NCBI RefSeq assembly: GCF_017656155.1
Contig: NZ_JACDOH010000003.1
Location: 124,001-188,000 of the forward strand
Length of the DNA stretch: 64,000 nucleotides
Direction: 5' to 3'
Source of the DNA: Thermosyntropha sp.
Lineage (GTDB): Bacteria > Bacillota > Syntrophomonadia > Syntrophomonadales > Syntrophomonadaceae
The stretch's first letter is position 1; each line of letters begins with the position of its first letter. The position numbers were made by a program, and so were the translations under genes. The notes below the pieces were generated by a model. The model did no database searches. It was not told the DNA's origin and saw nothing but the letters and a program-made list of their open reading frames with translations. This document shows positions 1-64,000 of this stretch, one piece after another.

Positions 1-230
1 AATGAAATCTTCCCTTTTATCACCGGGTTTTCAAAAACTTTTTCTCCTCCAATCCTGACCCATCCTTCATCTTCCCGGTATATTCCAGCCAGTATCTTAA
101 GAAGCGTAGTCTTGCCGGCTCCGTTTGAACCTAAAAGCCCATAAATCGAGCCTTTCCTCACATTAAAACTCACCTGGTCCAATGCCCTTATATCATAAAA
201 ATCTTTAACCAGTTTATCTGCCTCAATCAC
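1..230 (-). CDS. ABC transporter ATP-binding protein (N-terminal part, cut by window edge)
   Basis: Only the first ~76 residues are inside the window. They carry the A-loop region and a Walker A motif GSNGAGKT at about residues 34-41, followed by TTLLKILAG, typical of exporter-type (CcmA/YtrB-like) ATPases. The chosen start is a GTG inside the last codons of the upstream gntR gene, so the two genes overlap by 8 bases and are probably translationally coupled. As a YtrA-type regulator followed by an ABC ATPase, the pair resembles the ytr-type operons of Bacillota. The substrate cannot be inferred from this fragment. Confidence 0.88.
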   Translation of the reverse strand, partial: MIEADKLVKDFYDIRALDQVSFNVRKGSIYGLLGSNGAGKTTLLKILAGIYREDEGWVRIGGEKVFENPVIKGKIS

Positions 231-603
231 CAGACTTACCCCCTTTAATTATCTCTGAAATAAAAGCCTTAATATCTTCTTCCCGCATACCGAAATAAAG
301 CATCTCACGAACAATTCGTTTCAATTCAAGCTTAAGCTCATCAATTCTTTCGTCCTTTGCTCCGGGCTTTTGCGGATTGACATAGTTTCCTTTGCCCGGA
401 AGTGAGTAAATATAGCCCATACGTTCAAGCTCCCGGTAAGCTTTTTGAATAGTATTAGGATTTATACCCAGGTCAGCAGCCAATATCCTGACTGCCGGAA
501 GCTTCTCATCTGGTTTTAAAACTTCATTTATAATAAGCTCCTTTATCTTATCTACCACCTGCTCATAAATAGGCTGCCTGCTCTTAACATCCAGTTCAAA
601 CAT
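223..603 (-). CDS. GntR-family (YtrA subfamily) transcriptional repressor
   Basis: A 126-residue protein with a winged helix-turn-helix at residues ~10-75 (PIYEQVVDKIKELI, then LGINPNTIQKAYRELE and the wing GYIYSLPGKGNYV). Only a short ~45-residue helical tail follows instead of a ligand-binding domain, and that short tail defines the YtrA subfamily. These repressors usually control the ABC transporter genes next to them, and here the ATPase overlaps the 3' end. An AGGAGG-like ribosome binding site precedes the ATG. A perfect inverted repeat lies directly upstream (617-647), so autorepression is likely. The inducer is unknown. Confidence 0.9.
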   Translation of the reverse strand: MFELDVKSRQPIYEQVVDKIKELIINEVLKPDEKLPAVRILAADLGINPNTIQKAYRELERMGYIYSLPGKGNYVNPQKPGAKDERIDELKLELKRIVREMLYFGMREEDIKAFISEIIKGGKSGD

Positions 604-616
604 GTTGCACCTCCTT

Positions 617-647
617 TTAACTGTCCTATTACAACTAGGACAGTTAA
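617..647. promoter_or_regulatory. Probable GntR/YtrA operator: perfect 12-bp inverted repeat
   Basis: TTAACTGTCCTA (617-628) and TAGGACAGTTAA (636-647) are exact reverse complements separated by 7 nt. The element lies 14 nt upstream of the gntR start, between its ribosome binding site and a weak minus-strand -10 (TATAGT, about 652-657). That is where an autorepressor would bind. The symmetry is directly visible; assignment to this GntR protein is inferred from position. Confidence 0.8.
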
Positions 648-696
648 TACACTATAAATTTAAACCTTTTTTTAAAATCATGCAAGATATAATTTG

Positions 697-731
697 CCTA
701 AAAAGAAAAAAACTGCGGCATAAAACCGCAG
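697..731 (-). terminator. Rho-independent terminator, minus strand
   Basis: CTGCGG (713-718) pairs with CCGCAG (726-731) around a 7-nt loop, and in the minus direction the stem is followed by a run of T (positions 712 to 697). It would stop minus-strand transcripts coming from the sigma-54 activator gene or the insertion relic before they enter the gntR promoter. Confidence 0.7.
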
Positions 732-836
732 GAAAAGCTAACAATACTTGTGGCAAAACATCTGAAGATCCTTTAACTGCCTATTTGGATTTCACCTTCA
801 CTTCCATCTTCTTCCCCTCCCCCTGCACAATTAGTT

Positions 837-1404
837 CTGTTAACTTAAATCATATTTGCAATCGTAGAACCCCGATGTTTATGCTGTTGGTGTAAGTTAC
901 CAGCTTCACCCCCAAACATAAACAAAGGATGTTCTACGAAAATGGGTAACTTATCCTGTCCCAAGTGTTCAAGTAATTCTCTTTGGAAATACGCCGCTAT
1001 TATAAAGGTCGTCAAAAATATTGCTGTAAAAAATGCCGTACTCAATTTGTCCCTGAAGCAAGTCGACATAAGCAGCTTAATATTAAATGCCCTTGGTGTG
1101 GCTGTGCTATGGAAGTCTACAAACGCCGTAAGTTCTACACCCGTTATCGCTGCTCCTCTATTCATTACAAAAACCGGAAACCTTGTCGCTGTAAAATTAA
1201 TATCTTTTCTATTCTCTTCCATAGCCGCCCGGCGCTCTTTAAAGGTCTCCGATGAATGGCATCTGGATGAAACTGTTGTTAAGGTAGCCGGTAAAAAATA
1301 TTACCTTCTCAAACTCAACCTGTTGCTGGTTTTACACCAAAATTTAAACATAATCGCCGGTTTTCTATGATTGCGTGAGTTTTCTCATCATTTTAAGTTA
1401 ACAG
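837..1404 (+). mobile_element. Decayed insertion sequence with 13-bp terminal inverted repeats
   Basis: CTGTTAACTTAAA at 837-849 is repeated in inverse orientation as TTTAAGTTAACAG at 1392-1404, bounding a 568-bp segment that contains a broken transposase. No target-site duplication could be made out. The segment lies between the stop of the sigma-54 activator and a minus-strand terminator at ~700. Its size and disrupted gene indicate a non-autonomous relic. Confidence 0.65.
942..1375 (+). pseudogene. Broken transposase (zinc ribbon plus start of DDE domain)
   Basis: Read across frames, the plus strand encodes CPKC near the start, then CCKKC and CPWCG as in the N-terminal zinc ribbon of IS1-like/IS240-like transposases. 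Later comes DEWHLDETVVK, which resembles the segment around the first Asp of a DDE (IS6/IS240-type) catalytic domain. The reading frame shifts at about 985 and again between ~1200 and 1245. The rest of the catalytic domain is missing and stops follow by ~1370. The gene is therefore frameshifted and truncated; family assignment is tentative. Confidence 0.65.
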
Positions 1405-1452
1405 CTCCTATTTTTTATTTGCCTGTTAGGTATTCCTTCATCTATTCCCGGT

Positions 1453-3477
1453 TCACCTTAAAATATTATACTTTCTAAGTTTTCTGTATATAGTGTTCCT
1501 GGAAACCCCCATCTCCTTGGCTACCCGGCTTATATTACCTCCATGCCGGGCAAGAAGGGTTATAAGCAGGCTGTACTCTTCTTTTTCTACATATCTTCGG
1601 TGCTTTTCCCTTTCCTGCTCAACTGAAAAAGACATAATTCCACCCTGGTTTTCTTCCCTTAAATTCTTTTCTTCATAAGAAGATTTTCCTTCCCTTATTT
1701 CAGAGGGAAGATCCCTTGCTGTTATTCTCTGTCCGCCGGTAATGTTCAAGATCCTCTCTACCACATTATGCAGCTCCCGGACATTGCCCGGCCAGCTGTA
1801 ACTGCTCAAGTAAGCTAAAACTTCCCGATCTACATCCGGCACTCTGCATCCCAGCTTGCTGCTTATATCTTCTAAAAAATAATAGAATAGAAGAGGAATA
1901 TCCCCGGGCCGCTCCCGCAGAGGCGGCAGGGTAATAGAAATTACATTAAGCCGGTAGTATAAATCCTGCCTGAAATTGCCTTTGCGCACTTCTTTGTATA
2001 AATCTTTATTGGTAGCGGATATTATGCGGACATCAACCGGAATAACCTGGTCATCGCCTATGCGGGTAATCTCTTTTTCCTGAATAGCTCTAAGGAGCGC
2101 AACCTGTTTACCTAAAGGCATTTCCCCGATTTCGTCCAAAAAAAGGGTTCCTCCGGAAGCCAGCTCAAATTTTCCCGGCCTTCCACCCTTTTTAGCTCCG
2201 GTAAAAGCTCCTTCCACATAACCGAAAAGTTCACTGCCTAAAAGTTCTCTGGGTATAGCCCCGCAGTTCACCGCAATAAAAGGTTCACTACACCGCGAAC
2301 TGCTGTTGTGTATAGCCTGGGCAAAAAGCTCTTTTCCGGTTCCGCTTTCACCCTGCAGGAGGACATTGCTGTTGGTAGTAGCTGCCATACGGGCTATTTT
2401 TACAGCTTCTAAAAATTTAGGGTCTCTGCCTATAATGTCATCAAAGGTAAATGTAGCATGGGATCCACTGAAGCGATTCACCAGATTACGGACTTTTCTT
2501 AAAGGGCTTAATATCATAATAGCTCCACTAGCTTTCCCTTTTTCATCACATATTAAAATCTGGGAAGCAATACAGTTTATAGTTTCTTCCTGGTTTTTTA
2601 TACTAACCTCTATATCGCTGTACTCCTCACAGTTCCCGTTTAAAAGCATATCTTCAACATGCCGGGGAAAACGTATAACCTTTCCAATAAAAACCCCTTT
2701 AAGTTTTGATATTCCTTTCCGCAAGATTTTTTCCGCTGCCGGATTCATCTGCTGGATAAAGCCCTCACTGTCTAAAAAAATTACCCCGTCAGACATGTTT
2801 ACAAAAACATTGTTCATTCTCCGGTTTATAATCGTAAGCTCCTGATTTTTTTGCTGGATCTTTATCTGCAGCATGATGGCTTCAGCAGCAGACACCGCCA
2901 TACCCAGGGTATGCAGATGGGTTTTTTCTGAAGGCCCTGATATATCGATTACCCCGATAATATTTCCTTTTTCATCTTTTATAGGAGCGGCCGAACAGGT
3001 CCAGCCATGCAAAAAAGGCGAATAATGCTCGGGACCCGAAACCTGTACCGGCCTTCCTGTCTTTATAGCAGTTCCTATCGAATTAGTTCCTGCTGCCTCT
3101 TCTGCCCAGAAAGTTCCCAAAGATATCAGCTTTTTGGCCTCTTCAAGAACATCTTTATCTCCCAAGGCCTCTATTACATAACCGTTTTCGTCAGTTAAAA
3201 CCACTATAAATCCTGAACCAGCCACAAATTCATGAATTTTGACCATAAGTGGACGCGCAATCTTTATTAGAACATCTTTTCTCATTATGAGCTCTTCTAT
3301 CTTATCTTCGCTCAAAACCGGAAGATTACATTCATTCTGAGGTAAAACCCCTTTTTTATAACACCTTATCCAGGATTCCGCAATCTCCCCCCGGAGTTTG
3401 GCCGTTTCCAGTTTTCCTGTCCGCATAAAATCCTGCCATATATTTTTTATCTCCAGGCCCTTCTCCGGATCCAGCAT
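1453..3477 (-). CDS. Sigma-54-dependent transcriptional activator (AcoR-like: GAF, PAS, AAA+, Fis HTH)
   Basis: A 674-residue enhancer-binding protein. A GAF-like sensory region covers residues ~60-200 and a PAS domain ~220-330. The AAA+ domain has Walker A GESGTGKE (376-383), the sigma-54 contact loop GAFTGA (423-428) and Walker B LFLDEIGEMP (~445-454). A Fis-type helix-turn-helix lies at ~635-672. The ribosome binding site AAGGAGG sits 6 nt upstream of the ATG. The architecture matches AcoR-type regulators of catabolic operons. It lies at the distal end of the AOR/Nuo-like cluster, which carries a -24/-12 promoter at 9148-9164, so that cluster is its most likely target. The GAF domain probably senses a small metabolite, perhaps an aldehyde or its precursor (inferred). 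Confidence 0.93.
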   Translation of the reverse strand: MLDPEKGLEIKNIWQDFMRTGKLETAKLRGEIAESWIRCYKKGVLPQNECNLPVLSEDKIEELIMRKDVLIKIARPLMVKIHEFVAGSGFIVVLTDENGYVIEALGDKDVLEEAKKLISLGTFWAEEAAGTNSIGTAIKTGRPVQVSGPEHYSPFLHGWTCSAAPIKDEKGNIIGVIDISGPSEKTHLHTLGMAVSAAEAIMLQIKIQQKNQELTIINRRMNNVFVNMSDGVIFLDSEGFIQQMNPAAEKILRKGISKLKGVFIGKVIRFPRHVEDMLLNGNCEEYSDIEVSIKNQEETINCIASQILICDEKGKASGAIMILSPLRKVRNLVNRFSGSHATFTFDDIIGRDPKFLEAVKIARMAATTNSNVLLQGESGTGKELFAQAIHNSSSRCSEPFIAVNCGAIPRELLGSELFGYVEGAFTGAKKGGRPGKFELASGGTLFLDEIGEMPLGKQVALLRAIQEKEITRIGDDQVIPVDVRIISATNKDLYKEVRKGNFRQDLYYRLNVISITLPPLRERPGDIPLLFYYFLEDISSKLGCRVPDVDREVLAYLSSYSWPGNVRELHNVVERILNITGGQRITARDLPSEIREGKSSYEEKNLREENQGGIMSFSVEQEREKHRRYVEKEEYSLLITLLARHGGNISRVAKEMGVSRNTIYRKLRKYNILR

Positions 3478-3519
3478 GTTATGCCTCCTTAAAACAATCC
3501 ATTATATTATAAATATAAC

Positions 3520-3564
3520 ACAAAACCGGCTTTGCTCTGAAAAAAGAACAAAGCCGGTTTTGTT
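3520..3564 (-). terminator. Terminator hairpin after the NuoG-like gene
   Basis: A 15-bp perfect stem: ACAAAACCGGCTTTG (3520-3534) pairs with CAAAGCCGGTTTTGT (3550-3564). It starts 7 nt after the stop of the NuoG-like gene and precedes the sigma-54 activator. It separates the regulator from the oxidoreductase operon, although the minus-direction T tract is interrupted. Confidence 0.75.
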
Positions 3565-3570
3565 TTTAAA

Positions 3571-4311
3571 CTAAACTGAAAATTCTTTTATTACCTCTGC
3601 GGTTTGCCTTTTCCGGCAGCCTTCACAGAGGAACTTTTCTATTTTTCTTCCTGTTTTATCTTCGATAAATCTTATCTGTTCAGGAGTTGCAAATTCTCTT
3701 CCACAGCTCTCGCATTTTATTAAATCAAAGGTTTTATGCCAGATAATTCTCTGCCCATTTTCCTCTTTCACTTCAATGGCTCCGGTAGGGCAAATCTCAG
3801 CACATGCCTTACAGCCTATACATTCCTCAGCCCCCTCTGCATAAGGTGTCTCTATCCTTTTGTCAACTCCGCGGGAAACAGCAGCCAAAACTGCACTTCC
3901 CATCTCTTCACAAGCATTTACGCATAAACGGCACAGGATACATTTTTCATTTTCAAATCCTTTGAAAAAAAACGGTTTAACCTCATACTCCCCAGCCATT
4001 TTCTGAGCAAAAGGGCTTGCCTGAGCTCTTCCAGCTATGAGCATAGCTAGAGTTTTTCTTATTTTCCTTATTTTTTCCGAAGAAGTTATTACCTTAAGCC
4101 CATCACTCACTGGATAAGTACAGGAAGCTACCAATTTTCTCTGTCCCCTGCTGTCAATAATCTCTACCATACACATGCGACATGCCCCCTGCCCCTTGAA
4201 AGCCGGATGGTAGCAGAGGGTGGGAATAAATATATTTTCCCGGCGACATACCTCAAGGATAGCTTCCCCTGGATAAGCCATAACCTCGCGTTCATCTATC
4301 ATAATCTTCAT
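3571..4311 (-). CDS. NuoG/HydA-N-terminus-like iron-sulfur subunit of an oxidoreductase complex
   Basis: A 246-residue electron-transfer subunit. Cys33, Cys44, Cys47 and Cys64 form the plant-type [2Fe-2S] site of NuoG and HydA N-termini. The His/Cys cluster that usually follows in NuoG is not evident. Two [4Fe-4S] motifs follow (CILCRLCVNAC and CIGCKACAEIC), and a C-terminal CxxC...CxxC pair (CESC, CEGC) looks like a small zinc-ribbon or rubredoxin-like knuckle. There is no hydrogenase H-cluster or molybdopterin domain, so this is purely a wire. It is 13 nt downstream of the NuoF-like gene and is the last gene before a terminator. By analogy with HydABC/Bfu-type and NuoEFG complexes it should link the flavin subunit to ferredoxin or to the AOR module. 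Confidence 0.88.
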   Translation of the reverse strand: MKIMIDEREVMAYPGEAILEVCRRENIFIPTLCYHPAFKGQGACRMCMVEIIDSRGQRKLVASCTYPVSDGLKVITSSEKIRKIRKTLAMLIAGRAQASPFAQKMAGEYEVKPFFFKGFENEKCILCRLCVNACEEMGSAVLAAVSRGVDKRIETPYAEGAEECIGCKACAEICPTGAIEVKEENGQRIIWHKTFDLIKCESCGREFATPEQIRFIEDKTGRKIEKFLCEGCRKRQTAEVIKEFSV

Positions 4312-4324
4312 GCTCTGCCACCTC

Positions 4325-6139
4325 CTATCTCACCTTGACTGCCTTAAAGCGGCACCGGCGATAACATTCGCCACAGCGGATGCATTTGTCCTCTATAATT
4401 TCATGCTTCTTTTTAGCTTCACCTTTAATCGCATCAACCGGACAATTGCGTTTGCAAAGGGTGCATCCAGTGCATAGTTCAGGGTCAATATAAAATGTAG
4501 TGAGAGCAGGACATACCCCGGCTGGACACCTTTTATCAACTATATGGGCAATATATTCATCCTCAAAAAAGCGCAAAGTCGATAAAACCGGGTTAGGAGC
4601 AGTTCTTCCCAAAGCACAAAGGGAAGCTTCCTGCATAACTTCCGATATATCCCTTAAAAGCTGTAAATCACTAAGTTCCCCTTCTCCCTTACATATCCGG
4701 GTTAAAATCTCAACCAGTGCCCTTATTCCTTCCCGGCAGGGAGTGCATTTACCACATGATTCCCCGGCCAAAAAGTTTGTATAATAGCGGGCAACTTCCA
4801 CCATACAGGTGGTATCATCCATAACAATAATACCACCAGAACCCATCATGGAGCCTTCACGGGTTAAGGTATCAAAATCCACCTTTAGGTCAAGATGGCT
4901 TGCGGGAATGCACCCTCCGGATGGCCCTCCGGTCTGAACTGCTTTAAACTGGCGTCCTTCCGGAACTCCACCGCCTATTTCATATATAATCTCGCGCAAA
5001 GTTATTCCCATAGGGACCTCTACCAAACCGGTATTAACCACTTTTCCTACCAACGAAAATACCTTAGTTCCAGGGCTCCCTTCAGTCCCCAGAGAAGCAA
5101 ATTTTTCCGCACCGTGAAGGATAATCACCGGGATATTAGCCCAGGTCTCCACATTATTGATAACCGTAGGCTGTCCCCATAATCCCTTTTCGGTAGGAAA
5201 GACATATTTATCGTGTGGTTCCCCTGGATATCCTTCAATAGACTTGATAAGAGCAGTTTCTTCTCCGCAGACAAAGGCTCCTCCACCCCTCACCAGTTCA
5301 ATATCAAAACATAAATTGCTTCCCAAAATGTTTTCCCCTAAAAATCCGCGCTCTCTCGCATCTAAAATTGCCTGTCCCAGATATTTAACCGCCAGGTCAT
5401 ACTCATCCCGGACATAAATAAAGCCTTTTTCCGCATTTAACACATAAGCACAAATAAGCATACCTTCGATAATAGTATGCGGATCACCTTCCATAATACT
5501 GCGATCCATGAAAGCCCCCGGATCACCTTCATCTCCATTACATATTATATATTTGGGAAAACGGGGGGTGTTTTTACAGGCCTGCCATTTAAGGCCGGTT
5601 GGGAAACCTCCTCCCCCTCTTCCGCGCAAACCTGATTTTAAAATTTCCTCTATTACCTCATCCGGAGTCATTTCTTTCAATACTTTTTCTAAAGCCTTAT
5701 AACCTCCGCGCTCGATATAGTCATCAATAGATCCTGGGTCAATTTCCCCAATATTGCGCAGAGCAATTTTATGCTGTTTGCGGTAAAAATCAGTCTGATG
5801 AATAGAAGTTACAAACTCCTTCTTTACCGGATCACGATAAAGAAGACGCTTTACAAGTTCTCCCTTTAAAAGGGTTTTTTCAATTATTTCATCTACATCC
5901 TCTGCCTTAACATGACAATAGCTGATATCCTGCGGCATAATCTTGACTATTGGCCCTTTTTCGCACCAGCCATTACAGCCGGTCGCTTTTAAAACCGGCA
6001 CAACCGCAAAATCCGGATTATCCTTGAGCCTGTCCATAAAAGCTGCAAGAACCTGCCTGGCACCATTAGCCGTGCAGCCGGTTCCACAGCAAACCATAAT
6101 TTTATTTACACTGCTTTCAATCTTCATTTTTTCCTTCAT
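4325..6139 (-). CDS. NuoF/HydB-like flavin subunit (NADH dehydrogenase-type, extra iron-sulfur domains)
   Basis: About 604 residues. An N-terminal thioredoxin-like [2Fe-2S] domain (CCGTGC...CNGWC) precedes the NuoF core with the glycine-rich FMN/NADH motif GRGGGGFPTGLKW. The [4Fe-4S] motif ESCGKCTPCREG has a fourth Cys downstream, and two C-terminal [4Fe-4S] motifs (CTGCTLCKRNC, CIRCGECYRRC) complete it. This long form is characteristic of HydB/BfuB-type subunits of electron-bifurcating complexes. The start was set at the ATG at 6139 because GGAGG lies 8 nt upstream; an in-frame ATG at 6154 is poorly placed. It overlaps nuoE by 23 bases. It probably exchanges electrons between NAD(H) and the iron-sulfur wires. 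Confidence 0.92.
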   Translation of the reverse strand: MKEKMKIESSVNKIMVCCGTGCTANGARQVLAAFMDRLKDNPDFAVVPVLKATGCNGWCEKGPIVKIMPQDISYCHVKAEDVDEIIEKTLLKGELVKRLLYRDPVKKEFVTSIHQTDFYRKQHKIALRNIGEIDPGSIDDYIERGGYKALEKVLKEMTPDEVIEEILKSGLRGRGGGGFPTGLKWQACKNTPRFPKYIICNGDEGDPGAFMDRSIMEGDPHTIIEGMLICAYVLNAEKGFIYVRDEYDLAVKYLGQAILDARERGFLGENILGSNLCFDIELVRGGGAFVCGEETALIKSIEGYPGEPHDKYVFPTEKGLWGQPTVINNVETWANIPVIILHGAEKFASLGTEGSPGTKVFSLVGKVVNTGLVEVPMGITLREIIYEIGGGVPEGRQFKAVQTGGPSGGCIPASHLDLKVDFDTLTREGSMMGSGGIIVMDDTTCMVEVARYYTNFLAGESCGKCTPCREGIRALVEILTRICKGEGELSDLQLLRDISEVMQEASLCALGRTAPNPVLSTLRFFEDEYIAHIVDKRCPAGVCPALTTFYIDPELCTGCTLCKRNCPVDAIKGEAKKKHEIIEDKCIRCGECYRRCRFKAVKVR

Positions 6140-6623
6140 GGGCATATCCTCCATACTCCCTGATAATTTTTTCTACATCACCCGGCATTACTTTGGCATA
6201 AACCCTGTCATTTACCACCACCACCGGGGCCAAAGCACATGCGCCCAGACAATTTACTGTTTCTATTGAAAATCTACCATCCGGGGTGGTTTCGCCCGGT
6301 CTTATGCCCAAACACTTATAAAGCTGCTCTATCAGGGTTTCCGATCCTTTAATATGACAGGCAGTTCCGTCACATACCCTGAAGACATATTGCCCCTTAG
6401 GAGTCAAGCTGAAAGCTTTATAAAATGAGGCCATGGCATAAACGCGGCTTAAAGGAACCCCTACATAAAAAGCAAGCATTCTTAGGCCGGCTTTAGGGAG
6501 ATAGTTAAACCTTTTTTGCATATCCTGCATTACTGCTAAAATATAGCGTTCTTCAGGAGGATAATTATCAAGTATCTCCCTTATATCCGCAAGCATCTTT
6601 GCTTCATCTGCAACCTTCACCAT
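6117..6623 (-). CDS. NuoE-like thioredoxin-fold [2Fe-2S] subunit
   Basis: A 168-residue NuoE/HydC homologue: a helical N-terminus (DNYPPEERYILAVMQDMQ), then a thioredoxin-like domain with the four cluster ligands in CDGTAC and CLGAC. The ATG is preceded by GGAGG at 8 nt. It is the first gene of a three-gene set (E, F, G order) and its end overlaps the start of the NuoF-like gene. NuoE proteins pair with NuoF as a diaphorase, and this should apply here. Only 33 nt separate its start from a long hairpin (6657-6704), leaving little room for its own promoter, so expression probably comes from read-through of the AOR transcript. Confidence 0.93.
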   Translation of the reverse strand: MVKVADEAKMLADIREILDNYPPEERYILAVMQDMQKRFNYLPKAGLRMLAFYVGVPLSRVYAMASFYKAFSLTPKGQYVFRVCDGTACHIKGSETLIEQLYKCLGIRPGETTPDGRFSIETVNCLGACALAPVVVVNDRVYAKVMPGDVEKIIREYGGYAHEGKNED

Positions 6624-6656
6624 ATAAAATCCTCCTCACATCTTCAGTTTCACAAT

Positions 6657-6704
6657 AAAGAAGCCTTTCCAAAACTATAAAAACTGCAAAGGAAAGGCTT
6701 CTTT
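6657..6704 (-). terminator. Intercistronic terminator-like hairpin between AOR and NuoE genes
   Basis: AAAGAAGCCTTTCC (6657-6670) pairs perfectly with GGAAAGGCTTCTTT (6691-6704) around a 20-nt loop. It lies 31 nt after the AOR stop. In the minus direction the stem is followed by TATTGTG and not by a long T tract, so it may be a partial terminator or an RNA processing/stability element that sets the ratio of AOR to NuoEFG-like subunits. Confidence 0.7.
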
Positions 6705-6735
6705 AATTGACTTAGAGGCTTAATTTTATAATTTA

Positions 6736-8535
6736 TTAAGCTAGGTCTAATTCTTTAAGCTTTTCTTCAGTCGGAACACCGTTTTCATCCCATCCGCGCA
6801 CTTTATAATAAAGCGGAAGCATAACATCGAGTTTAACTACATTCCCTTTATGTGGACCATCTTTCATAGGCTCTTTTAAAAGCCTTTCAGGGAGTGTATC
6901 GTCTTTAGCCGAAAAACCTGCCTTAAGATTAAACAAACGTTCTAAATTCCAAATGCGCTCCCCTGCTTTAAGATATTCTTCATCTGAGATATTAAATCCG
7001 GTAGCCGTTCTAAGCTGTTCAGCAAGTTCTGGAAGTCCCAGAGCAAAAGTTACAAAAAGGCATATACCGGAAGAATCGAGGAGAGCCGTTAAATCCTGGA
7101 ATGTCTTTAAAAGTTCAGGTTTTCCTTCTACCGTATCAGGGTCAACCTTAACCGGAACGCCTAAAACTTCAGGAGAAGTCATATATCCTCTTACATGACA
7201 GCCTCCCCGGTTTGATGTAGCATATTCAAGACCTATTCCCTGTTGTCCCCTTGGATCATAAGCAGGCAGTTCCTGTTTTTTAACAGTCATTGAAAACTCA
7301 GGATGCCCATAGCTTTCAGCTAACCTATAAGAACCTTCCGCCAATTCGTCCCCAAAACCTTCCCGGTAAGCAGTCTTTCGAACCATCTCTACCAGCATTT
7401 CGCCATCGCCCCAGTCAAGGTTAATCTTATCCCTGGGGATTATCCCCTTTTGCACCATTTCTACCGCACAGGCCAAGGTTCCGCCCATAGTTATAGGGTC
7501 AAGTCCCAACTCGTTGCAAAGGAAATTAGCCTTACTTATCGCTTCAAAATTATCTATTCCCAGATTAGAGCCAAAAGCCCAGGTAGCTTCGTATTCCGGA
7601 CCTTCTCCCAAGCTCCTGAACTTGCCTTCTTTTATGCGGGTAACCCTTCCGCAGGCAATTGAACAGCCAAAACAGCCTTTATTTCGCACCAGGTATTTTT
7701 CAGCCTGATATTCCCCGGAAATCTTTTCGGCATTCGGGAATACCGCAGCTTCGCTGAAGTTTTTAACCGGCAGTCCTCCATGCTCATTCAAGATGTTTAT
7801 CAAAACATTGGTTCCATAGGAAGGAAGACCTGAACTGGTTACCGGATGTTCTTTAAGCTTCTTTCTGGCATCTAAAACTGCAGCCTTAAAGCCTTCACGG
7901 TCAGCCACTTTAATTCCGCCCGTTCCCCTGACTGCTATTGCTTTAAGGTTTTTAGAGCCCATTACCGCACCTACGCCTGAACGTCCCGCTGCCCGGTTGT
8001 ATTCGTTCATAATGCAGGCAAACTTAACCAAATTTTCTCCAGCCGGTCCAATACATGCTACTTTAGCCTCTTCATCTGTTTCTGCTTTAATAGTATCAGT
8101 AGTTGTAACCACATCGGTTCCCCAGATGTGAGATGCGCTTCTCAATTCGACCTTATCATCATTTATCCAGAGATATACCGGCTCTTTTGCCTTGCCTTCA
8201 ATAATGACTCCATCATAACCTGCATATTTCAGTTCCGGACCAAAACTGCCGCCTGAGTTAGAAGCCGCAATAGTTCCGTTCAAAACCCCTTTAGTAACAA
8301 CATTATAGCGGCCGGCCGAGCTGGCTAAAGTCCCGGTAAGAGGCCCAGTCATAAATATAATCTTATTTTCTTCACTTAAAGGATCCACTTTGGGATCTAC
8401 CTCGTCGCAGAATATCTTAGTGCCTAATCCCCTGGCGCCTATGTAGCCATGCAGCAGCTCTTCATCAATTTCTTCAAGCCTGACAGTTCCTGCAGTAAGG
8501 TCAACCCGTAAGACTTTTCCCATCCATCCGTACAT
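6736..8535 (-). CDS. aor: Tungsten/molybdenum aldehyde:ferredoxin oxidoreductase
   Basis: A 599-residue member of the AOR family, which oxidises aldehydes to carboxylic acids with a bis-pyranopterin tungsten (or Mo) cofactor and a [4Fe-4S] cluster. The N-terminus [14 protein letters not shown] is family-typical. The cluster ligands are Cys288, Cys291, Cys295 (CFGCSIAC) and Cys492 (DSSGICLF), and the cofactor-binding segments EGPEYE (~311) and AYDPRG (~425) are present. The length equals that of characterised AORs, with no truncation. The gene follows the ferredoxin subunit by 2 nt, and its Shine-Dalgarno sequence lies in that gene's last codons. The downstream NuoEFG-like genes suggest electrons can go to NAD as well as ferredoxin. 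Exact substrate range is not readable from the sequence. Confidence 0.95.
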
Positions 8536-8537
8536 CT

Positions 8538-9044
8538 TTACCTTACCTCCTCTAAAACTTCTTTAATCTTAGCCGCTGCTGCCCGCCTCTTCAAGCTTAC
8601 TGCCGGACTGGATTTACTAAAAGTCAATGCTTTCGAACCGCAATTCTTTACACATTCTGGATCTCCTCCGCAGAGATCACATTTTATGATCTGGTTGTCT
8701 TTGGCATCATAAAAAGTAGCTCCGAAAGGACAGGCAATCATACACATCTTGCAGCGTATGCATACTTCATGGTTAACTTCCATGGCACCGGTAGCTTCAC
8801 TGCGGGATATAGCCCCTACCGGACATACCTCCATACACGGTGCCGGATCGCACTGCTGGCATACTGCGGGGAAAAAGAAACCAGTCTTTTCAAAGCCTAC
8901 TACTGCTATTCTGGATCGTGTCGGGTCAAACTCCCCTGTATGCATAAACGAACAGGTAAGCTCACAGGTGCGACAGCCGGTACATTTCTCAGGCTGAACA
9001 TAAATAACATTTCCCATACCTTTTCCTGGCCCGCCCTTAGGCAA
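8538..9044 (-). CDS. Four-cluster [4Fe-4S] ferredoxin subunit (AOR partner)
   Basis: A 168-residue HycB/AorA/WorS-type protein with sixteen Cys in four CxxCxxCxxxC-like groups: [35 protein letters not shown] and [14 protein letters not shown]. It sits 2 nt upstream of the AOR gene and should relay electrons out of the tungstopterin subunit. Start choice: TTG at 9044 has GGGAGG about 9 nt upstream and was kept. An ATG at 9017 gives the N-terminus [12 protein letters not shown] that is usual for the family and has an AGGA nearby, so it remains possible. The gene is first after the sigma-54 promoter. Confidence 0.92.
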
Positions 9045-9078
9045 ACCAGTTTACTCCCTCCCTTTCTCTTTATTTTCA

Positions 9079-9111
9079 CAGTCCTGAATATTTTCAAAAA
9101 ATCAAGGACTG
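9079..9111 (-). other. Stem-loop in the 5' leader of the ferredoxin-AOR transcript
   Basis: CAGTCCT (9079-9085) pairs with AGGACTG (9105-9111) around a 19-nt AT-rich loop. It lies between the predicted sigma-54 start point (about 9138) and the ribosome binding site. It could stabilise the 5' end; no known riboswitch motif is recognised. Confidence 0.45.
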
Positions 9112-9147
9112 CTCAAAAACCTGTCTAGCTAATCTGTTATTCAGATA

Positions 9148-9164
9148 TTGCAAAATTTATGCCA
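9148..9164 (-). promoter_or_regulatory. Sigma-54 (-24/-12) promoter for ferredoxin-AOR
   Basis: On the minus strand the sequence reads TGGCATAAATTTTGCAA, which fits the RpoN consensus TGGCAC-N5-TTGCA with GG (9162-9163) and GC (9150-9151) exactly 10 nt apart. It is 104 nt upstream of the ferredoxin start and directly in front of the only operon in the window with a nearby sigma-54 activator. Transcription would begin near 9138. Confidence 0.85.
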
Positions 9165-9238
9165 GAATTAAGAAAATAAAAAAACAGCGTCAGATGATGC
9201 TTTATAAGCTTTTGCCTTTTTCAGTTATGTTTCATAAG

Positions 9239-9298
9239 TGTAACATATATGTAACTTTAGTGGCATTATATTAACATTGCTTTAACATATTGTTACAC
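9239..9298 (-). promoter_or_regulatory. Putative upstream activator sites (two related palindromes)
   Basis: TGTAACATATATGTAAC (9239-9255) and TTAACATATTGTTACAC (9282-9298) are related near-palindromes. They share TGTAACA followed by ATATGT, the second being read on the opposite strand. They lie 75-135 nt upstream of the -24 element, the usual distance for enhancer-binding proteins, between the moeB-like stop and the promoter. Assignment to the regulator at 1453-3477 is inferred. Confidence 0.55.
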
Positions 9299-9303
9299 AT
9301 CTC

Positions 9304-9993
9304 TCAGGCTAATTCTAAAACTTCACTTTCCATTTCCAAAAAATCAAAAAACAGAACTTTCCCGTGCAGGATTTCTCCGCGCCCTAAAATAACCTTGACC
9401 GCCTCTGCCGCCTGCAAAGCAGCTGTTCCACCCACCACAAAAGACAGAACTCCTTCCTCTTTTTCAATCCCCTGCCCTTTAATGCCCATCCGGCAGAGAT
9501 TTTCCAAAGTTTCATCCCCGGGAAACTGGGTTCCTACTTCTCCGTACCATCCCCCTACCATACCGTAAACTAAAGGAACCTTCTTTTCCCGACATATTCC
9601 GGCAAGTTCCAGACGAGAAGGAATACTGTCCAGGGCATCTACTACTACCTTTATGTCGCTCTCCCACATCTCTTCAAAACCTTCTTCAAACCTCGCCTTT
9701 ATGCCTTTAAACTCTACTTCCGGATTAATAAGAGACAAAGCCTCTTTTACCACCTCAACCTTGCTCTTATTGATAGTTGACATATCGGCAAAAATTTGAC
9801 GGTTAAGGTTGTGTTCGGCAAACTCATCCGGGTCAAAAGCTGTAATTTTGCCTACTCCAAGCCTTGCCAGGTAAGATATGACATATCCGCCCAGTCCTCC
9901 ACAACCTGCTACCAGAACATGCGATCTTTTAAGCTCTTCCTGTTCCTTCCTGTCTATCGCATTAAAATTGCGCATGTACCTGATATTAACCAC
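9304..9993 (-). CDS. ThiF/MoeB/HesA-family adenylyltransferase (pterin cofactor sulfur carrier activation)
   Basis: A 229-residue Rossmann-type E1-like enzyme with the nucleotide-binding motif AGCGGLGGYV (~30), the acidic FDPDEF and the NLNRQ arginine-finger segment. Such enzymes adenylate the C-terminal Gly-Gly of MoaD or ThiS. The protein immediately upstream is a MoaD-like carrier ending in GGG. The pair resembles the accessory genes found with Aromatoleum aromaticum AOR, and it probably serves assembly of the AOR pyranopterin cofactor. Only three Cys are present and the paired CxxC zinc ligands of E. coli MoeB are absent. Start codon is uncertain: GTG at 9993 overlaps the carrier gene, and ATG at 9975 is the alternative. 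Confidence 0.85.
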   Translation of the reverse strand: MVNIRYMRNFNAIDRKEQEELKRSHVLVAGCGGLGGYVISYLARLGVGKITAFDPDEFAEHNLNRQIFADMSTINKSKVEVVKEALSLINPEVEFKGIKARFEEGFEEMWESDIKVVVDALDSIPSRLELAGICREKKVPLVYGMVGGWYGEVGTQFPGDETLENLCRMGIKGQGIEKEEGVLSFVVGGTAALQAAEAVKVILGRGEILHGKVLFFDFLEMESEVLELA

Positions 9994-10210
9994 CTCCTAC
10001 CAGTGGAAAGATAGACAACACATCCCCTTCCTTAAGTTCGACTTCTAAAGAGACATGTTTGCCGTTTATAAAAATTATCCCCAGTTCTTTTACCGGAAGG
10101 GAAAGCTGTTTTACTACATCTTTCACCTTAGTTCCTTCCGGATAATCAAAAACCTCCTCCTTAAACCGCCCTTTCCGGAAAGTCGCAAAAAGCTTTACCT
10201 TTACCTTCAA
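9986..10210 (-). CDS. MoaD/ThiS-family sulfur carrier protein
   Basis: A 74-residue beta-grasp protein. The N-terminus MKVKVKLFATFRKGR and the C-terminal FPLVGGG, with the Gly-Gly end that is thiocarboxylated, are typical of MoaD. The start is TTG with AAGGAGGTG 7 nt upstream. It overlaps the adenylyltransferase gene by 8 bases, so carrier and activating enzyme are made together. A role in molybdo/tungstopterin synthesis for the neighbouring AOR is inferred from context; ThiS function is the alternative, but no thiamine genes are nearby. Confidence 0.88.
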   Translation of the reverse strand: MKVKVKLFATFRKGRFKEEVFDYPEGTKVKDVVKQLSLPVKELGIIFINGKHVSLEVELKEGDVLSIFPLVGGG

Positions 10211-10224
10211 TTTCGCACACCTCC

Positions 10225-10311
10225 TTATATTCCTTTTTCTATTCCTTTCTTTATCAACTTTTCTGCAATAATTATGAATTTCCCACTCCTTTTGGGAATT
10301 GTTCCTTTCAT
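10225..10311 (-). CDS. Candidate 28-residue basic peptide upstream of the MoaD-like gene
   Basis: A short frame starting ATG at 10311, MKGTIPKRSG then a hydrophobic/cationic helix ending KKGIEKGI. It ends with TAA directly before the AAGGAGG of the MoaD-like gene. A purine-rich GAAGGGA lies about 10 nt upstream of the ATG, and an in-frame TGA precedes it. It could be a small protein or leader peptide coupled to the carrier gene, or chance. I recognise no family. Confidence 0.35.
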   Translation of the reverse strand: MKGTIPKRSGKFIIIAEKLIKKGIEKGI

Positions 10312-10575
10312 GCTTTTATCCCTTCACATTCAATATTCTCCCTTACCATTATTACATATATTAATATATTGATCAGATAATCAGGCACTCCTCTTTTTTT
10401 AATGTAACTAAAATACTAAAATTCCTAAATATTTGCTTTTTAGCCAAAAGTTATAAATATAATTTTAATAAATAGAAAATAATCTGTTTTTAATTTATAA
10501 GGTTTTGTCGTATAATGTCATTTAGGGCTTAACATTTCAAAAATTTACAGTTTAATCTTTAGGAGGTATATAACT
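10312..10575. promoter_or_regulatory. Divergent intergenic region with plus-strand promoter
   Basis: AT-rich spacer between the MoaD-like unit and the plus-strand SpmA-like gene. A plus-strand -10 TATAAT at 10511-10516 has a weak -35 (TTTTAA, 10488-10493) 17 nt upstream, and AGGAGG follows at 10561. An imperfect inverted repeat (AATTTCCCA...TTGGGAATT, ~10278-10300) lies just outside, inside the small peptide frame. No strong minus-strand promoter or riboswitch is evident. Confidence 0.45.
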
Positions 10576-10992
10576 ATTTACGACATTGTTCGCAGAGGAA
10601 TTGCTAAAGGGCTTAATCTTAGTTGGGAACTCGTAATCAAAGTAGTTTTGCCCGTATACCTAATTGTGTCGTTTTTGACATATACGCCGGTAATCAACTG
10701 GTTATCCAAAATCATGACTCCTCTAATGCAGCTTATAGGGTTACCGGGAGAGGCAACAGTTCCCATCGTTCTAGGAGCTTTGGTCAGTGTTTATGCTGGT
10801 ATCGCAGCAGTTGTTCCGCTAGGGTTTGATGTTAAAGAGCTCACCATAATTGCAGCCATCCTGCTTATTGCTCATGATATTCCTATAGAAGCAGCCGTAA
10901 GCAAGAAAACCGGCAGCACTTTTATAAGCCTTATAATCATAAGAATTATTGTGGCTTTTGTGGTGGGAGCAGTTATAAATTTGATAATGTAG
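10576..10992 (+). CDS. SpmA-like membrane protein with nucleoside-recognition (Gate) domain, copy 1
   Basis: About 138 residues with three or four hydrophobic helices and the Gate-domain-like stretch PLMQLIGLPGEATVPIVLGALVSVYAG. It is homologous to the protein at 20767-21180. No ATG, GTG or TTG exists in frame near the ribosome binding site. AGGAGG (10561-10566) is 9 nt before an ATT codon at 10576, which aligns exactly with the ATG of the paralogue. The first in-frame TTG (10648) would delete 24 conserved residues. The AUU start is therefore the best reading. It is paired with the SpmB-like gene 10 nt downstream. Family function (spore maturation or transport) is unsettled. Confidence 0.8.
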   Translation: MYDIVRRGIAKGLNLSWELVIKVVLPVYLIVSFLTYTPVINWLSKIMTPLMQLIGLPGEATVPIVLGALVSVYAGIAAVVPLGFDVKELTIIAAILLIAHDIPIEAAVSKKTGSTFISLIIIRIIVAFVVGAVINLIM

Positions 10993-11002
10993 GAGGAGCA
11001 CT

Positions 11003-11470
11003 TTGCAACCAATAAATATAATATTAGAAGTAGTAAAAGGTAGTATTACTCTTGTTATCCAATTGTCATTGATAATAATCGGCATAATGATACTGATAGA
11101 ATTCCTGCAAACCTATAATATCTTGAATAAACTTACCGCGTTCATAACACCTATAACAAAATTAGCAGGAATATCCAGGAATGGCAATTTGTCTATTCTT
11201 GCCGGACTCCTGCTGGGTATAGGCTATGGTGGAGCTATTATTATTGACTCTGCTCAGCAGGGAAAACTGAAACCGGAAGAAATCTACCTTATAAACTTAT
11301 TTTTGGTAATATGTCACTCTTTAGTAGAAGATACACTTATTTGGTTAGCTATAGGTGCCAAAGTGATTCATATTCAAATAGCTCGTCTGTTTCTGGCCAT
11401 ATTGATTTGTTTTATCTGTTCATGGTATCTACAAAGAATAAATACTGACAGACAGAATATCAATCTATAA
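11003..11470 (+). CDS. SpmB-like membrane protein with nucleoside-recognition (Gate) domain, copy 1
   Basis: A 155-residue membrane protein: an N-terminal helix (SITLVIQLSLIIIGIMILIEF), the Gate-like GNLSILAGLLLGIGYGGAIIIDSA and a C-terminal hydrophobic helix. The TTG start is preceded by GGAGGAGC. Together with the SpmA-like gene it forms a two-gene unit, repeated at 20284-21180 with the same gene order in transcription. The motif order resembles Bacillus SpmB and E. coli YjiG. A heterodimeric transporter or spore-dehydration role is possible. Confidence 0.85.
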   Translation: MQPINIILEVVKGSITLVIQLSLIIIGIMILIEFLQTYNILNKLTAFITPITKLAGISRNGNLSILAGLLLGIGYGGAIIIDSAQQGKLKPEEIYLINLFLVICHSLVEDTLIWLAIGAKVIHIQIARLFLAILICFICSWYLQRINTDRQNINL

Positions 11471-11630
11471 AAAACCTTATTTCACTTTGGCTGTTATGTT
11501 TAATCCTGGAGAAACATGTATATTACGAGATAAAGCTAACCACCTCACAATATTTTTATATTCCCTTATGTGTTTATCAATAATTTGCAAAAAAGTATAG
11601 ATGTTGAGCAATCATTCCTAAATTATTTCT

Positions 11631-12785
11631 CTACATATTAAAATAATTCATAAATCCTTTGGTATAAGCAAATGATAACATTTGAGATAACAACGAAGCC
11701 TCCATCAACCTATTATCCGCTGTACGTTCCAATACCAAGCTGTTCAAATCATCATATAACTCTAAAGTATATTCTTGAGGTTCTTCAGAAAACATTTCCT
11801 TATGTCTTTGATATCTTCTTACATCTTGTCGGGAAAAACCAAGGCTTCTATGCACGTAGTTTTCCATTCTTTCAACAGAAATTTTCAAATCAGCCAAAAA
11901 TTTAATATTATCCTCATTTTGGAGAAGTTTGTATAAGAAAAAGCTGCTGCATAATTTGCAAAATTCAACTGCCTCTTCTACATTCATATTTTGCAAAGGG
12001 GTAAAATCAATCTGATTACCATTGAATTCTTCATTCAATTCCGATATAATTGTAAACGCTGTAAAACAGCCATATTCCAAAGCACGAAAAAAGTCCCTGA
12101 AAAAGTCGTTTTCTGGGAAACTATCGGCTACTTTACGAAAATGCATCAAGACACTATTTAGTCCGAAAGGTATTTTTACCTGCTTATTGTTGTTTTCTTC
12201 CTTTTCCGCTTTAAGTTCATTAATTTTTTCAGCAGGTAATTCCAGATATTGCAAAGCCCTTTTTGTTGCTTCATGCAATGATTGCAAAGAAGAAAAATCC
12301 CCAGTCATATAAACTTCCTCAGCTCCATATACCCCATTAGCTAACATTTCATTTAGTTCATTAGATTCCATTTTTCGCAGGAACTCAAGCAACATAAGTA
12401 CTGACAGTGGAGCAAAATGGTCTTCATCTCCCATTGAATTAGATGTTATAATTATCGGACAGCCATTACTGTCTTCGATCAATTCTCCTGAATATGTTTT
12501 TATTGGATTCAAAACAGGTTTATCAATCAGCATAAAATCCGACTCAAAATAATTAAATACCGATTTATCCAGGTTGTTTACACTAACATTGACCACACTC
12601 CTCAGATTTTGTACCAACTGTTGAGCATTACCCAGGTTAAAAATCATTTTAGTATAATATGTAACGAAAAGTTGAGAAAATAACAATAAACTATTACGCT
12701 CATAACCTTTTGAAATACTGCACTTGACTGAAGCACTTAACTTATCCCTAAAGTCAATATCTGCCTTAGCTATCAATCTGTCCAT
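11631..12785 (-). CDS. Unrecognised 384-residue protein
   Basis: No family recognised. The protein is mostly helical in appearance, with no signal peptide, no obvious membrane segment and no clear enzymatic motif. Notable segments are an acidic GDEDHFAPLSVLMLLEFLRKM near residue 120, a charged stretch KAEKEENNNK near 195, and a C-terminal half rich in aromatic and acidic residues. GGAGG lies 8 nt before the ATG. The gene is more AT-rich than the housekeeping genes around it and is flanked by noncoding DNA on both sides, consistent with accessory or acquired DNA. A perfect 14-bp palindrome sits immediately upstream of the ribosome binding site. Confidence 0.75.
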   Translation of the reverse strand: MDRLIAKADIDFRDKLSASVKCSISKGYERNSLLLFSQLFVTYYTKMIFNLGNAQQLVQNLRSVVNVSVNNLDKSVFNYFESDFMLIDKPVLNPIKTYSGELIEDSNGCPIIITSNSMGDEDHFAPLSVLMLLEFLRKMESNELNEMLANGVYGAEEVYMTGDFSSLQSLHEATKRALQYLELPAEKINELKAEKEENNNKQVKIPFGLNSVLMHFRKVADSFPENDFFRDFFRALEYGCFTAFTIISELNEEFNGNQIDFTPLQNMNVEEAVEFCKLCSSFFLYKLLQNEDNIKFLADLKISVERMENYVHRSLGFSRQDVRRYQRHKEMFSEEPQEYTLELYDDLNSLVLERTADNRLMEASLLSQMLSFAYTKGFMNYFNM

Positions 12786-12803
12786 CTTTTACCTCCAATA
12801 ATT

Positions 12804-12817
12804 GTATTAATTAATAC
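12804..12817. promoter_or_regulatory. Perfect 14-bp palindrome upstream of the unknown gene
   Basis: GTATTAATTAATAC is fully self-complementary. It lies 18 nt upstream of the 384-residue protein's start in an otherwise AT-rich leader, a position suited to an operator. The regulator is unknown, and chance is possible in DNA of this composition. Confidence 0.45.
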
Positions 12818-12983
12818 TAACTAATTATAAGTTTACCATATAAGAAATATCAGGTAATTATCTGTAATGTTTTATTAACGATAAATATAATTTATTTGAG
12901 TGAAAAATATAATTACTAGAAGCAATTGCCGGTAGATAAAAATAACAAACTCTCATATATTATTTCTACACATTCAGCAAACA

Positions 12984-13463
12984 CTATCTAATTAATTCCA
13001 TTCCCAACCTGGCTCCAAATTCCTCAGCTTGTTTTAGTTCTTCCTTACTAATATGATCAAGCGATAAGTATCCTTCTTTCCGTGAGGGGCAACCAATAAT
13101 AAAATTTGCATTTTGGCAAGAAATCGAGCCTACATACTTTGCTCCTTTAGATGTAACCAATCTTTGAAGTATATCTATAGATTTTCCCTTGTTAGTCCCA
13201 TAGGCTACAAAAATAAAAACCGGTTTGCCGCTAAGTTCTTTACATTGACTAATATACTTTCTTATTTCTCTAACAGGATTAAAGAAATAAACAGGCGAGC
13301 CAATACCAATAAGATCATACTGACAAATATTGCGAGGCTTTGCATGCATAATATTGTATAAGTCAACATTATACCCGACACTTTGTAATCCTTTAGTTAT
13401 ATATTCAGCAACCTTTGCAGTTGTCCCACTCTGCGAATAATAAATTATTAAACATTTTCCCAT
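12984..13463 (-). CDS. Flavodoxin-like protein
   Basis: About 159 residues. The FMN phosphate loop is YYSQSGTTAKVAEYI near the N-terminus, followed by the flavodoxin-type GSPVYFFNPVREI and the flavin-contact loop around YGTNKGKS. The late segment CQNANFIIGCPS resembles EFR1-type proteins, in which a flavodoxin is fused to a ferredoxin, but the ferredoxin part is absent. The start was placed at the ATG at 13463 because AGGAG lies 7 nt upstream; an earlier in-frame ATG at 13484 has none. It is monocistronic. It probably shuttles low-potential electrons; the partner is unknown. Confidence 0.85.
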   Translation of the reverse strand: MGKCLIIYYSQSGTTAKVAEYITKGLQSVGYNVDLYNIMHAKPRNICQYDLIGIGSPVYFFNPVREIRKYISQCKELSGKPVFIFVAYGTNKGKSIDILQRLVTSKGAKYVGSISCQNANFIIGCPSRKEGYLSLDHISKEELKQAEEFGARLGMELIR

Positions 13464-14070
13464 AATTATTCTCCTAACTATCATAACTGAGATATTTTCA
13501 TATCAATCAGCACAGGAAAATCCAGTTTTCTATAGACAGAAAAAGGATTCTCCCTCTGTCTTGGCCGAATATTTCAGGCAACAACAAATCTTAAAATCAA
13601 AAACGGAAAAAGGTACAGTTATCTATGTTTATTCGACAAAAATATTTACTTTCCTTCAAGAATCCTGTAAAAATATGCCTCCACTCCAAATGTATAATTA
13701 TTCTTGATACCATTTGGCAAAAAAATCCTTTTCATTTATTCAACTCTGATAAAACTGGCCGTTTTTTTTCGAAGAGCAGGACTGCCGCTATGGGATATTT
13801 CCTTTAAAACAGAGGCTTTTTCCAATACCTTTAATTATCAGAAATCACAGAAAAATATTGCTTTTGCGAACTTTAAATCGAAGTGAGAATAAAATATAAA
13901 TAAATATAATAAGCCACAAAAAACAAGAAGCTTTAAAAGATAATCTTAATAGTTTTTTATAAATAAAATATTAGGTATTGTAAAATAATGGTTGAGTGAT
14001 ACAATTAAAGCAGGATTTATATATATTTATATATTGTATTACATAATTTGAAAAAGGGGAGGTCTGCTGG
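13464..14070. other. 607-bp noncoding region with a Spo0A-box-like site
   Basis: No convincing gene. Short plus-strand frames (13625-13807, 13704-13886) lack ribosome binding sites and resemble no family. On the minus strand TTTTTGTCGAATAA (13628-13641) contains a perfect core 0A box, TGTCGAA, about 165 nt upstream of the flavodoxin-like gene. Just before the plus-strand gene at 14071, TTGTAA (13978) and TACAAT (14000) spaced by 16 nt could form its promoter. Confidence 0.4.
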
Positions 14071-15324
14071 ATGAAGCAGCGAGTTATTTTGCTATCTGTT
14101 ATGTTTGTGCTTCTGCTGTTTACTGCTCCAGTTTTAGCTGTCGGGGGAGGAATTACCATTGAAATAAATGGATCTGTGTATACCCCTGAAGTAGCTCCTG
14201 TGCTGGAAAATGGTATCACATATGTTGATCTGGCCAGCATTGAAAAAATTATAGGGGCTGATATTGAAGCCAAGGGTAATTCATTGACCATAGTTAAGAA
14301 TCAAAATGTTCTTAAACTGCAGGTTCCGCAAAATTCAGCCTATTTGAATGATAATGAGATAAAAATGCCGGCTGCTCCGTTTATAAAAGATGGAGAGATA
14401 ATGGTTCCTCTACGCTTTACACTGGAAAATCTGGGAGCTCAAATAGGCTGGGATCAAACAAAAAAAACCGTAACTGTAGCTTATAAAGAAACCAGAAACG
14501 GAATGTCGGCAGATGAACTTCTGGTTAAATCATCTGAAAAACTGATGCAGTTTAACACCTATAAGATGTCCGGCGATATAAAAACGGATATGGAAATGTT
14601 GGTCACCGGAGAAGAAACAGCTTCTGTGAATATAGGCATGAACATAAAAGCAGAATCTTTTTATCAAAAAGAACCTCTGGTTATATATACAAAACAAAAA
14701 ATCTCCATGTCGGGGCAGGGAATTCCGGCAGAATTACAGGATATGACTGCGGAAAGTGTATTGAAAGAGGACGTATATTATACCAAATTACCCAACCAGG
14801 GATGGGGCAGAATGGATCTAAGTGAATTTAATTTTAAGGAACTTATTGAACAATATAATACTCAGGATCCGGCTACAATGCTTAAAATGATGAAGGATTT
14901 TGGAATAAATTCAACTTTTGGCAATGACATAACAATTGGTGGCAAAGAATACTGGGTTATTATCAGCACCCTTGATAAAGCAAAATTTGCACAAGAATAT
15001 CAAAAAATGTTAGAGCAGTTGGCTCCTGGTATGCCTGGGGTAGATGTTAACCAGCTAATGAACAAAACCGACTTTAATATTTATTACTATAAAACTTATA
15101 TCAATAAACAAAGTTTGCTGAGTGAAATGATAGAAATGAAAACAGATATGCGTTTAAACCTTAAAAACTCTGAGCCTACGGATAAATCTGCTGAGAACAT
15201 CAAAATGAACGCAAGCATAGAGTATAATATCAAGATGTCAGACTTTGATAAACCTTTTACACTTCCAGATCTCAGTTCAGCAATAGATATGGATGAAATC
15301 CTTTCTAAAACGGATGTTAATTAA
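14071..15324 (+). CDS. Secreted protein: copper amine oxidase N-terminal-like domain plus DUF6612-like region
   Basis: A 417-residue exported protein. It has a signal peptide (KQR followed by a hydrophobic core ending APVLA). A copper-amine-oxidase N-terminal-like repeat domain covers residues ~30-150 (ITIEINGSVY, GEIMVPLRFTLENLGAQIGWD, KTVTVAY). The C-terminal ~260-residue region begins SADELLVKSSEKL and resembles the DUF6612/LolA-like lipoprotein domain. There are no Cys and no catalytic oxidase domain, so copper oxidase activity is not implied; the domain is a common stalk or wall-associated module in clostridia. GGGGAGG precedes the ATG, and a strong hairpin follows. Role unknown, probably cell-envelope. 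Confidence 0.8.
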   Translation: MKQRVILLSVMFVLLLFTAPVLAVGGGITIEINGSVYTPEVAPVLENGITYVDLASIEKIIGADIEAKGNSLTIVKNQNVLKLQVPQNSAYLNDNEIKMPAAPFIKDGEIMVPLRFTLENLGAQIGWDQTKKTVTVAYKETRNGMSADELLVKSSEKLMQFNTYKMSGDIKTDMEMLVTGEETASVNIGMNIKAESFYQKEPLVIYTKQKISMSGQGIPAELQDMTAESVLKEDVYYTKLPNQGWGRMDLSEFNFKELIEQYNTQDPATMLKMMKDFGINSTFGNDITIGGKEYWVIISTLDKAKFAQEYQKMLEQLAPGMPGVDVNQLMNKTDFNIYYYKTYINKQSLLSEMIEMKTDMRLNLKNSEPTDKSAENIKMNASIEYNIKMSDFDKPFTLPDLSSAIDMDEILSKTDVN

Positions 15325-15368
15325 GTTAAGTAAAGATTATTACGGAAATGGCTCCTTACTTATTTTCT

Positions 15369-15396
15369 AAAGAAAGCGGCAAATGCCGCTTTCTTT
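15369..15396. terminator. Bidirectional terminator between convergent genes
   Basis: AAAGAAAGCGGC (15369-15380) pairs perfectly with GCCGCTTTCTTT (15385-15396) around the loop AAAT. It lies between the plus-strand gene ending at 15324 and the minus-strand DUF554 gene ending at 15422. Confidence 0.85.
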
Positions 15397-15421
15397 ACGG
15401 TTTAAATTTTTTTACCAGTTT

Positions 15422-16120
15422 CTAAATCCGCATCCCTACCCAGCCTAAAATCAACATAAAAATAGGCACCAGGAACACTGCCGGCAATAGATTGGCCACC
15501 TTGATTTCCTTCAGCCCAGTAAGGTTTATGCCTAAAACCGCGATTAAAACTCCGCCTACTGCGGTAATGTTGTTCAAAATGGCATCATTAAGTAAAGGTT
15601 TTATCAAGCCGGCAGCTAAGCTTATGCCTCCCTGATATATAAGAACAGGAATAGCGGAAAAGATCACACCTAGGCCCATGCTGGCAGCAAATATTAGAGA
15701 AAATATGCCGTCAAGCATGGATTTGACGAGGAGTATCTGATAGTTTCCGTTGAGCCCGTCTTCTAAAGCCCCGATTATAGCCATAGCTCCAATACAGAAG
15801 AGAAGGGTTGCCGATACAAAGCCTTTGACAAACTGGCTCTCGCTTTCTCCCATCAGGCGTTTTTCAAATTTTCTTCCCAGTTCGTTAAGCCTTTCATCCC
15901 ACCTTCTCCATTCTCCAATTACAGCTCCTAAAGCAAGGCTCACACCTATAAGGGCATAATTTTCACCCTGCAAGGCACACTGAATCCCTATAATTATTAC
16001 CAAAACCCCTAAACCATCCTGTATGGTTCTACTTATATTATCCGGTATTCCTTTTTTAAGGAATAATCCAATAATCCCCGCTATTACAATCGCTCCTGCA
16101 TTGATTAAAGTTCCTGTCAA
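15422..16120 (-). CDS. DUF554 family membrane protein
   Basis: A 232-residue polytopic membrane protein with about six hydrophobic segments and the family motifs GTLINAGAIVIAGIIG at the N-terminus, LVIIIGIQCALQG and ALGAVIGEWRRWDERLN. DUF554 (YdfK/YqgA) proteins are widespread in Bacillota with unproven function, possibly transport. The TTG start has AGGAAAGTAGGG upstream. The gene lies 27 nt downstream of ligA on the same strand and probably shares its transcript. Confidence 0.88.
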   Translation of the reverse strand: MTGTLINAGAIVIAGIIGLFLKKGIPDNISRTIQDGLGVLVIIIGIQCALQGENYALIGVSLALGAVIGEWRRWDERLNELGRKFEKRLMGESESQFVKGFVSATLLFCIGAMAIIGALEDGLNGNYQILLVKSMLDGIFSLIFAASMGLGVIFSAIPVLIYQGGISLAAGLIKPLLNDAILNNITAVGGVLIAVLGINLTGLKEIKVANLLPAVFLVPIFMLILGWVGMRI

Positions 16121-16147
16121 AACAAACCCTACTTTCCTGGATAATTT

Positions 16148-20249
<4,102 letters not shown>

Positions 20250-20283
20250 TTTCAACTTTACCACCTTTATAATTTTGATTAAG

Positions 20284-20751
20284 TTATGATTTGCTATTTA
20301 TGATAGCATAACTCTCTACTGGCATAAACCTGGCAGCCAGATGACAGACAATTACCGCCAGAACTAATCGAATCAAAAGTATAGGCAACCATTTGGCACC
20401 TATCGCCGCAAAAAGCAATGTATCTTCAAAAACTGAATGACATATTACAAGAAAAAGATTTATAAGGTAAATTTCGCGATAGGAAAGCCTACCCTCTTTC
20501 GCACTGTTTATAATAAGCCCTCCTCCATAGCTTATACCAAAGATAAGACCTGCCATTATAGGCAGGTTAGCTTCTTTAGAAAGTCCTATAATACGGGTTA
20601 CCGGATCAGCAAGGATCGTAATTTTATCTAAAAGTTTAAGTTCTTTAAAAATTTCAATAAATATCATTAAAGGTATAACTATAAGTGCAATCTGTCCCAC
20701 ACTTTTAAGGCTGCCAATCAAAGCAAAACCTAGAATATCTATAAATGTCAA
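20284..20751 (-). CDS. SpmB-like membrane protein (Gate domain), copy 2
   Basis: A 155-residue paralogue of the protein at 11003-11470, with the same length and landmarks (IALIVIPLMIFIEI, NLPIMAGLIFGISYGGGLIINSAKEG, YLINLFLVICHSVFEDTLL). TTG start with GAGGTGAG upstream. It lies 15 nt after its SpmA-like partner. The segment NLFLVICHS.xEDTL is shared almost identically by both copies, suggesting a functional core. Confidence 0.85.
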   Translation of the reverse strand: MTFIDILGFALIGSLKSVGQIALIVIPLMIFIEIFKELKLLDKITILADPVTRIIGLSKEANLPIMAGLIFGISYGGGLIINSAKEGRLSYREIYLINLFLVICHSVFEDTLLFAAIGAKWLPILLIRLVLAVIVCHLAARFMPVESYAIINSKS

Positions 20752-20766
20752 CCCTATCTCACCTCT

Positions 20767-21180
20767 TTACAAGACTACATTAAAAAAAGCTCCTATGATA
20801 AAAGCCATGATTATACGGGTTAAAACTAAAAAGGAAGTCTTTACCCCTGTCATCCTGGCTATCGCCGTTTCCATCGGCAAACTGTGAGCTAAAAGCAGTA
20901 TAGCCGCAATGATCGTTATCTCCTTAATGCTCATATTTAAAGGAAGTATGGCTCCTATAGCCGCATATATATTTACAAAAAAACCTAAAACTACAGGTAA
21001 AGCTGCTTTTCCCGGCAGTCCCACCAGTTTCATTACCGGAGACATAAAACGAGAAATCCCCTCCAATAAACTGGTATGAGTAAGAAAAGTAATAATAAAA
21101 TAGACTGGTATTACAATCTTTGCCAGTTCATAGGTTGTTTTAATTCCATTATTAAAACCGCGTTTAATTGCTGCAATCAT
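20767..21180 (-). CDS. SpmA-like membrane protein (Gate domain), copy 2
   Basis: A 137-residue membrane protein with four hydrophobic segments and MKLVGLPGKAALPVVLGFFVNIYAAIGA. It begins with a normal ATG (GAGGGATG upstream) and MIAAIKRG, which fixes the start of copy 1 by alignment. Partner of the SpmB-like gene downstream. Both copies keep the SpmA-then-SpmB order, so the pair behaves as a unit. Confidence 0.85.
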   Translation of the reverse strand: MIAAIKRGFNNGIKTTYELAKIVIPVYFIITFLTHTSLLEGISRFMSPVMKLVGLPGKAALPVVLGFFVNIYAAIGAILPLNMSIKEITIIAAILLLAHSLPMETAIARMTGVKTSFLVLTRIIMAFIIGAFFNVVL

Positions 21181-21364
21181 AAATCATCCCTCAGTATTTT
21201 CTTATTTTTCCTGTCACCGTTCAATTAAATAAGCATATCTTTTAGATTACTCATTAGATACTAATTTATCAAGAGAAGATTTGCAATTTGTAGATAAATA
21301 AGCCCAGCATATAAAGCATTTATGCTAAAATAAAAGGGAAACAAAATCAAACAAAGGAGATGCT

Positions 21365-22045
21365 ATGAGCACATCCAAAAACACTTATAAAAAAATTTTT
21401 TTAATTCTCGGCATAAGTGCTTTAGTTCTAATTGCGCTCAAGTTTCTTCTGTCTGACAACGATTCCCTAAATTTTAACACCCAAAACTTCTACTCACCCG
21501 TAGAAAAAATTCCGCCCGAAGAGCGTACTGTTCCTGACCTGATAGTTCTGGGGGCTCGTAAAGAAGTAGAAAAAAAAGTAACCTATGACGCTTCCTATGT
21601 TGTCATAGATTACCCTGGTGGGGATGTTCCCCAGGATCGCGGAGCATGTACAGATGTTGTAATACGCGCTTTTCGTAATGCCGGCATTGATCTGCAGGTT
21701 CTGATACATGAAGACATGCAAAAAAATTTTGCAGAATATCCGAACAACTGGGGACTGGACAAGCCCGACCCAAATATTGACCACCGCCGTGTCCCCAACC
21801 AAATGCACTTTTTTAAAAAGCATGGCCTCGTATTAACTACTCAAGTAGAAAACCATTTGACCGAATGGCAGTGGGGAGATGTGGTGTACTTCAAATTTGA
21901 TAACGGGTTGGAACACTGTGGTATAATAAGTGACCGCAAAAATAGCAAAGGTATACCCCTGGTCATTCACAACGCTGGAATAGCAACAGAAGAAGACTGT
22001 CTAAAGCGCTGGCAGATAATAGGTCATTACCGCTATCCCCCGTAA
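21365..22045 (+). CDS. DUF1287 protein (NlpC/P60-like fold), membrane-anchored
   Basis: A 226-residue protein with an N-terminal membrane anchor (FLILGISALVLIALKFLL) and an extracytoplasmic domain. It shows a Cys-His-His arrangement expected of papain-like NlpC/P60 relatives: Cys in RGACTDV, His in LEHCGII and His in VIHNAG. DUF1287 proteins resemble YiiX-type amidases/peptidases, so cell-wall or lipid amide hydrolysis is plausible but unproven. AAAGGAG precedes the ATG. Its end overlaps the convergent PAS/GGDEF/HD-GYP gene by 13 bases. Confidence 0.85.
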   Translation: MSTSKNTYKKIFLILGISALVLIALKFLLSDNDSLNFNTQNFYSPVEKIPPEERTVPDLIVLGARKEVEKKVTYDASYVVIDYPGGDVPQDRGACTDVVIRAFRNAGIDLQVLIHEDMQKNFAEYPNNWGLDKPDPNIDHRRVPNQMHFFKKHGLVLTTQVENHLTEWQWGDVVYFKFDNGLEHCGIISDRKNSKGIPLVIHNAGIATEEDCLKRWQIIGHYRYPP

Positions 22046-24777
22046 CCTCTCTTCTTCAAAACAAATATAAACTCTTCAACCAGCCAGGGGTCAAACTGGA
22101 TACCTGCACATCTTCTAAGCTCCTCTACTGCCTTTTCATGAGACATCGCCCTACGATACGGACGGTCATTGGTCATAGCATCATAAGCATCGGCAATAGC
22201 TAAAATTCTGCATTCTAAAGGAATTTCATTGCCTTTAAGCCCTAATGGATAACCTTTTCCATTCCACCATTCATGGTGTTTTAAAATCCAGTCGGCAATA
22301 AATACCAGCTCAGGAGCGGATAAGGCTATACGATAGCCTATTTCGCTATGTCCTTTCATGATCTCATATTCCTCTTCTGTCAAAGGCGCTGGTTTAAACA
22401 AAATGGAGTCAGGTATTCCTACCTTTCCTATATCATGGAATTGAGCAAAAAGCCTTAAATCATTGATACGATTTTCCGAAAGATTAATAGCTTCTGCAAC
22501 TGCCACCACCAGATCCTGCATTCTTTCTCCATGTCCTTCAGTTATAAAATCGCGGGCTTCTAAAGCTTTAGTTAATGTCTGCACAATAGAGCTGCGAGTA
22601 CTCTGTCCACTGTGCAGTTTTTCCCGGTACATGCCGTTATCTGCCTGGCGGAACAAATCTTGCATGTTTATATTGCAAATATCCCTTACTGCATAACCAA
22701 CAGAAAGACTAAGCCACATGCTGCTGTTTCTTTCATTATAATCTTTAATATTATTTTTAAGTCGATTTACAGCTTTTTCAGTTACTTTCCGGTCAGCCCG
22801 CGGAAGAAGAACAGCAAATTCATCTCCTCCCACCCGGGCTATGACATCATCTTTGCGAAAAGAAGACTTTAATACTTCAGCAGCAGACTTAAGTAAAAGG
22901 TCTCCCTTATCATGACCTAAAGTGTCATTTACCAGTTTCAGTCCATCTACATCACACATTATAAGTCCTACCGGCACACAGCCACTGCTTTCCATAAGCC
23001 GCATTTGCTCCTCAAAATAAAAGCGGTTGTAAAGACCGGTGAGCGCATCATGACAACTCAAATAAGTAAGCTTTTCCTCAGCCTTTTTGCGCTCCGTAAT
23101 ATCTCTTCCCACTGACTGATAGCCTATAAGTTTCGCCCATTTATTAAATAAAGCCCGGTGAGTCCACTGCTGCCAGCGTATCTCTCCATCCGGCATTTCT
23201 ACCCTGCTTTCAATATTGCACACCGATTTCATCAGATTAAGCACTTTAAGCGAATCAGCCACATATCCCCTGTCAGCTTCATATACCAGATCCCGAAACT
23301 TCATGCCGCGGAGTTTTTCCCGGCTTTGCCGGTAATAACGGCAAAATGCCTCATTCACAAAATCTAGATGACCTTCTGCATCAAGTCTCATTATAAGCTC
23401 CGTCTGATCTTCCACTATCGCTCTATATTTTGCTTCGCTCAGTTCCAACTCTTTTAATGCCCTTTTAGTTTCTGTTATATCTTCTGCCAAAACCATGCTC
23501 CCGCCAATGTTCCCTTCTTCGTCTATTATAGGAGCTGCATTCATTTTTAAAATTATCTTCCTGCCGTCTTTGTGTATAAAAGGGATTTCATAACTGCTGT
23601 CTTTGCCCTGTTTTATACATTTATCCAGTTCTGCTGCTGCCTGAACATGATAACCGGGTGCCACAAGTTCAAGTAAATACCTTCCTAAAACTTCCTCAAA
23701 AGAGTAGCCTATAACCTCGGTTGAACGCTTGTTTATAAAGGTAATCCTTCCTTCTATGTCACAAGTAAAAAAAAGTTCATTCATATTGTCAATAAGGGTA
23801 TTAAGATAGTTAACCTGCTTTTTTAAATTTTTTTCACTCCTCAATAAAGCTTCTTCTGCCTTTTTGCGTTCGGTAACATTGCGCAATATACCTCTAAACC
23901 CTACAATTTTATCTGATTCTAATATAGGAAGCACTGTGCTTTCTACATAAAGCCTGGTTCCATCCTTCCTTATAACTTCCCAGCTCAACTCCCTGAGCCG
24001 TTTACCTGTTCGGTAAACCTGATTAAATTCCTTTAAAACTTTTTTCCCATTCTCCTCATCCATTACTTTGCGGAAATTTATGCCGGTAAATTCCTGTCTG
24101 GTATATCCTATATTTTGCAGAAGAAAATCATTGAAATAAGTGAAGTTTCCTTTCAAATCCACTTCAAAATAACCGTCTTCTATGCTTTCTACAATGTAAC
24201 GATATTTTTCTTCACTTTCGCGCAGAAGCTTTTCTGCCTTTTTCTGTTCAGTAATATCCCTTATAGTCTCTATCGCTCCGATAATGCTTTTTTTATGGTC
24301 TAAAAGCAGAGAAGCCTTACATGACAAGTATGCACCTCCAGTTTTAAGCTGGGGAGAAAAAATCTCCTCAAACAAAACTTCGTTATAGCCATATCTTCCT
24401 TTATGTAAGGCCAGATCAATAAGCATAGGCTTTCTTTTACCGTAAAAAGGCACAGCATACTCATAGTTGCCTTTTCCCAGTATTTCTCCTGCTTTTATGC
24501 CGGTCAACTCCTCCATCGCACGGTTCCACATAGTTACATTTCCTTTAGCATCAATGACAAAAGTAGGATCGGGCAAAAAATCTAATATCTTTTCCAGCCT
24601 GTAATGCGCATCAGCTAAAGCTTCCCGATTTTTTTCTGCTTCCTCCAACTGTTTGCGCAGTTCCTCCTCGACAGCCATGAGCTGCTCATTAGCAGCTATT
24701 AATTCCTGCTGTATTTGATAAAACAGAATATAATCTTCAGAAAAAGGTAATCCTGTTTCTTTATCACGGCTGGACAA
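22033..24777 (-). CDS. PAS-rich diguanylate cyclase/phosphodiesterase (GGDEF + HD-GYP)
   Basis: A 914-residue cytoplasmic signalling protein: N-terminal coiled coil (~20-60) and four PAS domains (~62-178, 188-305, 318-440, 448-565). The GGDEF domain has an intact GGDEF motif (650-654) and an inhibitory RxxD I-site (641-644). The HD-GYP domain has HD (781-782) and HHEWWNGKGYP (834-844), both complete. It can in principle both make and degrade cyclic-di-GMP in response to cues sensed by the PAS domains. No transmembrane segment is seen. TTG start with GGAGGTG 9-10 nt upstream; monocistronic and convergent with the DUF1287 gene. Confidence 0.95.
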   Translation of the reverse strand: MSSRDKETGLPFSEDYILFYQIQQELIAANEQLMAVEEELRKQLEEAEKNREALADAHYRLEKILDFLPDPTFVIDAKGNVTMWNRAMEELTGIKAGEILGKGNYEYAVPFYGKRKPMLIDLALHKGRYGYNEVLFEEIFSPQLKTGGAYLSCKASLLLDHKKSIIGAIETIRDITEQKKAEKLLRESEEKYRYIVESIEDGYFEVDLKGNFTYFNDFLLQNIGYTRQEFTGINFRKVMDEENGKKVLKEFNQVYRTGKRLRELSWEVIRKDGTRLYVESTVLPILESDKIVGFRGILRNVTERKKAEEALLRSEKNLKKQVNYLNTLIDNMNELFFTCDIEGRITFINKRSTEVIGYSFEEVLGRYLLELVAPGYHVQAAAELDKCIKQGKDSSYEIPFIHKDGRKIILKMNAAPIIDEEGNIGGSMVLAEDITETKRALKELELSEAKYRAIVEDQTELIMRLDAEGHLDFVNEAFCRYYRQSREKLRGMKFRDLVYEADRGYVADSLKVLNLMKSVCNIESRVEMPDGEIRWQQWTHRALFNKWAKLIGYQSVGRDITERKKAEEKLTYLSCHDALTGLYNRFYFEEQMRLMESSGCVPVGLIMCDVDGLKLVNDTLGHDKGDLLLKSAAEVLKSSFRKDDVIARVGGDEFAVLLPRADRKVTEKAVNRLKNNIKDYNERNSSMWLSLSVGYAVRDICNINMQDLFRQADNGMYREKLHSGQSTRSSIVQTLTKALEARDFITEGHGERMQDLVVAVAEAINLSENRINDLRLFAQFHDIGKVGIPDSILFKPAPLTEEEYEIMKGHSEIGYRIALSAPELVFIADWILKHHEWWNGKGYPLGLKGNEIPLECRILAIADAYDAMTNDRPYRRAMSHEKAVEELRRCAGIQFDPWLVEEFIFVLKKRGYGG

Positions 24778-24983
24778 TTCTGCGGCACCTCCAATTATAC
24801 TGCTACTTCCAATTTATGCGGCAAAATCCCTTTTATGTATTTTCCATACACAATGAAAAATCCCTGCCTTCATTTCAATATAATGGAAAATATATCAAGT
24901 AAACTTTTTTATTTTTCTTGAGCTGTACTGAACATATGTTTATACTTATCTTAGATTATCTTTTCGAAAAGGAATGTCGTCTT

Positions 24984-25412
24984 ATGAAAATAGAAACAGT
25001 AGATTTACACGGTTTAAGTATAAGTGAAGCTTTAGAAAAGGTAGAAAAAAATTTAAACTGGTGCATAAAAAACGGAGTAGTAGTCCTCGACATCAATCAC
25101 GGAAAAGGATACCACAGCAGCCGCAATTTTTCGGTTGTAAAGAAAGAAGTCCGCAAAATGCTTAAAGAAAACGACTTCCTGCGTGAAAATAGCTATATTG
25201 TAATCTATGGAGAATCCGACCTGCCGGTTGCCCTTACTTTTGATGAAGGACATACCCTGGTAGTAGCAAAGGGCTTTGAAAATAAGTATATCGGGGGACA
25301 AAAAAAAGTAGAAAAAAACCTGGCTGTATTTTCGAAAGAGGGCATGAAAAAGCGGAAAGCGCAAAAACGAATTAATGCCCAAAAAAGATCATCGCGCAGC
25401 TGGAAATATTAA
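24984..25412 (+). CDS. Smr-domain protein
   Basis: About 142 residues. The N-terminal ~85 residues are a Smr (MutS2 C-terminal-like) domain: VDLHGLSISEALEKVEKNL followed by INHGKGYHS. A basic tail ends KKRKAQKRINAQKRSS. Smr domains are nicking endonucleases or RNA-binding modules; the basic tail would favour nucleic acid binding. Start placed at ATG 24984 (AAAGGA 10 nt upstream); an earlier in-frame ATG at 24918 has no ribosome binding site and adds non-homologous residues. First of three co-oriented genes. Confidence 0.82.
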   Translation: MKIETVDLHGLSISEALEKVEKNLNWCIKNGVVVLDINHGKGYHSSRNFSVVKKEVRKMLKENDFLRENSYIVIYGESDLPVALTFDEGHTLVVAKGFENKYIGGQKKVEKNLAVFSKEGMKKRKAQKRINAQKRSSRSWKY

Positions 25413-25440
25413 AATATACATCTTTTGGGGGGATTAGACC

Positions 25441-26319
25441 GTGTTAGAACACATAGTAGATAATATTTACCAGGTATCACCGGGCAAGAACACCATTTTT
25501 CCGTATTCTTTTTGTTTTTACATTGATGATGAAATCAAGACTTTAATTGATACCCCTATTTTCCCGGATTTCGTCAAACATTTGGAAGGCAGGAAAGTAG
25601 ATCGTATTATTAATACACATTTTCACCGCGACCACTGCGGGAGCAATTATATCTTCCCTGAAGCCGAAATTTTTGCTCATGCTGAAGATATACCTCCCAT
25701 GCAGTCTATTGAAAGCTTTTCCCTTTATTATGGTTTTGAAAAATACGGAGGAAGCGAAATTGCTGCTGCCCTTTTGCCGAAAATAAACTGGCAGCCTTCT
25801 CATATAAATGGAGAGCTTAAAGAAGGGGAAATTATAAGCTCAGGGAAAATAAACCTTAAAGTAATACATACCCCGGGACATACCCCGGGACACTGTGTCC
25901 TGTTCTGGGAGGAAAAAGGCCTGTTATTTGCCGGAGATATAGACTTAACCAGTTTTGGTCCATGGTACGGCAATGATGTAAGTGATATAGACCTTACCAT
26001 TAAGTCAATTGAAAAAATTATAGACCTGAAACCTGAAATTATCCTTTCTGGCCACCGGGGAACAATAAAGGAAAATACTGAAAAAGAACTAAAAAAATAT
26101 CTTGATAAAATATATCTTAAAGAAGAAAGAATTCTCAAAGCCTTAGATACTCCCAAAACCCTGGAAGAGCTAATCGAACTTAAGATAGTATATGGGCGTT
26201 TTAAAAAACCAGAAAACCTCTACGCATTCTTTGAAAAAGTTTCCCTTTTAAATCACCTTAAAAGGCTTATTAAGCTGAATCTGGTAACATACCATGAAGG
26301 GAAATATCATAAAGCTTAA
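25441..26319 (+). CDS. Metallo-beta-lactamase-fold hydrolase
   Basis: A 292-residue MBL-fold enzyme with the zinc ligands in THFHRDHCGSN (HxHxDH, ~60), HTPGHTPGHCVLF (~142-150), FAGDIDL and SGHRG. A C-terminal helical region (~205-290) resembles the winged-helix tail of LACTB2/YflN-like hydrolases. GTG start with GGGGGG upstream. Reaction probably hydrolysis of a thioester, lactone or nuclease substrate; not resolvable here. Confidence 0.88.
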   Translation: MLEHIVDNIYQVSPGKNTIFPYSFCFYIDDEIKTLIDTPIFPDFVKHLEGRKVDRIINTHFHRDHCGSNYIFPEAEIFAHAEDIPPMQSIESFSLYYGFEKYGGSEIAAALLPKINWQPSHINGELKEGEIISSGKINLKVIHTPGHTPGHCVLFWEEKGLLFAGDIDLTSFGPWYGNDVSDIDLTIKSIEKIIDLKPEIILSGHRGTIKENTEKELKKYLDKIYLKEERILKALDTPKTLEELIELKIVYGRFKKPENLYAFFEKVSLLNHLKRLIKLNLVTYHEGKYHKA

Positions 26320-26334
26320 AAGGAGCTGATAAAA

Positions 26335-26487
26335 ATGGCACATCGCTGTGAAAACTGCAAAATCAGACAAAAAGCAGAAAAAAATCCGGACTCCATTTTA
26401 AGCCGCATCTGGCGCTGGCATACTAAATGGTGCCCGGGATATAAAAGCTACCAGGCAGAACTCAAAAAGAAAGGCCAGCTTTCTTAA
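26335..26487 (+). CDS. Conserved-looking 50-residue Cys protein
   Basis: Too short for most gene callers but well supported: AAAAGGAGCTGA lies just upstream of the ATG, 15 nt after the MBL-fold gene. The protein begins MAHRCENCKIRQKAEKNP, has the tryptophan-rich middle RIWRWHTKWCPGYKSYQ and ends in a basic tail. A CxxC plus a third Cys in WCPG could bind a metal. I have an impression that similar small proteins occur elsewhere in anaerobes but cannot name a family. Its 3' end overlaps the convergent trpA end by 26 bases. Confidence 0.7.
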   Translation: MAHRCENCKIRQKAEKNPDSILSRIWRWHTKWCPGYKSYQAELKKKGQLS

Positions 26488-27253
26488 AATTCCTTATTGT
26501 TCTCTCAATTTCTCCTGGTAAAAGTTCAGGCTTTGCTTCATATTCTTCGATTATTGAAGCCAACAAACTGCCAATGACTACTGCATCAGCATATCCCTTA
26601 AAAACCCTGACCTGTTCAGGGGAAGATATGCCGAAACCTAAGGCTAAAGGGGAAGAGGTGCTGGACTTTACCTGCAGAAGATAATCTTTTATCTCTTCTT
26701 CCGGCAAAACCTGCATACCGGTAGTTCCCCTTACCGATACACAGTAAATGAAAGCCGGATTAAGCTTGTCGGCTTCTTTTATCCTCTCTTGCGGGCTACT
26801 GGGGGCAATCATAGGTATAACATCCAGGCCGTATTCAGTCAAACGCGTCAGCTCTTCTAAGGGGAGGTCAGGCACAATAACCGCTTCTGCTCCTGTGTGT
26901 TCTAGTGCCTGCCTAAATTCAGGTATTCCCATGTTGTAAACCGGGTTAAAATAAGTAAAAATGACTAAAGGCATACTTACTGTCTTTCGAACCTCAAAAG
27001 CAAATTCCATTCCTTCTTTAAGGCTCAACCCCTTCTCAACACATCTATGGTGGAACTTTTCAATCATTTCCCCATCAGCCAAAGGGTCGGAAAAAGGCAT
27101 TCCCAGTTCTAAAACATCACAGCCCCCTTGTTCTAATGCCTTTATACATTCTAAACAGAGCTTTTTATCCGGCAAAAACGACATTATAAAAGCTATAACC
27201 CCCATTTCCCCTGATTTTTTTAAACCATTTAACCTCTCTCGCAATTGGCTCAT
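26462..27253 (-). CDS. trpA: Tryptophan synthase alpha subunit
   Basis: 263 residues, full-length TIM barrel. The catalytic Glu lies in LELGMPFSDPLADG (~47) and the Asp in FSDPLADG (~58). IVPDLPLEE and the phosphate-binding GFGISSPEQ are present. It cleaves indole-3-glycerol phosphate to indole, which channels to TrpB. Last gene of the trp operon, 4 nt after trpB. Confidence 0.97.
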   Translation of the reverse strand: MSQLRERLNGLKKSGEMGVIAFIMSFLPDKKLCLECIKALEQGGCDVLELGMPFSDPLADGEMIEKFHHRCVEKGLSLKEGMEFAFEVRKTVSMPLVIFTYFNPVYNMGIPEFRQALEHTGAEAVIVPDLPLEELTRLTEYGLDVIPMIAPSSPQERIKEADKLNPAFIYCVSVRGTTGMQVLPEEEIKDYLLQVKSSTSSPLALGFGISSPEQVRVFKGYADAVVIGSLLASIIEEYEAKPELLPGEIERTIRNFKKAGLSF

Positions 27254-27257
27254 AACC

Positions 27258-28436
27258 CTAAACCTCCTTTAATCCGGCAACCTGTTCTACATCTTTATCT
27301 CCTCGTCCGGATAAATTTATTACAAGGCATTCTTCCTCGGAAAGCCCAGGAGCGATTTTTAAAGTATAAGCTACAGCATGGGCACTTTCTAAAGCAGGTA
27401 TTATTCCTTCCAATCTGCTCAAAAGGTGGAAGGCATATAGCGCCTCTTTATCAGAAACATTGACATAATTTACCCTTCCTGTTTCCTTCAAAAAAGCATG
27501 TTCCGGCCCTACCCCGGGATAATCAAGACCGGCTGATACTGAATGGGTCGGAGAAATCTGCCCTTTTTCATCCTGCAGAACCCGGCTTAAAGCTCCGTGC
27601 AAAACCCCTTCTTTTCCTGAAGATAATGTGGCACAGTGCTTACCCGGCTCAAGGCTTATCCCGCCGGCCTCAACACCGATAAGCTTAACAGCATCGTCTA
27701 AAAAAGGATAAAATATCCCCATCGCATTGCTTCCTCCGCCTACACACGCTAATATATAGTCCGGCATTTTGCCAGTTAATTCTTTAAACTGAGTTTTTAC
27801 TTCTTTTCCTATTACTGATTGAAAATCCCGCACCATCATGGGATAAGGATGAGGCCCGACAACTGAACCTATAACCATATGAGAACATTCAAAGCTGCGG
27901 ATAAAGTCGCGAAATGCTTCATTAGAAGCATCTTTTAAAGTTTGGCTTCCTTTTTTTACTTCTACTACTTCTGCTCCCAGCATTTTCATGCGAAAAACAT
28001 TAAGTCTTTGCCTTTCAGCATCTTTTGCTCCCATATAAACCGTGCATTTAAGACCTAAAACAGCAGCCGCAGTTGCGGTTGCTACTCCGTGCTGCCCCGC
28101 GCCAGTTTCAGCAATAAGCCTTTCCTTTCCCATATATTTGGCTAAAAGCGCCTGCCCCATCGTATTATTTATCTTATGCGACCCGGTATGGTTCAAATCT
28201 TCCCGCTTCAAAAATATCTTTGCACCTCCTAAAAAAGAGGTGAGCCTTTCAGCAAAATATAAAGGTGAAGGCCTTCCTACATAATTTTTCAGGATATCAT
28301 TAAGCTCCACATTAAATTTTTCATCTTCTTTCAGCTCAAGATAGCTTTTTTCCATCTGCTCAAGAGCGGGAATAAGGGTTTCCGGCACAAACCTTCCGCC
28401 GTATCTGCCAAAATAACCTTTTCTATCAGGATACAC
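27258..28436 (-). CDS. trpB: Tryptophan synthase beta subunit
   Basis: 392 residues. The PLP-binding Lys lies in [12 protein letters not shown] (~85), with GGGSNAMG (~230) binding the phosphate and [10 protein letters not shown] contacting the substrate. It is the canonical TrpB1 type, which pairs with TrpA. It condenses indole with serine. It overlaps trpF by 11 bases and precedes trpA by 4 nt. Confidence 0.98.
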
Positions 28437-29049
28437 ATCTATCCGCCTCCTTAACTTCTGCTATAAAACGCTTTACCTTTTCCGGGTCTTTTCCTCTCCC
28501 TGCAAATTCAACCCCGGAAGAAACATCTACAGCCATCGGCCTTATTTTTAAAACTGCTTCTTTTACATTATCCGGGGACAATCCTCCGGCCAGAATAATG
28601 CGGCTTTTATCCTTAAGATGGCTTATAAAATCCCAGTTAAAGGTTTTTCCTGTGCCTCCGGCTACCTTAAAGTCAGCAGTATCAAAAAGATATGCCCATG
28701 TTCTCCATCTTTTAAACTCATCTTCATCTACTTCCCCGCCGACTTTAAAGCACTTAATAACCGGCAGATAAATTTCTTCTGCATATTCCGGGCTTTCTTC
28801 CCCGTGCAGTTGCACCATGTCTAAAAAGGCACTCCGGGCAATATATAAAAGGTTCTCTAGCTTTTCATCAACAAATACCCCTATTTTCAGGATTTTTTCT
28901 CCTACCCTCTGGTTTATCCGGGCTGCTTCCTCTACTTCTATTCTCCTCTTAGAAGGTGCAAAAACCTCACCTATCGCCCAGGCTCCATACTTCTGGCAAA
29001 ATAAAGCCTCAGTTTCAGTTCTTATTCCGCATATCTTAACTAAAGTCAT
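28426..29049 (-). CDS. trpF: Phosphoribosylanthranilate isomerase
   Basis: 207 residues. [12 protein letters not shown] carries the catalytic Cys and is the signature of Trp[11 protein letters not shown] and [14 protein letters not shown] bind the phosphate. It performs the Amadori rearrangement in tryptophan synthesis. Its ribosome binding site GGAGAGATGAGAT contains two GAG triplets at 5-nt pitch, a short echo of the arrays at trpE and trpD. It lies 17 nt after trpC. Confidence 0.96.
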
Positions 29050-29066
29050 ATCTCATCTCTCCTGTT

Positions 29067-29831
29067 TTATCTATAAGCCAACAAAGCCTTAAGTTTATCC
29101 CCCGGAGAACCTGAGCGGACCAAACTTTCGCCGATTAAAGCCGCGTTGTATCCGTAAGTTTCAAGTAAAGCCAGCTCTTCCGGGCTTTTTATACCGCTGG
29201 CACTCGCTTTAAAATAAGAAGAAGGAATAAGTTCAGACAAAGCCAGGCTATTTTTTATATCTACCGAAAAGTCCCGCAAATTCCGGTTGTTAACCCCTAC
29301 TATCCTGACCGGCAAATCATAAATAAGCAAAGCCTCATCTTCATCATGAATTTCTAAAAAAGGTTCCAAGCCCAAATCTATTGATTTTTCGCATAAAGCT
29401 AATAAATTTGAATAATCTAAAACAGCAGCAATAAGCAAAACTAAATCTGCACCTAAAAAAAATGTTTCATAAAGCTGAACTTCATCGATAATAAAATCTT
29501 TGCGCAAAACCGGAATCTTTACCGTTTCTTTAACCTGAGGCAATAAACTGCGGCTGCCTAAAAAATACTTTTCTTCGGTGATGACCGAAACCGCAGCGGC
29601 TCCGTTCTTTTCATAAACAGAAGCAAGCTCAATCGGGTCTAAATCCTCAGCCAAAACCCCTTTAACCGGAGAGGCTTTTTTTATTTCAGCGATAACCTTT
29701 ATCTTTCCGTCTTTTTTATCAAGAAAAGAGCTTAAATCAGGTCTCTCCTTCGGTGAAACTGCACTCATATCCAGCTTTTTTTCAAGGTTTTTTATTTCCT
29801 CTTTCTTGGTCGCTATTATCTTATCGAGCAT
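29067..29831 (-). CDS. trpC: Indole-3-glycerol phosphate synthase
   Basis: 254 residues, a stand-alone TrpC TIM barrel. Catalytic residues lie in VIAEIKKASPVKG, PVLRKDFIIDE and GVNNRNLRDFSVD, with phosphate-binding SGIKSPEE. Start ATG with GGGGTGA upstream, overlapping the trpD end by 16 bases. Not fused to TrpF, which is a separate gene here. Confidence 0.97.
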   Translation of the reverse strand: MLDKIIATKKEEIKNLEKKLDMSAVSPKERPDLSSFLDKKDGKIKVIAEIKKASPVKGVLAEDLDPIELASVYEKNGAAAVSVITEEKYFLGSRSLLPQVKETVKIPVLRKDFIIDEVQLYETFFLGADLVLLIAAVLDYSNLLALCEKSIDLGLEPFLEIHDEDEALLIYDLPVRIVGVNNRNLRDFSVDIKNSLALSELIPSSYFKASASGIKSPEELALLETYGYNAALIGESLVRSGSPGDKLKALLAYR

Positions 29832-30847
29832 AAATTCACCCCATCCCGGCTTAAGGCTATCATTTCTTTAAGCTTATTCATGGCTTTTCCGGAATCGATC
29901 GCTTCATAAGCCATGCTTAAGCCTTCATTTATACTTTTTGCCTTTTCGGCTACGGTTAAGGCAGCAGCAGCATTTAAAGCTACTGCCTGACGGTAAGGGC
30001 TATATTCACCGTTTAAAACACTTAAAAATACAGCTGTATTTTTCTTTAAATCACCGCCTTTAAGCATATCAAGGGATATGGAATGAAACCCCAGCTCTAC
30101 TGCATCAACCTTGTAGCTGTAAACCAAATCATCTTTTATCTCACAAACCTTGGTTTTGCCGACCGGGCTTATCTCATCCATCCCGTTTTCCCCGTTTACT
30201 ACCATAGCCCGTTTACGCCCTAATTTTTTCAAAACTTCCGCTATTTTTGCCTGCATAGAATTATCTGCTATTCCCATTACCTGATAAGTAAGTGGGCATG
30301 GATTTAAAAGAGGCCCCAAAAAATTGAATATAGTAGGGAAGCCTAAACTGCGGCGAAGCGGTGCCACCTCTTTTAATATAGGATGGTAGCTGGGAGCAAA
30401 GAAAAAAGTTATACCGATTTCCTCCAGTATCCTTAAAGCTTCATCTTTTTTAAGATTTATATTTACCCCCAAACCTTCTAAAATATCAGCACTTCCTACC
30501 TTTCCGGTAACCGCCCGGTTGCCGTGTTTGGCAACCGGTACTCCGCAGGAAGCAACCACCAGAGCAGCAGCGGTAGAAATGTTAAAAGTAGAAAGCCCAT
30601 CTCCACCTGTTCCGCAGGTATCAATAACTTCTAAATCTGTCTCCACTTTTACGGCCTCTTCATAAATAGCCTTAACAAACCCTAAAATCTCCGCCGAACT
30701 TTCTTTTCGTGACCGCATGGCTCCTAGAAGGGCAGCGGCCTTAATATCCGGAACCTCGTTGTGTAAAAGCATCTTGGCCAGGTCATAAGCCTCTTCAGTG
30801 CTTAAAAATTCTCCTACAGTCACCTTTTTTAAATACCTTTCCAGCAT
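29816..30847 (-). CDS. trpD: Anthranilate phosphoribosyltransferase
   Basis: 343 residues. DTCGTGGDGLSTFNIST (PRPP loop), KHGNRAVTGKVGSADILEGLG and a C-terminal helical domain are diagnostic. The start was set at ATG 30847 because GGAGGAG (30857-30863) is 9 nt upstream; in-frame ATGs at 30856 and 30871 fall within or before the ribosome binding site. That site is embedded in a (G/U)AG array at 5-nt spacing (30852-30879), so translation is probably controlled together with trpE. Confidence 0.95.
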   Translation of the reverse strand: MLERYLKKVTVGEFLSTEEAYDLAKMLLHNEVPDIKAAALLGAMRSRKESSAEILGFVKAIYEEAVKVETDLEVIDTCGTGGDGLSTFNISTAAALVVASCGVPVAKHGNRAVTGKVGSADILEGLGVNINLKKDEALRILEEIGITFFFAPSYHPILKEVAPLRRSLGFPTIFNFLGPLLNPCPLTYQVMGIADNSMQAKIAEVLKKLGRKRAMVVNGENGMDEISPVGKTKVCEIKDDLVYSYKVDAVELGFHSISLDMLKGGDLKKNTAVFLSVLNGEYSPYRQAVALNAAAALTVAEKAKSINEGLSMAYEAIDSGKAMNKLKEMIALSRDGVNLCSIR

Positions 30848-30851
30848 AATT

Positions 30852-30879
30852 CTCATCTCCTCCATTCTCATCTCGTCTC
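30852..30879 (-). promoter_or_regulatory. TRAP-like (G/U)AG array over the trpD ribosome binding site
   Basis: Read on the minus strand, GAG triplets start every five bases: GAG-AC-GAG-AT-GAG-AA-TGG-AG-GAG-AT-GAG. Five of six positions are GAG, one is TGG. The array covers the GGAGGAG Shine-Dalgarno sequence of trpD. TRAP (MtrB) binds (G/U)AG repeats separated by 2-3 nt and can block ribosome binding; that mechanism is inferred here. Confidence 0.55.
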
Positions 30880-30891
30880 ACCTGAACTTAT

Positions 30892-31506
30892 TTATACCAA
30901 GCAGCCTGCATTAGACTTCATCTTCAAACCTTCCCACTTATAAGTAAAGTCTATAAAATTTTTTATTATCTTTTTTCCTTCTGCCGTCATAATAGACTCC
31001 GGATGAAACTGAACTCCTTCTATCGGCAGATACCTGTGCCTTATCCCCATAACTTCCCCTTCTTTAGTTGAAGATACCACCATAATATCATCAGGAAGCC
31101 CTTTTTTATCAACTATCAGGGAATGATAGCGGGTAGCTGCAAATGGATTACTGAGCCCCTTGTAAATTCCTTTACCATCATGATATATCTTTGAGATTTT
31201 GCCGTGCATAATTCGCCAGTTAACTTTAACCGTTCCTCCAAAAGCATACGCAATCGCCTGATGTCCCAGACATACCCCTAAAACAGGAATCTTATCCCCC
31301 AGTTTTAAAATAATCTCGACCGATATGCCGGCATCTTGAGGCCTTCCCGGGCCGGGAGAAATTACAATTCCTCTTGGATTAAGCTCTGCTATTTCTTGAA
31401 CTGTTATCCGGTCATTTTTAAAAATTAAAGTCTCTTCCTCTGATTCTTCTAAATACTGAACCAGGTTATAAGTAAAAGAATCATAATTATCCAGAACTAG
31501 AATCAT
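30892..31506 (-). CDS. trpG: Anthranilate synthase glutamine amidotransferase subunit
   Basis: 204 residues, class I GATase: DNYDSFTYNLVQYL at the N-terminus, ISPGPGRPQDAG, the nucleophile in VLGVCLGHQ and the His/Glu pair in VQFHPESI. It supplies ammonia to TrpE. The ATG lies 1 nt after the trpE stop, so the two subunits are coupled. The ribosome binding site is a GAG-rich GGAGCGGAGGAGGAGGG inside the 3' end of trpE. Confidence 0.97.
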   Translation of the reverse strand: MILVLDNYDSFTYNLVQYLEESEEETLIFKNDRITVQEIAELNPRGIVISPGPGRPQDAGISVEIILKLGDKIPVLGVCLGHQAIAYAFGGTVKVNWRIMHGKISKIYHDGKGIYKGLSNPFAATRYHSLIVDKKGLPDDIMVVSSTKEGEVMGIRHRYLPIEGVQFHPESIMTAEGKKIIKNFIDFTYKWEGLKMKSNAGCLV

Positions 31507-31507
31507 T

Positions 31508-32989
31508 TTAACCCTCCTCCTCCGCTCCTTTTATAGCCTCAATTAAGGCTTTAGCCTTATTTATCGTTTCCTCGTACTCCTTCTCTGGAACTGAGCCTTC
31601 AACTATTCCGGCTCCGCTCTGGAGCAAATAAATTCCATCTTTATACCACATCGCCCTTATGGTTATGCAGGAATCTAAAATCTGATTAAAACCTATATAA
31701 CCGACTGAACCTCCATAAAAACCCCGATTTGCACCTTCCAGCTCGCTTATTATCTCCATGGCTCTTTTCTTGGGAGCACCAGTTAAAGTTCCGGCTGGAA
31801 AACAGGCAGCAAAGGCTTCGATAACATCAATTCCCGGTTTTAAAACTCCTTCCACAGTTGAAACTATATGCATTACATGAGAATAGATCTCAGGGTAAAA
31901 GAATTCCTTGACCTTAACAGTTCCAGGAAGGCTAACCTTCCCGACATCATTGCGGCTTAAATCTACCAGCATCAGATGTTCTGCCCGTTCTTTCTCATCT
32001 TCCAAAAGTAGCAAATACTCTTCTTTTGTCCCCCCCTGGTGAGTAACTTTGCGGGTTCCGGCAATAGGCCTGGTTCTTAAAACCCCATTTTCCACTTTAA
32101 CCATCATCTCCGGTGAAGCCCCCAAAAGTACACCGTGCGGGAGATTAAGATAAAACATATAGGGAGAAGGATTTATCTGTCGCAGTCTTTTATAAACCTC
32201 AATTGGAGGGGCTGTGCTTTTTTTATAAAGCCTTCGCGACAAAACTACCTGAAAAATATCCCCGGTATTGATATATTTTTTAGCCTTCTCTACCATTTGA
32301 CAAAAGCTTTCTTTATCGATGTCACTTTCAAATTCGCTTAGATCCCTTTCTTTCAAAACCGGCTTTCCTAATTCTGTGCTTTCTTCTCTGGAAGATAAAA
32401 TTGAAAATAAAAGATAGTCCAATTCTTCATATACCTTCTCAACTTCATGAACAGATTTAAGCCACAAAAAAACGGTTACCCTATTTTCATACCGGTCATG
32501 GACAACAACCTTTCCCGGCATGAAAAAATACCCTTCTTTTCCATCAAGGGATACAGGCTCTAATTCCTGCATAAAAAGACCTGACTCATAAGAAAAGTAG
32601 CCAATAATTCCTCCACAGAAAAAGGGAAAATCAGGCGAAAAAACCTTTATGGAATTTAAAAAATTCCTGATTATCCTTATTCCACATCTTTTTTTTAAAG
32701 AAGGATTCAATATGTGCATATCATGAAAAGCTAAAACAGAAAAGCGGTTATTATCCCGACCGCTCATGCTTTCCAGAAGACAGCTCGGAGGGGAAGGATT
32801 AAGGCTTTCATAAAAAGAAAGCAGGCTGAAATTTTTAACTTCTGTTGAAGCATAAACTGGAACATAATCGTAGATTTCAAAAAGATTTCTGATTTCATCA
32901 GGGGAAAAAGCAGCTTTCACCCCCGATAAAGGCAAATAAAAACCAGCATGAACCGACATGCTGGCAGTAAAATTACCATCCCGGCTCAT
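31508..32989 (-). CDS. trpE: Anthranilate synthase component I
   Basis: 493 residues of the chorismate-binding family. The C-terminal catalytic half shows IFQVVLSRR, RTRPIAGTR, LMLVDLSRND and PAGTLTGAPKKRAMEII. The N-terminal half contains a LLESMSGRDNNR segment near the tryptophan feedback site (LLES motif). First gene of trpEGDCFBA. The start ATG lies within a (G/U)AG repeat array; the Shine-Dalgarno GAGGAGAG is itself part of it, so tryptophan-dependent translational repression is likely. Confidence 0.97.
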   Translation of the reverse strand: MSRDGNFTASMSVHAGFYLPLSGVKAAFSPDEIRNLFEIYDYVPVYASTEVKNFSLLSFYESLNPSPPSCLLESMSGRDNNRFSVLAFHDMHILNPSLKKRCGIRIIRNFLNSIKVFSPDFPFFCGGIIGYFSYESGLFMQELEPVSLDGKEGYFFMPGKVVVHDRYENRVTVFLWLKSVHEVEKVYEELDYLLFSILSSREESTELGKPVLKERDLSEFESDIDKESFCQMVEKAKKYINTGDIFQVVLSRRLYKKSTAPPIEVYKRLRQINPSPYMFYLNLPHGVLLGASPEMMVKVENGVLRTRPIAGTRKVTHQGGTKEEYLLLLEDEKERAEHLMLVDLSRNDVGKVSLPGTVKVKEFFYPEIYSHVMHIVSTVEGVLKPGIDVIEAFAACFPAGTLTGAPKKRAMEIISELEGANRGFYGGSVGYIGFNQILDSCITIRAMWYKDGIYLLQSGAGIVEGSVPEKEYEETINKAKALIEAIKGAEEEG

Positions 32990-33031
32990 CTCTTCAATCT
33001 CTCCTCATCTAATTTAATCTAATCTCATCTC
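32985..33031 (-). promoter_or_regulatory. TRAP-like (G/U)AG repeat array over the trpE leader, SD and start codon
   Basis: On the minus strand the leader reads GAG-AT-GAG-AT-TAG-AT-TAA-AT-TAG-AT-GAG-GA-GAG, then TGA, then GAG-AT-GAG. Seven triplets begin at exactly 5-nt intervals (33031, 33026, 33021, 33016, 33011, 33006, 33001). A degenerate UGA position follows, then two more GAGs, the last pair straddling the ATG. Eight of ten are perfect (G/U)AG. Bacillus TRAP binds 9-11 such repeats when charged with tryptophan. No terminator hairpin is visible in the short leader, so blocking of ribosome binding is the expected mode. Confidence 0.75.
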
Positions 33032-33058
33032 AAAAAGTTAGATATTCAATTTTTATTC

Positions 33059-33087
33059 ATTAAAAAACAAATTCATGATTTTGTCAA
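33059..33087 (-). promoter_or_regulatory. Sigma-A-type promoter of the trp operon
   Basis: On the minus strand a perfect -35 TTGACA (33082-33087) and a -10 TTTAAT (33059-33064) are separated by 17 nt. Transcription would start near 33052, giving a leader of only ~63 nt that runs straight into the (G/U)AG array. Confidence 0.7.
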
Positions 33088-33103
33088 GGACTTTTATAAT
33101 CCA

Positions 33104-33292
33104 TCAAATAAATTTATTTCTTTCTTCTTCCAATCGATTTTCCTGTATTTTTTTACCATTTATAAATGTATTAGCTGATATTTCATGACTATGCCTTACA
33201 ATATTTACATTGCCGGTTTTCTTATATTTTCTAATTATTTGCTCTTTGAATTCATTACTCCTCGCCAGTTTTTCTTCTAAAGTATTATAGGT
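33104..33292 (-). pseudogene. Transposase N-terminal helix-turn-helix remnant
   Basis: An open stretch on the minus strand with no start codon. Its beginning EEKLARSNEFKEQIIRKY, followed by KKTGNVNIVRHSHEISANT, resembles the HTH of IS3-type OrfA proteins (FKExIVxxYxxTGxxxxVARxxxISxNT). It then degenerates (FINGKKIQENRL) and stops. The fragment lies just upstream of the trp promoter and is probably an insertion scar. Similarity is by eye only. Confidence 0.45.
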
Positions 33293-33334
33293 CTAAATGC
33301 TAAAACAATTTCGCAAAACAGTCTACATAGGCTG

Positions 33335-34177
33335 CTAACTCAGGTCTTTATTGTTAAAAAAATAGACAGTCAATACCAGAAGCACCATAATATATATCAG
33401 GGTATAAAATAACATAGCCGTGCTCGGTACGGAAACAGTACCAAAAGGACCGAGCTGGCTCATTATCCCGATTTCCATAAAATCACTGATTTTAGAAACC
33501 GTCAGGCGAAAAAGAGCATCGACCGGCAGGATTAAGCTGCTTATAATTCCCATGTTAACCAGTCCTGTTTTATGAATAATGGCCCCTATCTGTTCCATCA
33601 TTCCTCCGATTATAGCCAGAGAATACAGTACAAACATGGATACACCATTAGCCATAGAGCTCATCAGGGTTGAGCCCAGAAATACCGGAGCTAAAAGACA
33701 TACAGGTATTAACATGAATATGAGTACCCCCAGAGTAACACCAGCCCACGAAACTGAGAGCCTGAAAAAATAAATGCTTAAAGCCATTACCGCACCAGCC
33801 AAAACCCCGGCATGAAGTGCTGTGGAAAAAGCATAAACCCCAAACTTACCCATTATAATTGAACTGCGTTTAATCGGTTTAGAGGCCAGAAACAGCACAG
33901 TCCCGCTTTCAACCTCATGAGAAATACTTCCAACTCCCAGCATAATAGCCAGCGTGCCGGTTAAAAAACTCGATATAAACAAACCAAAAGTCAGCAGTTC
34001 AAAACCGACCTCCTGCATAAAAAGTGCCTGCATTCCTCCTCCCGCAGGTGCATTTTTAACAAGATAATGCAAACCTACCCCATAAAAAATAAGATAAATC
34101 AAAGTAAGGATTATGCCTATATGCAAAATCTTTTTGTTTATTATTTCTCTAAATGTTAATCTGACTATATTTTTCAT
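33335..34177 (-). CDS. ABC-2 type transporter permease
   Basis: 280 residues with six hydrophobic segments. The N-terminus MKNIVRLTFREIINKKILH and the cytoplasmic motif HEVESGTVLFLASKPIKRSSIIMGK are typical of ABC-2 permeases, such as those for bacitracin-like export or multidrug efflux. Last gene of a sigma/anti-sigma/ATPase/permease operon, 20 nt after the ATPase. The substrate is unknown; envelope stress or antibiotic export is a reasonable guess. Confidence 0.9.
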   Translation of the reverse strand: MKNIVRLTFREIINKKILHIGIILTLIYLIFYGVGLHYLVKNAPAGGGMQALFMQEVGFELLTFGLFISSFLTGTLAIMLGVGSISHEVESGTVLFLASKPIKRSSIIMGKFGVYAFSTALHAGVLAGAVMALSIYFFRLSVSWAGVTLGVLIFMLIPVCLLAPVFLGSTLMSSMANGVSMFVLYSLAIIGGMMEQIGAIIHKTGLVNMGIISSLILPVDALFRLTVSKISDFMEIGIMSQLGPFGTVSVPSTAMLFYTLIYIMVLLVLTVYFFNNKDLS

Positions 34178-34197
34178 TGTTTCCCCTCCGGCCCAAC

Positions 34198-35097
34198 TTA
34201 ATCTTTTACCAAATCCAAAAATACCTCTTCTAAACTTCTGCCGTGCATTGTGGCCCTATATATACGAACTCCGCCTGCTGCCAGCCGGGAAATAATTACA
34301 GGTACTTCCTCCTCATCAGATATGCCAATGGTAAAGGTTCTGTTATCATCAAGCCCCAGCAGCTTTCCTTCCCTCTCCCATTCACTCAAGATGGCTGCAG
34401 GTACTCCTTCTGCCTTCAGGCTCAGCTGATGACTGCTTAGAACAAAATCTGAAATTTTACCACTGGCAACCAACCTGCCCTTTTTTATAAAAGCCAGATG
34501 CGTGCAGCTGGCTTCCATTTCACTTAAGAGATGACTATTAATAAAAAGGGTCGTACCAGAAGCTTTTAACTGTTCAATTATCTCCCTGACCTCTTTTCTC
34601 CCTACCGGATCAAGGGCTGAAGTAGGCTCGTCCAAAAAAATAAGCTTTGGGTCATGTAAAATTGCTGCTGCCAGTCCCAGTCTCTGCTGCATCCCCTTGG
34701 AATAATTTTTAATCTCCTCCTTCTCCCGGCCTTTCAGCCCTACTGTCTCCAAAGCCTTATCAATCGCAGCCTGCTGCCTGTGAGGAGGAATATCATAAAA
34801 CCTGGCCGATATTTTAAGTAGCTCATATCCGCTCAGCCAATCATAAAAACGGAAAAGCTCAGGTAAATACCCCGTATTCAGCCGGGATCTAGGATCAGAC
34901 ACAGGTATCCCGTTGAGCAAGGCCCTGCCGGAACTGGGCTTAACCAATCCCAGGATCATTTTTACCAGAGTGCTTTTTCCCGCCCCATTAGGCCCTAAAA
35001 GCCCAAAAACCTGCCCCTCCGCAACGGAGAGGCAGATATCATCACAGGCCAGATTATTTCCGTATCGCTTAGTAAGATTAATAGTTTCAATCAGCAT
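34198..35097 (-). CDS. ABC transporter ATP-binding protein
   Basis: 299 residues. Walker A GPNGAGKST (~35-43), signature YSKGMQQRLGLAAA (~133), Walker B LIFLDEPTSALDP and switch His (INSHLL) are all intact. The C-terminal ~75 residues form the DUF4162-like domain seen in CcmA/BcrA-type ATPases. It partners the permease downstream and lies 4 nt after the anti-sigma gene. Confidence 0.95.
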   Translation of the reverse strand: MLIETINLTKRYGNNLACDDICLSVAEGQVFGLLGPNGAGKSTLVKMILGLVKPSSGRALLNGIPVSDPRSRLNTGYLPELFRFYDWLSGYELLKISARFYDIPPHRQQAAIDKALETVGLKGREKEEIKNYSKGMQQRLGLAAAILHDPKLIFLDEPTSALDPVGRKEVREIIEQLKASGTTLFINSHLLSEMEASCTHLAFIKKGRLVASGKISDFVLSSHQLSLKAEGVPAAILSEWEREGKLLGLDDNRTFTIGISDEEEVPVIISRLAAGGVRIYRATMHGRSLEEVFLDLVKD

Positions 35098-35101
35098 CTC
35101 A

Positions 35102-36199
35102 TCACCTCATTGATTCTGCAACATTTAATAATTCATCTTTATCACAGTCAGAACCACCCAACCAGAACATAACTCCGTTATCCTGCCAGACCAGGTACTT
35201 GGTATCAGCTTCTTCCAGATAAATTGCTTCATTGCCATTTATCTTAACCACTTCATGTTCTCCCTCAAGCACAGGGACAGGCAGGGTGTTTTCCCAGTTG
35301 CTTACAGATTCCAGCTGTTTTTTCACATGATCCGGCCAGATAGGCAAAGCAATAAGCGCTTTAGCCACTTCATTCACATCAACCCCTGCCGGAACCTGAA
35401 TTTCGAGTCCCGGTCCCTGAACCAGCTCATATTTATCAAAAGATACTGTCAAAACCTCAGGTATAACAATTCTGAAGGTTTTTCCGTCAATATTTTCTGA
35501 CAGTAAATAATCACTGCCCAGGGATTTTAGTATTTTGTTTACATTTTCCACCTTTAACTTTACTTCCAGATCAGATACCTTTTCAACAGTCATATCTTTT
35601 ATCTTTTCATCGTAAGGTTCAGCAGGTAATTTAGCCTTAAAAGGCAGATTCTTAAGATCCTCTACCTTAATTTCATTTCTTTCCCATTCTCCATTAGTTT
35701 TGAAAGTACCTATACTGTCGATATCTATATTCTCGGCCTCAGTACTGTATAAGGCTTCCTCAATCTGATTCAAATCCGAATGTGTAAAGCTGACAGTAGT
35801 CATTTTCTCTACCCTAAAGATCTGCAGCAGGTTCTCTGCCATGACCTGTACAGAAGGGACAGAAAACAGGAAAGTAAAAGCCAGCACTATAGCTGCCGCT
35901 ATACCAAATCTCTTAAACTTCATCAATACCTCTCCTTTCCTTCTGGTAACGGTAGTTCGGGTAATATTCGTCCAAACCTCATCCATTCCAGTAACATCTA
36001 TATCTTGATATTGCTGACGTAAATCTTTCAAGTGTTCACAGCAAAAATCTGCAGTCTTAAGCATTTCTTCCAAACGCCGCGAACAAGCCGGACATGAGGT
36101 TAAGTGTTTTCCCAATTCAGCCTTTTCTATACTGTTCAGCTCCCCATCTATATATGCCTGTAATACTGCTCTATCCGGACACCGCATTCCTTTCAGCAT
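35102..36199 (-). CDS. Anti-sigma factor with zinc-finger domain and large extracytoplasmic domain
   Basis: About 365 residues. The N-terminal zinc-binding anti-sigma domain carries HxxxCxxC in GKHLTSCPACSRRL (~30-50). One transmembrane helix follows (GIAAAIVLAFTFLFSVPS, ~105), then a ~240-residue extracellular domain that resembles DUF4367-type sensor domains near the end (YLVWQDNGVMFWLGG). Start chosen at ATG 36199 with AGGAGG 6 nt upstream; an ATG at 36220 lacks a site. It overlaps the sigma gene by 29 bases, ensuring paired synthesis. It should hold the sigma factor inactive until an envelope signal arrives. Confidence 0.88.
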   Translation of the reverse strand: MLKGMRCPDRAVLQAYIDGELNSIEKAELGKHLTSCPACSRRLEEMLKTADFCCEHLKDLRQQYQDIDVTGMDEVWTNITRTTVTRRKGEVLMKFKRFGIAAAIVLAFTFLFSVPSVQVMAENLLQIFRVEKMTTVSFTHSDLNQIEEALYSTEAENIDIDSIGTFKTNGEWERNEIKVEDLKNLPFKAKLPAEPYDEKIKDMTVEKVSDLEVKLKVENVNKILKSLGSDYLLSENIDGKTFRIVIPEVLTVSFDKYELVQGPGLEIQVPAGVDVNEVAKALIALPIWPDHVKKQLESVSNWENTLPVPVLEGEHEVVKINGNEAIYLEEADTKYLVWQDNGVMFWLGGSDCDKDELLNVAESMR

Positions 36200-36698
36200 C
36201 AGCAACCTCCTTTCCCTCATACTCCACCTTAAACCTTTTCATGGCACGGGCAAGTAAAGTGCCGACTGATCCCAGAGAAATGCCCATCACTTCGGCAATT
36301 TCTTTATAAGATAATCCCTCCATTCTCAATTTCAAAAGCAGCTGATCTTTCCATGATAATCTTTTTAAAGCTTCCTCAACTTCAAAATTAGTCAAATCAC
36401 GGTCCATGTTACTGGCAATCTCCTTACTTTCCAGTGCTTCATAATCCTCCAAATTAAGCCTCACATTCCGATGACGCAGGTAATTGTATGACAGATGGGT
36501 ACATACTTTCCGCAGCCAGGCCCGGGGCTGTTCAATTTCTTCCGGCCTGTCAAGGCTAAACCAGCGGAGGAAAACTTCCTGGCAAATATCTTGGGCAACT
36601 TCTTTTTCACCCGTAAGGTAGAATGCATAACGATAAATCACCGGATATTCATTTTCAAAGAACTCTCTTGCCTCATCTGCATTCCACTTTCGTTTCAG
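36171..36698 (-). CDS. ECF-type RNA polymerase sigma factor
   Basis: About 175 residues. Region 2 is YRYAFYLTGEKEVAQDICQEVFLRWF and region 4 is LSWKDQLLLKLRMEGLSYKEIAEVMGISLGSVGTLLARAMK. The first standard start, GTG at 36641, would cut away the beginning of region 2 (EAREFFENEYPVIYRYAF). The frame stays open upstream to a CTG at 36698 that has AGGAGG 5 nt before it, and a stop codon lies further up. CTG is therefore the likely start. Followed by its anti-sigma and an ABC transporter, which it probably activates. Confidence 0.82.
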   Translation of the reverse strand: MKRKWNADEAREFFENEYPVIYRYAFYLTGEKEVAQDICQEVFLRWFSLDRPEEIEQPRAWLRKVCTHLSYNYLRHRNVRLNLEDYEALESKEIASNMDRDLTNFEVEEALKRLSWKDQLLLKLRMEGLSYKEIAEVMGISLGSVGTLLARAMKRFKVEYEGKEVADAERNAVSG

Positions 36699-36825
36699 AA
36701 AACCCTCCTCCCTTCTGAAGTCTTAAGAGCGCTCTCATTATCTATGACAATTTAAACACTCATTTTATTACACCTCAAAGCAAAAATTTTTCCACTTTTG
36801 TATCCTGATCTCAATAATGTTTAGA

Positions 36826-36845
36826 GGCGAGAACAAAATCTCGCC
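36826..36845 (-). terminator. Hairpin downstream of spoIVFB
   Basis: GGCGAGA (36826-36832) pairs with TCTCGCC (36839-36845) around ACAAAA. It lies 36 nt after the spoIVFB stop and before the sigma-factor operon on the same strand. The following T tract is poor, so terminator strength is uncertain. Confidence 0.5.
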
Positions 36846-36880
36846 CCTATCATTTAAACGCCCATCTGCCTTATATATCT

Positions 36881-37738
36881 CTACAAATCTTTCAAAGTAG
36901 CATTAGGTCCCCTGGTAAGCATACATTCGATAAGTTCTGCCTCGCCATACATACCCTGTACATGATGATTTTCATCTACAATGACAACCAGGGTATATTC
37001 CTGAGGTCTTAATGTCGATAAAATATCTTTTATCTTAGTATCGGCATAACTAACCAGCTGGCGGCTCTTAAGAAATCCTTTCCCATTAAGCTCTTTCTTT
37101 TTGTTGACCAAAAAACGCATAAAAGCATAATTTAATAATTTGCTTTCCCGCCTTGCTCCCCAAAAAAGAAATACTCCTGCTAATATATAGTTAATTCCGG
37201 AAAAATCATAAATAAATAATTTATATCCACCATAAGAAGCAAGGAAAACCGAAAACAACTGCCCCAGGAACGCAGCATTTGATGTAGCCTTCCTGTAACC
37301 ATTAGAGGTTGATAAAAATGCTCTCAAAATGCGTCCGCCATCTAGCGGCAGACAGGGAAAAAGATTAAAAATCCCCAATATAAAATTAACCTTAATAAAA
37401 TAAGCCAGACTTTCCTCAGGCAAAGAGTAAAAATAAAAAACTGCCGCTGTTATTAAACTGGCAACCGGTCCAGCTAAAGCAACATACAACTCTTTTAACG
37501 GTTCCAAACCTGTAAAGTCTTCAAGCTGTGCCTGACCACCAAAAGGAAATAATTCTATCTCCAAAATCTTAACATGCATAGTTTTAGAAACAAAAATATG
37601 TCCCAACTCATGTATTATTACTGCTGCAATTATTATAAGGATCTCTATACCCATGCCTAACAAAATACACACCAGAGATAAAATCAGAACTAAAAAATTA
37701 ACTTTTAATTTGATCCCACCTATATTACCTATTCTCAT
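36881..37738 (-). CDS. spoIVFB: Stage IV sporulation protein FB, site-2 intramembrane metalloprotease
   Basis: 285 residues with about six membrane helices. The zinc-protease motif HELGH (~44) and the second active-site motif LPLDGGR (~133) are intact. A C-terminal CBS-like region (DILSTLRPQEYTLVVIVDE) is as in B. subtilis SpoIVFB. The family cleaves pro-sigma-K in the mother cell. It begins directly after the stop of spoIVFA (TAA-ATG), indicating coupling. Its presence supports an endospore-forming host. Confidence 0.93.
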   Translation of the reverse strand: MRIGNIGGIKLKVNFLVLILSLVCILLGMGIEILIIIAAVIIHELGHIFVSKTMHVKILEIELFPFGGQAQLEDFTGLEPLKELYVALAGPVASLITAAVFYFYSLPEESLAYFIKVNFILGIFNLFPCLPLDGGRILRAFLSTSNGYRKATSNAAFLGQLFSVFLASYGGYKLFIYDFSGINYILAGVFLFWGARRESKLLNYAFMRFLVNKKKELNGKGFLKSRQLVSYADTKIKDILSTLRPQEYTLVVIVDENHHVQGMYGEAELIECMLTRGPNATLKDL

Positions 37739-38311
37739 TTATTCCACAATACTGTTCGAATTTATAGGCCCCTCCTGATCGCGCAGTTCCATATACAAAA
37801 CATCGGTACTCTTCCCTAAAATCGTCTCTTTATCAACTTTGCTTTTTTCAGTAACTAAAATCTCTTTTAAGCCACCATAAAGAGAAAAAAAACTTTCATC
37901 ATGCTTTATCAATACATATCTGCCTTTTTTATCGCTGCCAATCTCTTCTACCACACCTTCAGTTATCGGTTTTATAAGTGAATTATTTTTGACCTTAATT
38001 CTTATCCCGGGGGAGAATTCCTGCCTTTTTTCTTTTTCATTCCAGTACCATCCGTATTTTTGTATCACATATAAAAATTCACACGGTTTTTGCCATCTAA
38101 TGCCTTTTGACATTACAGGTACTTCTTCATGCTCTTCCTGGTAATTTTCTAAAAAAGCTGCTATTTTACTTTCAAAGCCATAATCTCTGAGTATATATCT
38201 GAGGACAGGTTCTACCACTGCTTTGCTTTCATGTCCTGCTTTTAAAGAAATACTGGTGAAAATAGCAATAATCAAAACTATAAACATTCTGAATCGAAAA
38301 CTACCCAGCAT
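37739..38311 (-). CDS. spoIVFA: Stage IV sporulation protein FA-like, M23 peptidase-fold regulator
   Basis: 190 residues with an N-terminal membrane anchor (RMFIVLIIAIFTSISL) and a C-terminal LytM/M23-like domain (IKVKNNSLIKPITEGVVEEIG, YVLIKHDESFFSLYGGL). In B. subtilis SpoIVFA holds SpoIVFB inactive in the forespore-facing membrane. Canonical M23 zinc ligands are incomplete, as expected of a regulator. GGGAGGG precedes the ATG. Confidence 0.85.
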   Translation of the reverse strand: MLGSFRFRMFIVLIIAIFTSISLKAGHESKAVVEPVLRYILRDYGFESKIAAFLENYQEEHEEVPVMSKGIRWQKPCEFLYVIQKYGWYWNEKEKRQEFSPGIRIKVKNNSLIKPITEGVVEEIGSDKKGRYVLIKHDESFFSLYGGLKEILVTEKSKVDKETILGKSTDVLYMELRDQEGPINSNSIVE

Positions 38312-38411
38312 AATAAGTCCCTCCCCCCTTATATGGACATACCTCTTATAAAATAATATAAAAGTTTTTTACATTTATTACTCCATTTTTAACTTAAATA
38401 AAAAAATCATT

Positions 38412-38440
38412 TTGCTTTAAATATTTCATTATTGTAATAT
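38412..38440 (+). promoter_or_regulatory. Promoter of the nitronate monooxygenase-like gene
   Basis: TTGCTT (38412-38417) and TAATAT (38435-38440) are spaced by 17 nt, ending 33 nt upstream of the start codon. Confidence 0.55.
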
Positions 38441-38473
38441 ATAAGTACATACTGAATTAAGAGGAGGAATACT

Positions 38474-39451
38474 ATGCAAATTAAAACCAGGATAACGGAA
38501 TTATTTGGAATCGAATATCCAATAATATGTGGAGGAATGCTTTGGCTTGCTACACCAGAACTGTGTGCAGCTATTTCTAACGCAGGAGGACTGGGGAATA
38601 TAACTGCCTGCAACTACAACACCGGGGAAGAACTTAGAGAAGCCATACAGAAAGCCCGTCAGCTTACCGATAAACCTATCGGCGTAAATATCACCCTCCT
38701 GCCTTCTATGCGCTTCACCGAAGAAATCTTTGACGATTTTTTCAAAGTGTGTGCCGAAGAAAAAGTAGAAGTAATTGAAGTATCCGGCAAACCAGCAACA
38801 AAATACCTGGACATGCTGCACAAAGCCGGGGTAAAAGTTATGCACAAAGTAGGAGCAGTCAGGCATGCCAAAAATATCGAAAGATACGGTTATGACGCAG
38901 TAATTGCCGCTGGAATAGAAGAAGGCGGACATCCTTTAAATGATGACGTTACTACTATGGTTCTCCTTCCACGCATTGTAGAAAGCGTAAGAATACCGGT
39001 AATCGCAACTGGAGGTATAGCCACCGGCAAGCAAATGGCTGCTGCCTTAACCCTTGGAGCAGAAGGAGTCCTTATGGCTACACGGTTTATTGCTACCAAA
39101 GAATGTCAGGTTCATCCAAAAATATGGGAAGAGTTAATCAAACGCGAAGAATATGAAACTACTCTTATCTGCAAATCAGTCGGTTTGCAAGGAAGAGCCT
39201 TGAAAAACAAACTTACCGAACAGGTTTTAGAAATTGAAGCCCGCAGTGGCGACCTTATGGAAATCATCCCTCTCCTATCCGGCCAGAGAGCTAAAGAAGC
39301 CTGGACCACCGGTGAAGTAGATAATGCAGCATTGATGGTAGGTCAATCAATAGGTATGATAAAAGAAGTATTAACCTGTGAAGAACTGATTACATCAATG
39401 GTAAAAGAAGCTAAAGAAACGTTCGAAAAGCAGTTAGCAAGATTCAGTTAA
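38474..39451 (+). CDS. Nitronate monooxygenase / FabK-like FMN oxidoreductase
   Basis: 325-residue TIM-barrel flavoprotein of the 2-nitropropane dioxygenase/FabK family. It shows PIICGGMLWLATPELCAAISNAGGLG at the N-terminus, GIEEGGHPLND (~155) and the FMN-phosphate segment VIATGGIATGKQMAAALTLGAEGVLMATRF. The GGHxG-type loop here reads GGHPL. It could be an enoyl-ACP reductase (FabK) or a nitronate monooxygenase; absence of nearby fatty-acid genes favours neither. GAGGAGG precedes the ATG; the gene stands alone with its own promoter and terminator. Confidence 0.88.
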   Translation: MQIKTRITELFGIEYPIICGGMLWLATPELCAAISNAGGLGNITACNYNTGEELREAIQKARQLTDKPIGVNITLLPSMRFTEEIFDDFFKVCAEEKVEVIEVSGKPATKYLDMLHKAGVKVMHKVGAVRHAKNIERYGYDAVIAAGIEEGGHPLNDDVTTMVLLPRIVESVRIPVIATGGIATGKQMAAALTLGAEGVLMATRFIATKECQVHPKIWEELIKREEYETTLICKSVGLQGRALKNKLTEQVLEIEARSGDLMEIIPLLSGQRAKEAWTTGEVDNAALMVGQSIGMIKEVLTCEELITSMVKEAKETFEKQLARFS

Positions 39452-39467
39452 AACCTTCAAAAGTCTG

Positions 39468-39492
39468 AGGCAGGAGAAAATTTCTCCTGCCT
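39468..39492. terminator. Bidirectional terminator
   Basis: AGGCAGGAGAAA (39468-39479) pairs perfectly with TTTCTCCTGCCT (39481-39492). It lies between the plus-strand gene ending at 39451 and the minus-strand DUF1232 gene ending at 39502, with TATTTGTTTG following on the plus strand. Confidence 0.8.
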
Positions 39493-39501
39493 ATTTGTTT
39501 G

Positions 39502-39960
39502 CTACTTTATTTCATATTCAACATCAATAAAATCCCTATCCTTCTTTCCCGGATTTTCTACTTTCTTTATAAGTTTGCGGTAAATACCTGGAGGAATAAA
39601 GCTTACCGCAAGATTTATAATATTTTCGGTTATTTCAAGCAAATCCCTTCTTCCATCCCAATAGGAAAGCAAAACCTCATGTTCCACACTGTCCATAAGC
39701 CGTTTGGTAGTAAGGGCTAAAAGCAAGAGGTCATCTAATTTTCCCAGGAAAGGGACAATATCAGGCAAAAAATCAACCGGAGACAAAACATAAGCAACCG
39801 TTGCCCCTAATAAAACCTTATCTGCCTTAGGCACCCTTTCATCTTTCATCAGCCGATACATAAGCTTCATAAAATTAGGAATAAAAAGAAGAGCTTCCTT
39901 CAGCCAGGTTTCATCATTATTCCGTGTCTCATCCTTCACGCTATCTGAGTTCAAAGACAT
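39502..39960 (-). CDS. DUF1232 (YkvA-like) protein
   Basis: 152 residues. The DUF1232 core VPKADKVLLGATVAYVLSPVDFLPDIVPFLGKLDDLLLLALT lies at ~45-90 and contains the conserved PxDxxPD motif and two amphipathic or membrane helices. Function of the family is unknown. It lies 21 nt downstream of rodA on the same strand and is probably co-transcribed. Confidence 0.88.
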   Translation of the reverse strand: MSLNSDSVKDETRNNDETWLKEALLFIPNFMKLMYRLMKDERVPKADKVLLGATVAYVLSPVDFLPDIVPFLGKLDDLLLLALTTKRLMDSVEHEVLLSYWDGRRDLLEITENIINLAVSFIPPGIYRKLIKKVENPGKKDRDFIDVEYEIK

Positions 39961-39981
39961 AACTCCACCTCCTTAACTTTT

Positions 39982-41118
39982 CTAAAAAACTATCTTCTTC
40001 CCCCTTATATTTACACTCAAAACTATTCCTACTGCAACTATGTTGGTAAGCATCGAACTTCCACCATAACTCAAAAAAGGCAAAGGAATTCCGGTTATAG
40101 GCATTATTCCTATTGACATTCCAATATTTTCAAAAATATGAAAAAGCCACATGGCGCTGATTCCTGCCACTATCAGAGTACCATATAAATCACGTGCACT
40201 ATAGCTTATATAAATCGCTCGTAAAAGCAAAATCCCATATAAAATTATTACTGAAACAGCACCAATAAAACCTAGTTCTTCTCCAATCACTGCATATATA
40301 AAATCCGTATGATGTTCAGGTAAAAAATTAAGCTGAACCTGGGTACCGTTAAACAAGCCTTTTCCGGTAAGTCCGCCAGAACCTATAGCTATAAGGGACT
40401 GAATCGTATTCCAGCCAAACCCTCTTCCACCCTGTCCGTCATTATAAGGATCAATAAAAGCTATAAGCCGTTTTATCTGATAATCCTCCAATGGAAGCCA
40501 GGTACCAAACTGAAAATGCATAAAAATCATAATCAAAACAACCGTTAAACCAGCTATTACCATCCCCCAGATAATACGGGGATTAGCACCTGCTATAAGC
40601 AGCATAACCAGAGTAAACGCAATATATACCAAACCGGTTCCCAAATCAGGCTGCATCATAATAAGTCCAAAAGGAACTCCTATATATAAAAGACAAACTA
40701 ATATCCCTTCAAGGGAATCTAACTTAGACCTCTTTTGATTTATAAAATCAGCAAATGCTAATATTACTAAAACTTTGGTAAACTCAGCCGGTTGCACTGC
40801 GGGCAGAGGCCCTATACTTATCCATCCGGTAGTACCTCTTACTTCCTGCCCTAAGGCTAAAACGATAATAAGAAGAATTACAGAAATCCCGTAAAATATC
40901 CAACTATAGCGTGAAAATTGCGTATAATCATATCCTATAATCAAAAAAGCAATTATCAAACCTAAAACAATAGCCCCCAACTGTTTTTTAACATAAAAAT
41001 AAGGGTCAGGTGACATAGTATTAGAAGCGCTGAATAAAACAATCAATCCTAAAATCACCAAAATAAACCAGACAAAAATAAAAGATCTATCAATAAATTT
41101 TAACCTTTTTAGCTCCAT
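39982..41118 (-). CDS. rodA: Rod shape-determining protein RodA (SEDS glycosyltransferase)
   Basis: 378 residues with ten or so membrane helices. SEDS landmarks are QPAEFTKVLVILAFADF, MMQPDLGTGLVY and the C-terminal MPITGIPLPFLSYGGSSMLTNI. SEDS proteins polymerise lipid II glycan chains with a class B PBP; the mrdA gene two units upstream is the expected partner. FtsW or SpoVE is possible, but the mre/min context favours RodA. GGGAGG precedes the ATG; it follows the minE terminator. Confidence 0.92.
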   Translation of the reverse strand: MELKRLKFIDRSFIFVWFILVILGLIVLFSASNTMSPDPYFYVKKQLGAIVLGLIIAFLIIGYDYTQFSRYSWIFYGISVILLIIVLALGQEVRGTTGWISIGPLPAVQPAEFTKVLVILAFADFINQKRSKLDSLEGILVCLLYIGVPFGLIMMQPDLGTGLVYIAFTLVMLLIAGANPRIIWGMVIAGLTVVLIMIFMHFQFGTWLPLEDYQIKRLIAFIDPYNDGQGGRGFGWNTIQSLIAIGSGGLTGKGLFNGTQVQLNFLPEHHTDFIYAVIGEELGFIGAVSVIILYGILLLRAIYISYSARDLYGTLIVAGISAMWLFHIFENIGMSIGIMPITGIPLPFLSYGGSSMLTNIVAVGIVLSVNIRGKKIVF

Positions 41119-41210
41119 TTCAAACTACCTCCCATGTTTATTATACCACAGGAGGATGTATTAAAATTAAAAGGGCTTTTTCGTATATACATAAATATAC
41201 ATAAAAAAAA

Positions 41211-41227
41211 GAGGTCTTAATAACCTC
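41211..41227 (-). terminator. Terminator of minCDE
   Basis: On the minus strand GAGGT-loop-ACCTC is followed by eight T (the A run at 41203-41210). It lies 18 nt after the minE stop. Confidence 0.85.
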
Positions 41228-41244
41228 CTTTCAATAAACAAAAC

Positions 41245-41523
41245 TCATACACCAACCGCCCTTTTGAAACCTTTTACGGGTATATTAGCCACCAAAGCAA
41301 CGGAATTTTCTTCATTTTCCAGATTAACCATCAGTGCATCTTCATCAATATCCAGATATTCTCTTATAACCTTTATCAAATCCTCCTTAAGTGCATTTAA
41401 AAACTCAGGGGATACTGAAGCACGGTCATGTACCAAGACCAGCCTCAGCCTTTCCCGGGCAATATCTTTGCTGGAAACTGCGTCTCTGTTAAATATTTTA
41501 TTTAAAATATCCAACAAAACCAT
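41245..41523 (-). CDS. minE: Cell division topological specificity factor MinE
   Basis: About 92 residues. Family features are VLLDILNKIFNR at the N-terminus, ARERLRLVLVHDRAS (the MinD-binding helix) and the C-terminal IREYLDIDEDALMVNLE. It drives pole-to-pole MinD oscillation. Start placed at ATG 41523 with GAGG about 6 nt upstream; a GTG at 41535 abuts the minD stop without a ribosome binding site. Confidence 0.95.
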   Translation of the reverse strand: MVLLDILNKIFNRDAVSSKDIARERLRLVLVHDRASVSPEFLNALKEDLIKVIREYLDIDEDALMVNLENEENSVALVANIPVKGFKRAVGV

Positions 41524-41535
41524 ACCCTCCCTCAC

Positions 41536-42336
41536 TTATCTGGCTAATTTAAGCATTTTGCGGAATCTATCTACAAGGTTGCCGGTATCATCAAGAGATT
41601 CAATCGGGACATTTTCGCCCATTATCCTGCGGGCAATGCGGCGATAAGCTGCCCCCGCCCTAGAATTATTTTCAATAACCGCTGGTTCACCTTTATTAGT
41701 CGATATTACTATTGTTTCATCTTCCGGTACTACTCCTAAAAGTTCTATAGATAAAATTTCAATTATATCTCCTATGTCCATCATATCCCCGCGTTTTACC
41801 ATTTTACTGCGCAAACGGTTTATTATGAGCCTCGGATTATTAAGGCCGGCCGCTTCCAACAAACCTATGATGCGATCAGCATCCCTTACCGAAGAAACTT
41901 CCGGCGTAGCAACAACTATGGCATCATCTGCCCCAGCTATTGCGTTTTTAAATCCCTGTTCTATGCCTGCAGGACAGTCTACCAGTATAAAATCAAAGCT
42001 ATTCCTCAATTCATTGGTCAAATTCTTCATTTGATGGGGGCTCACCGCACTTTTATCTTTGGTTTGGGCTGCCGGTAAAAGGTACAAACCTTCAAATCTC
42101 TTATCTTTAATAAGCGCCTGTTTTAATTTACAATTGCCATTGACAACATCAACAATGTCAAATACTATGCGGTTTTCCAAACCCATAACAACATCCAAAT
42201 TACGCAAACCAATGTCAGTGTCGATAAGTACAACCTTCTGATTCATCATAGCCAAAGCAGTGCCTAGATTGGCAGTGGTCGTTGTTTTTCCTACCCCACC
42301 TTTCCCGGAAGTAATAACAATAACTTTTCCTTTCAT
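41536..42336 (-). CDS. minD: Septum site-determining ATPase MinD
   Basis: 266 residues. Deviant Walker A GKGGVGKTTTTANLG near the N-terminus, DTDIGLRNLDVVMG, DCPAGIEQGF and the C-terminal amphipathic membrane helix (LVDRFRKMLKLA). It recruits MinC and MinE to the membrane. Located 12 nt after minC. Confidence 0.98.
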   Translation of the reverse strand: MKGKVIVITSGKGGVGKTTTTANLGTALAMMNQKVVLIDTDIGLRNLDVVMGLENRIVFDIVDVVNGNCKLKQALIKDKRFEGLYLLPAAQTKDKSAVSPHQMKNLTNELRNSFDFILVDCPAGIEQGFKNAIAGADDAIVVATPEVSSVRDADRIIGLLEAAGLNNPRLIINRLRSKMVKRGDMMDIGDIIEILSIELLGVVPEDETIVISTNKGEPAVIENNSRAGAAYRRIARRIMGENVPIESLDDTGNLVDRFRKMLKLAR

Positions 42337-42348
42337 CCTTTAGCCTCC

Positions 42349-43005
42349 TCATATTTTTAACTTCTCAATCACAACTTTACCAGCTCGTATACGTGCAATT
42401 TCGGGAGCATTTACAATAATCACCTCTCCATCAGGAGGACGGGTAATATGATTGGCTATACGCAGTTGTGTAGGGTTAAGTCTCAATGCTGCTATAACTG
42501 TATTTTCATCTCCAAAAGCCCCGGCATGTGCCATCCCTCTTAATACTCCCATAACTATGATATTTCCCCCTGCAATAACTTCCGCACCTGGATTAACATC
42601 TCCCAAAATGACTATGTTTCCCCTGGCAAAACATTTTTGTCCTGAGCGCAAATTCCTTCGAATCAGTGCAGTTTCTTCATATTCAGGCATATCTTCAGGA
42701 AAGCCAATAAACCCTTCCTCCGAAACCTTGGAAAAAGACTCCTTTCTTTTTTGTTTTCCCGGCGGTCCATTCGTCATGAGCTCTTTCAAGTGTAAGCCAT
42801 AGTCCAGTAATATATCCTCTATTTCCCTTATCTGTTTATCTGTCAAACTTTTGTCCCCTACATAAACATTGATTTTCATCCCTGGAAGCAAAACCTTGCT
42901 CTGTCTTATTTCCTTTTGAAGCCCCTTCTTCATTTCTGCGAAAGTATCATAAATCTCAAGATTTATTACATTTTCTCCTTCCCAAATTTTTACTGCTGCT
43001 GACAC
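42349..43005 (-). CDS. minC: Septum site-determining protein MinC
   Basis: About 218 residues. The C-terminal beta-helix domain (LRSGQKCFARGNIVILGDVNPGAEVIAGGNIIVMGVLRGMAHAG) inhibits FtsZ assembly and binds MinD; the N-terminal domain is ~100 residues. Start set at GTG 43005, which has GGAGG 8 nt upstream; an ATG at 43020 is the alternative but lacks a good site. First gene of minCDE. Confidence 0.93.
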   Translation of the reverse strand: MSAAVKIWEGENVINLEIYDTFAEMKKGLQKEIRQSKVLLPGMKINVYVGDKSLTDKQIREIEDILLDYGLHLKELMTNGPPGKQKRKESFSKVSEEGFIGFPEDMPEYEETALIRRNLRSGQKCFARGNIVILGDVNPGAEVIAGGNIIVMGVLRGMAHAGAFGDENTVIAALRLNPTQLRIANHITRPPDGEVIIVNAPEIARIRAGKVVIEKLKI

Positions 43006-43084
43006 CTTACAGTCCTCCATTCAACATCATTTTCTTTCCTAACAATTCTATTACTTCATTTTTTTTCCTGCAATGAAAAACAAA

Positions 43085-43120
43085 AAAATAGGGGGAATAT
43101 TTCCTAATTCCCCCTATTTT
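43085..43120 (-). terminator. Strong terminator after mrdA
   Basis: AAAATAGGGGGAA (43085-43097) pairs with TTCCCCCTATTTT (43108-43120). On the minus strand the stem is followed by TTTTTTTGTTTTT. It separates the mreBCD-mrdA unit from minCDE. Confidence 0.92.
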
Positions 43121-43149
43121 AGTCGTATGTCCTGACCAAAATTATGCTA

Positions 43150-45225
43150 TTATTCGCGTCCAATAGTCGACAAATCTGTCGTTTTTTCTTGATTCTGTTC
43201 CATTTCAGCCACATGATCTTTTAAACCAAAATACTGCTCAAAAACAGCACGCGCTACATATCCTGCTGACCCCCCGCCGCTAAAACCATATTCTACAATT
43301 CCTGCAAAAGCTATTTGCGGATCATCAGCTGGGGCAAACGCAATAAACACCCCATGAAAATCATGCCTGCGGTCATCCCCTACTCTTCCAGTTTCAGCAG
43401 TTCCTGTCTTGGCAGCAACCTGTATCTCAGGCGGAAAATCTGCAAAAAGATGATATGCTGTTCCGCCTGGCCGCGTAACTTCAATCATGGCTCTTTTTGT
43501 TTCAGCTAAAGTCTTTGGCTTTACTGAAACCTTTCTTATGATAGTCGGTTTAAACTCTTTTATTACTTTTCCTTCGGGGCTAACTATTTTCTTGGCAACA
43601 TGAGGTTTCATCAGCTTGCCTCCATTAGCAATGGCTGCTGTATAATTAGCCAGTTGAATAACAGTATAGTCATTCGATCCCTGTCCTATCGACATATTAA
43701 AAGTATCAAAAGGTTGCCATTTGGTATGAAAATTGTAATCAATCTTATACTGAGCTTCCAGCATTGCTTTCTCACTCGCCTTTTTTTTCTCTAATTTTTC
43801 TCGTTCCTCCTCATTCTTCGCTTCTTTAAGCAATGCATTATACTTTTCTTCCAGATTTTTTCTTTTTTCTTCATATTTACGGTTAATAAGCAATGCATTA
43901 AGCTCTTTTTTCCATTCAACTGTTGGTAAAAGCCCGGTCTTCTCTCCCGGCAAATCAATTCCCGTAGGCTGCCCCAAACCAAATTCATAAGCCAGTTTTA
44001 TTATCTCATCTTTACCAGCCCTGCGTCCCATTTCTTGGAAATAAGTGTTGCAGGACACAGCTAATGCTTTATAATAATTAACGTTTCCATGAATCCCGGT
44101 ACATTTTATATAAGGAGCAATCCAATATCTCCCCTGGCAATTAACATAATCCTTTAAAGGATCCATAACACCCTTTTCCAAAGCTGCCATACCGGTTATA
44201 GGTTTAAAAGTAGAACCCGGCGGATAAGTCGCCTGTATCGCACGGTTGATGGCCGCACCTGGATTGAGAGGATCATAGTATTTACCCTGGGGAAAATAAT
44301 AAAGAGCTTTTTCCGGAGTCAGATTTCCTTTCCAATCGTCCGGATTTAAATCAGGCTTACTGGCCATAGCCAGGATTTCTCCTGTTTTAACATCGATAAC
44401 TACAGCTGCACCTACCTTGGCCTTAGTATACCCTGATTCCTGCAACCGCTGTAAGGTATCGTCCAAGCTTTTCTCCATCACTTTTTGCAAATCCATATCT
44501 ATTGTTAAATACAAATTATTCCCTCTTACCGGTTCTAAAGTAACCAACTCTCGTATTGGTCTGCCAGCAGCATCCACTTCTACCCGCCGCGCTCCATATT
44601 TTCCTCTAAGTTCTTTCTCATATGTTTTTTCTACTCCAGCCTTGCCTACCAGACTGTTTATGTTATATACTCCCTCTTCAGCCGCAGCTAATTCTTCAGC
44701 ATTTATGGAATGTATATACCCTAAAACATGTCCAGCCACCGGACCATTAGGATAATAACGCAAAGGCTCTACATTTATTTCAACCCCACTGAGTTCGCGT
44801 CGGCTTTCTTCAATTTTTACCACCAGCTCCCAAGGAACGTCACGCATGATAACAACAGGCTCATATAAACGATACCTCTGCTTCTCTATCTTCTCCTTTA
44901 TCGTTTCAACAGTAACATCAGGATAATATTCATCCATAATATCTGCTAATTTTTTAACAACATTTTCCTGATTACCCTCCAAGGCTGATAAAGTCAATGT
45001 ATATACCAGTTTATTTGATGCTAAAACTTCTCCATTTGATGCATATATCTCACCGCGGGGGGGTTTTATTGAAAGAAGCCGTATTCGATTCTGCTTGGCC
45101 TGGGTCTGATAAATTTCATTGTGCAAAAGCTGGAGAACAGCAAGCTTAATACCTAGAACAGTTAAAAGACCTATGATTAGATAAGAATATATTTTAAATC
45201 TCTTTTCTGCTCTGGCTGATTTCAT
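43150..45225 (-). CDS. mrdA: Penicillin-binding protein 2 (class B transpeptidase)
   Basis: 691 residues: a membrane anchor (~12-35), the PBP dimerisation domain and the transpeptidase domain. The active-site motifs are STFK (338-341), SCN (391-393) and KTGT (606-609). An unusual, highly charged coiled-coil-like stretch (~440-500, EEKRKNLEEKY...EKLEKKKASEK) is inserted between the SxN and KTG motifs. It cross-links lateral-wall peptidoglycan with RodA and MreBCD. Its ATG overlaps the mreD stop (TAATG). Confidence 0.96.
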   Translation of the reverse strand: MKSARAEKRFKIYSYLIIGLLTVLGIKLAVLQLLHNEIYQTQAKQNRIRLLSIKPPRGEIYASNGEVLASNKLVYTLTLSALEGNQENVVKKLADIMDEYYPDVTVETIKEKIEKQRYRLYEPVVIMRDVPWELVVKIEESRRELSGVEINVEPLRYYPNGPVAGHVLGYIHSINAEELAAAEEGVYNINSLVGKAGVEKTYEKELRGKYGARRVEVDAAGRPIRELVTLEPVRGNNLYLTIDMDLQKVMEKSLDDTLQRLQESGYTKAKVGAAVVIDVKTGEILAMASKPDLNPDDWKGNLTPEKALYYFPQGKYYDPLNPGAAINRAIQATYPPGSTFKPITGMAALEKGVMDPLKDYVNCQGRYWIAPYIKCTGIHGNVNYYKALAVSCNTYFQEMGRRAGKDEIIKLAYEFGLGQPTGIDLPGEKTGLLPTVEWKKELNALLINRKYEEKRKNLEEKYNALLKEAKNEEEREKLEKKKASEKAMLEAQYKIDYNFHTKWQPFDTFNMSIGQGSNDYTVIQLANYTAAIANGGKLMKPHVAKKIVSPEGKVIKEFKPTIIRKVSVKPKTLAETKRAMIEVTRPGGTAYHLFADFPPEIQVAAKTGTAETGRVGDDRRHDFHGVFIAFAPADDPQIAFAGIVEYGFSGGGSAGYVARAVFEQYFGLKDHVAEMEQNQEKTTDLSTIGRE

Positions 45226-45728
45226 TACCTCTCCCCACCATGCCTCAATACCCCACTATTTGAGGCATTATAATACCATATATAAACAGGCACAGCTAAA
45301 AACAGATTATAAAGGCTTTGCAAAAGCAACATCTTCAACATATTAAAGTCAATATTTAAAAAAATCGGCCCTATAAAACTTAAAAGAAAAAGGAACAAAC
45401 CGTTTAATATGGTAGCCAAAAATACCCCTAAAGCACCCACCATAATATTTTCCTTAAAAACATTGCCTTGAAGACGACCTGCTATATAAGCTGTCAAAGC
45501 TTTGCTTAACGCATTAAACCCCACAAACCTGCCCAAAAAAAGATCTTCCAAAAGACCACATAAATATCCATAAACTGCACCCTTTTCCGCTCCATTAAAC
45601 AGAGCAAAAAAAATTACAAAAATCAAAACTAAGTCTGGTACAACACCATTTATATTATAAAAGCCAAATAATGTCGACTGTAAAAATATTGCCATAACTG
45701 GCAATACAAATAATACAAAATATCTCAT
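45225..45728 (-). CDS. mreD: Rod shape-determining protein MreD
   Basis: 167 residues with five or six membrane helices and the typical NGVVPDLVLIFVIFFALFNGAEKGAVYGYLCGLLEDLF segment. Component of the elongasome membrane complex. It lies 3 nt after mreC and overlaps the first base of mrdA. Confidence 0.92.
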   Translation of the reverse strand: MRYFVLFVLPVMAIFLQSTLFGFYNINGVVPDLVLIFVIFFALFNGAEKGAVYGYLCGLLEDLFLGRFVGFNALSKALTAYIAGRLQGNVFKENIMVGALGVFLATILNGLFLFLLSFIGPIFLNIDFNMLKMLLLQSLYNLFLAVPVYIWYYNASNSGVLRHGGER

Positions 45729-45731
45729 TTT

Positions 45732-46592
45732 TTAGTCCTGCTCCTCATTTAAAACATTTGGAGGTTTTTTATAATCAGTAATAACTAAAACCTCCTCCAA
45801 TTTGTCAAAATTCACTGCTGGCTTTATATCTGCCGAAAGTAAAAGTCCTCCTGGCTCATGATATATCTCTTCAACTTTACCTACCATTATTCCTTTAGGA
45901 TAAATCTGGGATAAACCTGAAGTAATAACATGGTAGTTTTTCTTGATATTCGAATAATACGGTATATTAGTCATCCTCAAAGTATTGCTGTTACCGGTTC
46001 CTTCAACTATTCCATTAGTTTCCCGGCTTTCCTGGACTAAAACCCCTATAGCAGTCGATCTATCAGTAAGCAGACTTACATAAGAGACATTATGACTGGT
46101 GTTGGTAATTATACCTACCAGACCTTCTGGACTTATAACCGGCATCCCTTTTGTAAGCCCATTATTTTTTCCTTTATCAATGATAATTCCTTGATACCAG
46201 TTGTTAGGACTCCTTCCTACTACCCTCGCCGCCGTTAGACTATAAGTTTCTAAACTGGTATTCTTAAAATCTAAAATATTTTGCAATCTTTCGGCCTCAG
46301 TCTTATATTCTTTTAATGTTTGATTTTCCAACCTCAGTTTTTCATTTTCGTGCTTAAGCTCATCAATAGTCCTTTTTAACATTCTCCTATCTTCAAAAAA
46401 AGCTTCCAAAGAAGAAAAAGCGTCCCTAATACCGCTAACCCCGCTGAAAAGCGGGGTATAAGCTTCACAAACCCAGTTTTCTATAATAGTTATATCACGG
46501 CGCTCATAGGAACTCACTTTTATAAAAAACAATGAGATAACTATAATAGAAACAATAATCCAAAAATATCTTTTTTTCATTAAGCTGCGCAA
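45732..46592 (-). CDS. mreC: Rod shape-determining protein MreC
   Basis: 286 residues: an N-terminal membrane helix (YFWIIVSIIVISLFFIKV), a coiled coil (~70-110) and the two beta-barrel MreC domain (VVGRSPNNWYQGIIIDKGKNNGLTKGMPVI). It links MreB to the periplasmic or wall synthesis machinery. 14 nt after mreB. Confidence 0.95.
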   Translation of the reverse strand: MRSLMKKRYFWIIVSIIVISLFFIKVSSYERRDITIIENWVCEAYTPLFSGVSGIRDAFSSLEAFFEDRRMLKRTIDELKHENEKLRLENQTLKEYKTEAERLQNILDFKNTSLETYSLTAARVVGRSPNNWYQGIIIDKGKNNGLTKGMPVISPEGLVGIITNTSHNVSYVSLLTDRSTAIGVLVQESRETNGIVEGTGNSNTLRMTNIPYYSNIKKNYHVITSGLSQIYPKGIMVGKVEEIYHEPGGLLLSADIKPAVNFDKLEEVLVITDYKKPPNVLNEEQD

Positions 46593-46606
46593 GATTTTTC
46601 ACCTGT

Positions 46607-47626
46607 CTAAAATGTTTTTTTAGGTCCAATTAAAACCCGCTTCAAAACCTCGATATTCTCCAGAACCTTACCGGTACCTCGGGCTACAGCTAAAAGAGGC
46701 TCCTCACAAACATATACCGGCATATTAGTTTCCCGACTGATGAGTTTATCTAAACCGCGCAGGAGCGAACCTCCACCTGCCATTACAATACCACGATCCA
46801 TAATATCAGAAGCCAATTCAGGCGGAGTCTTTTCCAAACATACTTTAATGCCTTCAACAATAGCATCGATAGTTTCTTTCAAAGCCCCTTGAATTTCTAA
46901 GCTGGATACTTTTATAACCTTGGGAAGCCCAGTTACAAGATCCCTTCCCTTAACTTCATAATATTCTTCTGGTCCTTCCCATAAAGCAGAACCTATGGAA
47001 ATTTTTATATCTTCCGCAGTTCTTTCCCCAATAAGCAGATTATAATTCTTCTTTAAATGCTGGATTATAGCTTCATCCATATCATCTCCTGCTACCCTTA
47101 CCGACTTGGAAGTTACAATTCCCCCTAAAGATATTACCGCTACTTCTGTAGTTCCTCCTCCAATATCAACAATAAGATTTCCAGTAGGTTCATGAACGGG
47201 AAGACCTGCTCCTATTGCTGCAGCCATCGGTTCTTCAATAAGATACGCTTCTTTAGCTCCTCCCTGCAGGGCAGCTTCTCTTACCGCCCTTTCTTCTACC
47301 GTCGTGCAGCCGGTAGGAACACTTATTATAACCCGTGGCCTAGCCAAAGGTGTTTTTTGTCCCAAAGCTTTATTTATAAAATACTTAAGCATAGCCTGAG
47401 TTACATCAAAATCGGCAATAACCCCATCTTTCATAGGTCTTATGGCCACGATATTTCCTGGGGTTCTGCCTATCATCTGCTTTGCTTCATCACCTACTGC
47501 CAGGACATTTCCCGTATCACTCTGAATCGCTACAACTGAAGGCTCACTTATAACTACTCCTTTTCCTTTTATATGGACTAAAGTATTAGCAGTTCCTAAA
47601 TCTATTCCTAAATCTTTGCCAAACAA
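46607..47626 (-). CDS. mreB: Actin-like rod shape protein MreB
   Basis: About 339 residues. Actin-fold motifs are present: phosphate 1 [12 protein letters not shown], phosphate 2 [17 protein letters not shown] and adenosine motif [14 protein letters not shown]. The start was set at TTG 47626, giving [11 protein letters not shown], because AAGGAGG lies 8 nt upstream; a TTG at 47644 precedes that site. radC ends directly upstream, so radC-mreBCD-mrdA are likely one unit. Confidence 0.97.
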
Positions 47627-47644
47627 TGTTTTTTCCTCCTTCAA

Positions 47645-48331
47645 TCATATTAGACCTTCTGCTTTTAAACTGCAGTATCTATTTTCTCCAATTATTATAT
47701 GATCAAGAACTTCTATTCCCAGGATCTTTCCCGCATTCACCATCTGCCTGGTAATTTCAATATCTTCATTACTTGGACTGGGATTACCGCTGGGATGGTT
47801 ATGCACTAAAATAACCGAAGCAGCACTGAGCTTTACCGCATTCTTAAAAACCTCACGCGGATGCACGATTGCAGTGCTGAGACTCCCTATTGACACATCT
47901 TCCATAAAAATAACCCCATTTTTTCGATCCAAATATAAAACCCGAAAATGCTCACGGTCAAAATAACGCATATCTTCCATTACTATATTTTTAACATCTT
48001 CCGGAGATTTCACCAATTGCCTTTCCTGAACTGCTAAGGACATACGACGACCCAGTTCCAAAGCAGCCTTAATAGCCACCGCTTTAGCGGGACCAACCCC
48101 TCGTTCACTAATAAGTTCATTGAGGCTTGCATCTCTTAAATTACGCAAACCCCGGTATTTGACCAGTAAATTTTGAGCAAGAGAAAGAGCATTTAAATTT
48201 TTAGTTCCCATACCTAATATTATTGCTAAAAGTTCGGCCTCACTTAAACTCGCCTCTCCTTTAGCCAACATTTTTTCACGCGGGCGCATATCAACTGGCA
48301 TATCCTTAATCCCAACATTATACTCCCCCAA
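47645..48331 (-). CDS. radC: RadC-family JAB-domain protein
   Basis: 228 residues: a helix-hairpin-helix-like N-terminus (LISERGVGPAKAVAIKAALELG) and a JAB/MPN domain with metal ligands in LVHNHPSGNPSPSNEDIE. It is often called a DNA repair protein, though this role is not established. The start is probably TTG at 48331, overlapping maf by 14 bases; a later ATG is possible. Confidence 0.93.
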   Translation of the reverse strand: MGEYNVGIKDMPVDMRPREKMLAKGEASLSEAELLAIILGMGTKNLNALSLAQNLLVKYRGLRNLRDASLNELISERGVGPAKAVAIKAALELGRRMSLAVQERQLVKSPEDVKNIVMEDMRYFDREHFRVLYLDRKNGVIFMEDVSIGSLSTAIVHPREVFKNAVKLSAASVILVHNHPSGNPSPSNEDIEITRQMVNAGKILGIEVLDHIIIGENRYCSLKAEGLI

Positions 48332-48917
48332 AACCTTCTCCCCCTAAAATATTTAGCCCTAAAACTTTAAACATTTTGTTTAAACGGTTTAACGGCAGAC
48401 CTACCACATTAAAATAGCAGCCTTCAATTTTTTCCACCAAAAGGGCACCTAAGCCCTGTATGCCGTAAGCACCTGCCTTATCCATTGGTTCACCCGTTTT
48501 TATATAATACCATATTTCTTCTTCCTCTAAAGTGCGGAAATATACATTTGTCAATTCTGCCTCCACTATTTTTATATTTTTGCCTATATCTTTAACACAT
48601 ACCCCAGTAATAACCTGATGTTTCTTCCCGCTTAACATTGACAACATGGCATGAGCTTCATTTTCATCTGCTGGTTTACCTAATATTTTTCTTCCCAAAA
48701 CAACAACTGTATCAGCAGCAACAACAATGCCTTTGCTGTACTGATCAGCCACATTTTCGGCCTTATTACTGGCCAGTCTTTTTACCACTTCTTCCGGATT
48801 TTCATGGGAATAAAACTCTTCATCAACTGAGGCAGGATGTTTTATAAAATCTATTCCTATACACCTCAAAAGTTCGCTGCGTCTTGGCGATTCTGAGGCA
48901 AGTATAATTTTCGGCAC
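48318..48917 (-). CDS. maf: Maf-like nucleotide pyrophosphatase
   Basis: 199 residues. The Maf signature ILASESPRRSELL opens the protein, with VVAADTVVVLGRKILGKP and MLSMLSGKKHQVITGV following. Maf proteins hydrolyse noncanonical or modified NTPs (dTTP/UTP-type) and are linked to septum control. The maf-radC-mreBCD order is conserved in Bacillota. Confidence 0.96.
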   Translation of the reverse strand: MPKIILASESPRRSELLRCIGIDFIKHPASVDEEFYSHENPEEVVKRLASNKAENVADQYSKGIVVAADTVVVLGRKILGKPADENEAHAMLSMLSGKKHQVITGVCVKDIGKNIKIVEAELTNVYFRTLEEEEIWYYIKTGEPMDKAGAYGIQGLGALLVEKIEGCYFNVVGLPLNRLNKMFKVLGLNILGGEGFGGV

Positions 48918-48940
48918 ATTATCTCCTCACCTTACTAAAA

Positions 48941-49207
48941 TTATAATCTGCGGTAAACTATATAAGCTATTACAAATCCCAGTAAGGTAAAAAGATTAAT
49001 ATATATTATAAAACCAAAAGTAAAAGTAAAAACCTCAAGATCTATAGTAAATTTCGGTATGCCAATACTCTGTGAAACACCTAAAAAAGCTAATTCAGGC
49101 CATAATTTTATTATAGCATTCCCGATCCATCCTCCCACAATTCCTCCTAAGATAAGCAAAATGAGTAATACCTGCCAGGCAGGATATGAATGCGACCTTG
49201 ATGCCAT
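48941..49207 (-). CDS. DUF4321 small membrane protein
   Basis: About 88 residues with two membrane helices: WQVLLILLILGGIVGGWIGNAI and a C-terminal FIIYINLFTLLGFVIAYIVYRR. This matches DUF4321, a family almost always found next to maf/radC/mre. Start set at ATG 49207 with GGGGGAGA 8 nt upstream. Function unknown; possibly envelope-associated. Confidence 0.85.
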   Translation of the reverse strand: MASRSHSYPAWQVLLILLILGGIVGGWIGNAIIKLWPELAFLGVSQSIGIPKFTIDLEVFTFTFGFIIYINLFTLLGFVIAYIVYRRL

Positions 49208-49283
49208 CAGCTTTATCTCCCCCTGCAAGATTTTTCTAAAGTTTAACATTACTTTTTAGTAAAAACAAGGGAGATTAAAAGAG

Positions 49284-49310
49284 TAAAAGCCCTCTTAAAG
49301 AGAGCTTTTA
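49284..49310 (-). terminator. Terminator after rex
   Basis: TAAAAGC and CTCT pair with AGAG and GCTTTTA across 49284-49310, with one mismatch, followed on the minus strand by CTCTTTT. It lies 34 nt after the rex stop. Confidence 0.6.
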
Positions 49311-49343
49311 TCAGCAATATATTATATATGACTAATCGAATAA

Positions 49344-49973
49344 TCAACTGTTAAATACAAGATTGAAGCTTAACACTTCGAGATTAACCGAAAGATCCAC
49401 ATTACGCAAAACAACTTCACGCGGCACTTTTAATACTCGCGGGGAAAAGTTTAAAATGGCTTTAACTCCAGCCTTGATTAATTGATCTGTCACATCCTGA
49501 GCAGCTGAAGCCGGCACTGCTACTACCCCAATAGTTATATTTCTTTCCTTGACTCTAGTTTCTAAAACCTCTAAAGGTTCAACCTCAATATTGCCCAACT
49601 TAGTGCCGATTATATTCTCATCTACATCCAGAACCGTCGTAATATTAAAACCTCTTTCAGCAAATCCCTGATATAAGGCCAGAGCAGAACCCAATTTTCC
49701 GGCTCCTACAATCATAACATTCCACTGCTGGTCTAATCCTAATATTTTAATGATATGATTGTACAACTCTTCTACTTTATATCCTACCCCTCTGGTACCA
49801 AACTCACCAAAATAAGCTAAATCCTTTCTTACCTGGGCTGAGCTTACCCCTACACCTTTTGCTATATCACCTGAGGATACTGTTTCTACCCCTTCGCGTC
49901 CTAACTGATATAAATATCGGGAGTAAACAGAAAGCCTCATTACAGTTGCCTCAGGAATTTTAAAGACCTTCAA
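49344..49973 (-). CDS. rex: Redox-sensing transcriptional repressor Rex
   Basis: 209 residues: winged helix (VSSGDIAKGVGVSSAQVRKDLAYFGEFGTRGVGY) and Rossmann domain with NAD(H) motif VGAGKLGSALALYQ. Rex senses the NADH/NAD ratio and represses fermentation and hydrogen-metabolism genes in anaerobes. Its own upstream region has one TTGTGAA half-site (about 50020), not a full palindrome. Confidence 0.97.
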   Translation of the reverse strand: MKVFKIPEATVMRLSVYSRYLYQLGREGVETVSSGDIAKGVGVSSAQVRKDLAYFGEFGTRGVGYKVEELYNHIIKILGLDQQWNVMIVGAGKLGSALALYQGFAERGFNITTVLDVDENIIGTKLGNIEVEPLEVLETRVKERNITIGVVAVPASAAQDVTDQLIKAGVKAILNFSPRVLKVPREVVLRNVDLSVNLEVLSFNLVFNS

Positions 49974-50054
49974 AAACCTCCCACTCCTTTAACATGGTTA
50001 TACCTTATTGTAGCATTTTGTGAAAAAAATATCTATTATTTCTTTACTTATTAA

Positions 50055-51044
50055 TCAACTAAATATCCTTATCATATTATAAAATAATGCGGCAACTAAT
50101 CCAGATAAAGGTATAGTAATAAACCAGGCTATCACAATTTGGCGGGCAATACTCCATCTTACGCCTTTTAATCTTTTAGCTGCTCCTACTCCCATTATCG
50201 AAGATGAAACTACATGGGTGGTGCTGACAGGTGCCCCCAAAAGGGTTGCTGTATAAATAGTGATAGATGAAGTAAAATCAGCGGCAAATCCGTTTATGGG
50301 CTCAATACGAAATATCTTACCGCCCATAGTTCTTATAATCTTCCACCCTCCTATTGCTGTTCCTGCCGCCATAGACAAAGCACATGCTATCTTTACCCAG
50401 AGAGGAACATAAAAAGTTGAAATAAATCCTCCACTAAACAGAATCATTGTAATTATTCCCATGGACTTCTGGGCATCATTTGAACCATGAGCAAATGATG
50501 CCATGGCAGCAGATAGGACCTGCAGCTTGCGGAATTTATTATTAGTTTTAGCTGGAGATGCCCATCTAAAAAGCCAGAAAAGCAAGGTCATCATAATACT
50601 GCCCATAACAAATCCTATAACTGGGGAAATAATCAAACCGGCAAAGATTTTAACAAAACCATGCCAGTTTACAGCTTCAGATCCAAAAGCAGCCACAGCA
50701 GCACCGCTCAATCCCCCAATCAAGGCATGGGAAGAGCTGCTTGGAATGCCAAAATACCAGGTAAATAAATTCCAAAAAATTGCCCCTGAAAGGGCTGCAA
50801 TTAAAACCAGAGGGGAAATAACTTCCGGCTGAACTATATTTTTACCGATTGTTGCTGCCACGGCAGTTCCGCTTAAAGCCCCTAAAAAGTTTAAGACAGC
50901 CGCCATCATTACCGCTGTCCTGGGAGATAAAGCTTTGGTTGATACTGAAGTTGCTACTGCATTGGCAGTATCATGGAATCCATTGATATAATCAAATGCA
51001 AGAGCTAATAATACTACCAGAACTATGGAGAAAAAACTATACAT
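50055..51044 (-). CDS. pit: Inorganic phosphate transporter (PiT family)
   Basis: 329 residues with about ten membrane helices and the two PiT repeats: NGFHDTANAVATSVSTKALSPR and SFAHGSNDAQKSMGIITM. It is a low-affinity phosphate or metal-phosphate symporter. It overlaps the preceding DUF47 gene by 8 bases, the usual pair in Bacillota. Confidence 0.95.
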   Translation of the reverse strand: MYSFFSIVLVVLLALAFDYINGFHDTANAVATSVSTKALSPRTAVMMAAVLNFLGALSGTAVAATIGKNIVQPEVISPLVLIAALSGAIFWNLFTWYFGIPSSSSHALIGGLSGAAVAAFGSEAVNWHGFVKIFAGLIISPVIGFVMGSIMMTLLFWLFRWASPAKTNNKFRKLQVLSAAMASFAHGSNDAQKSMGIITMILFSGGFISTFYVPLWVKIACALSMAAGTAIGGWKIIRTMGGKIFRIEPINGFAADFTSSITIYTATLLGAPVSTTHVVSSSIMGVGAAKRLKGVRWSIARQIVIAWFITIPLSGLVAALFYNMIRIFS

Positions 51045-51669
51045 ATTTTATAGCTACTCCCTTTAATATATTGCTGACATCTTCACAATCATCCAGAGTA
51101 GTTTCCAAATGTTCATAGATTTCTTTCCATTTTATAACATCAACCGGATTTTCGTTTTTCTCAAAAAGAAGGGCAATACCTGTACGATACAGGTAATCCC
51201 CTTCATGTTCCAATGCTCTTATTCTGTCACAAGAACTTATAATTTCTTTATACGCATTTCGTATGTCCGGAAGTTTTTTAATTGCTTTCTTAATTTCCAA
51301 CGCAGCTTCTTCTAGGACATCAGCCAGTTTCAATACATAAATTGATTCAGGCTTACCTGCCTTATAGATAACTACCTTTTCCATAGTACCCTGGATGTGA
51401 TCTATTACATTGTTCAATTCCCTTACCAGAAGCAGAATATCTTCACGATCAAAGGGGGTAACAAAAGAACTGTTAAGCTGCCGCATTACCTTTGATAAAA
51501 GTTGATCTCCCCGTTCTTCAACTTTGTTCATTTTTTCCAAAGTACTTTCCGGCTCAGCATATTCGGCAAAAAACTTTTTCAAAAGCTCCGATCCTTCACA
51601 TAAAATATCTGCCATTTCATCAAAATAGGTAAAAAATCTTTCATCACGCGGCTTCAAGCGAAAGACCAA
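51037..51669 (-). CDS. DUF47 PhoU-like phosphate transport regulator
   Basis: 210 residues, all-helical PhoU-like protein (FFTYFDEMADILCEGSELLKKF, LEKMNKVEERGDQLLSKVMRQLNSSFVTPFDREDI). DUF47 proteins accompany PiT transporters and modulate uptake. First gene of the pair. Confidence 0.92.
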   Translation of the reverse strand: MVFRLKPRDERFFTYFDEMADILCEGSELLKKFFAEYAEPESTLEKMNKVEERGDQLLSKVMRQLNSSFVTPFDREDILLLVRELNNVIDHIQGTMEKVVIYKAGKPESIYVLKLADVLEEAALEIKKAIKKLPDIRNAYKEIISSCDRIRALEHEGDYLYRTGIALLFEKNENPVDVIKWKEIYEHLETTLDDCEDVSNILKGVAIKYV

Positions 51670-51752
51670 TTTTATGCCCCCTTAAGATTTGCTATCCTGT
51701 ATACATTATATCAACAATAAAATGAACTTACTGTTAAGAATTTGTTAATACT

Positions 51753-53024
51753 CTAGTCCTTCACAAATACACGGCGGGCTTGATTTATCACATAAAACGA
51801 ACCGGTAATAAGCAGATATTCATCTTTCCTTAACATTTCTAAGCCTTTTTTTACCGCTTGAGCAATATCTTCTATCTGATAAACTTCTATTTCGGGATAC
51901 AAATCGGCAAAAATAGCGGCTGCTCTCCTCCAGTTATTTCCACGCGGGCCTTCCGGCCTCGTAAGGACACACACTCTGGTGTCCTGACCTAAAAAATTCA
52001 AAGTTTCTGTGGCGTCTTTATCGTCTACCATCCCGCATACCAAGACCTTTTGCCTGCCTGGAAGCAAAGAGGCTAATGAACGGTTCAAAGCAGAAGCCCC
52101 ATGCGGATTATGCGCCACATCGACAATTACCAAGGGATCACGACTAACTATTTCAAGCCTTCCCGGTATGTGAAGTGAAGCTAAAGCATCCCTGACATTA
52201 TCATCAGTAATTTTATAGCCCAGTTGTTTTAAAACCATTAAGGCAGTATAAGCAGTTGCCAGGTTGTCAAGCTGATAATCTCCTAAAAGCGCAAAAGAAA
52301 CTGAGTTTAATTCATACCCAGCAAATTCTATCGATACCTTTTGCTCCCCGATTTGAGGAAGATCCTCTCTTTTTACCCAGGTCATACTGCTGGCATAAAT
52401 AGGAGCCCCTTTAGCCCCGGCCTCCTTTATTACTACCTGCCAGGCTTCTTCAGGCAAATCGCCTACTACTACCGGAACACCAGTTTTTATTATTCCCGCC
52501 TTGTTATAAGCTACTTCAGCTATAGTTGTCCCTAAAAAATCAGTATGGTCAAGCCCCACACTTGTTATTACTGAAACCAAAGGAGTAATTACATTGGTAG
52601 AATCATACAATCCTCCCATTCCTACCTCTATCACGGCAATATCAACTTCAGCATCCTTAAAATACTGAAAAGCTATAGCAGTAAGCACTTCAAATTCCGT
52701 AGGATGAGGGAAACCTTCTTCTACCATCACCGCAATTTTTTCTTCTACCTCATCGATATACCTTTTCAAAGTCCAGGGATCGATTTCCACTCCATCAATC
52801 GTAAATCTTTCCCGATACGAATGGACATGGGGAGAAATAAATCTCCCCACCTTATACCCGGCTTTAGTCAAAACAGAAGCGATTATAAGAGAAGTAGAAC
52901 CTTTACCATTAGTTCCGGCAATATGCACACACTTAAGCTCTTTCTCCGGATTTCCCATTTCTTTCAATAATCTTTCAATTCGCTCAAGTCCCGGCTTGCT
53001 TCCCAAAGCAGTAAGCTGGGACAA
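51753..53024 (-). CDS. folC: Bifunctional folylpolyglutamate/dihydrofolate synthase
   Basis: 423 residues. ATP-binding AGTNGKGSTS (~36), FISPHVHSYRERFTIDG, VIEVGMGGLYDSTNV, GLDHTDFLGTTIAEVAYNKAGI and a C-terminal Mur-ligase domain (VDVAHNPHGASALN). It adds glutamates to folate. The TTG at 53024 lies 8 nt after the valS stop and lacks a clear ribosome binding site. The frame is open upstream into valS ([12 protein letters not shown]), which resembles the usual FolC start, so the true start may be an earlier non-ATG codon. Confidence 0.94.
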   Translation of the reverse strand: MSQLTALGSKPGLERIERLLKEMGNPEKELKCVHIAGTNGKGSTSLIIASVLTKAGYKVGRFISPHVHSYRERFTIDGVEIDPWTLKRYIDEVEEKIAVMVEEGFPHPTEFEVLTAIAFQYFKDAEVDIAVIEVGMGGLYDSTNVITPLVSVITSVGLDHTDFLGTTIAEVAYNKAGIIKTGVPVVVGDLPEEAWQVVIKEAGAKGAPIYASSMTWVKREDLPQIGEQKVSIEFAGYELNSVSFALLGDYQLDNLATAYTALMVLKQLGYKITDDNVRDALASLHIPGRLEIVSRDPLVIVDVAHNPHGASALNRSLASLLPGRQKVLVCGMVDDKDATETLNFLGQDTRVCVLTRPEGPRGNNWRRAAAIFADLYPEIEVYQIEDIAQAVKKGLEMLRKDEYLLITGSFYVINQARRVFVKD

Positions 53025-53032
53025 ATGTTCTT

Positions 53033-55684
53033 CTATGAGTTTTTCAATATTGCTAATCGTTGTAAGATACCCTCCTTCTTCAATTTTGCCTCTCTTAATT
53101 TAGCCTGTTCTTTCTCAATTACTTCTTTAGGAGCCTTGGCCAAAAAGTTCTCATTTTTAAGCTTGCCTTCTGCCTTTTTAAGCTCGGTTTCCACCTGAGA
53201 CAGTTCCTTATTGAGGCGAACCAATTCCTTTTCAATATCAATAACCCCTTCTAAAGGAACATAAATTTCTGCCCAGGCGGTAAGGCTTGATACTGCCTGT
53301 TTCGGTTTTTCAAGCATTTCTTCCACAATCTCAATTTCATTCAAATTGGCCAGCTCTTTAATATAAATCTGATTATCCATAAAAATCTGTTTTTTGCTTA
53401 AGTCTTTAACCAATATTATCGTATTTATTTTAGCTCCGGGACTTATATTAAATTCAGCCCTTATATTTCTTATTCCCCTTATAACCTGCATAATATGCTG
53501 CATCTCTTCAACAGCTTCCATCCAAATTTGTCTATCATCAACTGTCGGCCATGGATCTAGCATAATAGTTTCAGTATGTCCAGGCAGATGCTGATAAATT
53601 TCTTCAGTTATAAAAGGCATGAATGGGTGTAAAAGCCTTAATACAGTAACTAATACCTTATGCAAAACATTCTGCACAACCAATTTTTCATGATCAGACG
53701 ACGGTCTAAACAGCCTGGGTTTAGCCAGCTCAATATACCAATCGCAAAACTCATCCCATATAAAATCATACAGCTTTCTAGCTGCCTCTCCACTGTCATA
53801 CTGTTCCAAAAGCCTGGTTACTTCCTTAATAGTGATATTCAGTCTAGAAATAATCCAGCGGTCAGGCAGAGCAAGTTCTTCATCTTTGAGCTCAATTGCT
53901 TCATATCCTTCCAAATTCATTAAGACAAAGCGGGAAGCATTCCATACTTTATTGGCAAAGTTGCGCGTATTCTCAACCTTTTCCCAGTGGAAACGAACAT
54001 CATTGCCGGGAGTTACACCGGTAATCAGTGAAAACCTTAAAGTATCTGCTCCATATTTTTCTATCACTTCAATAGGATCGATTCCATTGCCCAGAGACTT
54101 GCTCATTTTTCGGCCTTGCCCATCAAGTATAAGCCCATGAATATTAACATCGCGGAAAGGAACCTTCCCAGTATGCTCAAGTGAAGAAAAAATCATCCTT
54201 GCTACCCAGAAGAATATTATATCCCTTCCGGTAACTAAAACACTGGTAGGGAAGAAATACTCTAAATCAGGTGTCTTTTCCGGCCATCCCATAGTAGAGA
54301 AAGGCCATAATGCACTGGAAAACCAGGTATCAAGCACATCTTCGTCCTGCTTCAGTTCAGTTGAATTGCATTTCACACATCTTTCCGGATCTTCTTTACT
54401 GCATATAACCTCACCACAGTTTTGGCAGTACCAAACAGGAATACGATGTCCCCACCAAAGCTGTCTTGATATACACCAGTCCTTAATATTTTCCATCCAG
54501 TTTATATAAATCTTTGTAAACCTTTCAGGAATAAAGCGAATTTCTCTATTTAATACCTTCTCTATTGCAGGCTCTGCCAAAGGCTTCATTTTAACAAACC
54601 ACTGTTTTGACACCATAGGCTCAATTACGGTATCACATCTTTGACAATGTCCAACCGCATGGCTATGTGGCTCTACCTTTACCAAATAACCGCCCGCTTC
54701 TAAATCACGAACAACAGCCTCACGACATTCACGCCGGTCTAATCCTTGATATTTGCCGGCGTTTTCATTCATTATACCGCTTTTATCCATAACCACTATT
54801 TGCTCCAAATTATGCCTCAAACCCATCTCAAAATCATTGGGATCATGGGCAGGAGTAACCTTGACCGCACCCGTTCCAAACTCACGATCAACATATTCAT
54901 CAGCAAAGATAGGTATAACCCGATTTACCAGCGGCAACACTACCCTTTTCCCTATCAAATGTTTATACCTTTCATCTTCTGGATGTACTGCTACCCCGGT
55001 ATCCCCAAGCATTGTTTCCGGACGGGTAGTAGCTACTACCAAATATTCATCGCTGTTCTCAACCGGATATTTTATATACCAGAGATTTCCGTCAGTTTCT
55101 TTATGTTCCACTTCAATATCAGAAATGGCAGTCTGACAACGTGGACACCAGTTTATTATGTAGTCTCCCTGATAAATAAGTCCCTTTTCATATAAATTTA
55201 CAAACACCTCACGAACCGCCCGGGAACACCCTTCATCCATAGTAAATCTTTCCCGGTTCCAGTCACAGGAAGAACCTAAAAGACAAAGCTGGCTGGTTAT
55301 GCGGCTACCATAACGATTCTTCCATTCCCAAACCCTTTCCAAAAATTTTTCTCTTCCTAAGTCATATTTTGTTAAGCCTTCTTTAGCCAAAGCCTCTTCT
55401 ACCTTGGCTTGAGTAGCAATTCCCGCATGGTCAGTCCCAGGAAGCCAAAGAACATTATATCCCTGCATCCTGCGCCAGCGCACTAAAATATCCTGTAAGG
55501 TATTATCCAAAGCATGTCCCAAATGAAGTGATCCTGTAACATTGGGTGGAGGCATCACTATAGAAAATGGCTTCTTGCTGCGATCTTCACTTGGGGTAAA
55601 ATAACCGTTTCCCTTCCAGTATTCATACCATTTGCTCTCTACATTCTGGGGATTATAAACACTTGGCAAATTATCAGCCGGCAT
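53033..55684 (-). CDS. valS: Valyl-tRNA synthetase
   Basis: 883 residues, class I synthetase. HIGH-type motif SLHLGHALD (~47), KMSKSLGNG (~525), a CP1 editing domain ([18 protein letters not shown]), zinc-ribbon CQNCGE...CVKC and a C-terminal coiled coil ([24 protein letters not shown]). Start at ATG 55684 with GAGGAGG 7 nt upstream; an upstream in-frame TTG region (to 55726) is untranslated. Followed closely by folC, a common Bacillota order. Confidence 0.98.
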
Positions 55685-56048
55685 CAAAAAACCTCCTCTA
55701 AAAAAGACAATTTCTGACCTTATCAAATAACACCATACTTTATAAATTTTAATTAATACCTGCCATATAAAGCAAGTATCTGGTTTTTCTAAAATTATTA
55801 AACAAAATCAGGCTAAATAAACTAGAAAACTAAATATTGTTTGTCCCATCTGTATTATGATAAGCTAAAGTTCAGTAAATGGTCAAACGCCTTTAAAACA
55901 ACATAATCAAACTAAAAATAAGCAGAAGAAGTCCCTGTTCATAAGGAAGCTATAAAAAGTACAAAAAATACTGCGGTTGCTTGGAAGAAATAACACGCAA
56001 ATACAAATAAACTAAAATAAAAAGGGAGATTTTTACACTCTCCCTTCT
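55685..56048. promoter_or_regulatory. valS leader and promoter region without a recognisable T-box
   Basis: A 364-bp spacer. On the minus strand TTGACC and TATCAT, about 18 nt apart, near 55860-55890 could be the valS promoter, leaving a ~170-nt leader. No T-box sequence (GGTGGnACCGCG) and no leader terminator were found. A plus-strand stretch near 55935-55990 reads as AEEVPVHKEAIKSTKN without a start codon; it is not assigned. Confidence 0.4.
56022..56046 (-). terminator. Terminator after ysxC
   Basis: AAGGGAGA (56022-56029) pairs with TCTCCCTT (56039-56046); on the minus strand the stem is followed by TTTATTTTAG. It lies directly after the stop of the GTPase gene and ends the lon-ysxC transcript. 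Confidence 0.8.
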
Positions 56049-56639
56049 TTAGAATTCCAAAAGTTCCTCAATAGCCGCTAAAATCTCTCCTACTCCTTCA
56101 CCGGTTGCAGCTGAAAAAGGCAGTAAAATATCCTCCGGTTCAAGATCTAAAGCTTTTCTTATCTGGTTTAAATGTTTTTGTCTTGCTCCTTTAGAAATCT
56201 TATCTGCCTTAGTCGCTACAAGCAGCAAAGGTATTTCATAATGTAAAAGCCAGTCTTTCATCAGGACATCATTCTCGGTTGGAACATGGCGTATATCTAG
56301 AAGCTGAATTACTCCTTTAAGCTGCTTGCGCTTACTCAAATATCCTTCTATCATACGGTTCCACTTTAACCTTTCCGTTTTGGAAACCCGGGCAAAACCA
56401 TAGCCGGGCAAATCAACAAAATACCAAGAATCATTAATCATATAAAAATTTATGGTACGGGTTTTCCCCGGCGTAGAACTTGATTTAGCTAAATTCTTAC
56501 GGTTTACTACTTTATTTATCAAAGAAGATTTACCTACATTTGACCTGCCTACCAATGCTATTTCTAAATTATCTTCATCTGGAAGCTGCTTTAAATCTAC
56601 AAAAGAACCTTTAAATTCTGCTTTTTTTACTTTTATCAT
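56049..56639 (-). CDS. ysxC: Ribosome biogenesis GTPase YsxC/EngB
   Basis: About 196 residues. G1 GRSNVGKSSLINKV, G3 DLPGYGFA and G4 TKADK are intact. It assists 50S subunit assembly. Start set at ATG 56639 (AGG about 8 nt upstream). The lon-ysxC order is conserved in Bacillota. Gap to lon is 39 nt. Confidence 0.96.
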   Translation of the reverse strand: MIKVKKAEFKGSFVDLKQLPDEDNLEIALVGRSNVGKSSLINKVVNRKNLAKSSSTPGKTRTINFYMINDSWYFVDLPGYGFARVSKTERLKWNRMIEGYLSKRKQLKGVIQLLDIRHVPTENDVLMKDWLLHYEIPLLLVATKADKISKGARQKHLNQIRKALDLEPEDILLPFSAATGEGVGEILAAIEELLEF

Positions 56640-56678
56640 TTTCATCACCTAATAATTTTTCATTTAAAAGACCAGGGA

Positions 56679-59018
56679 CTAACCTGGTCTTTTCTCATCT
56701 TGACTTAAAGTTTCGTTTAAAACCTCATCCATATGTTCCACCAATACAAACCGCATTCTCTTTTTTACATTAGCAGGGACTTCATCTAAATCTTTTTTAT
56801 TTTCGACTGGCAAAATAACCGTATTAATACCAGCTCGATGGGCTGCTAAAACCTTTTCCTTCACTCCTCCAATAGGCAGGACTCTGCCTCTTAAAGTTAT
56901 TTCTCCCGTCATAGCCACATCATTCCTAACCGGCTTTCCAGACATAGCTGAGGCCAAGGCAGTTGCTATGGTAATCCCGGCCGATGGCCCATCCTTCGGA
57001 ATAGCACCTTCAGGTACATGCAAATGCACATCATAAGTATCACGTACTTCATCACTTATTCCCAACTGTTCAGCCCGTGAGCGAACATAGGTTAAAGCAG
57101 CCTGGGCCGATTCTTTCATAACATCACCTAATTTACCGGTTAAGGTGAGATTTCCTTTCCCCTTGAGCAAAGCTACTTCAACCGCTAAAATATCTCCCCC
57201 CATCTCTGTCCAGGCAAGGCCAGTAGCTACCCCAATCTGATTTTCTTTTTCTGCCGTACCATAGCGGTATTTTTCAGGTCCCAACATTTTTATTATCCGG
57301 TTAGAAGTTATGTTGGCATAATAATTTTTGTCTTCTACTACCTGACGGGCTACCTTACGGCAAACAGCAGCAATCTGCCTCTCTAAATTTCTGACTCCTG
57401 CTTCCCTCGTATACTCGCGGATTATCTTGCGTACGGCTCCTTCGGTAAAAGAAATATTAATATCTTTTAATCCGTGTTCTTTTATCTGTTTTGGTATAAG
57501 ATAATCCATAGCAATATGGACTTTATCTTCTTCAGTATATCCACCAAGCTCTATTATTTCCATACGATCAAGCAGGGGTCTTGGAATATTGTGTATTGAG
57601 TTGGCAGTTGTTATAAACATCACTTTGGACAGGTCAAAAGGTATCTCAAGATAGTGGTCACTAAAAGTATTATTCTGTTCCGGATCTAACACCTCAAGCA
57701 AAGCAGAGGCTGGGTCTCCCCTAAAATCCATAGTCATTTTATCAATCTCATCTAAAAGAAAAACTGGATTTTTAGAGCCTGCCTGTTTCATCCCCTGTAA
57801 TATTCTTCCCGGCATCGAACCGACATAAGTCCGCCTGTGACCTCTAATTTCAGCTTCATCACGTATTCCGCCCAAAGATATGCGGACAAAATTTCGATTT
57901 AAAGCATGGGCTACCGATTTTCCAAGCGAAGTCTTGCCAACTCCAGGAGGTCCTACCAGACATAATATCGGACCTTTCATCTTTTTAGCAAGTTTGCGTA
58001 TAGCAAGATACTCTATAATCCTTTCTTTTGGCTTTTTAAGTCCATAATGCTCTCTCTCTAGGATTTCTTCCGCCATTTTTATATCTAGTCTGTCCCGGGT
58101 TTCTACTGACCAGGGAAGAGATAAAAGCCAATCCAGATAATTTCGAACTACCACCGCTTCTGCCACCATAGGAGGCATCTTTTCCAATCGTTCCAGCTCC
58201 TTATAGGCTTTTTCCTCTGCATGTTTGGGCAGATTGGCTTTTTCGATCTTCTCCTTCAACTCTTCAATTTCTGTAATTTTCTCGTCTCTTTCTCCCAGTT
58301 CCTTTTGTATGGCCTTCATCTGTTCTCTCAGGTAATATTCCTTCTGAGACTTTTCCATCTGCTTGCGGACCCGAATATTTATTTTTCTTTCCAGTTCCAG
58401 GACTTCCATTTCCTTGGCTAATATTTCACAAAGATATTCCAAACGCTCATTTATATCTAAAGCCTCTAATATGCGCTGTTTTTCATTAATCTTCAGTGTT
58501 AAATGCGAAGCAATTACATCTGCTAATCTTCCCGGCTCCTCAATAGCTACTACTGATATAACCGTTTCCGGGGAAATTTTTTTGCTCATGCGAACATATT
58601 GCTCAAATTGGGAAATCAAAGTGCGCATCAAAGCTTCAACCCTATTGTCTTTTTCAATATCACTTTCATTAAATTGCTCTATCTCCACCTTAATATAGGG
58701 ATCCATGGAAGTAAACTGCCTTATTTTGGCACGGCATATTCCTTCTACCAGTATGCGCATGGTTCCGCCCGGCATCTTTAAAATCTGCCTTATTTCCGCA
58801 ACTGTACCTATATGGTAAATATCATCTTCTCCTGGATCATCAGTCTGGGCATCTTTCTGAGTAGCAAGAAATATTTCTTTATCTATAAGCATAGCTTCTT
58901 CTATAGCATTGATAGATTTCTTTCGTCCCACATCTAAATGAATTACTGTATAAGGAAAAACTAGGACACCTCTTAACGGTAACATGGGCATAACTCTGTA
59001 TCCATTTTGCTGCTGCAA
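56679..59018 (-). CDS. lon: ATP-dependent protease Lon (LonA type)
   Basis: About 779 residues. N-terminal substrate-binding domain starting [13 protein letters not shown], Walker A GPPGVGKT (~355), Walker [10 protein letters not shown], and the Ser-Lys protease domain with PKDGPSAGI and the later Lys in [15 protein letters not shown]. It degrades misfolded and regulatory proteins. Start set at TTG 59018, 8 nt after GGGAGG; a GTG at 59027 abuts that site. Confidence 0.97.
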
Positions 59019-59149
59019 ACATAACACCTCCCAAGCAAGTCCATTCTACTACAAGTGGATACACCGTGCAATAATTCCTGTTTAAAGCATAATGATCTTT
59101 TTTATATTACCTAATATATAGCCATTAAATACAACAAAAAGCAATACTT

Positions 59150-60820
59150 TTAAACAGATAAAGTGCCGTATTCTTTTAAAACATCGCTTTTATTCGGCAC
59201 AAAAGCTATATTAAAGACATCTTCCAGTTTTTCCACCGGAATAACTTCAATATCGGAAAAATCTTTAAAAATACTAAGCCAGTTATCTGCTGGTATAACT
59301 ACCCGTCTTATTCCAGCCCGTCTGGCAGCTTCGACTTTGCTGATTACTCCTCCAACCGGTTTGACCATACCATGAACAGAAACTTCTCCTGTCATTGCCA
59401 GGAGATTATCTACCGGCAGTTTTTTAATAGAAGAATAAACCACTGTAGCTATGCTTATACCTGCTGAAGGTCCATCGACCGGAACTCCTCCCGTAAAATT
59501 TATATGAATATCATAATCCTTAAGCTTAAGGTCATATCCACTTTTTAAAACTGTAATAACATTTTCGACTGCACCTTTTGCCATACTTTTACGCCTTATT
59601 TTGCGCGCTCCATTCTCCATCTGTTCTTCTTCAACCACCCCAGTAACAGTAATTTCTCCATTTCCCTTCACAGCAGGGACAACTGCTGCTTCGATTTCTA
59701 TCAAAGTTCCAATATTAGCTCCATAGACTGCCAAACCATTTACAACCCCTATCTGTGGAATATCAGCAGGCTTCATATCAAAACGCGGTGAAAACCTGCC
59801 ATTATTTAAAACCTTTTCAATTACTGCTAAATCAATTTTTCTTTTTCCTTCCATCATGGCTATTCCTGCAGCAAGCTGCATTATATTTACTGCCTCACGC
59901 CCATTATTCGCATATTTTATAATCTCATTTAGCGCATCTTCATCTAAATCAAAATTTATTTTAGATGCCGCATTTAAAGCAATCACTTTTATATGTTCTT
60001 TTTCTAAAGGCTTAAAAAATATTTCCACACAGCGGGATCTTAAAGCAGGGGGGATTTCTTCCGGCATACGGGTAGTAGCTCCCACCAGCCTGAAATCTGC
60101 AGGTAATCCATTCTGGAAAATATCATGGATATGAGGAGGTATACTGCGGTCATTTTCATTATAATAGGCGCTTTCTAGCATCACTTTGCGATCTTCTAAC
60201 ACCTTCAAAAGCTTATTCATCTGCATAGGATGCAGCTCACCTATTTCATCAATAAAAAGAATACCTCCATGTGCCTTGGTGCAAGCTCCCGGTTTGGGCT
60301 GAGGAATGCCAGCTGCTCCCATAGCTCCAGCTCCCTGATAAATGGGGTCATGTACCGAACCGATTAAAGGATCCGCAATATTTCTTTCATCAAATCGTGT
60401 AATAGTAGCATCAACTTCAACAAATGCAGCATTTTTCCCAAATGGTGAAAGGACATTTTTTTTTGCCTCTTCCAACACTAAACGAGCAGCAGCAGTCTTA
60501 CCTACCCCAGGGGGACCATAAATAATAACATGCTGGGGATTAGGTCCGCACAAAGCAGATCTTAAAATACTTATCCCTTCTTCCTGGCCTATAACATCTT
60601 CTAATTTAGATGGCCTAGTTAAACTGGATAAAGGTTCTGTAAGCCTTATACCACGCATATTTTTTAATTTAATTCTTTCTCTTTCGGATTCTTTAGATAC
60701 TACTGTCTTCTTGCTTTGCTGATTTTTTAAAAGATTCCAGAAATATATCCCAATTATTACCGCAAAAAACAGCTGAATTAAATACAGAATACCACCATAT
60801 TTTATAAAAAAATCATTCAT
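59150..60820 (-). CDS. lonB: LonB-type membrane-anchored ATP-dependent protease
   Basis: 556 residues. A single N-terminal membrane helix (GGILYLIQLFFAVIIGIYFW) replaces the Lon N-domain. The AAA+ domain has [13 protein letters not shown] and ILFIDEIGELHPMQ. The Lon protease domain has GVPVDGPSAGIS and GGVISKVEAARRAG. In B. subtilis LonB is a sigma-F-controlled sporulation protease located next to lonA, as here. Confidence 0.95.
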   Translation of the reverse strand: MNDFFIKYGGILYLIQLFFAVIIGIYFWNLLKNQQSKKTVVSKESERERIKLKNMRGIRLTEPLSSLTRPSKLEDVIGQEEGISILRSALCGPNPQHVIIYGPPGVGKTAAARLVLEEAKKNVLSPFGKNAAFVEVDATITRFDERNIADPLIGSVHDPIYQGAGAMGAAGIPQPKPGACTKAHGGILFIDEIGELHPMQMNKLLKVLEDRKVMLESAYYNENDRSIPPHIHDIFQNGLPADFRLVGATTRMPEEIPPALRSRCVEIFFKPLEKEHIKVIALNAASKINFDLDEDALNEIIKYANNGREAVNIMQLAAGIAMMEGKRKIDLAVIEKVLNNGRFSPRFDMKPADIPQIGVVNGLAVYGANIGTLIEIEAAVVPAVKGNGEITVTGVVEEEQMENGARKIRRKSMAKGAVENVITVLKSGYDLKLKDYDIHINFTGGVPVDGPSAGISIATVVYSSIKKLPVDNLLAMTGEVSVHGMVKPVGGVISKVEAARRAGIRRVVIPADNWLSIFKDFSDIEVIPVEKLEDVFNIAFVPNKSDVLKEYGTLSV

Positions 60821-60898
60821 AAATTTTTCCCTTTCCTCAAGATTTTTTAATATTATCCCCTGTTATTCCCTGAGGAATGAGAAAAAAAACAAGTAAAA

Positions 60899-60922
60899 AA
60901 AAGGCAGCATACGCTACCTTTT
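60899..60922 (-). terminator. Probable terminator between clpX and lonB
   Basis: AAAAGGCAGC (60899-60908) pairs with GCTACCTTTT (60913-60922) with one mismatch. On the minus strand it is followed by TTTTTTACTTGTTTTTTTT. It would separate tig-clpP-clpX from lonB. Confidence 0.65.
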
Positions 60923-60945
60923 CCTGTATATTAATTATTAATTTA

Positions 60946-62196
60946 TTAATTAATTTTCCGCTTTGCATCAACAGTTACTAGCAAAGGTTTTTCTTTCTTT
61001 TCAATGACCTCTTTAGTAATTACTACCTTAGTTATATCTGCCCTTGAAGGTACTTCATACATTACATCCAGCATTATATCTTCAATTATCGCTCTCAAAC
61101 CTCTAGCTCCTGTATTTCTTCGCAAAGCTTCTGTTGCTACCGCATCTAAAGCATCTGCAGTAAATTCTAGTTCCACTCCATCTAAATCAAAGAGCTTCTT
61201 ATATTGTTTTACCAGAGCATTTTTAGGTTCAGTAAGGATCCTTATTAAAGCTTCCTTATCCAAAGCATCGAGAGTAACTATTATGGGAACACGGCCAACA
61301 AATTCTGGAATCAACCCATAGCGCAAAAGATCCTGGGGAAGAATCATTTCTAAAATCTCCCCGATATTCTTCTCATTTTTGCTTTTAATGTCTGCCCCAA
61401 AACCTATATTTTTTTGACCTATTCGGCTCTGGATAATTTTATCAATACCTTCAAAAGCTCCACCACATATAAACAGTATATTAGTAGTGTCGATTTGAAT
61501 AAATTCCTGATGCGGATGCTTACGTCCACCTTGAGGAGGAACACTGGCTACTGTACCTTCTAAAATTTTAAGCAAGGCCTGTTGAACACCTTCACCTGAA
61601 ACATCCCTAGTGATGCTGGGATTATCTGTCTTGCGGGCAATTTTATCTATTTCATCAATATAGACAATGCCCTTCTCCGCTTTTTCAATGTCATAATCAG
61701 CCGCCTGAATAAGCTTAAGCAAAATGTTTTCTACATCTTCCCCTACATACCCAGCTTCAGTAAGAGAAGTAGCATCAGCAATAGCAAACGGCACGTTCAA
61801 AATTTTGGCCAATGTTTGAGCCAAAAGGGTTTTTCCACTTCCAGTGGGACCTAAAAGCAAAATATTACTTTTCTGTAGTTCTACATCATCAAGCTTTCCG
61901 CCTATATTTATCCGCTTATAATGATTGTAAACTGCTACAGACAATGCTTTTTTGGCTTTTTCCTGCCCAACAACATATTCATCGAGTATAGCCTTAATTT
62001 CTTTGGGCCTGGGAATATCCCCCAAATCAAGATCAAATTCATCAGCCAGTTCTTCTTCAATTATTTCGTTACATAGCTCAATACATTCATCACATATATA
62101 TACTCCGGGTCCTGCTACCAGTTTTTTTACTTGATCTTGGGTTTTTCCACAAAATGAACACTTTAATTGGCCTCTTTCGTCCCCGTATTTATGCAT
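60946..62196 (-). CDS. clpX: ATP-dependent Clp protease ATPase subunit ClpX
   Basis: 416 residues. N-terminal zinc-binding domain (CSFCGK...CDECIELC), Walker A GPTGSGKT, pore loop GYVGEDVE, Walker [11 protein letters not shown] and the ClpP-binding IGF loop in [14 protein letters not shown]. It unfolds substrates for ClpP. 22 nt after clpP. Confidence 0.98.
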
Positions 62197-62218
62197 AACT
62201 TCACCTCTCTAAAAAAAG

Positions 62219-62821
62219 CTATTTGGCATTAGCTTTTTTCGGTTTAATTATCACCTCGTCAATAATGCCGTATTCCTTGGCTTCCTGGGCAGTCATAAAA
62301 TAGTCTCTCTCCGTATCCTGCTGAATTTTTTCCAGTTTCTGACCGGTCCTTTCAGCTAAAATCCGATTTAAGGAATCCTTCATCCTTAATATGCGACGGG
62401 CATGGATTTCAATATCAGTAGCCTGCCCTTGAGTGCCTCCTAGAGGCTGATGAATCATAATCTCTGCATTAGGTAAAGCAAACCTCTTACCCTTTTGGCC
62501 CGCAGCCAATAAAAATGCTCCCATGCTGGCTGCCAGTCCTACACATATAGTTGAAACATCAGGCCTTATATATTGCATAGTATCATAGATAGCCATACCT
62601 GCACTTATTGATCCACCAGGGCTGTTAATATAAAGGTATATATCCTTATCCGGATCCTCAGCTTCCAAAAAAAGCATTTGAGCTATAACTAAATTAGCCA
62701 CAGCATCATCAATGGCACTTCCCAAAAAAACTATGCGGTCTTTTAAAAGTCGCGAATAAATATCATAAGCGCGTTCACCGCGATTAGTCTGCTCAACTAC
62801 CACTGGCACCAAATAAGACAC
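62219..62821 (-). CDS. clpP: ATP-dependent Clp protease proteolytic subunit
   Basis: About 200 residues. The N-terminus is [25 protein letters not shown]. Catalytic Ser is in [10 protein letters not shown], His in MIHQPLGG and Asp in the ERDYFMTA region. Start set at GTG 62821 with GGGGTGGAG upstream; a GTG at 62830 is inside the ribosome binding site. It forms the proteolytic barrel with ClpX. Confidence 0.97.
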
Positions 62822-62878
62822 AATCTCCACCCCTTTCCATCCTATGCATTACATTTAACACATAGTATTCTTTATTAT

Positions 62879-64000
62879 TTAATTAGATTCCACTTTATCG
62901 CTTTCTTCAGGCTTCTTAACAGTAATATCAGCATTCTGAATTAAATAATCAAAAACCTTATCTACTTTTACAGTATATTCCATTCTTTCCCGCATACCTA
63001 CAAGGCTTTCCTTGGCTTTTTCAAAATCCATTCCCATGTTGTCTGCGATTTCCTTAATTTGTTTATCTATTTCTTCATCGGTAGCAGCAAAACCTTTTTC
63101 TTCAATAATTTTTTCTAAAATAAAGTTGGTTTTTACTCTCTTGTCTGCTTCCGGCCAAATATCTTTTATAAAATCTTCTTCACTCATATTGAGTGCATTA
63201 AAATATGCTTCTAAGTTGAGCCCCTGTGCGTAAAGGCTGCGTTCAAACTCCTGCATCATCCTCATTGCCTGATCTTCAACCACTGCATCAGGTACAGCCA
63301 ATTCGCAAACTTCTAAGAGCTTTTCAGTTATCTGCTCTCTAATAAGTTCTTTTTTCTGCTTCTCAACTGCATCTTCCAATCTCTTTCTAATATCAGCTTT
63401 AAGTTCATCCAAAGTTTCAAAATCGCTTACTTCCTGGGCAAAATCGTCATTAAGATCTTTTAACTTCTTGGTTTCAACTTTTTTAACTTTTACCACAAAA
63501 CGGGCTTCTTTACCAGCTAGATCTTCAGCATGATATTCTTCCGGAAATACTACATTAACCTCTACTGTATCTCCGGCCTTTTTCCCAACCAATTGTTCTT
63601 CAAAACCGGGAATAAAAGTTTTAGAACCCAACTCTAAAGGATAATCTTCTCCTTTTCCTCCAGCAAAAGCTTCATCACCTATAAATCCTTCAAAATCAAT
63701 AACTACCGTATCTCCCAGTTCGGCTGGTTCATCCTTGGATTCAATTTGAGCATAGCTCTCCCTCAGGTTTTCAAGGCTTTTTTCTACTTCCTTGTCAGTA
63801 ACAGCCAATTCAGGTATCTCTACCTTAAGGCCTTCAATATTACCCAGTTTAACTTCCGGTTTGACAGGCACTTTAGCTGTAAAGATAAACGGCTTTCCAG
63901 CCTCAATATCACCAATGTCAAAATTAGGATCAGCAATAGGTTCAATATTAAGATCCTGCAGAGCCTTTTCGTATGCATCAGGAACTATATACTCTAAGGC
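62879..64000 (-). CDS. tig: Trigger factor (N-terminus beyond window edge)
   Basis: The last ~373 residues of trigger factor. The frame continues past 64000 (the first visible residues are ALEYIVPDAYEKAL), so roughly the first 60 residues of the ribosome-binding domain are missing. The PPIase (FKBP-like) domain shows ELGDTVVIDFEGFIGDEAFAGGKGEDYPLELGSKTFIPGFEEQLVGKKAGD, followed by the helical C-terminal arms. It chaperones nascent chains. It heads the conserved tig-clpP-clpX-lonB-lon-ysxC run. Confidence 0.97.
   Translation of the reverse strand, partial: ALEYIVPDAYEKALQDLNIEPIADPNFDIGDIEAGKPFIFTAKVPVKPEVKLGNIEGLKVEIPELAVTDKEVEKSLENLRESYAQIESKDEPAELGDTVVIDFEGFIGDEAFAGGKGEDYPLELGSKTFIPGFEEQLVGKKAGDTVEVNVVFPEEYHAEDLAGKEARFVVKVKKVETKKLKDLNDDFAQEVSDFETLDELKADIRKRLEDAVEKQKKELIREQITEKLLEVCELAVPDAVVEDQAMRMMQEFERSLYAQGLNLEAYFNALNMSEEDFIKDIWPEADKRVKTNFILEKIIEEKGFAATDEEIDKQIKEIADNMGMDFEKAKESLVGMRERMEYTVKVDKVFDYLIQNADITVKKPEESDKVESN

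Follow-up and report, generated by a model that had tools for sequence, protein, structure and literature searches.

A predicted sigma-54 control region with a phased half-site array ahead of a Class IV tungsten aldehyde oxidoreductase operon in the Syntrophomonadaceae

Sigma-54-dependent control of AOR genes has been predicted before. Nie et al. (2019) predicted that aor-moaD of Clostridium and Geosporobacter is controlled by sigma-54 and AorR through sites of the form TGT-N10-12-ACA (PMC6615313), and the locus tag of a sigma-54-related regulator of C. autoethanogenum (00450) is next to that of AOR1 (00445) (PMC10230548). Because of the prediction by Nie et al., and because AdhR of Clostridium beijerinckii is a tested relative in mechanism (PMC7017808), we regard the kind of switch described below as already known, and the view of the initial annotation that such control of an AOR is rarely documented has to be moderated to that extent. 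For bifurcating-class tungsten aldehyde oxidoreductases the enzymology is known, while the paper that classifies the Class IV enzymes leaves regulation aside (neither "regulat" nor "sigma" occurs in its text; PMC13328260). The region analyzed here very probably serves to control, through sigma-54 and a linked activator, a Class IV operon of gene order SLCBA whose enzyme is linked to both NAD and ferredoxin.

The operon and its sigma-54 promoter element

The window, meaning the whole 64-kb stretch of DNA that was analyzed, is C3:124001-188000 of a Syntrophomonadaceae genome of 2.11 Mb in 15 contigs. Its AOR is 97% identical to that of a Syntrophomonadaceae MAG and 91% identical to that of Thermosyntropha lipolytica. 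The cluster lies on the minus strand and runs from ThiF through the region under study to WorS-L-C-B-A and then the activator. The upstream neighbor, a ThiF/MoeB-like adenylyltransferase gene (9304 to 9993), occupies the 3'-terminal position of the cluster in other relatives. The operon begins with a WorS-like four-cluster ferredoxin subunit (8538 to 9017), followed by a WorL-like tungsten aldehyde:ferredoxin oxidoreductase with AFOR_N and AFOR_C domains (6736 to 8535), a WorC/NuoE-like 2Fe-2S subunit (6117 to 6623), a WorB/NuoF-like flavoprotein with N-terminal 2Fe-2S and C-terminal 2x4Fe-4S domains (4325 to 6154), and, as the final gene, a WorA/HoxU-like Fe-S subunit (3571 to 4311). The WorSLCBA order of these five genes and the Fe-S-rich WorB are those of a Class IV WOR, and SLCBA is the order of the type 1 Class IV tungsten oxidoreductases (PMC13328260). 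The domains of the NuoF-like subunit are as expected of a bifurcating module, which suggests that the enzyme may bifurcate.

The sigma-54 -24/-12 element, TGGCATAAATTTTGCA, is at 9149 to 9164 on the minus strand and would place the transcription start of the operon near 9138. It is intergenic and correctly oriented, and it has a TGGCAY-N5-TTGCW-type core with 10 nt from GG to GC. The initial annotation had read this TGGCAT-N5-TTGCA as a -24/-12 element with correct spacing, and that reading holds: the element is the only exact match in the window, the pattern TGGCAYNNNNNTTGCW has 11 matches genome-wide compared with 0 for a reversed-pattern control, and the element is conserved in the family. 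By inspection, 8 of the 11 genome matches look intergenic and lie ahead of genes, and the other 3 are inside coding sequence. The genome has one copy of rpoN and four true sigma-54 activators, and for each of the three other than the linked one there is a sigma-54 site no more than about 2.5 kb away (C2:59430, C5:185214, and C6:21960). Beyond these three, further sigma-54 sites of the genome (G000; L093-L100) are at C2:100618, C3:69445, C9:213, and C12:5712. Judging from their translated starts, the genes behind these seven sites are CoA-transferase-like, purine-catabolism, permease, amidohydrolase, and ABC substrate-binding protein genes.

The half-site array and the linked activator

Upstream of the promoter element, a TGTNACA-like array of putative activator sites occupies 9228 to 9297 on the minus strand. 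Counted from the first T of the -24 element, its seven half-sites (9291-9297, 9281-9287, 9270-9276, 9259-9265, 9250-9256, 9239-9245, and 9228-9234) start at -133, -123, -112, -101, -92, -81, and -70, which is a series of steps of 10, 11, 11, 9, 11, and 11 bp. Two of them, TGTAACA at -133 and TGTTACA at -81, are stronger than the rest, and TGTTAAT at -112 and TGCCACT at -101 are degenerate. Since each half, TGTNACA, is itself palindromic, the structure is best called a row of half-sites. The two palindromes that the initial annotation had placed 75 to 135 nt upstream are real, but there are more than two, and they are the upstream and downstream parts of this array. Several conserved, phased sites at -70 to -133 are what is expected upstream of a promoter served by an enhancer-binding protein, and the array is close to the lower end of the range quoted for activator sites (100 to 250 bp; PMC6615313).

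The motif learned from relatives, with the window and its nearest relative held out, is TGTAACA-N4-TGTTACA, and shuffling gives a P value of 0.0005 for the best site in the window. Distances between half-sites in the family are strongly enriched at 11 bp (25 observed versus 0.2 expected), 22 bp (15 versus 0.16), and 33 bp (10 versus 0.22), with further peaks at 20, 31, 42, and 53 bp that correspond to one 9-bp step. With at most one mismatch, TGTNACA-N4-TGTNACA occurs twice in the window, compared with 0.06 expected, and at three places genome-wide, two of them at this promoter and one on C6. A search of the genome for TGTAACA-type palindromes at other sigma-54 promoters, which the initial annotation had proposed, found no TGTNACA array at any of those seen in this genome. 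The same search with two mismatches is uninformative, because it gives 42 matches per strand compared with 49 in the control.

The activator gene (1453 to 3477, minus strand) encodes GAF and PAS domains, an AAA+ Sigma54_activat domain with the GAFTGA loop, and a Fis-type HTH, the last three of which are the features of an enhancer-binding protein. DhaR appears twice among its matches, as structure 4lrx for the GAF-PAS part and, below the cut-off, as the best curated model. The description of this protein as an AcoR-type activator at the end of the same cluster is therefore correct as to the intact GAFTGA and the linkage but not as to type, and the gene is probably not part of the operon. The linked operon is AOR/NuoEF-like and not the acoABCL of the acetoin regulator AcoR. 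A strong hairpin (AAAACCGGCTTTG...CAAAGCCGGTTTT; 3522 to 3561, minus strand, by reading of the sequence), which is a likely terminator, follows the HoxU-like gene, and in the other gene order found among relatives the activator lies upstream of the promoter. For both reasons the activator gene is probably its own transcription unit.

Based on this arrangement, we propose that RNA polymerase with sigma-54 would wait in a closed state at 9149 to 9164, while the separately transcribed activator would sense a metabolite through its GAF/PAS part and bind the 11-bp-phased TGTNACA array about 70 to 140 bp upstream of the -24 element. Bound activator would then oligomerize, loop to sigma-54, and melt the promoter by ATP hydrolysis, so that the operon would be induced by the metabolite.

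Conservation of these elements is pronounced. Among loci with a locatable ferredoxin start, and with the pattern sought within 700 bp, the promoter is present in 18 of 19 Syntrophomonadaceae-type loci compared with 2 of 36 loci from elsewhere. The 19th family locus (L024) has a degenerate element, TGGAATAAATTTTGCA, and one of the two outside matches, L034 from Holophagaceae, has an activator gene directly upstream. Its upstream neighbor varies (ThiF, the activator, or a MoaD-like gene), yet the cassette always stands ahead of the ferredoxin gene. Among family loci that could be assessed, 21 of 25 have the activator gene next to the operon, in one of two gene orders (our count, over family genomes whose full-length AOR is at least 74% identical); promoter and array are kept without a linked activator at L021, L024, and L124. 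In one genome (G031), the operon is retained (L123), and its upstream region has neither the array nor a -24/-12 element. At the cut-off used, the only matches to the activator in that genome are ~49% identical over the C-terminal two thirds and lie in proteins of 907 to 913 residues. This appears to be a co-loss of activator, array, and promoter, which, as a single case, adds to the support. Two loci (L019 and L123) have an unusually long leader of several hundred bases before the ferredoxin gene, with GTACCC-like repeats in L019. A contig labeled Pelotomaculum (L023) is identical to the Syntrophomonas contig L022 over the compared region and may be a mislabeled bin.

The conservation throughout the family of the promoter, the array, and the activator gene, the co-loss in G031, and the lack of such sites at the other sigma-54 promoters of the genome all support the suggestion of the initial annotation that the linked activator controls this operon through sigma-54. 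In an improbable alternative, this promoter would be driven by one of the other three activators in the genome, and the linked one would act on a different operon. Such an arrangement would be in line with family members such as G033, G006, and G009, where the activator gene lies apart from the target. However, each of the remaining three has a nearby sigma-54 promoter of its own that lacks TGTNACA arrays, and the linkage of this activator to the operon in most family loci persists across two gene orders.

Still less probable is a repressor, such as Rex, acting at the palindromes, with most transcription of the operon due to read-through from thiF or to a sigma-A promoter. The palindromes are AT-rich and look like redox-repressor operators, and the stem-loop with a T-run that lies between array and promoter (approximately 9179 to 9202, minus strand) is weak in the window, with a 6-bp stem containing 1 mismatch. 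A terminator scan found none at this position, and in about half of the family loci the corresponding stem-loop is a strong terminator. The operator core of Rex is of the TTAA type, whereas the half-site here is TGTNACA with N4 spacing (AACA-N4-TGTT). A scan of the region for sigma-70 promoters gave best matches of 9/12, which is chance level, and the cassette is the same behind each of its three kinds of upstream gene (ThiF, activator, and MoaD-like). A repressor would also leave the co-conservation of the palindromes with the sigma-54 elements unexplained. Least probable of all is control chiefly by the tungsten/molybdenum cofactor via a riboswitch, a probable mode of control in some relatives, since the sub-threshold Mo/W riboswitch matches ahead of homologous operons (L028, 32.6 bits; L031, 27.4 bits) have no counterpart in the window, where positions 8000 to 11700, including the leader, gave no Rfam match (RF01055 included) even at an E value of 5. 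The RF01055 matches below the gathering score are at 6091-6199 of L028 and 9305-9416 of L031, and both of these relatives lack the sigma-54 cassette.

The predicted control by sigma-54 and the linked activator raises the question of the signal. The initial annotation had suggested that the GAF domain may recognize an aldehyde, an alcohol, or a related metabolite. Several paralogous activators, about 50% identical, adjoin sigma-54 promoters of metabolic genes, and the neighbors include an Fe-alcohol dehydrogenase at L118 and L130 and an aldehyde dehydrogenase at L118, L128, L130, L131, and L134, which makes an alcohol- or aldehyde-type signal plausible. Lin0512-family genes, the neighbors at L117, L121, L129, and L132, do not point to aldehydes. 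In a tree of 31 activators, paralogues are interspersed among the operon-linked proteins, which make up several groups (4 label changes, 2 or more of them forced), and a single monophyletic clade of AOR activators is not supported. Because of this mixing, the association between activator and operon is not one simple orthologous line.

The paralogue targets differ from the AOR promoters in the spacing of half-sites. Among half-site pairs 8 to 13 bp apart, 29 of 40 at AOR promoters have the 11-bp spacing compared with 3 of 18 at the targets of paralogues (Fisher P value of 0.0001, with pairs that are not independent). Counted by promoter, the values are 15 of 19 and 3 of 11 (P = 0.009). Since the promoter sets were chosen after looking at them, we treat this difference as a lead. 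One tentative reading, which we hold to be possible but rather doubtful, is that the activator family, expanded in the Syntrophomonadaceae, reads a common TGTNACA half-site and that its targets are split by half-site spacing and helical phase, each with a related alcohol/aldehyde signal; 11 bp might then specify the tungsten aldehyde oxidoreductase, and 9 or 12 bp the alcohol/aldehyde dehydrogenase genes.

Hairpins in the leader of the first gene

Two hairpins lie between the predicted transcription start and the first gene. One (CAGTCCTTGA...TTCAGGACTG; 9079 to 9111, minus strand, by reading of the sequence) is not conserved in sequence across the family. The other (9026 to 9049, minus strand) lies between the Shine-Dalgarno sequence (GGAGGGA, 9055 to 9061) and the ATG (9015 to 9017) and shows covariation. 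We take ATG 9017 as the most likely start of the ferredoxin gene, because relatives share it and the hairpin on the TTG side changes frame between them. TTG 9044 was rejected as a start on the same grounds, the part upstream of the ATG being a hairpin with a shifting frame. A leader peptide from an invariant CTG was also rejected, as its frames differ between relatives and stops occur.

The hairpin between Shine-Dalgarno sequence and ATG is present in 22 loci, three Sedimentibacter-type loci (L031-L033) among them, and its pattern occurs once in the genome. The arms were paired by script, because MAFFT alignments set them out of register. Across 12 distinct arm pairs, every one of the 84 pairings holds, compared with a mean of 75.9 when partners are shuffled (P = 0.001). 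The 3' arm was, however, selected as the one that pairs best, which favors pairing, and the shuffle control removes this bias only in part. Changes occur on both sides of the stem; for example, pair 4 is G-C, U-A, or A-U. The distance from Shine-Dalgarno sequence to ATG is 29 to 38 nt linearly and 10 to 13 nt with the hairpin taken out. The hairpin is also kept where there is no sigma-54 promoter, both at L123 of G031, where the promoter has been lost (by reading), and in Sedimentibacter, where it is absent.

Comparison with known systems

A dedicated, conserved sigma-54 switch in syntrophic fatty-acid oxidizers suggests that the enzyme is made on demand. The switch provides a putative regulator and DNA sites that can be tested, as well as a handle on the physiological substrate of the enzyme, and the paralogues beside alcohol/aldehyde dehydrogenase genes suggest a family of related sensors.

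The enzyme itself has a close counterpart in the Class IV WorSLCBA of Eubacterium limosum (PMC13328260), with which the window operon shares gene order and domain content. With AdhR/sigma-54 at adhA1/adhA2 of C. beijerinckii (PMC7017808), the window system shares a GAF-PAS-AAA+-HTH activator, several upstream sites (three at the AdhR targets), a sigma-54 promoter, and a connection to alcohol/aldehyde metabolism; the AdhR system acts on another target gene and enzyme and has been tested experimentally, whereas ours is predicted from sequence. For the hairpin, the precedent is in phage T4 genes 38 and 25, in which a hairpin between Shine-Dalgarno sequence and start likewise shortens the spacing (in gene 25, effectively from 27 to 11 nt; PMC3014915). 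In contrast with the T4 leaders, the hairpin in the window belongs to a bacterial metabolic operon and is conserved with covariation, and its effect on translation is putative; it is an addition to a known kind.

The closest likeness is to the AorR regulon (PMC6615313), which also combines a predicted sigma-54 promoter before an AOR gene, a dedicated activator, and TGT...ACA inverted-repeat sites. TGTAACA-N4-TGTTACA is TGT-N12-ACA before an AOR operon, and so has the form of an AorR-group site, a likeness of sites and promoter. The target of AorR is aor-moaD, whereas the predicted target here is a five-gene SLCBA operon in the family Syntrophomonadaceae, and a multi-half-site array phased at 11 bp is a feature of the window promoter that differs from the AorR regulon. 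To a known kind of switch, this locus would thus add a target class, a family, an 11-bp phased array, and a leader hairpin.

Follow-up and report, generated by a model that had tools for sequence, protein, structure and literature searches.

A short array of (G/U)AG triplets covers the ribosome-binding site of trpD within the trpEGDCFBA operon on the minus strand of the window (the whole 64,000-nt stretch of DNA analyzed here). Judged from sequence comparison, this array is probably a second, translational operator for TRAP in the trpEGDCFBA mRNA, covering the trpDCFBA block. TRAP is an RNA-binding regulator known almost wholly from Bacillus, with one trp leader site and further sites on other genes. 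A search of open PMC full texts, a scope outside which most subscription papers fall, returned no report of an internal second TRAP operator.

Organization of the Operon and Anatomy of the trpD Array

The genes run in the order trpE-trpG-trpD-trpC-trpF-trpB-trpA (Table 1). The trpG-trpD gap measures 44 nt, against −16 to +17 nt at the other junctions, and translational coupling is described as best at −4 to +3 nt, dropping 3- to 10-fold by about +40 (PMC12548453). The tblastn alignments of relatives begin mostly at about residue 9 of the longer trpD open reading frame, favoring ATG 30847-30845 as the start. The sequence GGAGGAG sits 9 nt upstream of this codon as read by eye, and further in-frame ATGs (30856, 30865, and 30871) fall within the array.

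Read along the minus strand from 30879 to 30852, the array consists of GAG, GAG, GAG, TGG, GAG, and GAG separated by AC, AT, AA, AG, and AT, an exact 5-nt register with KAG in five of six slots and TGG in the other. Every spacer is 2 nt, within the 2-3 nt typical of TRAP sites, and the 3′ end lies 4 nt upstream of ATG 30847. The array contains the Shine-Dalgarno of trpD, in line with the overlap of Shine-Dalgarno or start that is expected of a TRAP operator, and the arrays of relatives are placed similarly. Once any NAG triplet is accepted, the register occupies seven of eight consecutive slots. Folding of the site is no better than that of shuffled sequences (z +0.70) and no structure was found, as expected of a single-strand binding site.

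Table 1. Features of the trp operon in the window, in order of transcription.
Feature	Position	Strand	Basis
trpE leader array, GAG GAG TAG TAA TAG GAG GAG	32999..33031	-	Pattern search
trpE	31508..32989	-	Best match TIGR00564, below curated cut-off
Terminator-like hairpin and T run, inside first 16 trpE codons	32942..32965	-	Hairpin calls, alignment with relatives
trpG, 1 nt after trpE	30892..31506	-	Family scan
trpG-trpD gap, 44 nt, longest of the operon, contains the array	30848..30891	-	Coordinates
Possible upstream extension of the trpD array in the same register, AAG (30889) and CAG (30884), if any NAG counts	30880..30889	-	Inference
Predicted trpD operator, GAG GAG GAG TGG GAG GAG	30852..30879	-	Sequence, genome-wide pattern count, shuffles
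trpD Shine-Dalgarno GGAGGAG, within the array	30857..30863	-	Read by eye
trpD, most likely start ATG 30847	29816..30847	-	TIGR01245 over cut-off; tblastn of relatives
trpC, 16-nt overlap with trpD	29067..29831	-	Family scan
trpF; GAGATGAG at 29059-29052 is at background level	28426..29049	-	Family scan
trpB, 11-nt overlap with trpF	27258..28436	-	Gene order, BLAST matches among relatives
trpA, 4 nt after trpB	26462..27253	-	Gene order, BLAST matches among relatives

How unusual is such a register? A pattern of six KAG slots in which one mismatch is allowed matches three times in the window, once at the trpD site and twice in the trpE leader, whereas 100 shuffles average 0.01 matches. Across the 2,114,197-base genome the six-slot pattern matches these two places only (three matches). 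The reversed pattern has no match in the whole genome, an imperfect control because GAG is the same read backwards. A five-slot version adds two more places, and its reversed control returns 1 and 3 matches, so five slots lie near noise and six do not; three slots alone occur at chance level (5 found versus 3.68 expected). The initial annotation had described five GAG and one TGG at exact 5-nt spacing over the trpD ribosome site, and this description holds in the sequence itself, against shuffles and in the genome-wide count.

TRAP in the Window Genome and Its Relatives

The TRAP-type regulator that the initial annotation invoked is indeed encoded by the same genome. Its gene matches PF02081 at 139.3 bits (cut-off 21.3) and is identified as MtrB by the NCBIfam equivalog NF009724 (140.6, cut-off 117). 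The predicted protein aligns to solved TRAP, including the stretches KLDKGE and KIRG; the RNA-contacting residues of Bacillus TRAP are Lys37, Lys56, and Arg58. TRAP is present in 75 of 121 relatives, one of which (G081) has two TRAP genes. An anti-TRAP partner was considered and rejected: PF15777 matches occur in 54 of 121 genomes, most of them within open frames some 300-420 aa long that we take to be DnaJ zinc fingers, and the sole match passing the cut-off has neighbors in the same frame.

Recurrence of the Register at trpD

TrpD matches were obtained in 114 of 121 genomes and exceeded the cut-off in 81. The comparison set comprises 60 trpD loci of relatives plus the window (61 in all), leaving aside split or partial copies, second copies, and some 16 genomes that are more distant. 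Each locus was scored by its best KAG count in six 5-nt slots, and loci with at least four of six are called array-positive. The choice of start was heuristic and two anchors were used, giving 28 of 47 TRAP-encoding loci with the heuristic start and 29 of 47 with the aligned start (scores 4-6), the other 18 being without the array.

Among loci from genomes lacking a TRAP match, 4/14 are array-positive (L052, L063, L067, and L069); all four are drafts, 63-88% complete, in which TRAP may be unassembled. In genomes at least 90% complete the figure is 0/7. Fisher's exact test for array with TRAP (29/47 versus 0/7) gives p 0.0027, a value that ignores kinship and is descriptive only. Among named genomes, four of 80 trpD loci are array-positive: Desulfotruncus alcoholivorax DSM 16058, Firmicutes bacterium UBA2598, Clostridia bacterium SKW257, and Gorillibacterium timonense. 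All four encode TRAP; where TRAP was searched for (60/80), the array occurs in 4/12 genomes with it and in 0/48 without.

The array-positive loci span ten family codes (f1, f2, f3, f5, f7, f9, f14, f16, f40, and f41). When the junctions of relatives are compared, as the initial annotation had proposed, the register therefore recurs rather than giving way to ordinary Shine-Dalgarno sequences. In three genomes outside the 61 loci (G078, G092, and G103), pattern matches lie 8-61 nt before trpD by coordinates. The strict chain ends within −10 to +6 nt of the aligned start in 28 of 33 array-positive loci, and the Shine-Dalgarno sequence is itself usually an in-register GAG. Slots in these loci hold 142 GAG and 19 TAG, and the spacers vary (AT, AG, AA, TT, AC, CT, and others). 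Nearly all arrays have 3-6 strict triplets, mostly 4-6, and one has 8; with any NAG counted, array-positive loci mostly fill 5-7 of 11 slots.

The array also follows the type of leader. Operons were called TRAP-led where at least four of six slots were filled in the region from −400 to +60 relative to the estimated trpE start and no T-box motif was present. In 42 loci trpE or trpG lies upstream of trpD: 24 are TRAP-led, 10 T-box-led, 3 other, and 5 cut off, and the trpD array is found in 19/24, 1/10, 2/3, and 3/5 of these, respectively. Among the other 19 loci, where neither trpE nor trpG was found upstream, 8 likewise carry the array before trpD. The window operon itself gave no evidence of T-box control (no Rfam match in 22000-36000 and no GGGTGGNACCRCG motif near the operon). 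In one relative, L085 (G051), a single operon combines a T-box motif before trpE with a TRAP-type array at trpD, an arrangement that would suggest tRNA sensing for the front of the operon and tryptophan sensing for the rear. In four loci with the order trpB-trpA-trpD-trpC (L053, L062, L067, and L068) a trpA-trpD gap of 181-425 nt holds a 5-6-slot array; in two of these loci trpB is preceded by a T-box motif.

Could the array simply be a strong, purine-rich Shine-Dalgarno sequence whose GAG register is accidental? GGAGGAG is a genuine ribosome site, and such places often have one or two GAG triplets in register (a score of 2/6 is found at 45 of the 166 ordinary Shine-Dalgarno starts taken from other genes). 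However, none of these 166 control starts reaches four of six slots, nor does any of 191 starts of trpG, trpC, trpF, trpB, and trpA in TRAP-encoding relatives (−60 to +15; both counts omit regions too near a contig end), against the 28 or 29 of 47 at trpD. The register moreover extends up to tens of nucleotides upstream of the Shine-Dalgarno sequence and is missing from nine of the ten T-box-led operons, all of which makes an accidental register unlikely.

The trpE Leader and Other Candidate Sites

The trpE leader of the window carries six strict in-register triplets, or eight with two extra GAG (32992 and 32987) that lie past a 9-nt step and flank or overlap the trpE ATG at 32989, so that the array reaches the start codon (GAGATGAG). 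A terminator-like hairpin and T run follow 24-47 nt into the trpE coding sequence. The same in-gene hairpin is found in 13 relatives (L042, L043, L044, L051, L052, L055, L060, L063, L065, L077, L079, L080, and L082). In 14 of 15 inspected leaders (the window and relatives of families f1, f2, f3, and f5) the TrpE ATG lies 21-24 nt before the hairpin and the frame is open through it, the exception being in f5; in f14, f30, and f37 the same hairpin lies upstream of the estimated trpE start. An alignment of 16 hairpins has standard pairs in 99.2% of pair cells, and two-sided (compensatory) changes number 9 cells against 2.5 in shuffles. No conserved pairing that could serve as an antiterminator was found by eye. 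The structure looks like a TRAP attenuator captured within the gene. By blocking trpE initiation, TRAP might leave the in-gene hairpin free of ribosomes; with the longer array placed over the start region just before the hairpin, TRAP probably affects both transcription and translation there.

The initial annotation had extended TRAP control to several cistrons, including a two-triplet echo at trpF and a GAG-rich site at trpG. TRAP control is the most likely reading for trpE and trpD, and the extension to trpF and trpG falls away in this genome. The two trpF triplets (GAG at 29059 and 29054) and the GAG-rich trpG site do exist, each site filling two of six slots, which is background; they look like ordinary Shine-Dalgarno sequences and were rejected as TRAP sites. 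In family f7, two relatives (L084 and L089, from G049 and G112) do have a true array before trpF, outside the −60 window used for the counts. A gene for a transporter-like membrane protein, identified by eye, is inserted there between trpC and trpF (at about L089:6850-7750), the trpF array is followed by a T-rich hairpin-like stretch, also seen by eye, and the operon has three arrays.

This f7 arrangement bears on a second alternative, that TRAP binds at trpD and acts mainly by stopping RNA polymerase at the trpG-trpD junction instead of excluding ribosomes. In B. subtilis, TRAP is described as able to terminate transcription without an attenuator hairpin (PMC3913778). In the window, by contrast, hairpin calling gave no terminator-like structure on the minus strand near 30900-30790, and the array covers the Shine-Dalgarno sequence; a principal action on polymerase is quite unlikely.

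TRAP-type arrays also stand before other genes of the relatives (L194, L196-L199, L200, L201, L203-L208, L210, and L211). Behind them are TrpP transporters, TrpB-like proteins (NF009057), another PALP enzyme, ABC_sub_bind and DctP binding proteins, thiamine-type ferredoxin oxidoreductases (suspected to be of the indolepyruvate type), and an AMP-binding ligase. The register pattern thus finds tryptophan genes, and the TRAP regulon of these relatives appears wider than that of Bacillus, with arrays linked to genes by position only.

Gene Spacing and Kinship

In the 19 TRAP-led array-positive operons the gap before trpD ranges from −19 to 406 nt (median 47), whereas in T-box-led array-negative operons it is mostly −32 to 16 nt, with one of 94 nt and one that reads as fused. 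The five TRAP-led array-negative operons include one apparent trpG-trpD fusion and one overlap, as would be expected if a coupled trpD had no need of an operator. Contrary to that expectation, L095 is TRAP-led and has a 56-nt gap without an array.

The array clusters on a tree of TrpD (58 of 61 rows, those of at least 250 aa), with at least six changes against a shuffled mean of 19.4, at least three of them forced by well-supported branches. Within the clade of the window's TrpD it occurs in 24/26 rows, and it recurs in distant families. Independent pairs relating array to leader type number one on well-supported branches and four on all branches, too few to separate the leader-type link from kinship, so that Fisher values are descriptive here as well.

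A third account, that the array is a relic of a trpD-led transcript or of an era of longer arrays and now has little effect, draws on the shortness of trpD arrays and on the 8 of 19 loci in which no trpE or trpG was found upstream and which nevertheless carry the array, so that it could have originated there. It is very unlikely: intergenic sequence beyond the array is unconserved by eye, yet the register is kept across TrpD proteins about 40-60% identical to that of the window, and the trait has undergone its changes across distant families.

Proposed Mechanism

What would a translational TRAP operator do at this position? At high tryptophan, tryptophan-loaded TRAP would occupy the short array around the trpD Shine-Dalgarno sequence and bar the ribosome from trpD. 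The gene would form the entry to a second translational block because it stands apart from trpG by its gap, whereas trpC overlaps trpD, trpB overlaps trpF, and trpA begins almost directly after trpB. Through coupling, repression at trpE would affect this block only weakly, and the trpD operator would cover it. That two cistrons of one mRNA are repressed independently, as the initial annotation had supposed, can reasonably be inferred from the arrangement. The trpD site may keep TrpE and TrpD levels in step, as that annotation also suggested, or could equally serve to set the two blocks apart. If the proposal is right, one protein represses separate translational blocks of one mRNA, and there is a reason why trpD alone among the internal genes stands behind a larger gap.

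The length of the array calls for comment. TRAP sites are described with 9-11 triplets (PMC4347634) and stable TRAP binding is stated for seven or more (PMC4027176), against five strict triplets at trpD in the window. The TRAP of this clade may accept shorter sites or gain binding from imperfect triplets; repression may be weak; or the two sites of one mRNA may cooperate. A particular form of the last, in which one 11-subunit TRAP ring holds both operators (six strict triplets at trpE and five at trpD), would loop out trpE-trpG, silence the two translation blocks in a single cooperative event, and account for how arrays of fewer than the quoted seven triplets function. It is very unlikely, and seven loci with no trpE or trpG upstream count against it, since their trpD arrays are no longer (4-6 strict triplets). 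If the trpD array is an operator, natural sites of 4-6 triplets would allow the minimum length of a TRAP operator to be tested.

Comparison with Known Systems

Many relatives control the same genes through the tRNA-sensing T-box, of which none is present in the window. The trpE leader resembles that of the B. subtilis trpEDCFBA operon, where attenuation and refolding at trpE are in play: in both, a TRAP array precedes trpE together with a terminator-like hairpin. Unlike the B. subtilis leader, the array here runs into the trpE start codon and the hairpin lies within the trpE frame. The B. subtilis trp operon has no trpG, its trpE and trpD overlap, and translational coupling is reportedly a feature of the operon.

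The B. subtilis TRAP sites at trpG, trpP, and ycbK lie outside the trp operon. At these genes TRAP is described as directly blocking the ribosome site (PMC11255114). The trpD array resembles them in having (G/U)AG triplets a few nucleotides apart over a translation start (PMC11255114, PMC4347634), and differs from them in lying inside the trp operon, at trpD, with mostly 4-6 strict triplets.
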